Below are positions 1 through 29,033 of a DNA stretch of 29,033 nt, piece after piece. The DNA lies in IMG/VR virus record IMGVR_UViG_3300030117_002508, positions 1 through 29,033 of that record. One strand, given 5' to 3'. Position 1 is the first letter of the stretch. The number at the start of each line of letters is the position of its first letter. The notes under the pieces are model-generated. The model saw only the letters and a program-made list of their open reading frames with translations. It had not been told where the DNA came from and did not search any database. A program made the position numbers and the translations under genes. The stretch is from a virus.

Positions 1-1176
1 CTTGTCACCATTGTCAGTAATCCAATTGTCACCATCTGGCGTATATCTTAAACCTTCAAAAACAACCGTCTTTTTATTTTTAATATTATTTCTTACGTTT
101 GTAACAACATCCATAGGCATATATTGATAAGGACCAACTTGAAAGTTGTCTTTTTGTTTGTTGTTAACCCTGTTTTCAGCAGCTCTTATTTTATCTTGTT
201 TAGCTTTAAGTCGTTTTTCAAATTCGCTTTGAGCATTTTCGTACAGCTTGTTTTCAACCAATACACCAATAGCATCTTCGTTATAACCAGAGTTTGCTAT
301 AACCTTTCCACCTATAACCTCTGGGTTTGTTGGTAATTCTGTATTCCAAATACTCTGCCAGTCTTGATTTGCGTTTGGATTGTTTTCATTCCACTCTTGA
401 CTTATGGTCTTAGCTTGGTTTGGTAATAAGTTATCGTGGAACAAAGAGTAAGCAACGTTTTTATTTGCTATAGTTTGATTTACAATTTGTGTAAATGCGT
501 TCTTATCGTAAGCATATTGACCTGATTCCAAAGCGTTGTTAACCTCTTGGTCTATCTTTTGGTCCCACACGCCAGTGAAAGCATCTGCTCTATTTACAGC
601 CCCAGCTTCAAATTCATCAAATGAGTTATCAACTACAATACCACCGTTTTCATCTTTAATTCTAAAATGAAGTTGACCACCAGCTAAAGGATCATAATAA
701 GTTGTATATTCACCATTTTGAAATTTATTTAATTTAGCAAGGCCAGAGCCATCAGAGTAATTACCTTCTGTTAGCGCTGTAGCATGATTCTTCATAATGT
801 CTTGCCCTTGTCTAAGCTGCGCCACAAAACTTTGTGCTTCACCAAAAATTGAATTCATAGCTTTTGTATCTCCAGCCAAAGAGGCTTCGTCTATTCTACC
901 AGCATATGTTTCTAACGTTGAATATGCCAAATCTTTTGTTTGTTGATTATATCCATCAGTTGCTTTTAAAAAAGAATCTGTCATAGAGTTAACATAACCC
1001 TCTGATTTCTTTTTAGCAATTTGTTTATCTTTCTTTTTTTCAAACGACCACTCTTGAGCCGCTTGCGCTGCTATTTGTGTAAATTGGTAAAACGGATCTG
1101 ACTGTAGTTTTTCGTTTTCTACAGCAGCCCCCCAATTAGTATACGCATCAGCTAATCCTGCAAATCTATTCGCCAT
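1..1176 (-). CDS. Helical virion protein, N-terminal part (runs off left edge)
   Basis: An open frame of 392 codons starts with ATG at 1176 and stays open to the window edge, so the C-terminus is missing. The start lies one base after the TAA of the upstream 505-aa gene. The protein begins MANRFAGLADAYTNWGAA and is soluble, charged and largely helical (Gln/Lys/Glu/Ala-rich), with a lysine-rich stretch near residues 47-56. I see no signal peptide, membrane segment or catalytic motif. Its position at the end of the tail gene series, after a fibre-like protein, suggests a structural or ejected internal virion protein. That is inference from context only. A tail-associated enzyme could be encoded in the missing part. 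Confidence 0.75.
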   Translation of the reverse strand, partial: MANRFAGLADAYTNWGAAVENEKLQSDPFYQFTQIAAQAAQEWSFEKKKDKQIAKKKSEGYVNSMTDSFLKATDGYNQQTKDLAYSTLETYAGRIDEASLAGDTKAMNSIFGEAQSFVAQLRQGQDIMKNHATALTEGNYSDGSGLAKLNKFQNGEYTTYYDPLAGGQLHFRIKDENGGIVVDNSFDEFEAGAVNRADAFTGVWDQKIDQEVNNALESGQYAYDKNAFTQIVNQTIANKNVAYSLFHDNLLPNQAKTISQEWNENNPNANQDWQSIWNTELPTNPEVIGGKVIANSGYNEDAIGVLVENKLYENAQSEFEKRLKAKQDKIRAAENRVNNKQKDNFQVGPYQYMPMDVVTNVRNNIKNKKTVVFEGLRYTPDGDNWITDNGDK

Positions 1177-1177
1177 A

Positions 1178-1396
1178 TTAATTTATTATTTTAAAGTCAA
1201 CGTCGATTTTACTATAATCAACCTTATCATAGTTATCACCATGTATTACCGCGTGTTTTGGAACTTCATCCGCTATAACGCCTTGGTAAGTGTCACTATC
1301 TTTCAAGTACCAATCTTTATATTTAAACGTATATATATTTAATCCACTTGGTGATTTACCAACTAGCTTTATATCACGTTTCATTTTTCTATCAGA
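1178..1396 (-). other. Peptidase S74 / intramolecular chaperone domain
   Basis: This codes for residues 434-505 of the 505-aa protein. The block opens with SDRKMKRDIK after a small-residue run (GAAIGA), carries a GL-x-IY-x-F-x-Y core and ends with a G-VIADEVP segment followed by VDYSKID. That order is typical of chaperone domains on phage tail spikes and fibres. The predicted cut is between Ala433 and Ser434 and would release about 8 kDa. Confidence 0.85.
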
Positions 1397-2695
1397 AGCA
1401 CCAATAGCAGCTCCAGCTATAGTTCCCACCATATTACTTTTTCCAGCGGATCTTTGAGCTCTAGCATTCCTTTTAGCAGCATCAACACCTAGAGCACCAG
1501 ATAACAATGTTGTTACCCTATCCATTTCTAGACCCTGCGTGTATATGTCTCCCTCTGCATATAACTTTTGCAATTCCATATCAGCGCCTCTTTTAGCAAG
1601 ATCTAGTTGTAAATCAGTATCTAATGTTCTATCACTTGTAAATATATCTCTACCAGCGATTTGCTCGTCCATTCTACCAGTCCAGTCTCTACTCCTATCA
1701 TCTAATCTAGCAGCTTCTCCAGCTTTTAACGTGTCTAATCTAGCGGTTTCACCTCTTTGCATTGCATCTATTTGACCAGCATAAGATGCTTCTGCCATGT
1801 TAATACTTTGCTGCGCTTGTGCCTTGGCCATGTTAATTTGTAGTGCCGCGTTCTTTTTATTAGCTTGTAATCTTTCTGCTCCAGCTCTTTCTTGCCTATC
1901 TATATCACCAAGCTCTTGTCTTTGCATTGTGTCTATTTTAGCAGCTTCAGTGGCCTCAAGCTGATCTAGTCTAGATTCTTCACCAGCTACTAGTGTTTCA
2001 AGTCTAGATTGTTCACCTCTTTGCATTGTTTCAATTCTAGCTTCTTCTTGCGCTCTCATTCTATCATTATCAGCTTCTTGTCTAGCAATTTCAACAGAAG
2101 ATTGTCTAGCGTCTTGAGAAGCTTGATTTGCCAACGTTTGTGCTAAACCAGATATACCACTACCACCAGCAGCGCCAGATAATGCAGACATTATATCTGC
2201 TCTTGATTGTGCTTGTTTTTGAGCCGCAAACTCCTGTGCTTCTGTTGATACTCCTAGTTCTTCAAAAGCATTTTCCATACCAGCATATTGATTTTTTAAA
2301 TTTACATACTGATTATCTAAATCTTCAAATTGGTTTTCCATGCCAGCAAACTGAGCTTTCATTCCAGCCCACTTATTTTGTGCTCCAGCCCATGGATTAC
2401 TTACGCTGGCAAAAGCATTTGAAACCCCACTATAAACATTACCCATACCTTCATAAGCATTACTAAGATTTTCAAACTGATTAGTTTGTCCAGTATATGG
2501 ATTTTTTATATCTTTATAAGGATTAATTGAGGAACCGTAGGGATTTGCAGTACCCTCAAGAGTATTTGTTACGCTTTCATATGGATTTTTACTAAAATCC
2601 ATATTCATAAACATATCCTCGTACTTTTTTATAGACTCTGGATTTTGCAAACTAGATGTAGGTGGTTTAGGAGGTCTAGGTTTCTTTCTTCCCAT
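1178..2695 (-). CDS. Fibre-like virion protein with two repeat arrays and C-terminal S74 intramolecular chaperone
   Basis: This 505-aa protein has four parts. A basic proline-rich N-terminus (residues 1-18) is followed by sixteen perfect 7-residue repeats (37-148, N-x-aromatic). A glycine/alanine linker leads to a helical region with twelve uninterrupted 11-residue repeats (220-351). The last 72 residues (434-505) match the Peptidase_S74 / endosialidase intramolecular chaperone family: SDRKMKRDI, then GLNIYTFKYKDW, then YQGVIADEVP. In that family the domain trimerises a fibre and then cuts itself off just before the Ser, using a Ser-Lys dyad. Here Ser434 follows Ala433, and Lys437 and Lys439 are the candidate partners. 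The protein is therefore probably a trimeric tail fibre or needle. The repeats could instead mark an internal virion protein. Start chosen at the only early ATG, 7 bases after the preceding stop. Confidence 0.85.
   Translation of the reverse strand: MGRKKPRPPKPPTSSLQNPESIKKYEDMFMNMDFSKNPYESVTNTLEGTANPYGSSINPYKDIKNPYTGQTNQFENLSNAYEGMGNVYSGVSNAFASVSNPWAGAQNKWAGMKAQFAGMENQFEDLDNQYVNLKNQYAGMENAFEELGVSTEAQEFAAQKQAQSRADIMSALSGAAGGSGISGLAQTLANQASQDARQSSVEIARQEADNDRMRAQEEARIETMQRGEQSRLETLVAGEESRLDQLEATEAAKIDTMQRQELGDIDRQERAGAERLQANKKNAALQINMAKAQAQQSINMAEASYAGQIDAMQRGETARLDTLKAGEAARLDDRSRDWTGRMDEQIAGRDIFTSDRTLDTDLQLDLAKRGADMELQKLYAEGDIYTQGLEMDRVTTLLSGALGVDAAKRNARAQRSAGKSNMVGTIAGAAIGASDRKMKRDIKLVGKSPSGLNIYTFKYKDWYLKDSDTYQGVIADEVPKHAVIHGDNYDKVDYSKIDVDFKIIN
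1643..2038 (-). repeat. Twelve-copy 11-residue (hendecad) protein repeat
   Basis: Residues 220-351 of the 505-aa protein divide without gaps into 11-residue units, such as RIETMQRGEQS, RLETLVAGEES, RLDQLEATEAA, KIDTMQRQELG, QIDAMQRGETA and RLDTLKAGEAA. The most regular positions are a first residue that is often Arg, Lys or Gln, Ile/Leu at the second and Asp/Glu (Asn in some units) at the third. An 11-residue period is the signature of nearly straight or slightly right-handed coiled coils. Confidence 0.85.
2252..2587 (-). repeat. Sixteen-copy 7-residue protein repeat (N-x-aromatic)
   Basis: Residues 37-148 of the 505-aa protein form sixteen contiguous 7-residue units. Asn is at position 1 (Ala only at residue 114), Tyr/Phe/Trp at position 3 (Leu only in unit 2), and usually Leu/Val/Met/Ile at position 6. 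Examples are NPYESVT, NQFENLS, NAYEGMG, NVYSGVS, NKWAGMK, NQYVNLK and NAFEELG. The unit sequences vary, so this is an old, selected protein repeat rather than a recent DNA duplication. The Asn plus aromatic pattern is unlike a classical leucine heptad coiled coil. Confidence 0.85.
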
Positions 2696-2702
2696 TTTAA
2701 TA

Positions 2703-3146
2703 TTATTTTTTGTTAGTCATGTCTTCGTGTATTTTTTGATGTATGTATATTACATAATACTTATCATCTAAAACATCGTGTCCAATTTTTTCTGCCATGT
2801 TTGCTATGGTTTCGTAAGATGTCATACCCCATATCATCGTACAGCCTCTACTTAAAAGATATTTACCACAAGCTTCTTGTAAATCCCAAAGCATATTATT
2901 TTTATCTTTTTCGTTATAATCGGGGTCTCTTACTAGATAATCCAAATAACCTATAGCGGAGTTTGTTAAATACATAAAGGCAGCCATAATTGGCTTCCCG
3001 TTTTTTTCCACAACATATCCATCCATACCATAGTTAGGTAATAGATCAACAGTTGGTACTTCACAGTGGTCATAGTGTTTCCACCATTTTATTAAATGCG
3101 CAAAATCGTCGGATTTAATAAACCGAATTTTATATTCTTTTTCCAT
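2703..3146 (-). CDS. GNAT-fold acetyltransferase-like protein
   Basis: A 147-aa protein whose order of elements suggests the GNAT fold. The N-terminal part (IRFIKSDDFAHLIKWW) is followed by helices, then a strand pair (GYVVEKNGKPIMAAFMYL, about 43-60), a strand 4-like segment (AIGYLDYLVRDP, 64-75), a helix (83-99), a strand (GCTMIWGMTS, 101-110) and an AEKIGHDV segment (118-125) like the common N-x-x-x-x-x-x-GF helix end. The usual acetyl-CoA pyrophosphate loop (Q/R-x-x-G-x-G/A) is replaced by DYNEKDKNN, so activity is uncertain. The gene sits among tail genes, so it might modify a virion or host surface component. It has a 49-base upstream leader without a Shine-Dalgarno sequence. Confidence 0.6.
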   Translation of the reverse strand: MEKEYKIRFIKSDDFAHLIKWWKHYDHCEVPTVDLLPNYGMDGYVVEKNGKPIMAAFMYLTNSAIGYLDYLVRDPDYNEKDKNNMLWDLQEACGKYLLSRGCTMIWGMTSYETIANMAEKIGHDVLDDKYYVIYIHQKIHEDMTNKK

Positions 3147-3180
3147 ATTATTTAATTTGATTTAATTGTACTTATATAGT

Positions 3181-3195
3181 CACACTTTTTGTGTG
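3181..3195 (-). other. Small A-loop hairpin after the 145-aa gene
   Basis: CACAC and GTGTG flank a five-base loop directly after the TAA of the 145-aa gene. The 5-bp stem has no T-run behind it on the minus strand, so it is at best a weak terminator or an RNA processing site. It lies in one of the few real intergenic gaps (3147-3195). I see no convincing promoter in the rest of that gap. Confidence 0.3.
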
Positions 3196-3633
3196 TTATT
3201 TACTACTCATTGTTACCTCAGAGCCAACCGAGAACAGTTTTGAGCCACTAGATGAGTCAGTTTTCATTTCGACTTCAGCAAAATAACCTTTAACACCACC
3301 TGTGTTTACCATATTTTCTTTACCAAAAAATATAAAATCTGAAGCATCTGGTGTTTGTGCGGTTTCATCTGCTTCAACCTCAACTAAATATTGGCTTGAA
3401 GAAACAGTTATACTATCAGCACCATTACTATACGTACCGGCATCTGTTTGTATACCCGTACATTTACCTAATCTATAAATATCTCCAGATTGCTTTCCAT
3501 TAACTATTCTAGTAAAATATATTATATCCCAAGCTCCAGTATCCATATTTGATGTATTAGAAGCTGAAGACAAAGACTTTGCTTGAAGCGATGTATTTAC
3601 TGGTTTTGTTAAAACTAATTTTACTGTTGCCAT
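3196..3633 (-). CDS. Conserved small virion structural protein
   Basis: A 145-aa beta-rich protein with Ser/Thr/Gly-rich loops and no cysteine cluster, membrane segment or signal peptide. The last third (KGYFAEVEMKTDSSSGSKLF, then SVGSEVTMSSK) resembles the C-terminus of small structural proteins common in marine phages, in which a Gly-Tyr-aromatic-x-x-V strand precedes an ELF-like segment and a final SSK. This match is from memory of family patterns and not verified. The gene starts one base after the TAA of the 357-aa gene (TAACATGG), so the two are probably translated together. Likely a tail or head decoration component; its exact place is unknown. Confidence 0.65.
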   Translation of the reverse strand: MATVKLVLTKPVNTSLQAKSLSSASNTSNMDTGAWDIIYFTRIVNGKQSGDIYRLGKCTGIQTDAGTYSNGADSITVSSSQYLVEVEADETAQTPDASDFIFFGKENMVNTGGVKGYFAEVEMKTDSSSGSKLFSVGSEVTMSSK

Positions 3634-3634
3634 G

Positions 3635-4708
3635 TTATAAGTGGTTTAAAATGTCATTTACATTTAGCGTTATATAAGTATGTCCCCCAGCATCATAACC
3701 GTGCTCTATAGTTATTTTACCAGAAATAACAACTGAGTTTGGAGAAGCTGTGTTATCTATAGTTGTAGTTAAGTCTTTGTAAGTAACTAAAGATTCTTGT
3801 GTTACAGATCCTGGACCGTTAGTAATAGTAGCGCCTTGACCTGTTACTTGGGTAAAATCATCAGCGGTAAAAGTGCCATCTACTGTTATATCTGCAGAAT
3901 GTGTACATGTAAAACTAAAATCAGCTTCAAGAGTTTTTGAACCTCTAAGACCAGAGTAATAATAAAAAGTCTTGCCCAACCCAGTATCATCAAATGGAGC
4001 TACCCAAGTCGTGTCACTAGTTTCTATTATTTCCAACTTAGTTTGTTGATAAGGCCATTGGTTTAAAAATATAGTGGTGGGTGAATTAGGAAGTCCACCG
4101 GTAAAAATATTATTACCATATTTAGTTAGTACAACTCTATATTCTGTTGCTACTGTTGACAAAGGAAAATTAATAACCTTAGAATGAGTACCGTCTTGCC
4201 CTATAGTAGCTATGTACTCGCTAACTATAAAAGTTTCGCTAGCTATAGGTGCCGCCAGTGGGTTGTTAGTAACAGCTATTTTTAATTGAGCACCAGGATC
4301 ACCAGTTACAACTAACGTTCTAGTTTCACCGTAAGGAAATACTTCAGTTGTTATCATGTTCCAACCATATATTCTATTTTCTAAAATAGTAGCATTTGTT
4401 TTTGCTTCTGCAAAAAATTCAATTATATCAGTGGTTGGTGGAGATAATGGTCTAAAATAATTAACTGTAAAAGAATAAGAACCATCCGTGTTTTTTACGA
4501 CAGAGTAGCTATATCTATTTGGGTCACTAGTTTTAGTAAAACTAACGTGTGGTATTTTAGCAAAAGTACAATTTGCATTAGGCGTAAACGTTCTGTTTGT
4601 TATTATGGTAGAACTAGTATTTGGAACGCCATCTAAAACAGCGCTGGTTTTAGTACTTTGACTATCAGTTACTTGCGTTAAATTTGTATTTATAGTTACA
4701 CTTGCCAT
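3635..4708 (-). CDS. Beta-rich virion protein of unknown role
   Basis: A 357-aa protein rich in Thr, Ser, Asn and Val, with alternating polar/hydrophobic strands throughout and no enzyme motif. The start (MASVTINTNLTQVTDSQ) follows the stop of the giant tail gene by one base (TAATATGG). It ends in a strand-rich segment (VVISGKITIEHGYDAGGHTY, then ITLNVNDIL). Composition and position next to the giant tail protein suggest an adhesin-like tail or appendage protein with stacked beta-sandwich domains. I do not recognise a named family. A baseplate-like or fibre accessory role is possible. Confidence 0.65.
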   Translation of the reverse strand: MASVTINTNLTQVTDSQSTKTSAVLDGVPNTSSTIITNRTFTPNANCTFAKIPHVSFTKTSDPNRYSYSVVKNTDGSYSFTVNYFRPLSPPTTDIIEFFAEAKTNATILENRIYGWNMITTEVFPYGETRTLVVTGDPGAQLKIAVTNNPLAAPIASETFIVSEYIATIGQDGTHSKVINFPLSTVATEYRVVLTKYGNNIFTGGLPNSPTTIFLNQWPYQQTKLEIIETSDTTWVAPFDDTGLGKTFYYYSGLRGSKTLEADFSFTCTHSADITVDGTFTADDFTQVTGQGATITNGPGSVTQESLVTYKDLTTTIDNTASPNSVVISGKITIEHGYDAGGHTYITLNVNDILNHL

Positions 4709-4709
4709 A

Positions 4710-7700
4710 TTATTGATCTATTGCTAATTTAGCGTTTCCGCTTACATTTATATAAGATTCTACATTTTCATTTGGAAATAAATTTCCAGCGTTATAATCT
4801 ATAGCTATTGTTATTTTAACAACATTACCATAGTAGCCAGGCGAATTTGTACCCGTTCCTATATTTGTAGTAGAGCTTATAGTTACTTCTGGATTAGAAG
4901 ATGTTACCACAAAATCATTACTAGTAACAGCATACTTTATACCATTTACTGTTTGACTATGTATGTATAAGTATTCGTAAGTAACACCCGTGCTAACACC
5001 AACTTTTTTATTATTTTTTATCTGCGCGTTAGTTGATGATCTATCTGTAGACGACGTGTTAACGGTGTAAGTAATTTGATCTGTTTTAGATGTAATATTT
5101 ACACATCGAATGTTTTTAATTGTTCCAGATGAACCAGCTTGTTTAGCAAAATGTATACCATCAACACCTCCACCAAATGCATTAGTTGAAGGATCATACT
5201 TATTATTATCATAAACAAAGGTTGTAGATATTTTGCCATTAGCTTGTAATGTTAACTTACTAGCATCAACATCAGTCATGTTTGCGGCGCTAAAACCAGC
5301 AGACGTATTGCTACCAGAAAAGTTTTCTATTTCAGCCTCTATATAATATTTGTTTCCAGGTAATAAATTACTAATAACACCAGTTACATAGTAAAAACTA
5401 GGATCTAAAACTGAACCACTATCTGTATGAGATTCCCAATCGATTCTAGTAGAATTTCTAACTTCTATTTTAGTAGTTGAATCAACAACGTCTTCAACGT
5501 AAGTTGTCGCAGCTGGATAACTCCAATTATAAGTATTAGCAAGAGTAGTTGCATCTTTATAAAATAATCCACTTTTTGCACCTATACAATTAACTTTCGG
5601 AATTGAATCTGCTATTATTGGTGTTATTAAAAGTGTTTTATAATTATCATGACTACCAGCGCTAACAGAGCTAACAAAACCTAAACCTTGTGATGTAAAG
5701 CTTTCAGGTAATATAGTTTCTTCACTAACTTCTTGCCCTGATATATTACTAAACCATTTACCTTCTTTTTCTTCAAAATCAACAACTTTAGCAGATTCTA
5801 AATCTGTTTCTATATAGTTAGCATACCAACCTTTAGTTGTTAATTGATTTTCTTCTCCCACTGTTTTTTCATAAGCCCTAGAAGATGTACCTTCATAATT
5901 TAAAGTATTAAAGTTTTTAATACTATCAGGTTGAGCATTAAATACTAACTTAACAGAGCTTTCATATTGTCTACCGTAAAAATTATTTCTTAACGCATTG
6001 GAATGATGTTTCCATATATCACCATTACTCCAAGTAAAATAATCACCATTTATTGATAAACCAGATTCAGGTAAAAATGATTTAAAACTTGTCCAACCTG
6101 TTACTGCTTCTGAAAAACTAACAGTAATATCTTCTAGTGTTAAGTTATATAAATCTCTATTTTCATCATAACTACCAATCATAGTATTAGAGTTTGGTAG
6201 TTTGTATTTGAAATAACTAATCATATCATGTTCAGATATAGCTGTCAAACCATCATGTGATAATCTTAGTACAGCACCTCTATCTCTATCTGTAAAATAT
6301 ATTCTATATCCAAAGTTTGCAAATGACTCTGGATTTCTAGATATACCGTATTCACCTTCAAATGGTATAGCTTGACCAAGCACTTTGTGGGAAGCTGTTA
6401 TTTGCATGCTGCCATCAGCGTTAAATAAAGCATCTTTATCAACTAATACTTTTAATATTTTATCTTCACATAACGCTACAACGTTAGTATTTCTAGTAAA
6501 TAATTTTTGAATACTACCATAATCTGGATTTAAATCTTTAGTTATACTTTCTGCTTGTATAAATTGATTTAATTGATTAACTCCACTTGTAGAATTATAT
6601 ATTCCAGAGAATATCAATCCACTACCTCTTGTTTCTTCTTTATAACTTTCTTCTAATGTTGTAGACACTCTTGGTCCTTTGTCTATCATTACGGCGTTAA
6701 AATCATCTCTTAATCTATCTGATTCTACACCGTTACCAAAAGAGAAGCAATTGTGCCATTTGATTTTTTCAGGTGGCAATGTTATTACAACGTCCCCACC
6801 AACAGGAACCGCTGATGGTAAAATATAATCTTTATAATAATCAGTTTCACCAGCTGAATCTATTTGAGAAATTCTTATTGTTATACCTGCCGGTAAATCT
6901 TCACCAACTGAGTATTGGGCAAAAATAGGAGAATCTGTCCATAAGTTATTGTCTATCTTGATCTTGTTAGGATTGTCACACCAGTCATATTGCTTTCCTG
7001 TTTTAATTTTTATAACAGGAGAAGTTTCATCTATAGCGTAAGTTTTAAGTGAAACACTTTTTAATACTATTTCTTTTGCATACGCCTCTGTTGGATCATC
7101 TAATATTATAGAGATTTTAACCTGATTGTTACTAGCACCAGCAACAGAACTATCATGTGTAAATTGAAAAACTTGAAGACCCTGTGTTAAAGCTGGTGTT
7201 GACCCTGATAATGGGTAGTAAGCTGTATATGCCGAACCATCCCAACCTCTAACCTGTAATAGTGTATCTGGTGGTGAACCTAAACTATTTATATCATTAT
7301 TAATACTTTCAACATCAACTGTTATTTGATACTGTTCTCCGTTTACAATATCGATAACATCACTAGTTAAAGATGGCGTAGCCCCAGAAGCTATTGTTTT
7401 GCTTAGTGTTACTTTTGTATTAGTCTCATCGTAAGTACTGGTAAAATCAGCGGCTGAATCCAAAGTCCAACCAGCAACACCACTACTAGCGGCGCTTGGA
7501 GAAACAAAAGCGCCATTATCATATAACTCTTCTCCTAAGATTTTTGCATATGGTAAAGCAGCGTTTCCACCTGGCTTATATATAGTACCAACATCTGCTA
7601 CAGAGTTGTAATTACTACCAGTGCCGGAGTTAAAGTCATTAGCATTAATATTGTTTAACGCTTGTATATACATACCATCTTTTAACACCAAAGATGTTTC

Positions 7701-10700
7701 AGCGCTTTCGTAATAAAGATTTAAGTCAACTCTTTCTTTTGGCTCAACTTCAAAAACAGCCGGATTAAAGCTAGATTCTGTTATTTCACTAGGTCTTTTT
7801 TCTATTATTTGTATTTGTGCTGTGGTACCTTCGTTGGCAGATGAAAATGGAACTAAAGTTGTGTGACTACTATCAGCGTTATAACCAAATCCAGCTGTAA
7901 TAGTAGCTGTAGGACTCCAAGCAATTCTTCTATCTAATTCTAAATCTATTCTATAACCAAATACAGATTTATCTTTTTTAAGAGTGTAGTAATTTTCATG
8001 GGCGCCTCCCTTACCGTAAAGCTCTCCTTCTGGTAGAGCTTTGTCAAAGTTATATATAGGTCTTTTTTGCATAACCTTTTTAACAGTATAAATTGTGTTA
8101 GACGGGTCGTCTGCCCATCTAAACTGCGTACCAACACGAGTTAATTCGCTTGCTAGCTTAAAGTTATCAAAAAACTCATTAGAAACAACAGCATCAGCCC
8201 CGTCAAACCATGTGTTTGTGTCTATTGGGCTTGTTTCTGGATCCGGTTCAGTGCTAGAAGCGCCAGTGCCACCTAAAGCATCATCATTACCTAGGTCAAC
8301 GTCTCCAATACCCGAGAAAGCAAAACTACAATAGTTATTACCCATAACAAAACCACTACCAATTCTATTATTTTCAGCATCTGTATCTTGACCTGTATAC
8401 GCTGGTAAATCACTAGGCCAATTCCAAGTCATTGCTTGGTGTATACAAAATCTTTGCGGTATAGAGCCGTTTATTTCTTTACCCCAATCTGTAGCATGCA
8501 AGCCGTTCATATTACCCTCTCCTTTTGTAGCACCGTGAACAGTACCAGCCCAAGTACCAATATATGGGTTTGTTCTTTCGGTATTTTCTATTTCTACTTT
8601 ATCATTCATTAAAGGTGGAAATTTTTTAACAGCAGCACCATTATATATACCATCAAGTGGTATTTGACTCCAATCACCATTATCAGTAGTTAACCAATTA
8701 AAGTTATTTACTCTATCATATAACCAATTATCGGTATCTTGACCTCTGTCAGTATTAGTATTTTTACCGGCATCGTTTTCATATGCATGGGCCCAATATG
8801 TGTCTTCCGCGTTTACAACATTATAACCTTTGTCATCTAAGCTTTGTTTTGAACCTATATATCTATCAAATTCACTATCTTTAGCTATTTTAACAAAGAA
8901 TTTACCTTCAAAATTATTATCGTATTGATTTAACTCTTCTCTATAATATTCTAAAAATAACTTTCTATTAGCATCATAACTACCACCAACAAATGACGCG
9001 TCAAAACCTAACGCTTCTACTAAAGTAAACTCATAATAATCTTCTTTACCGGCGTAAGAATCACCAGTTCCAGCGTTGTTAACTCTAGATATATGTAGTA
9101 TTTCGTAGTAATTAGAAAATAAACTAGGTTTACCTGTTATTAATTGTCCTAATCTAATGTATCTACCAGTTTGATTGTCTAGACAAGCCTCTTGCAAAGC
9201 CGCGTTACCATGTACAACATCCCCACGCAATCTAAATGTTATTTTATCTTTTTGAGGATATCCAGCTGCAGAACCACCATAGCTAGCTTGAGAGGCAAAA
9301 TGCAGGCCACCACCGTCATCATTAAGTATTCTACCACCAACATTTTTCCTAGTCATTTTTATAAAATCAGGAGCACTACCTTTTTTTGATAAAATTTTAT
9401 ATTTTACAACTTTATCAGAGCTTACTGCTATATCAGAATTATGTTCCTTTTTTAATATTAAATAATCATCTTCTTGTATTTTATTAAAATCACTAGAAGG
9501 AAAAGATAGCCAAACGTGATTACTAGTTTCTGCTTGATAAAATCTATCTAAAGATATATTGTAATATGGAGCCGCAGAATCTTTTACAAAGTACTTGTAA
9601 TGAGTAACCCATTCTGGTGGGAAGTTATTTAATGTTGCTGTAAGCAAGTTTGATGTTGCTGAGTTATCTTGACCGATACTAACTAAAGCACTATCTACAG
9701 AAAATATAGGAGATTGACGACCAAACATGTCTAAATAAGATACTCCAACTTGATACTCTCTAATAGATTTTATAGATTTTAAAACCTCTTCGTTAGCAAT
9801 TATATTAGATGTTGATAAACTAGCAACAATATTTGGTTCGTCAGAAGGTGATATATCGTACTGTTGGGTATAGTTTCCAAATATAATTCTATTAGAAGAA
9901 ATTTCTTGTGCTATAGCTTTTCTTGGTAGATTATCATAAGGTCTTAATAATTGTTTACTCTCTACTAAAGCATGGAACTTTTCTTTTGTTATTTCTAATT
10001 TTTCAAAATTTTGAAGCTCTGCACCTTTTATAGTAGTAAAAGTATATATATTGGTACTATTAGATTCTTTATATAATATTTCAATTTCAGCAACACCGCT
10101 AGGCATAGGATCAAAATCATTTAATATAACTCTTCTAACAGTGTTTTCCATTGATAAGTTATACCCTTCTATAGCATTGTATTTATAATCTTCGTCTGGT
10201 AAAAAGGCTACCTCTGTAAAAGCAGATATTGCAGAGTACTCACCGTCATCATATTTCCATCTATACGCAAATCTAGGAAACACTCTTTTAAATAATGGCT
10301 CCTCATCAACAAGTTCACAATTCCAATACTTGTGTTCTGACACTGGTAATTGAGTTATGTTATTATCTATAGAGGTTATTTCTACGTCAAAAATCTTTCT
10401 ATCACTATTAGAACCACCGCCACCGTAATCTATATTAGTTATTGTTAAAGGATAAACATATATATCGTCAATATTACCAGAAAAACCAGGTCCAAATGCT
10501 ATTTCTAATTGATTTTTATCATGTGATTGTTGCCACTCTACATAGTGCGTTCCATTTGTTACGTCTAAATATATATGGCCATCATTTGAACTTGTTATAT
10601 TAAAACTACCTCCAGTAAAATTTAAACCACCTTGTGACACTGATTTTCCAACATTATCGTGATCAAATAGTTTTATATTACAATTAGGCGTACTATCTTG

Positions 10701-13700
10701 GTCTACGTAATTAGTATTTGAAATTGTATATTTCATTCTATAATAACTACCAGCTGTTAATTGAAAAGTACCACTTCCAGCGGTTATAGTGCCGTTTGGA
10801 TTAGCTGGATAAGCAATAATTTGAGTTGAATTACCAGTAACAATATCAGCACCTGAACCACCATCAAAACCCCAAGTTATTCTATTCGCGTCGTTGTTAG
10901 CCTTTAAACTTACATTATCTATAGTACCACTATCAAGTTGACGGGAAAGATCCCCATAAGTACGCGCTGTAAATCTTATTTCACCTTTATCACGCTGGTT
11001 AAATATATCACCAGCGTAAGGATTTAATCCATGCGCATGACCGTGATCAAATGTAAATACACCTGTTTGGGTTGCTGGTGTGGTAACATCGGTATCGCCA
11101 GTACTAGTATTAACGTTTTCATAATATAAACTATTAGAAATACTGAATCCCCAACCCGTTGCATCACCAGCTGCAGCGGCATCTCCACCACCAGGCCCAC
11201 TTACATACTGAGTATAATCAAAACTAAGTTTATATTCACCGTTTTTTTCAAAGAATAATCTAGGGTTGAATTCAGATGTTTGTTTAAAGTTTGGGTTTGC
11301 CCCAACAGCAGCGGAATATGTTAATGCAACATTATTATTGTCATATTTAGGATATCCCGCGTTTGTACCTACAACTTCTCTTACTGATACTATACCTATA
11401 GTACCGTCGAAAGCAGAGTCGTTATTTAGTACTATTTTGTTTTCATTTGTTGTTCCTTGTACCCAAGTAAATTCATAAGAAGCAACAGCTGTTCCAGGTA
11501 AAGGTACGTCACTAGCTAGAGCACCAGCATCAGTAGCACCAATTAGTGATAAAGAACCACCAGTACTAGCAACTGTTATATCATAAGATATCCTATATGT
11601 TTTTCCATCTATAACACCTGGCATATCAAGTTCTAAATTACCATTGTCACCACCTTGACCTGCTTGCGCGCTTAATCCATCTGCTGAAAAAATCCATTGA
11701 GTACCAGAACCACCAGTTAAACTAATACCAGCTAATACACCAGTACCTTTCTTTTTTATACTTATATTGTAAAGTTGAGCTCTAACGAATCTATATGCAT
11801 CCACTCTAAACCCTAAATTATATGGGTCGTCTGAAGAATCAAAAGTAAAAGTAGTACTTAATGACACAACGTCAGAAGCGGCCGGGACTGCGGTAGAACT
11901 ATCGTACTGACTAGTACCAGTTAAAACCACAGCATCGCCTAAACCATTTGCATCTCTTTGCCCTTGACTTGTTTCATTTGTAACTCTCCCTTGCCCGTCT
12001 TTTATTCCCATGTTGTTCCAGAATCCAAACCAAGAGGAGGGTGAATCAGCGTAATAAAAATCTGATGAAAAAACGTCGTAACTAAGTATGTACTCATCTC
12101 CATCAACCATATTCGCAAGATCAGCCGCTGGAACCAAATCATAGTAACCATCATAATGAGTAGTACCAGTCCAAACATTTACCACGTCATAACCACTCCC
12201 GTGTATAGATGCGTCGTATCCAGCGTCACTTATGTTACCATAATAGGACCCGGAAGGGTGACCAGTGTTTGACATATAATTAGCAACATTATCTCCAAAA
12301 TACTGCGCTTGACTCGTGTCTACAAGGTTTGGACCATCTAAAACTTGATATGAAGCGTTAGGGTTTAACTCCACCCCAATACCTAAACCACCCGCTGCTG
12401 GGTTAAATTGCCAGTTGTCACCGTTACCAGTAAAAGTACCGTTTGCAACCATTTCTAAACTAGTAGTCCAGTCAGCAGTGTTAGTACTCGTACTGTTTAA
12501 AGCCGTGTTGCCACCCGCAAAAGTTAAATTACCAAGAGCCTGTACGTTTGCTATATAAGTTGCATTATTTAACATAATATCAGGGTCTAGTACCATATTA
12601 TTGCCTTGGACAATACCATCGCTCCAAGAACTAGGGGCTTCTATTCTATTACCATCAGCGTTTACAAAATAACTGTTAGCAGTTCTTCCCCATATTTTAT
12701 GCTTAAGAGAATCTATTTGTACTTCGTCTTTTAATTTTACAGTTACAGTAACATCGTCACCATTAGGTGCTTTGTTGGAATTTGTTAGTTTAACTAAGTC
12801 ACCAGTTTCATAATCTGGTTTAGGTGAAAATACAAGTGGTTGAATTGTTAAAGGCGCTGCTGATAAATCTACAACTTGAATATTCGATATTTCAACAGCA
12901 ACACCATTTCTTTTGGCAATAGCTAAACCTAACCCAGTTCCATCTTCCTCTTTTCCAATTCTGTCGTAATAATTAATTTCGTAAGTTTGTCCTATAGTTG
13001 GATTTTTTGGTATTAATTGCTTCCAAGCGGTTAAATCAATAGAGGTTCTTGGGTCCCAAGGGTGTACATATAAACCATGTTGATCAACAGAAGATAAGTC
13101 ACTCAACACCTTGACTTTCATTTTTATATTATAAAATCTACCACCAACTAATCCTTGGGCAAAATTATGAAGCAACTGCTTTCCATCAAATCCACCAACT
13201 GCCGTGGCATCAGCCGGGCCTTTGTAGCTTATGTTTGTAGTATGTCCACCTGTATGTGGCACGTCTTCAGTTGAGGTAAACGCGTTACCTATGTATTTAT
13301 TATTTTCTACCGTCCAACCTGGACCAAAATCATTTAAAGCGTTTGTAAATTTTTGTGTTGGTGTATCTATAAGAGCAAAATCCCCGGTATCATCATCTAG
13401 TAAAACGTTTCCATTAACATTTCTAGCTACTTCATCAGAAGAAACACCCGGTGGTTTTGGTAATAAAACACCAGAACCATCTCTATATGTCCAAAAAGAA
13501 TTATTATTATACACATTCATGTAAGCAAAAACGACTCTTTGACCTTGTTTCCAAAAGTTATTGTTATCAGCCTCGTCTAGATTTGAAGCGATTGGGTTTA
13601 AATATACCCTACCACCTATAATATCTTTAAATAAAACAGCGTTTCTAATAGCTGTTGCAGTCCCGTTTTCATCTATACACCAAATAGTGTCAGCCGTAAG

Positions 13701-15704
13701 TGGAGACATGCTAGCCCAAGTTTGCCAAGCTTTTTCATAATAATTCTCTTGTCTTGTAAAGTCGTTATCGTAATTTAAAGGGGCAAACAAATCTTCTTTG
13801 GGAGAAAGAGGGTCACTTTCTTCTACAAATAATGGATAGTTTACAAATTGACCCTCTGAAGTAGAATCTAAAGAACTCCAATCGGGACCAACATCTAATT
13901 GCATTATAACATCTTCACCTAACGCGTTTTCTCCAATATAATTTTTACGTATTACAGAATCTCTTCTTAGATACATGTGTACGAAGTTGTTATATCTTAA
14001 TTGATCACCACTTCCATCTAAAAAAGAACCAGGGTTGGTTGATATGTTATTAGTAGCTTGACCCGGTACAAATTGATCAATAGTATTTACCGCTTTAGTT
14101 GTATTTGTAGGCGTTGTACAACTTGTTTTTATTACAGATCCCGCTGGTTTTGTTGTGTTGATAAGCTCCATACTAGGAGCGTTTAAAGGATATTTTTTTA
14201 TTAAAGTTATATCTTCTTCTTTTATGTTTCTAGTATAAAGTCCTGAAGCGTTTTTTACTTTTGTGGTTCTATTCCAATCAAATGCTATTTCTTTAATAGA
14301 TACAATTGCGATTTGTAACCCAGTGTTAATATCAGTGCTACTAGTGTTATGTATATACACTTGCGACGCTGTTTCGTTGGCGTCTGTATTAGCAATAGAA
14401 TTTTCGTTTGTAACACCAGTTGTTAAATTTCCTATAAAACCAGTGCTATTACTTGGTATAATACCTTGCCTTAACTCTGTTGTACCGCCAAGTTCATCAA
14501 CTAGTACTATATTTAATTCCCCAGATGTAAAAACGCCTAAAATGTCTATTTCTATTTGATATGTTTTTCCTCTTTCTATTGAAACATTGGCTTGAGAAAA
14601 CTTTTTATATTGACCAACAGGTGATATTGATTCCATATAACTACCGGTGGGACCAGTAGTGATATCCCACTCTGGATCAGAAGTCCAGTTGGCATCGCTA
14701 GTAAACTCTGAATTTAAAATAAGTTCTGGTCCTGTAAAACTAGTAGCGTTAAAATTAACAATACCTTCTGAGCCAGCCTTACATCTTTCTACGTTTATTT
14801 TTTTAGGTTCTGTTTTTCCATCCGTCCAAATCAACATTCCATCTAAAATATTTATAGCTGTTATATGATTTGTAGAATGAAAATTTAAAAATCTATCAAC
14901 TTGTTTTACTTTAACGTTTTTTATAGTAAACGTGTTTGCCGAGTTAAGAGTACAATCTTGAAATAATAACAAATAATCAGTGTCATCACCTTGTATCCAT
15001 TCTATTTTTTTAACCCCAGATGTGCTTATGTCTAAAGTAATATCACCATTGTTTTTACCATGCTTTGATAATGTTAACTTAGAATTATCAACATCATTAG
15101 CTTGTAAAACACTTACTTCATATTCTATTTCGTATTTATACCCTTCTACAAGTTTTATTTCGTCTCTAAATAAATACAAATAACCAGCTCTACCCCATAT
15201 AGGCGCAGCGCTAAAAGATGTTAAGTCCCAACTAATACCTTCTACGGTGTCTAAGTTGGGACTACTATTTTGCCACACTAAACCATTGGAAATATCTTCT
15301 AAATCTATAACGTTTAAAAGAGAACTATTTGGATTTACATCAACAGAGCTAAACGTGTGCACATACGTTTCTTTCATTCCAAAATCTACAAGAACTGGAA
15401 CCGCTGATCTTAGTTTAGCATCGTATTCTACGATAGCATCTGTACTATCACCTTTTATAAACCAATATAATTTATCTGTTTCTTTATTAACTAAAGAACC
15501 TATACACTTAGCACCTGGTATAACTTTAGATAAATTAGAATGAGCCGTATTACCCCATGAGTTTTGAAGAGAGCCAACGTCGTCCCCTTGCGAAGTAGAA
15601 ACCTCGACATTTAAAGCGTCTCGCATCTGATTGTTGGGAAGTAATCTTTCATCAAGATCTTTGTTCATCTTACCTCCCATGAAGGTATTTTTAATTTCAG
15701 GCAT
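4710..15704 (-). CDS. Giant 3664-aa modular tail protein (tail stabilisation/hub family)
   Basis: The N-terminus (GGKMNKDLDERLLPNNQMRD, then ALNVEV) matches large tail stabilisation/hub proteins of crAss-like and marine podovirus-like phages, as remembered. Other segments of that family follow: FPRFAYRWKYDDGEYSA near residue 1810, YDNLPRKAIAQEI near 1923, WHNCFSFGNGVESDR near 2982 and GEYGISRNPESF near 3116. The last lies in a region with beta-propeller-like repeats. Between and after these lie about nine beta-sandwich modules of 120-240 aa that resemble carbohydrate-binding domains, each with a G-x-x-Y strand and most closing with an F-x-G-x-I-x-x-(V/I)-like strand. No signal peptide, coiled coil or hydrolase motif is evident. 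The likely job is a tail assembly that binds host surface glycan. The start is 4 bases after the preceding stop. The frame stays open for 11 kb, so the gene is intact. Confidence 0.85.
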   Translation of the reverse strand: MPEIKNTFMGGKMNKDLDERLLPNNQMRDALNVEVSTSQGDDVGSLQNSWGNTAHSNLSKVIPGAKCIGSLVNKETDKLYWFIKGDSTDAIVEYDAKLRSAVPVLVDFGMKETYVHTFSSVDVNPNSSLLNVIDLEDISNGLVWQNSSPNLDTVEGISWDLTSFSAAPIWGRAGYLYLFRDEIKLVEGYKYEIEYEVSVLQANDVDNSKLTLSKHGKNNGDITLDISTSGVKKIEWIQGDDTDYLLLFQDCTLNSANTFTIKNVKVKQVDRFLNFHSTNHITAINILDGMLIWTDGKTEPKKINVERCKAGSEGIVNFNATSFTGPELILNSEFTSDANWTSDPEWDITTGPTGSYMESISPVGQYKKFSQANVSIERGKTYQIEIDILGVFTSGELNIVLVDELGGTTELRQGIIPSNSTGFIGNLTTGVTNENSIANTDANETASQVYIHNTSSTDINTGLQIAIVSIKEIAFDWNRTTKVKNASGLYTRNIKEEDITLIKKYPLNAPSMELINTTKPAGSVIKTSCTTPTNTTKAVNTIDQFVPGQATNNISTNPGSFLDGSGDQLRYNNFVHMYLRRDSVIRKNYIGENALGEDVIMQLDVGPDWSSLDSTSEGQFVNYPLFVEESDPLSPKEDLFAPLNYDNDFTRQENYYEKAWQTWASMSPLTADTIWCIDENGTATAIRNAVLFKDIIGGRVYLNPIASNLDEADNNNFWKQGQRVVFAYMNVYNNNSFWTYRDGSGVLLPKPPGVSSDEVARNVNGNVLLDDDTGDFALIDTPTQKFTNALNDFGPGWTVENNKYIGNAFTSTEDVPHTGGHTTNISYKGPADATAVGGFDGKQLLHNFAQGLVGGRFYNIKMKVKVLSDLSSVDQHGLYVHPWDPRTSIDLTAWKQLIPKNPTIGQTYEINYYDRIGKEEDGTGLGLAIAKRNGVAVEISNIQVVDLSAAPLTIQPLVFSPKPDYETGDLVKLTNSNKAPNGDDVTVTVKLKDEVQIDSLKHKIWGRTANSYFVNADGNRIEAPSSWSDGIVQGNNMVLDPDIMLNNATYIANVQALGNLTFAGGNTALNSTSTNTADWTTSLEMVANGTFTGNGDNWQFNPAAGGLGIGVELNPNASYQVLDGPNLVDTSQAQYFGDNVANYMSNTGHPSGSYYGNISDAGYDASIHGSGYDVVNVWTGTTHYDGYYDLVPAADLANMVDGDEYILSYDVFSSDFYYADSPSSWFGFWNNMGIKDGQGRVTNETSQGQRDANGLGDAVVLTGTSQYDSSTAVPAASDVVSLSTTFTFDSSDDPYNLGFRVDAYRFVRAQLYNISIKKKGTGVLAGISLTGGSGTQWIFSADGLSAQAGQGGDNGNLELDMPGVIDGKTYRISYDITVASTGGSLSLIGATDAGALASDVPLPGTAVASYEFTWVQGTTNENKIVLNNDSAFDGTIGIVSVREVVGTNAGYPKYDNNNVALTYSAAVGANPNFKQTSEFNPRLFFEKNGEYKLSFDYTQYVSGPGGGDAAAAGDATGWGFSISNSLYYENVNTSTGDTDVTTPATQTGVFTFDHGHAHGLNPYAGDIFNQRDKGEIRFTARTYGDLSRQLDSGTIDNVSLKANNDANRITWGFDGGSGADIVTGNSTQIIAYPANPNGTITAGSGTFQLTAGSYYRMKYTISNTNYVDQDSTPNCNIKLFDHDNVGKSVSQGGLNFTGGSFNITSSNDGHIYLDVTNGTHYVEWQQSHDKNQLEIAFGPGFSGNIDDIYVYPLTITNIDYGGGGSNSDRKIFDVEITSIDNNITQLPVSEHKYWNCELVDEEPLFKRVFPRFAYRWKYDDGEYSAISAFTEVAFLPDEDYKYNAIEGYNLSMENTVRRVILNDFDPMPSGVAEIEILYKESNSTNIYTFTTIKGAELQNFEKLEITKEKFHALVESKQLLRPYDNLPRKAIAQEISSNRIIFGNYTQQYDISPSDEPNIVASLSTSNIIANEEVLKSIKSIREYQVGVSYLDMFGRQSPIFSVDSALVSIGQDNSATSNLLTATLNNFPPEWVTHYKYFVKDSAAPYYNISLDRFYQAETSNHVWLSFPSSDFNKIQEDDYLILKKEHNSDIAVSSDKVVKYKILSKKGSAPDFIKMTRKNVGGRILNDDGGGLHFASQASYGGSAAGYPQKDKITFRLRGDVVHGNAALQEACLDNQTGRYIRLGQLITGKPSLFSNYYEILHISRVNNAGTGDSYAGKEDYYEFTLVEALGFDASFVGGSYDANRKLFLEYYREELNQYDNNFEGKFFVKIAKDSEFDRYIGSKQSLDDKGYNVVNAEDTYWAHAYENDAGKNTNTDRGQDTDNWLYDRVNNFNWLTTDNGDWSQIPLDGIYNGAAVKKFPPLMNDKVEIENTERTNPYIGTWAGTVHGATKGEGNMNGLHATDWGKEINGSIPQRFCIHQAMTWNWPSDLPAYTGQDTDAENNRIGSGFVMGNNYCSFAFSGIGDVDLGNDDALGGTGASSTEPDPETSPIDTNTWFDGADAVVSNEFFDNFKLASELTRVGTQFRWADDPSNTIYTVKKVMQKRPIYNFDKALPEGELYGKGGAHENYYTLKKDKSVFGYRIDLELDRRIAWSPTATITAGFGYNADSSHTTLVPFSSANEGTTAQIQIIEKRPSEITESSFNPAVFEVEPKERVDLNLYYESAETSLVLKDGMYIQALNNINANDFNSGTGSNYNSVADVGTIYKPGGNAALPYAKILGEELYDNGAFVSPSAASSGVAGWTLDSAADFTSTYDETNTKVTLSKTIASGATPSLTSDVIDIVNGEQYQITVDVESINNDINSLGSPPDTLLQVRGWDGSAYTAYYPLSGSTPALTQGLQVFQFTHDSSVAGASNNQVKISIILDDPTEAYAKEIVLKSVSLKTYAIDETSPVIKIKTGKQYDWCDNPNKIKIDNNLWTDSPIFAQYSVGEDLPAGITIRISQIDSAGETDYYKDYILPSAVPVGGDVVITLPPEKIKWHNCFSFGNGVESDRLRDDFNAVMIDKGPRVSTTLEESYKEETRGSGLIFSGIYNSTSGVNQLNQFIQAESITKDLNPDYGSIQKLFTRNTNVVALCEDKILKVLVDKDALFNADGSMQITASHKVLGQAIPFEGEYGISRNPESFANFGYRIYFTDRDRGAVLRLSHDGLTAISEHDMISYFKYKLPNSNTMIGSYDENRDLYNLTLEDITVSFSEAVTGWTSFKSFLPESGLSINGDYFTWSNGDIWKHHSNALRNNFYGRQYESSVKLVFNAQPDSIKNFNTLNYEGTSSRAYEKTVGEENQLTTKGWYANYIETDLESAKVVDFEEKEGKWFSNISGQEVSEETILPESFTSQGLGFVSSVSAGSHDNYKTLLITPIIADSIPKVNCIGAKSGLFYKDATTLANTYNWSYPAATTYVEDVVDSTTKIEVRNSTRIDWESHTDSGSVLDPSFYYVTGVISNLLPGNKYYIEAEIENFSGSNTSAGFSAANMTDVDASKLTLQANGKISTTFVYDNNKYDPSTNAFGGGVDGIHFAKQAGSSGTIKNIRCVNITSKTDQITYTVNTSSTDRSSTNAQIKNNKKVGVSTGVTYEYLYIHSQTVNGIKYAVTSNDFVVTSSNPEVTISSTTNIGTGTNSPGYYGNVVKITIAIDYNAGNLFPNENVESYINVSGNAKLAIDQ
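5050..5600 (-). other. C-terminal beta-sandwich module 9 of the giant tail protein
   Basis: This module has a GNKYYIEAEIEN strand near residue 3449 and ends GTIKNIRCVNI. Length and strand order match the other modules. It lies downstream of all conserved hub segments, so it is the most exposed candidate for surface binding. Confidence 0.5.
7035..7545 (-). other. Beta-sandwich module 8 inserted between hub segments
   Basis: It begins ELYDNGAFVSPS, shows SGVAGWTLDS, has the GEQYQITVDVES strand near residue 2788 and closes AKEIVLKSVSLKT. The opening (label, N-G-x-F, later a W) is the usual start of CBM4/9-like modules. It sits between the hub segments near residues 1923 and 2982. Confidence 0.55.
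10435..12470 (-). other. Four consecutive beta-sandwich modules (4-7) of the giant tail protein
   Basis: Modules start near 12470, 11740, 11360 and 10895. The key strands are GDEYILSYDVFS, GKTYRISYDITV, NGEYKLSFDYTQ and GSYYRMKYTISN. The closing strands are AQLYNISIKKK, FDGTIGIVSVREV, LDSGTIDNVSLKAN and FSGNIDDIYVYPL. The block ends just before the hub segment with FPRFAYRWKYDDGEY. Pairwise identity by eye is low, so the copies are old or were acquired separately. Confidence 0.6.
12863..13360 (-). other. Beta-sandwich module 3 of the giant tail protein
   Basis: It begins FTNALNDFGPGWTVENNKY, has the GRFYNIKMKVKV strand near residue 853 and ends VEISNIQVVDLS. A His/Asp-bearing loop (HPWDPRTSIDLTAW) is not seen in the other modules. 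Confidence 0.5.
14275..15325 (-). other. Beta-sandwich modules 1 and 2 of the giant tail protein
   Basis: Module 1 (about 14885-15325) has GYKYEIEYEVSV and ends FTIKNVKVKQV. Module 2 (about 14275-14735) starts ELILNSEFTSDANW, has GKTYQIEIDILG and ends LQIAIVSIKEI. They are separated by a short hub-like segment (HSTNHITAINILDGMLIWTD). This shows the modules are spliced into the hub protein rather than added only at its end. Confidence 0.55.
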
Positions 15705-15708
15705 TTAA

Positions 15709-16578
15709 TTAGTGTTTTATATATTTAGATATTCCTCTTAATGTCTGTGTTATTTCTTCTAATTTAATATTCGATAGTCTCAACTTAGCTTTTCTAGTTT
15801 CAACCATTTTATCTCTTTTAAATCTCATTATAATATTGTCCGGTACACCAACTCTAGTAGATGCAATAGCATACGCTATGTGTTTATACATAGCTTCTTC
15901 TGCAAACTTGTGAACTTTCATTTCAGAATCAGTTCCTAGACTATCACTTATATATTTTAATATCACAGTTTTTCCCGAAATATTAGAACTAAAATGTATT
16001 TTTCCTGTGTTTTCGTCAATATAAAAAGAACCATTGGTTTGAGAATGCGCTGCATCAAGACCGTATCTTTGTCCTAACGCGGAAACATAATAATCATCAT
16101 CGTAAGATTCTTTGTTTTCTGACGGTGTATTATCTTTGTAATTTTCCCAAGTTGTTGAAGATGTATCTGTATTCAAATTATCACCAGTAAAAGTATAATC
16201 ACCGTTAGCATCTTGTGTTACATCTGTTGGATTAGATGTTTTAGAAGCTGGATATAATATGTGCTCTATTCCGTTAGAACCAGACCAAGCTAATTTAACA
16301 TAGTTAACATAATCTTGTGGTAATAACATTGTTAATGTGGCCGGTACTTCTATTTCTTGAGATTTTACCGATTTAAAAGTATCAAATGATAATTCTTGTA
16401 AAGCACGCATAGCGTGAAACTGAACAGTAGAAACTTTTACTTTTGGTATTATATTATCCTCTCCTGTATAGGCAAATATAAAATTATTAATAATATCATC
16501 TAAAGATATAAATTGATAACCTCCAAAGCTACTTCCTGAGTAATAAGCATTTTGCGTTTGATCGTCTAATAATCCCAT
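15709..16578 (-). CDS. Neck / head-tail connector (ring) protein
   Basis: A 289-aa protein. Its N-terminal third (SLDDIINNFIFAYTGEDNII, then KVKVSTVQFHAMRALQELSFDTFKSV... region around residues 46-72, then EIEVPATLTMLLPQDYVNYV) matches, from memory, connector proteins widespread in marine podovirus-like and crAss-like phages. The middle (about 110-190) is Asp/Thr/Asn-rich and loop-like. The C-terminal part is helical and basic (MRFKRDKMVETRKAKLRLSN). It lies between the other neck gene and the giant tail protein, where tail-tube or ring proteins are encoded. The role would be to join the portal ring to the tail hub. No catalytic motif is seen. The exact ring position is not resolvable from sequence. 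Confidence 0.7.
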   Translation of the reverse strand: MGLLDDQTQNAYYSGSSFGGYQFISLDDIINNFIFAYTGEDNIIPKVKVSTVQFHAMRALQELSFDTFKSVKSQEIEVPATLTMLLPQDYVNYVKLAWSGSNGIEHILYPASKTSNPTDVTQDANGDYTFTGDNLNTDTSSTTWENYKDNTPSENKESYDDDYYVSALGQRYGLDAAHSQTNGSFYIDENTGKIHFSSNISGKTVILKYISDSLGTDSEMKVHKFAEEAMYKHIAYAIASTRVGVPDNIIMRFKRDKMVETRKAKLRLSNIKLEEITQTLRGISKYIKH

Positions 16579-16585
16579 ATTTTAT

Positions 16586-17290
16586 TTATTTAGTTTGTGC
16601 TTCTTTTTGTAATGCCACTTGTAGTAGTTGTGGATCTTTTATTGTTACTCCAGCTAAAGTTAATATTTTAACCACCAAAGTATTTTCTTCTGACTCGTGT
16701 AATTGAAAGTCGACAGACGATGCGCTATTATAAAGTGCAGCTCCATTTATTTCTGTGTAGTTCCAAGAAACTTCAGGTGGTCTAGATACAAAGTGACAGT
16801 TTAGTGTAGATGTAGAATAAGCCGGAGATACCGAGCTTGGATAAAGCACTATCTGCGTAGCGTTTTTTCTAGTGTAAACAGGATGTTTAACGGAGGGTTT
16901 AGCAAGTGGTACTTGGTTGATAAATTCTATTTCACCCGTATCAACTTGTTCTACTTTAATACTTTTTGTGGAGTCGTTATAAAAAACAGTTCCTAATCTA
17001 TATACGTTAGTAGGTAGCGTTGCTGTTTGTCCAGAAACCGCCGACATATCTTGATGTAGATTTTCAAATGGAGCTATTTTTTCTAATAATATTTTTTTAA
17101 CATCGTGATATTCTGAATCATTTTTTGTACCAAACTCAATAGCGCTTAGTTTAAAAAAGTAATCTTCAAATATATCAAATTGAACTTGGTTAGCAAATAA
17201 ATTAAATTCTTGAGGTGTAATATAACCTCTTTGCTCTTTGTTAGCTATTGCTAAAACTCTTTGGTATACTGTATCTATATTTATTGCCAT
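16586..17290 (-). CDS. Head-tail adaptor / neck protein
   Basis: A 234-aa protein. The N-terminal helical part (VYQRVLAIANKEQRGYITPQ, then EFNLFANQVQFDIFEDYFF) is a conserved hallmark of adaptor proteins following the capsid gene in many marine phages. A beta-rich middle follows (YRLGTVFYNDSTKSIKVEQV). The C-terminal part (FQLHESEENTLVVKILTLAG, then VTIKDPQLLQVA) is helical and likely contacts the portal. It is separated from the upstream 276-aa gene by a 56-base gap holding a UUCG hairpin, and it starts after a pure A/T leader with no Shine-Dalgarno sequence. The likely role is the first ring below the portal. The family match is from memory; function is inferred. Confidence 0.7.
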   Translation of the reverse strand: MAINIDTVYQRVLAIANKEQRGYITPQEFNLFANQVQFDIFEDYFFKLSAIEFGTKNDSEYHDVKKILLEKIAPFENLHQDMSAVSGQTATLPTNVYRLGTVFYNDSTKSIKVEQVDTGEIEFINQVPLAKPSVKHPVYTRKNATQIVLYPSSVSPAYSTSTLNCHFVSRPPEVSWNYTEINGAALYNSASSVDFQLHESEENTLVVKILTLAGVTIKDPQLLQVALQKEAQTK

Positions 17291-17309
17291 ATTTTTTTAT
17301 TATAATAAA

Positions 17310-17333
17310 GTAACCACCCCGAAGAGTGGCTAC
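17310..17333 (-). terminator. 10-bp hairpin with UUCG tetraloop between the 276-aa and neck genes
   Basis: On the minus strand GTAGCCACTC pairs with GGGTGGTTAC around a TTCG loop, giving ten pairs with two G-U wobbles and the extra-stable C(UUCG)G cap. It is followed by TTTATTATAATAAAAAAAT, which has only a short T-run. It could be a leaky terminator, a stability element that protects the 3' end of upstream mRNA, or a processing site. Confidence 0.7.
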
Positions 17334-17346
17334 TCTATTAGGGTTG

Positions 17347-18177
17347 TTACGAATTTAATCGTTTTTCAATATTGGAGAAAATCTCCATACCTTCGTCAGT
17401 TTTAAACCAAGCGGCTAAAGCTGAATAAGGATGTTCATCAAAAGGAACACTCATTAATTTTCTGTCGTTAGAACCCCATTTAAAAGTTCTTTGATCAGGA
17501 GAAAGTTTAATTATACCTTTTTCACAAGCTCGAATACCCATATTTCTAAGTAAAACATTATCGTCATTTACTAAATCTAAAAACAATTTAGGGTTTTTCT
17601 TAGCATATATAAGTAAATCACGTTTAAGCTCCTTAGAATTCATCGTAGATACTTTAGAACCCAACTCTACACGCATAACAGCTTCCGCCATATCAACATC
17701 TAGCGTTTGAGCAGCGTTTAAAGCTTCAATTTCTAGTTGTATTATATCTATCTCGTTTTCTGCTTTTTTAACAGGATCTGCTTCTAAATATAATTTACCT
17801 TTCATTGGGTGATACAAAGATAGTAATTTTTGTAACACCTGTTTGTTTCTAGGAACAAATAAAGATCCATTTCTAAAAATAATATGATCTAATCTATGTT
17901 CTCCTTTCATTTCATCAACAAATGGAGTTTGTTGATTTCTAGTGTACTTTAACTCTCTTTCATATCCTTTTTCTTCGTCAAAATAAAAAATATCTGCCGC
18001 TTTAATAATATGAGATAAAGGCGCTTTTCCACCTGTTAAATAATACATTCTATCTTTAATTACCCAATCATTTTCTGCTTTAGGTTGAGCTTTTTCTAGT
18101 TTTGGTTTTGCAAGTTCTTGAGATTGTTCTATTATTTCTTTAGAACGATCTGTAAACTTAATTCTTTCGTTTTCCAT
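17347..18177 (-). CDS. Conserved phage protein of unknown function next to the capsid gene
   Basis: A 276-aa soluble, mixed alpha/beta protein. The first 40 residues are charged and low in complexity. A conserved-looking block starts at WVIKDRMYYLTGGKAPLSHI and runs through GYERELKYTRNQQTPFVDE. A helical Glu/Ala-rich middle follows (about 135-175). The C-terminus ends with FKWGSNDRKLMSVPFDEHPY and SALAAWFKTDEGMEIF. I recognise this pattern as recurring in marine phages near structural genes but know no assigned function. The gene is bracketed by two UUCG hairpins, so its mRNA level may be uncoupled from both neighbours. A minor capsid protein or a late regulator are both possible. Confidence 0.6.
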   Translation of the reverse strand: MENERIKFTDRSKEIIEQSQELAKPKLEKAQPKAENDWVIKDRMYYLTGGKAPLSHIIKAADIFYFDEEKGYERELKYTRNQQTPFVDEMKGEHRLDHIIFRNGSLFVPRNKQVLQKLLSLYHPMKGKLYLEADPVKKAENEIDIIQLEIEALNAAQTLDVDMAEAVMRVELGSKVSTMNSKELKRDLLIYAKKNPKLFLDLVNDDNVLLRNMGIRACEKGIIKLSPDQRTFKWGSNDRKLMSVPFDEHPYSALAAWFKTDEGMEIFSNIEKRLNS

Positions 18178-18195
18178 AATATAATATAATATAAG
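18174..18195 (-). promoter_or_regulatory. A/T-repeat translation leader of the 276-aa gene
   Basis: The start codon is preceded by TATTATATTATATT, with no Shine-Dalgarno sequence. The same sequence precedes the scaffold gene start at 21005. It may be an unstructured ribosome-entry leader of the Bacteroidota type. Confidence 0.45.
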
Positions 18196-18205
18196 TTAAT
18201 AAAAT

Positions 18206-18235
18206 AAAAGGCCGAGGCCGAAGCCCCGGTCTTTT
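18206..18235 (-). terminator. Rho-independent terminator after the major capsid gene
   Basis: On the minus strand AAAAGACCGGGGC pairs with GCCTCGGCCTTTT around a TTCG loop. This gives 13 paired positions with one A-C mismatch and one G-U wobble. The stem ends in TTTT and continues TTTTATTTTATT, a good U-tract. It begins 8 bases past the capsid stop. Because the stem carries A-runs on one side and T-runs on the other, it could work in both directions, though no gene faces it from the left. Confidence 0.85.
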
Positions 18236-18243
18236 AAAGTTGA

Positions 18244-19728
18244 TTAGTTTAACAACATAAAGTTGTTAGCACCTTGTACTACTAAACATCTTTCAGATAA
18301 GTAGTTTACTTGCATCTTATCAATATCGCTTGTCACAGCGCCAACAGAACCAGTAATCCAAGTTTTGAATTTTCTACTTTCCATTTGCGAAGCTCTATAA
18401 CGAACGTGTAAGAATGGTCGCTTAAGGTTTTTACCTAGAATTTCATCGTAAACCGAAGATACACCAGCTGGAATCATAACACCTCGCACCGCGTTAACAG
18501 TATCTCTTGAGTTAATCGCCCCTCTTGTACCAGCGTCATTTAAATATTTCCAGTCAGACTTATAGAAATCATAAGAACCTCTTCGGAATCCAGAGAAACC
18601 TAAGTTAAGTGCCATGTCTTCTGAGTTGTTGAATACACCGTAAGATGTACCACCAGCACCGTAAGAATTCATTGAAGCTAACATGTCATCCATTGCTAAC
18701 GAAGTAGCTCTGTTTACAAACATCATGTTTTCTTCAATAGCACCTTGCTTGTCAAATTCTGCTAAGATAGCATCAAATTCAGCTAAATCAGTAGCAGCAT
18801 TGATACCAGTAATACCAGATGATTTGTTACCTCTATCTTCAATAGCTGAAAATAAACCTTCAGTACCTGTTGGTTTACCAGCTGCGAAAAGAGTAGCGTC
18901 AACATCTGAATTACCACTAGCCATTTGACCCTCAACCATTGTCATCTCTAAATGATCAGTAAAACGTGCTCTAGTATCACCTTCAGCTTTTAAATACCAT
19001 AAGTAACCGTTTTGTCCTTCTTCACCTGTAACTTCAACCCAACCAATCGCAGATGCATCAGATCCTGAAACCTGGTACATGTCTTTGATAATAACTGGTT
19101 TGTTGCTGTAAGATTTGAAAGATGGTTCGTTAGCTCTATCAAAACCAGTAACACCTTTTTTGAATTCAGAACCATAAACCATCATAGTTATATTATCTGA
19201 ATCACCAAAACCTGCGTTATCTAAGTGTTGGAAGTTGTAAGGTCTTACCACGATAAAATCTGTTGCAGAAGTATGTGCAGATGCGTCCGCCGCGCCTACA
19301 CAATCAATTACTGAAACATAACCTCTAACTGTTTTTCCAGCGCTTGAAGCTAATAAAACTGTATCACCAATTCTTACACCGTGGTCCGTACCAACATCTT
19401 GTCCATCAACATCTAAATCTAGTTGAACAGTACTAATGTTAGCAGTACCAACTGTACCCGTAAAAGTTAAGTGTAATCTACCTTGTTCTGACCAAACTAC
19501 TTGGTCTGAGGACATTGCCTCTTCTGCACCTACTTGATTTAAGAATCCAGAAACAGTTCTTTTTCCAAAGACTTCAGCTTCTTTTTCCATTAAATCAGGT
19601 AAATACTGTTGTGCCCAACCGTCAGCTCCTGAGCCGTCAGTTGTTGTAAAATCTAGATAATTTGTAGATAACGTAGCTTGTCTTGCCGCTGGCGTTACGT
19701 TCAAATTACCTCCTGGAGTAATTGCCAT
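18244..19728 (-). CDS. Major capsid protein (HK97 fold, crAss-like type)
   Basis: A 494-aa protein placed after the portal and scaffold-like genes and followed directly by a strong terminator, as expected for the most expressed late gene. The N-terminus (MAITPGGNLNVTPAARQATL) is followed by an acidic, Gly/Ala/Asp-rich beta region (about 85-175), then a core with EFDAILAEFDKQGAIEENMM, a G-rich loop and a C-terminal segment (RPFLHVRYRASQMESRKFKT, then WITGSVGAV). The closing LSERCLVVQGANNFMLLN resembles capsid C-termini of crAss-like and related marine phages. No maturation-protease cut site is obvious. Family assignment rests on size, position and remembered motifs. Confidence 0.8.
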   Translation of the reverse strand: MAITPGGNLNVTPAARQATLSTNYLDFTTTDGSGADGWAQQYLPDLMEKEAEVFGKRTVSGFLNQVGAEEAMSSDQVVWSEQGRLHLTFTGTVGTANISTVQLDLDVDGQDVGTDHGVRIGDTVLLASSAGKTVRGYVSVIDCVGAADASAHTSATDFIVVRPYNFQHLDNAGFGDSDNITMMVYGSEFKKGVTGFDRANEPSFKSYSNKPVIIKDMYQVSGSDASAIGWVEVTGEEGQNGYLWYLKAEGDTRARFTDHLEMTMVEGQMASGNSDVDATLFAAGKPTGTEGLFSAIEDRGNKSSGITGINAATDLAEFDAILAEFDKQGAIEENMMFVNRATSLAMDDMLASMNSYGAGGTSYGVFNNSEDMALNLGFSGFRRGSYDFYKSDWKYLNDAGTRGAINSRDTVNAVRGVMIPAGVSSVYDEILGKNLKRPFLHVRYRASQMESRKFKTWITGSVGAVTSDIDKMQVNYLSERCLVVQGANNFMLLN

Positions 19729-19748
19729 TTTGTAATAATTTTAAATTG

Positions 19749-21005
19749 TTAATTTTTGTTTTTAATTTTCCATTTAAAACTAGCAGAATTATCACCTAAC
19801 ACTTTGAACGTTGGACCACTAGTATTTTTAGTCTCGCCATGTGACTGTCGAGGATCCATACTAACGTTCTTAGACTTAGCAACACTATCTTTCATAGCAT
19901 CTGCTTTACCTTGTTCGTAAAAATGTTTTGCAATACTATCAGCGTTCATAGCTGTGTAAAGCGATTTGTGATAACCCTCAGCGTCTTTCAATGCGCCGTT
20001 TTCATCGAGAAACCTTCCCATGAACTCGTTAACATTACCGTGAGTTTCTTTAACCTTGTTAGCGTCATTAATATTAAACCTAAATCTTTTGTCTCCAACG
20101 TTATATTCAAAACCTTTGAATTTGTCTCCAAAAAACTTATTGGTTCTATTGTTAAAATTAGCCGCTAATGCTTCACTTTGCTTCTGCGTCTCTTCTGTAG
20201 TTTTTTTGTATCTATTAAAGAATTCAACCGCTTTTTGTTGTTCTGGTGTTAACCTTGAACCCGATTTAATTTCTTGATAGTACTTGGACTTTAGCCCGTC
20301 CAGATGGCTTTTAGCGCTGGCAACTTGCTCTTTTAGCGCTAATTTTTTTCTTCTTATATCTTTTTCGTCATCTACTTCTTCGTCATAAGAGAAGTTATCT
20401 TCCATTAGGAAGTTAATTTCATCATCATCTAAATGACTTTTTGTAGCTTTGTAATATTCTCTTAACAAAGACTTGTCGTCTAGTTTACTGTAATCCTGAG
20501 TTAGTTTAACATAGTCAACCAAATCACCACCTGTGTCATTCATAAAATCAATTAATTTTTGAATGTTCTCAGGTAAGGGTTGTCCAGTTTCTTTTGATTC
20601 AGCTATAGCTTGTTCTGCTTTATCGGCTATTTTTTCAACCTCATCTTTTACTTTTTTCTCAGTTATTTCTTCTACAGCTGGCGTTTCTTGTGTTTCTGCT
20701 TCCGGCTGTACTTTTTTTTGTTCTTGTGGGGCGTCGGCATTTTCAGGCTCTGCAACCACTCCGCTGTCGTCAGCGTTATCTTCTTTAGTTTCATTTTCCT
20801 CTGGTTTTGGTGGTTTACTTAAATCTACTTTATAAACATCACTTTTAACTTCTTGTGATTTAAATTTTCCTAAATCAACTTTCGTAACGTTTTCTTTTGG
20901 TTTTTCTTCAGTTTTAGGTGTTTCTTTAACAACATTTTCATCACCTGGATCTTGTTGATTACTTTCTACAATCTCCTCTACTATTTGTTCGTTTTTTTCT
21001 TCCAT
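19749..21005 (-). CDS. Probable capsid scaffolding protein
   Basis: A 418-aa highly charged protein between portal and capsid genes. Residues 1 to about 130 are acidic, Pro/Glu/Lys-rich and surely disordered, with a short repeat KVDLGK (42) and KVDLSK (59). The centre (about 200-290) is helical and coiled-coil-like. The C-terminus is basic (TFKVLGDNSASFKWKIKNKN), as in scaffolds that contact capsid subunits through a basic tail. This composition, the gene order and the lack of any enzyme motif support a scaffold that shapes the procapsid and then leaves. It could alternatively be a minor head protein. The start follows an A/T leader shared with the 276-aa gene. Confidence 0.7.
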   Translation of the reverse strand: MEEKNEQIVEEIVESNQQDPGDENVVKETPKTEEKPKENVTKVDLGKFKSQEVKSDVYKVDLSKPPKPEENETKEDNADDSGVVAEPENADAPQEQKKVQPEAETQETPAVEEITEKKVKDEVEKIADKAEQAIAESKETGQPLPENIQKLIDFMNDTGGDLVDYVKLTQDYSKLDDKSLLREYYKATKSHLDDDEINFLMEDNFSYDEEVDDEKDIRRKKLALKEQVASAKSHLDGLKSKYYQEIKSGSRLTPEQQKAVEFFNRYKKTTEETQKQSEALAANFNNRTNKFFGDKFKGFEYNVGDKRFRFNINDANKVKETHGNVNEFMGRFLDENGALKDAEGYHKSLYTAMNADSIAKHFYEQGKADAMKDSVAKSKNVSMDPRQSHGETKNTSGPTFKVLGDNSASFKWKIKNKN

Positions 21006-21023
21006 AATATAATATAATAATAA
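21002..21023 (-). promoter_or_regulatory. A/T-repeat translation leader of the scaffold gene
   Basis: The minus-strand bases before and across the start (TATTATATTATATTATGG) are identical to those at the 276-aa gene. There is no purine-rich Shine-Dalgarno element in the 27-base gap after the portal stop. Confidence 0.45.
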
Positions 21024-21032
21024 TTAATAATT

Positions 21033-23423
21033 TTATAAACTAAAACCCGTACCTAATATATCATTACCTGTTGACTCAAAGTTTTTAGGTGGTTTATTGT
21101 TTAGTTTTTGGTCAATCATTTCGCTCTGATGTGTAGATTGAACTTTTAATCTATCATCTTTACGATTTTCCTTCATTGCTTCTTTAGATTTAGCACCATC
21201 GGTTTCTAATTGTTTCAATTGCATTTGAAGTTGGAACTCATGATTCATTAACTCTTTCTTCAATAAAAAGTCATGTTCGTTTTTACTTTTTTCAATCTCT
21301 GCTTTAGCTGTTTCAAATTGCGTGTCTGTTTGTACTTTAGCTTGCGCTTTTTGCATTTCCATTTGAGCAGCTTGAGCTTGTGCTTGCATATTAGCTTCAG
21401 ATTGAGCTTGTATATTTTCTTGTTGTATACGCTGATCTCTTTCTTGCTTTTTTCTTCTGCGTATTTTTAACAATTGATTTGCTAGTTTAATATTTTTAAT
21501 ATCTCTTAAATCAATAGCATCGTCTAAATCAATTATATTTTGCTGTAGCGCCATTTGAATATTATTTTCTAACATTGATCTTTCTTCATCATCTGGTTGT
21601 AATGTTAAAAATATTCCAAAATCATACAAATGTAATTCACTCATTTCTTTTAACGTAGCTACATTATGATTACCTATTGATTGTATAAAAGCTTCTTTTG
21701 TTGGTGAGTACTCTATAATGTCAGATATTCTAAGTGATAAACATTCAGCAACTGAAGAGGTTAAAAATAATCCAGATTGTAATATATGTCTTGTTGCTGT
21801 ATTACTATTTGCAGCCGCCATCTTCTGTAAACCAACTAATGAATCAGGATCTGGTGTTCCAGAAGCAGCTTCGTTAAGACCAGTTACGTCCCTTATCATT
21901 TGTAAATAATAATTATAATTACCTATAAGAGCTTGTAATTTGTTTCCACCACTTCCAGCTTGTATTTCTTGAATAGGCACTTTACCTGGGTTCATATCAC
22001 CTTCTTGAGTAAGTGATCTACCTATAACACTACCTGTTTGGAAGAACATGTTTAAAGCTTCTTGCGGATTATAATTAGTTCCGTTACCTAAATCTATTTC
22101 AGCTAAACCATCAGCGTCTAAATAAACACCGTCTGGAATCATACGGGATAATACTTGTTGTATTTTTAAATGAGTTAGTTGTATCATGTCCGCAAAACCA
22201 GTTATACGTTTTACTAGCGACTCTATTCTACCCTCATACATTCTAGGAGCAACTATACTATAATTCATTTTAACTTTACTATAATCACTTTTTGGCCTCA
22301 TCATATTTTTAGCCATCTCCCATTTAAGCAATTTTTTAGTACCTAATATATAAGCGCCTTCGTAAAGAGTTTCTATAGATCTCATTAGTTTGCTAAACTC
22401 TCCTTCCATTCCTTCTGGTGGATTAAATGTATCATCTTTCTCTAATACTTTTTCACCACCAGTTGGCCCTTCTTTTAATTTATAAACCTCATTCATGTAG
22501 GTTTTGTAATTAAAATATAATACTTTTATTTTGTTGGTATCTTCTTTTATATTGTTACTATATCTAGCGTGGTTATTATCTCCAGTTTTTACTATTTCTT
22601 CAAGATCATCATGTTTAAGATGTGGAAATTGTTTTGCTAGTTCGTTAATAGGTATTTCTTTAACCTCACCAACATAATATATATCGTCAAAATAAGGAGA
22701 TTCCGTATAAGAATAAACTAAATTAGCAGGATCAACATAATCTATTGTAACACCTTCAGATGTATTAAAACAAGTTTTAACAGCACCTATACCAATAGTT
22801 GTAAGATCATAGTAAAATCTTCTTCTTATCAACTCGTATTTATTTCCTTCAAACAAAGTGTTTAAAGCTTGTTCTTCTGCTATTTCTACGGCTTGCTTAT
22901 AGTTTAACTGCATGTGCAGCTCTAATTCTTCTACAGTATCTGGAAGTTCTTCCTTTGGATCTGATTTAGAAAGATTAAAACCAAACTCATCTTGCACAAA
23001 AGCATGAAACTCTTTTAAACGCATATCTCGCATTATATTTTCCATATATTCGGTTCTTTTACTAACACCATATGGATCTTGAGAGTAGGCTTTTATATCA
23101 TAAGCTCTTTCGGCCATACCATTAACAACTATGTCAACAAACTTAGGTATAATTGGCACTGGCTTCCAATCTAAATTAAGATAGGACAAATCACCATTAA
23201 TAGATAACTCATCCTTATATTTTTGAATTGACTGCTCTCCTCTTGCGTATAATCTTAACTTATGAAAATCGTTTTTATTAGCTACATATCTATTTCTTGT
23301 GTTATCTTTTTTAAACCACTCTTCTTCTATAGCTTTTGCTACTTTAAGACCATACTCATAGCTCATCTTTTCGATATCGCTTACTACTTGACTAGGAAAA
23401 TAGCTGTTAACAGATTGTGCCAT
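21033..23423 (-). CDS. Portal protein
   Basis: A 796-aa protein directly after TerL (stop and start 2 bases apart). The N-terminal half contains a typical portal wing/stem pattern: DFHKLRLYARGEQSIQKY, then KFVDIVVNGMAERAYDIKAY and YELIRRRFYYDLTTIGIGAV with VDPANLVYSYTESPY. A later block has MIQLTHLKIQQVLSRMIPDG and VTGLNEAASGTPDPDSLVG, which fits the crown-proximal region. From about residue 649 to 760 there is a long Gln/Lys/Glu/Ala coiled coil, consistent with an extended barrel. The last residues are GNDILGTGFSL. The dodecameric portal would sit at one capsid vertex and bind TerL and the adaptor protein. Assignment rests on size, neighbours and family resemblance. Confidence 0.85.
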   Translation of the reverse strand: MAQSVNSYFPSQVVSDIEKMSYEYGLKVAKAIEEEWFKKDNTRNRYVANKNDFHKLRLYARGEQSIQKYKDELSINGDLSYLNLDWKPVPIIPKFVDIVVNGMAERAYDIKAYSQDPYGVSKRTEYMENIMRDMRLKEFHAFVQDEFGFNLSKSDPKEELPDTVEELELHMQLNYKQAVEIAEEQALNTLFEGNKYELIRRRFYYDLTTIGIGAVKTCFNTSEGVTIDYVDPANLVYSYTESPYFDDIYYVGEVKEIPINELAKQFPHLKHDDLEEIVKTGDNNHARYSNNIKEDTNKIKVLYFNYKTYMNEVYKLKEGPTGGEKVLEKDDTFNPPEGMEGEFSKLMRSIETLYEGAYILGTKKLLKWEMAKNMMRPKSDYSKVKMNYSIVAPRMYEGRIESLVKRITGFADMIQLTHLKIQQVLSRMIPDGVYLDADGLAEIDLGNGTNYNPQEALNMFFQTGSVIGRSLTQEGDMNPGKVPIQEIQAGSGGNKLQALIGNYNYYLQMIRDVTGLNEAASGTPDPDSLVGLQKMAAANSNTATRHILQSGLFLTSSVAECLSLRISDIIEYSPTKEAFIQSIGNHNVATLKEMSELHLYDFGIFLTLQPDDEERSMLENNIQMALQQNIIDLDDAIDLRDIKNIKLANQLLKIRRRKKQERDQRIQQENIQAQSEANMQAQAQAAQMEMQKAQAKVQTDTQFETAKAEIEKSKNEHDFLLKKELMNHEFQLQMQLKQLETDGAKSKEAMKENRKDDRLKVQSTHQSEMIDQKLNNKPPKNFESTGNDILGTGFSL

Positions 23424-23425
23424 AT

Positions 23426-25639
23426 TTATTTTTTAATTATTGATGTGTTACCACGATTATTATAAGTGGCAATATTTATATTTAACTTTGGTTTTTCAAC
23501 CTTAGGATTTGGCGCGTACAAATGTCTATTGTTTGCCATTATTGCCAAACCACTACTTATCGTTGCATCATGCTTAGTTCTCTTTGTGATGTCAAACCTA
23601 CTCCAATCGTTCAATAGTTCATTGAAGTATAAATCACCTACTGTTCCATCTTGTTTTATACCTACATGATCTTGGATGTACATTTCAATAGCAGCAGCAT
23701 GAGCTTGCTTTATATCTTCACTAGAGTTGGGTATACCACCCACTTCTTTTTCTGCTACAGATAATTTATTCCAAATTTTATCAGGTCGATTCATGCTAAA
23801 ACCTCTATATCCTCTACGTCTTAAATAGTATAAGAGACGAGGTTTATTATTCTCTGCGAGTATAGGCATCCCGTAAAATACTAATGCCATTAGAACGTCC
23901 TCAAAGAATATCTCTGCCGTAGGTGGTCTTGATAAATATTCTAAAAAGAAACTATTTGCTGGAGCATCTTCCATACTAAACCTGGTTAAGCCGTGTAATG
24001 CTCCCTTGGATCCTTCTCCATCTACAGTTCCTGATATATCGTAAGAGTCACAACCAAACGCCCCCATGTGTTCGTTACCAGGATATTTAACACCATTTTT
24101 AAGTATTACCCTATTTTGTAGTTGTTGAGGTGGAACCCAACTAACTTTAAATCTACCTTTTGGATCTGGATAGAATATTACTTGTGAATCTTTAACTCCA
24201 TTTACCCATTGAAAATTACCAGTAGTAATTCCAAGCGTTCTAGACATTTCTTCATTGTAATCTATCTGTTCGTATATTTTTATAAGATTAAATATACTAT
24301 TTTTTGTTTCATCTCTAAACGCGTGTTCTTCTGTTCTTGGAAACTGACGATAAAACTCATTTAAAGCATCTTGATCGTCTTTTAAACCATCTACTTCGTT
24401 TTGCCAATTATCTATTACACCTACGTCTATTAATTCACCGTCTGGGGCAAGCACGTTTGTGTCAGGAGTAGTGAATACTGGAATTCCATGCTCATCAATA
24501 AATCCTTCGTAGTTCCATTCCATTGGGATAAACAAAGAGTATAAACCAGATTTTGTCTGACCATTTCTATTTCTTTTAGTGACATCTGATGCATTGTATA
24601 GTTTTTTAAAGTTATCACCTCCTTTATCTAAAGCGTTTGATGTTGACCCCATCATACACTTGCCTACTATTCTACTACCTAATCTTAAACAAGTTTTTGT
24701 AACCCTCCAGTTATTTAATATATTATCGGGTCTTTCCCATTTACCACTCTCATCGTGTACCAATAAGTTTAGTTTTTCACCGTCATAACTATTATCACCA
24801 GTGTTCTTCCAATCAATAGTTGTATCTAAACCTTGTATATCTTCTAACTGTTCGTTAGCTGTTATTTTTTTTCTTGTAAACTTACTAGCTGGTACTCTAT
24901 AGGCTAATTCTGATTTTGGCCTATCCATACCATCTTGTATTGGTTTAAAGAAAAACGGGTAGTTTATACTAATCGGTACTACTTTGTCTGTAAACATCTT
25001 TTTAGCATCAGCACCTGTTTTAGATAGTATCCCATATCTACTATCACTTGCAAGAGTGGCTAAATTAACTGTTTCTGCAGATGACATAAACGAAAATCCT
25101 GATCTTCTGTTCTTTAGGTAGCACATGCCATAACATCGTTTATCCGCCTTGCAGGCTTCCCAGAATATATAAAACAATCTGTTTGCCTCTCTAAAATCTG
25201 GAGCACCTACATCTATTTTACTCCATTGAAGATACATGTAATGCGTACCGGTTAAATAAGTTGGTTTTCCATTATTAGTAAACCAAAACCCCTCATCTCT
25301 TCTTTTAAACTCTTCGTCTATATAATCATACCACTGCTCTTTTTGCTCTTCTGGATATGATCTCCAATCAAATATATTTTTTAACCTATTTAATTCTTTT
25401 GGTTGTTCTTGTTTTACCCATTTATTTAACTTGCTTTTATGCACTTGCCGTGGCACTTTTGGCAACGCAATTCGCAAATTTTGTATTTCAAGTATTTCAC
25501 CAATTTGTCCAGTTTTTGATATAACCACGACATCGTGTTCTTTATCATATCCATATTTCCATTTTTTAGATTTATTAAGACGACTAATGGTTGTCTTTTT
25601 AATTGGTTCAATTGTTTTAACTAAATTTTGCTCGTACAT
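23426..25639 (-). CDS. terL: Terminase large subunit (ATPase-nuclease)
   Basis: A 737-aa packaging motor. The ATPase part shows LKNRRSGFS (175-183) at the Walker A site, where the usual GKS/GKT lysine is Phe182. LLVHDE (292-297) is Walker B with catalytic Glu297, and GSTSN (331-335) fits the coupling motif. The nuclease part shows candidate metal-binding acids: Asp531 (GCDSYDISGT), Glu580/Asp581 (EIFFEDVL) and Asp691 (KHDATISSGLAIM). The start overlaps the upstream TAA by one base (TAATG), implying coupling to the 92-aa gene. Length matches crAss-like and marine relatives, which are longer than T4 gp17. The deviant Walker A suggests that Arg178 or Arg179 or Lys176 contacts phosphate. Confidence 0.9.
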   Translation of the reverse strand: MYEQNLVKTIEPIKKTTISRLNKSKKWKYGYDKEHDVVVISKTGQIGEILEIQNLRIALPKVPRQVHKSKLNKWVKQEQPKELNRLKNIFDWRSYPEEQKEQWYDYIDEEFKRRDEGFWFTNNGKPTYLTGTHYMYLQWSKIDVGAPDFREANRLFYIFWEACKADKRCYGMCYLKNRRSGFSFMSSAETVNLATLASDSRYGILSKTGADAKKMFTDKVVPISINYPFFFKPIQDGMDRPKSELAYRVPASKFTRKKITANEQLEDIQGLDTTIDWKNTGDNSYDGEKLNLLVHDESGKWERPDNILNNWRVTKTCLRLGSRIVGKCMMGSTSNALDKGGDNFKKLYNASDVTKRNRNGQTKSGLYSLFIPMEWNYEGFIDEHGIPVFTTPDTNVLAPDGELIDVGVIDNWQNEVDGLKDDQDALNEFYRQFPRTEEHAFRDETKNSIFNLIKIYEQIDYNEEMSRTLGITTGNFQWVNGVKDSQVIFYPDPKGRFKVSWVPPQQLQNRVILKNGVKYPGNEHMGAFGCDSYDISGTVDGEGSKGALHGLTRFSMEDAPANSFFLEYLSRPPTAEIFFEDVLMALVFYGMPILAENNKPRLLYYLRRRGYRGFSMNRPDKIWNKLSVAEKEVGGIPNSSEDIKQAHAAAIEMYIQDHVGIKQDGTVGDLYFNELLNDWSRFDITKRTKHDATISSGLAIMANNRHLYAPNPKVEKPKLNINIATYNNRGNTSIIKK

Positions 25640-25917
25640 TACTTAGATCTGCCTTCTGCGAATCCTTTAAAAGCTTTTTTCTCTGTCTTTTCAGGTGTTT
25701 TTCCCTCAAGCAGGTTTTCTTCTTCTTGGATTCTGTTAAGTATTTCAAATGCGTCAAATATAGCTAGTTTTTTAGTAGCTGCTGCGTTTTTCAGTCTATC
25801 AGCTGACACGTCGTCTTCTGTATTAGTAATAATCTTTTCTTCTGCTACTTTGATTAATTCATCAACTGCTTTCCGCCCAGCTTGGATTATATTCTTCTTC
25901 GTCTCCTTGATACTCAT
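25639..25917 (-). CDS. Small helical protein, candidate terminase small subunit
   Basis: A 92-aa, all-helical, Lys/Glu-rich protein (KKNIIQAGRKAVDELIKVAE, then ADRLKNAAATKKLAIFDAFE). It sits directly before terL and overlaps it by one base (TAATG). Small terminase subunits are usually encoded here and bind the packaging site as oligomers. Against this, the protein is short, and no clear helix-turn-helix can be named. Its start overlaps the end of the 196-aa gene by 56 bases in another frame. No other Met lies in the frame, so the overlap is real unless a non-ATG start is used. Confidence 0.55.
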   Translation of the reverse strand: MSIKETKKNIIQAGRKAVDELIKVAEEKIITNTEDDVSADRLKNAAATKKLAIFDAFEILNRIQEEENLLEGKTPEKTEKKAFKGFAEGRSK

Positions 25918-26452
25918 ATTTAATTGTAATAAATTGTGTCATAACTCTATATAGACGTTCTTTGTCTATAATAAACTCATATTCGCTATTAGGTGTAAAA
26001 CCCACTAGTTCGCCTTTTTTAAAACTACCGTCAGAATGTTTTACAACACCAACCAAAGGCATTTCTGGATTATAACTTAATATACGCTTGTTCAAAAGTG
26101 GTTTAACAAAACAATAACCTTTTGGTGTTATCCACTCTTTATTTCTTTTGTATAAGAATATTTGATCGCTATTTACTAAATAAGTTGATTCATCAAAATA
26201 ACTTCTACTATTCTTCTCTTCAGCATTTACATTGTGCCACCGTCTAAAAACATTATGGTGCACTACAACTGTATCACCTGGTTTTATATCTGTATCACCA
26301 ATAATAGGGGTTGATATAACAATAGCTTCTCTATTAACATATTGATGGTTAAATATTTCAGTGTTAAGTATTAACTCCGAATCACCAACTTTTTTTTTAT
26401 TATTATATCTTTCTCCTTTTGGTGTTACAACAAAGTTGTAAACACTCTTCAT
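25862..26452 (-). CDS. Tandem GroES-like co-chaperonin candidate
   Basis: A 196-aa protein that reads as two GroES-like barrels. Barrel 1 (about 4-103) has VYNFVVTPKG, AIVISTPIIG, DIKPGDTVVVHH (55-66) and YLVNSDQIFLYK (91-102). Barrel 2 (about 107-180) has ITPKGYCFVKPL, LVGVVKHSDG, SFKKGELVGF (143-152) and ERLYRVMTQFITI. Both copy the GroES order of R/K-start strand, G-x-V loop, V-K-x-GD/E-x-V-x-F strand and the final Y/E-x-L-x-x-x-x-D-I-L strand. A hydrophobic tripeptide (LIL, 27-29) lies where the mobile loop would be. If correct, it would help chaperonin fold capsid protein, as T4 gp31 does. This is motif inference; an unrelated beta-barrel protein is possible. The stop is TGA. Confidence 0.5.
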   Translation of the reverse strand: MKSVYNFVVTPKGERYNNKKKVGDSELILNTEIFNHQYVNREAIVISTPIIGDTDIKPGDTVVVHHNVFRRWHNVNAEEKNSRSYFDESTYLVNSDQIFLYKRNKEWITPKGYCFVKPLLNKRILSYNPEMPLVGVVKHSDGSFKKGELVGFTPNSEYEFIIDKERLYRVMTQFITIKYEYQGDEEEYNPSWAESS

Positions 26453-26673
26453 TAGTATTCTAGATTATATTCTACAGATACAGCCATGTTTTTATTAAAG
26501 TCTTTCCATGGTAAAACATTTTGATCTTTTTTGATATATATAGAATATTTTTCTTTTTCTTCTAAAATATCACAGATCTTGTGACCGCCGTAAACTTCTT
26601 GACCAACCGCATAATGCATTGCATCGTTTTTATAATCTTTACCAACACTAATCTTTCTTATCAGCTTTGCCAT
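26452..26673 (-). CDS. Small conserved hypothetical protein
   Basis: A 73-aa protein with a likely small beta-barrel: a basic start (MAKLIRKISVGKDYKNDAMH), a G-rich turn (VGQEVYGGHKI), two strands (KYSIYIKKDQNVLPWKDF) and a closing strand (VSVEYNLEY). It overlaps the 105-aa gene by 26 bases and its stop overlaps the next start by one base (TAATG), so it belongs to a tightly coupled run leading to terL. I do not recognise a function. Confidence 0.65.
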   Translation of the reverse strand: MAKLIRKISVGKDYKNDAMHYAVGQEVYGGHKICDILEEKEKYSIYIKKDQNVLPWKDFNKNMAVSVEYNLEY

Positions 26674-26965
26674 CTTCTTCGTAGTTTATAGTGCCATCAT
26701 TAATATTTATATCAAGAGTACCGTACTCTTTTTCAAACTGCTCTTGAACTTTTAAAAGATCATTTTGTTTTTCAACTAAAACATGCATCATGCTATGCTT
26801 TTTAGCCTCAATAACGCCAATCTCATGATGTGATAAATTAATATCTTTAACTAAAGCTCTTAGTTTAGTTAGTTGGTCATCAGTTATTTTTTCAGGTCGA
26901 ATATCTTCTATACCTCTAAGTTCTTTAATTTTTTTACTTGTTCCTTTTACTTTTGTTGTTGCCAT
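26648..26965 (-). CDS. Small coiled-coil protein, conserved hypothetical
   Basis: A 105-aa protein, helical in its first 85 residues (long Lys/Glu/Gln coiled coil including IEAKKHSMMHVLVEKQNDLL) with a short C-terminal strand segment (YGTLDININDGTINYEEDG). The combination of a helical hairpin with a final YGT-x-DI-x-I-x-DG-x-I tail recurs, as I remember, in small proteins upstream of marine phage terminases. No function is known to me. It starts after a 26-base A/T leader and ends with TAG. Confidence 0.65.
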   Translation of the reverse strand: MATTKVKGTSKKIKELRGIEDIRPEKITDDQLTKLRALVKDINLSHHEIGVIEAKKHSMMHVLVEKQNDLLKVQEQFEKEYGTLDININDGTINYEEDGKADKKD

Positions 26966-26991
26966 TTTATTATATTTAAATTAATTATTTA

Positions 26992-27774
26992 CTATTCTCC
27001 CGCGTAAGATCCCGTATCAACCGTTGCATCGTTTACTAATTTTCCACCAAGACTAGGGTTTTTTTCATCGACTGGATTACCATCACTTAAATTCTCACCC
27101 ATTCTAGAGTAAAACGCAAGGCCATCATCACCTGCTCTATCCGCTGGAGCTCCATCATTATATATTGCCGCCGCTTGTGTTGCGCCTAGTTGGTAGTCAT
27201 ATATAGATATTTCATCATAATGTCCCCCTCCATATGCATTTATACTTCTACCAATTCTAAGAGGTTCGGTTCCATTTTCTACAACCTCAGAACCTGAATA
27301 ACCTAAATACGTACTTGCAGCAGTGCCACCCGCGTATTCAGTTCCATTTACCCAACCTGTTATACCGCTACTATCGTTTGTAGAAAGATCCCACGCTACA
27401 ATTATATTATACCAAGTACTATGATTTAACGTTGCGTTCATATCAAATCTTACCTTATTACTAGTACTGCTACCAAAATACACTAGAAACCTTGGCTTTG
27501 AAGACGAATTGGTTTGAAAAGCCCATTCAATACCACTACTACCACTAGTGGGTCTTTTAGACATTATTCTTTGACCAGATGTTCCAACACCACCATCAAA
27601 TCTTACCCACACACTAAATGAAAATCCTGACGCGCTATTTGCGCCTGGTGTAAAACCATCAAAATCGTCAAACTCTACATAATCATCAGTACCATCAAGC
27701 CTTATAGAAGCGCCACTGTACCAACCCTCCGCGTTGTAACCTGATGATATTAAACTATTACCTAATCCTAACAT
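26992..27774 (-). CDS. LamG-like (concanavalin A-like) virion protein with MLGLGNSL start
   Basis: A 260-aa protein with a Laminin G/pentraxin-type beta-sandwich at about residues 22-200. The signature segments are ASIRLDGTDDYVEF (22-35), FSFSVWVRFDG (51-61), WYNIIVAWD (121-129), WVNGTEY (141-147), PLRIGRS (171-177) and YDEISIYDYQL (186-196). Such domains bind sugars or proteins on surfaces. The first eight residues are identical to those of the other LamG protein at 28857, while the domains differ. The rest (200-260) is acidic and loop-like. It probably decorates the virion and helps contact the host surface. The start follows the previous stop by one base (TAATATG). Confidence 0.8.
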   Translation of the reverse strand: MLGLGNSLISSGYNAEGWYSGASIRLDGTDDYVEFDDFDGFTPGANSASGFSFSVWVRFDGGVGTSGQRIMSKRPTSGSSGIEWAFQTNSSSKPRFLVYFGSSTSNKVRFDMNATLNHSTWYNIIVAWDLSTNDSSGITGWVNGTEYAGGTAASTYLGYSGSEVVENGTEPLRIGRSINAYGGGHYDEISIYDYQLGATQAAAIYNDGAPADRAGDDGLAFYSRMGENLSDGNPVDEKNPSLGGKLVNDATVDTGSYAGE

Positions 27775-27775
27775 A

Positions 27776-28099
27776 TTAAAACCAATTAAAAGGATTAAAA
27801 TTACTCCATTTTACTGCGTCAATAAATAATTTAGCATTTTCTCTCCATGTTAAAGATTCTTCGTCATCAATATACCATATTCCACTAGTATCGTTTAATA
27901 TGCTTAAAATCTCACTATGATTATACTGTGTATATCCATCTAAAAAACTTGGGGTTATATCTCCTGTGAATTTTACAAACGTATACTCTCCATCTTCACT
28001 TATTCTTAATGTTTTAGGAGAGGTTTGCCCCACTAAGTTAAAATCAATATTTTCAACCTCACTAATAGGTATTATAACGTATTTTCTTTCTTCAGACAT
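27776..28099 (-). CDS. Small conserved protein between two LamG genes
   Basis: A 107-aa protein starting MSEERKYVIIPISEVENIDF, with a later KTLRISEDGEYTFVKFTGDI and a YNHSEILSIL segment. This set recurs, as I remember, in small marine phage proteins beside tail or appendage genes (a KY-x-IIPVSEV opening, T-LR-S-DG core and Y-HSEIL). Function is unknown. The gene overlaps the stop of the upstream LamG gene by one base (TAATG) and is followed by the second LamG gene after one base, so all three are probably translated as a unit. An accessory or assembly factor for the LamG proteins is possible. Confidence 0.65.
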   Translation of the reverse strand: MSEERKYVIIPISEVENIDFNLVGQTSPKTLRISEDGEYTFVKFTGDITPSFLDGYTQYNHSEILSILNDTSGIWYIDDEESLTWRENAKLFIDAVKWSNFNPFNWF

Positions 28100-28857
28100 T
28101 ATAATGAAAATTTACTTTTTAAATGACTATTAAGATCACTCAAATCTCCAGCGCTTAAAAGAGCGTTATATAATACAAATTCATATATTTTACCATCAAA
28201 AGTAAAATCACTAGTGTCTGTACCATCTCTTCTACAAGCAAAGTATTGTACATCGTTAAATTCCCCAGTATTTGTTGGATTACTTGTAGAACTAGGTGTT
28301 ACTAGTGTGCCATTTTTATAAAACAAAAAATTACCACTAGTATCTTTTGTTACTGTCAAAACCATTTGCGTATTTATAACCCACGTATCAGTTGCAAATG
28401 TATATGAAGACGTTGCGGCACCGGTACCAGTTGTTCTATATGTAATAGTTTCTTCATCAGCTATCATTATATATCGACTATTAGAGTTGCCACCAAAAAA
28501 TGCGTTAGGATCATCATCAGCACCTTCTCTTTTCATAACAACAGCCAAAGTGAACGCATTGCTTCCACCCACATCAACACGTCCATCACCTACCGCGAAC
28601 TCATAATGATCTTCTGGGTTAGCACTACTTAAATCAATACCACCATCTACCTTGGTTGCTTTATCTGCATCAGTTGTTTGTTGAATATGTCTTGAACCAC
28701 CAGATTGATCATTCCATTGCTCTACTAAATCAGGCGATCCACCGTCTGAAGTAATTCCAGTATCGTTTTTAAGCCATATTTGTAAACCACTTATTTCATT
28801 TGGTAATTTACCTTGTAAAGCTGCTCCACCGGCTAAACTATTTCCTAATCCTAGCAT
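28099..28857 (-). CDS. LamG-like virion protein with MLGLGNSL start
   Basis: A 252-aa protein. After MLGLGNSLAGGAALQGKL it shows ISGLQIWLKNDTGI (22-35), VEQWNDQSGG (45-54), a strand-rich middle (AFTLAVVMKR, 101-110) and a closing FDGKIYEFVLYNALLS (220-235), then a helix LSDLNSHLKSKFSL. The GL-x-x-W and W-x-DQSG pattern with a final F-G-x-I-x-E-x-x-x-Y strand is typical of LamG/ConA-like sandwiches. The first eight residues equal those of the protein at 27774, though the domains are not close copies. It is likely exposed on the virion. The start overlaps the previous TAA by one base. Confidence 0.8.
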   Translation of the reverse strand: MLGLGNSLAGGAALQGKLPNEISGLQIWLKNDTGITSDGGSPDLVEQWNDQSGGSRHIQQTTDADKATKVDGGIDLSSANPEDHYEFAVGDGRVDVGGSNAFTLAVVMKREGADDDPNAFFGGNSNSRYIMIADEETITYRTTGTGAATSSYTFATDTWVINTQMVLTVTKDTSGNFLFYKNGTLVTPSSTSNPTNTGEFNDVQYFACRRDGTDTSDFTFDGKIYEFVLYNALLSAGDLSDLNSHLKSKFSL

Positions 28858-29033
28858 TACTCTCCGTAATAAACAATTACACCGTGGGTATAACTTGTTT
28901 TTAATTGGAATCTAGTCCACCTGCCATATATAGTTATTCCTTTTGGAAATGTAACGGTGTTAGCTAAAACAGCTGAGGTAACAGCGTCACCGTCATCGTC
29001 CATACCGTTTGCTAAAAACTGAGTACCAGATCC
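28857..29033 (-). CDS. C-terminal end of a virion structural protein (partial)
   Basis: A 58-codon open end with TAA at 28857-28859 reads in from the right edge. The final residues (TFPKGITIYGRWTRFQLKTS, then YTHGVIVYYGE) match a C-terminal strand pattern frequent in small marine phage virion proteins (G-x-TIYGRWT, then VI-x-YxG). The start and most of the gene lie outside the window. Its stop overlaps the start of the next LamG gene (TAATG), so it is part of the same translation unit. Confidence 0.7.
   Translation of the reverse strand, partial: GSGTQFLANGMDDDGDAVTSAVLANTVTFPKGITIYGRWTRFQLKTSYTHGVIVYYGE

Follow-up and report, generated by a model that had tools for sequence, protein, structure and literature searches.

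The stretch of DNA analysed here in full (the window; 29,033 nt, 29 kb), a single metagenomic virus record (IMGVR_UViG_3300030117_002508), was found to carry a gene for a 3664-aa muzzle protein of the crAss-like kind, named P0001, and our analyses support the presence in it of nine divergent copies (M1 to M9) of one beta-rich module family. We favour, with moderate confidence, the reading that these modules are CBM-like units set on the muzzle core at the tail tip, where they would grip the host surface polysaccharide, the loops that hold them acting as slots.

The P0001 ORF occupies window positions 4710-15704 on the minus strand, with an ATG start and zero internal stops. As judged by sequence homology, P0001 is a muzzle (nozzle-type propeller) protein: residues 3239-3322 matched the Pfam family crAss_MUZ_C (E 1.7e-11; 44.8 bits against a cut-off of 27), the full-length protein matched phrog_14478 of PHROGs in five stretches (E 1.1e-127), and a profile of 84 muzzle homologues found crAss001 gp44 at residues 28-211 and 1127-1283, the middle of gp44 being left unaligned. 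An NCBIfam search with P0001 gave zero matches, and when the muzzle core was searched against PDB sequences, none matched at 0.01. The initial annotation had called the protein a tail hub; this identity was dropped, since the Pfam, PHROG and gp44 matches all denote a muzzle and the crAss001 naming reserves "tail hub" for other proteins (PMC10172136). The phage is probably a crAss-like, short-tailed one, with P0001 predicted to lie at the tail tip. In crAss001, the muzzle is a tail-tip hexamer with a ring-joining domain, a seven-bladed propeller, two Ig-like domains and a crass domain, and its distal domain is expected to touch the cell (PMC10172136). Among named records, the closest portal proteins were those of Manatee Spring phage, Maribacter phage Panino, and Flavobacterium, Cellulophaga and Tenacibaculum phages, and the gene order around the muzzle was alike in the three named records inspected, so that the host is probably an uncultured flavobacterium. 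Elsewhere on the minus strand, the gene at window 25862-26452, beside the terminase, matched phrog_13932 (co-chaperonin GroES); in relatives, GroES and GroEL lie at about this position. The 505-aa protein encoded at window 1178-2695, also on the minus strand, is perhaps a tail fibre, as its C-terminus weakly matched Peptidase_S74 (chaperone of endosialidase) at an E of 0.017, which is below the cut-off.

The layout of P0001, from its N-terminus, and of the adjacent gene is given below in window coordinates, (-) denoting the minus strand and L numbers related phages.

4710..15704 (-): muzzle protein gene P0001, 3664 aa, nine CBM-like modules; Pfam crAss_MUZ_C, phrog_14478
15375..15704 (-): core, N-terminus and first propeller strands, residues 1-110; 49% identical to the L003 muzzle over 1-107; pLDDT about 90 at 61-110
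14901..15323 (-): M1, residues 128-268; GYKYEIEYEV at 188; reached by 0/500 shuffles; closest to the L052 neighbour-gene module (Z 9.2)
14760..14891 (-): core, propeller strands between M1 and M2, residues 272-315; 34% identical to L002 over 234-329; pLDDT at least 90 for much of it
14277..14741 (-): M2, residues 322-476; AlphaFold pLDDT 55.7; nearest solved folds CBM4/16/22/86; L008 module at the same site
14145..14234 (-): core, residues 491-520; EEDITLIKKYPLNAPSMEL aligned with L003 TEDQITVIKKSPLSPPTITM
13353..14045 (-): insert without the CBM-like motif, residues 554-784; absent from most homologues; a 153-aa insert here in L081
12849..13361 (-): M3, residues 782-952; GRFYNIKMKV at 855; L081 module between similar flanks
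11745..12467 (-): M4, residues 1080-1320; GDEYILSYDV at 1202; opening NGTF...W; E 1.2e-21 with a profile built with M4
11358..11753 (-): M5, residues 1318-1449; GKTYRISYDI at 1367; 32% identical to the L052 neighbour-gene module (Z 19.2)
10893..11369 (-): M6, degenerate motif NGEYKLSFDY, residues 1446-1604; closing SGTIDNVSL; reached by 1/500 shuffles
10434..10898 (-): M7, residues 1603-1757; GSYYRMKYTI at 1652; closing FSGNIDDIYV
7665..10307 (-): core, residues 1800-2680; 33-34% identical to the L002 and L003 muzzles over 1774-2345
7035..7541 (-): M8, residues 2722-2890; GEQYQITVDV at 2789; reached by 0/500 shuffles; insert site used in 38/85 homologues
5655..6770 (-): core with crAss_MUZ_C (Pfam), residues 2979-3350; 49% identical to L002 and L003
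5082..5573 (-): M9, C-terminal extension, residues 3378-3541; GNKYYIEAEI at 3450; extension of at least 60 aa in 43/85 homologues
15709..16578 (-): neighbouring virion protein (phrog_13977, E 6e-49), 289 aa, no module here; homologues in L052, L057, L060, L065, L090, L092 and L094 hold one loop module

BLAST and multiple alignment delimited the conserved segments at about residues 1-110, 272-315, 491-520, 1800-2680 and 2979-3350, of which residues 1800-2680 would correspond to the Ig-like and crass domains. The nine modules account for 1487 of the roughly 2227 residues, out of 3664, that lie outside this core. The modules had been proposed to interrupt the conserved segments rather than follow them, and this was the case for M1 to M8, whereas M9 comes after the core. 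The segments split by M1 to M8 are contiguous in the relatives; in L003, for example, VLVD-VNNILNFSTFYLITGINI is unbroken at the position held by M1 in P0001. In an AlphaFold model of residues 1-520, pLDDT reached about 90 in the strands that border M1 and M2 but was low inside the modules, M1 being unfolded in this context (about 28). With 69-92 residues aligned, these bordering strands matched propeller blades at Z 6.6-7.8, for example those of Sf6 gp8 and of the tail proteins of Pa223 and SU10. A Foldseek search with the whole model gave no significant match. Only about 69-92 of residues 55-504 aligned to propeller blades, and thus M1 and M2 appeared to be looped out. The model supports an N-terminal beta-propeller, seen as a partial propeller only and at Z below 8.

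The recurring strand on which the initial annotation was built proved to be real. The strict motif G-x-x-Y-x-[ILM]-x-x-x-[VI] occurred eight times in P0001 (residues 188, 379, 855, 1202, 1367, 1652, 2789 and 3450), as against a mean of 0.28 and a maximum of 3 in shuffled P0001 sequences (n = 2000), and the ninth copy, NGEYKLSFDY, was found where it had been placed (about residue 1487-1488) in a degenerate form outside the strict motif. Each of the other muzzle proteins in the 85-protein set held at most one strict motif. A closing strand of the form [IL]xx[VI]x[VILC] was present in all nine modules; the fuller F-x-G-x-I-x-x-[VI], previously ascribed to most copies, was overstated, because it occurred in only two of the nine. 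Of the opening signature, N-x-x-F was seen in M2, M4, M8 and loosely M6, and W in eight of the nine modules.

When each module was searched with a profile of the other eight, M1, M5 and M8 were reached by none of 500 shuffles, M3, M4 and M6 by one to five (M6 by one), and the weak M2, M7 and M9 by 13-36, in a test that is not fully independent because the module boundaries were set around the motif. In a stronger test, a joint nine-module profile, run against 807 ORFs (related phages and the window) with reversed decoys, found the neighbour-gene inserts of L052 (E 6.4e-7) and L060 (E 2.7e-5), the best decoy standing at 0.027. These two inserts begin with NLITNGGFDSSTGW and NLLRNPEFHGGSASW, openings that are usual in CBM4/9-like modules; the L057 neighbour-gene insert matched CBM_4_9 at E 0.0018 and 19.1 bits, below the cut-off of 25.9. 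The modules were too divergent for single-module phmmer iterations, in which only M5 found others, and the nine-module profile matched PDB sequences at chance level only. No relative of the M3-M7 region was found in a viral-contig scan or by tblastn against 50,697 phage records. A genome-contig scan with the L052-type module, limited to short patterns, likewise returned no relative, and thus no bacterial donor was found by this short-pattern search.

Sibling modules are only about 12-25% identical, with several pairs at background, and the nine modules are found together in one contig only, as would be expected if the likeness were a chance one among beta-rich stretches or the contig were misassembled. 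We consider such an origin highly improbable, considering the eight strict motifs against 0.3 expected, the recovery of other phages' CBM-like modules by the joint profile, the single open frame of 3664 codons, and the occurrence of two modules with similar flanks in L081; modules so divergent, moreover, give an assembler no repeat to confuse. The grouping of M1 to M9 as divergent copies of one beta-rich module family is hence supported. Nor is the family private to P0001: by sequence, its members also occur in the neighbouring virion protein of relatives, and some other muzzles have one or two. As a separate observation, M3-M6 (window 10893-13361) showed a G+C of 0.37-0.41 versus 0.33 in the muzzle core, which Gly/Ala-rich sequence or recent acquisition could explain.

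As regards the fold, the AlphaFold model of M2, built with eight related rows, was beta-rich and of low confidence (pLDDT 55.7, pTM 0.51). Its nearest solved structures in Foldseek were the Bacteroides surface glycan-binding protein SGBP-B and CBM22 (E from 2.7e-3), followed lower down by CBM16, CBM86 and CBM4. With VIA-align, the best match was a mycobacteriophage Douge gp20 domain, a phage fibre domain (Z 10.5, rmsd 3.2, 143 residues aligned), closely followed by CBM4 1gui (Z 10.2, rmsd 2.9, 133 aligned), CBM86 (Z 10.1) and CBM22 (Z 10.0); when M2 was taken from the 520-residue model, which had no module rows, CBM22 and CBM15 were matched at Z of about 6. Its neighbours among predicted viral structures included tail fibre, minor tail and receptor-binding proteins as well as one named CBM-cenC. 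M2 thus resembles CBM_4_9 (PF02018) and CBM families 4, 16, 22 and 86 in predicted fold (Z of about 10 over 126-143 residues), and some P0001 copies share the N-x-x-F ... W opening of the CBM_4_9 type; in contrast to that type, none of the nine modules gave a Pfam CBM match above the curated cut-off. The proposal of CBM-like beta-sandwiches is therefore partly supported, through a low-confidence model for M2 and through the profile only for the other eight. The W and Y shared by the modules look structural.

Since the fold alone leaves the ligand unfixed and CBM-like sandwiches are also common in protein binding, the modules might instead bind a protein, lipid or metal of the host surface; weak Foldseek matches to domains other than CBMs, those of EphA2, reelin and laminin among them, would agree with this. 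We regard a non-glycan ligand as improbable, the better matches being dominated by CBMs and the Bacteroides surface glycan-binding protein, and sugar gripping, a putative role assigned from fold likeness, is probably the function of the modules.

To place P0001 among its relatives, we compared 85 muzzle proteins (P0001 and 84 homologues, a few truncated by contig ends or split genes), the homologue scan having listed at least 600 stretches. P0001 was the longest of the 85; the other 84 ranged from 946 to 3131 aa (median 1876). Inserts of at least 60 aa were found after residue ~110 in 28 of the 85, at 2674-2953 in 38 and at the C-terminus in 43, and were rare at 314-490 and 554-1769. A wider profile to which relatives had been added found, apart from the nine modules of P0001, two in the L081 muzzle, two in that of L090 and one each in those of L062 and L008, the two decoys listed having domain E values of 0.47 and 1.9. 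Module number, which the initial annotation had suggested comparing between homologues, thus does differ, with nine here and 0-2 in the relatives' muzzles. The same profile found one module in the neighbour gene of each of L052, L057, L060, L065, L090, L092 and L094. In the window, the gene following this neighbour (16586-17290) matched the crAss001 ring protein gp34 (E 1.9e-5); for the neighbour itself, next upstream of the muzzle, a ring protein name was rejected, as its profile matches no crAss001 ring protein.

The L008 module occupies the M2 site, and L081 has one module at the M3 site and another at the M4-M7 site. Occupants of the same site were dissimilar (M3 versus the first L081 module, Z -0.7; M2 versus L008, Z 1.9), whereas strong matches were seen across genes: the L052 neighbour-gene module was the best match of both M5 (Z 19.2) and M1 (Z 9.2), and one L090 muzzle module was closest to the L057 neighbour-gene module (Z 21.9). 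Exchange between genes and phages is hence likelier than tandem duplication alone, and the sibling pairs M2/M4 (Z 6.5) and M1/M7 (Z 5.8) may be old duplicates. That the same family is also found in a loop of the virion protein encoded next door would equally suit structural beta-sandwich spacers, which do not bind sugar but make the muzzle larger or more stable, or touch other tail proteins. Other large muzzles hold FN3 and TSP3 repeats, which are usual spacer domains, and the crAssphage BACON repeats, despite their name, are not proven sugar binders (PMC6949934). We nevertheless judge a purely structural role rather unlikely, for the solved folds closest to M2 belong mostly to sugar-binding modules, fibre, minor tail and receptor-binding proteins are among the predicted viral proteins most like it, and the great divergence among occupants of one slot fits recognition better than a fixed scaffold.

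It has already been published that muzzle length varies through insertions in the crass and IG2 domains (PMC10172136). crAss001 gp44 (1371 aa) resembles P0001, with homology at both ends and in the C-terminal part; P0001 adds the nine related CBM-like modules, some of them in the N-terminal propeller region and others inside a large insertion that precedes the FAYRWKY segment. The crAss-like muzzle insertions are known from length differences and were not assigned to a domain family in PMC10172136, whose text on the crAss001 muzzle names no such module family. The closest tested precedent in working principle is offered by the evolved Dit proteins of lactococcal siphophages, whose inserts aid adsorption to exopolysaccharide-producing hosts (PMC10688798; see also PMC9692632). 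There too, CBMs are inserted into the loops of a protein that forms a hexameric ring close to the tail tip, and their presence varies between related phages (PMC9692632; PMC10688798). In contrast, evolved Dit is another protein, of long-tailed phages with Gram-positive hosts, with one CBM insertion described as against nine in P0001, known from sequence. The Dit family (belt and galectin domains) was absent from the Pfam, PHROGs and NCBIfam matches of P0001, and the likeness is proposed as one of working principle only. The BACON arrays of crAssphage gp64 are alike in placing many beta-sandwich modules on a tail-associated crAss-like protein, some acquired by horizontal transfer and others by duplication (PMC6949934), but they are Ig-like, arranged in tandem and part of another protein, unlike the CBM-like modules in the muzzle loops of P0001.

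Under the sugar-gripping reading, a muzzle hexameric as in crAss001 would present some 54 modules around the tail tip. Protruding outward from the loops, these could make many weak sugar contacts that hold the virion on the host surface polysaccharide until the tip reaches its receptor and the muzzle is opened. The loops would serve as slots whose modules come, go and take each other's place, some of this turnover being due to exchange with other tail genes. We put forward only tentatively the more specific view that the muzzle is a slotted scaffold with a few fixed loops, into which exchangeable glycan-binding modules move between muzzle and neighbouring virion genes, so that nine different binders would give about 54 sites of mixed specificity and host range could be read from the slots. 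If the modules do bind sugars, the muzzle, besides the tail fibres, would help to decide which Bacteroidota the phage can hold; surface glycans of hosts could be predicted by comparing what the slots hold in hundreds of aquatic relatives; and short-tailed phages that infect Gram-negative hosts would have their own counterpart of evolved Dit.

The muzzle homologues also showed other variations. At the M1 site (e.g., in L045, L056, L083 and L086), 20 of 22 inserts of at least 80 aa share a G-M-x-V-like motif, such as IRPGMRVQAI or IREGMYITGT, indicative of another small domain, in place of which P0001 has the CBM-like M1. After the core, large muzzles carry fibronectin type III domains in L048 and weakly in L065, and bacterial TSP3 repeats in L087. 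The 3029-aa muzzle homologue at L023:9998-19084 has a HINT-type end at residues 2888-3027 (PT-HINT, E 1.8e-9; Hint, E 6.9e-8), possibly a self-processing end. In L006:28709-32622 (Maribacter phage Panino), L035 and L042, the muzzle is encoded by two consecutive ORFs, the second starting about 110 bases after the first in Panino.
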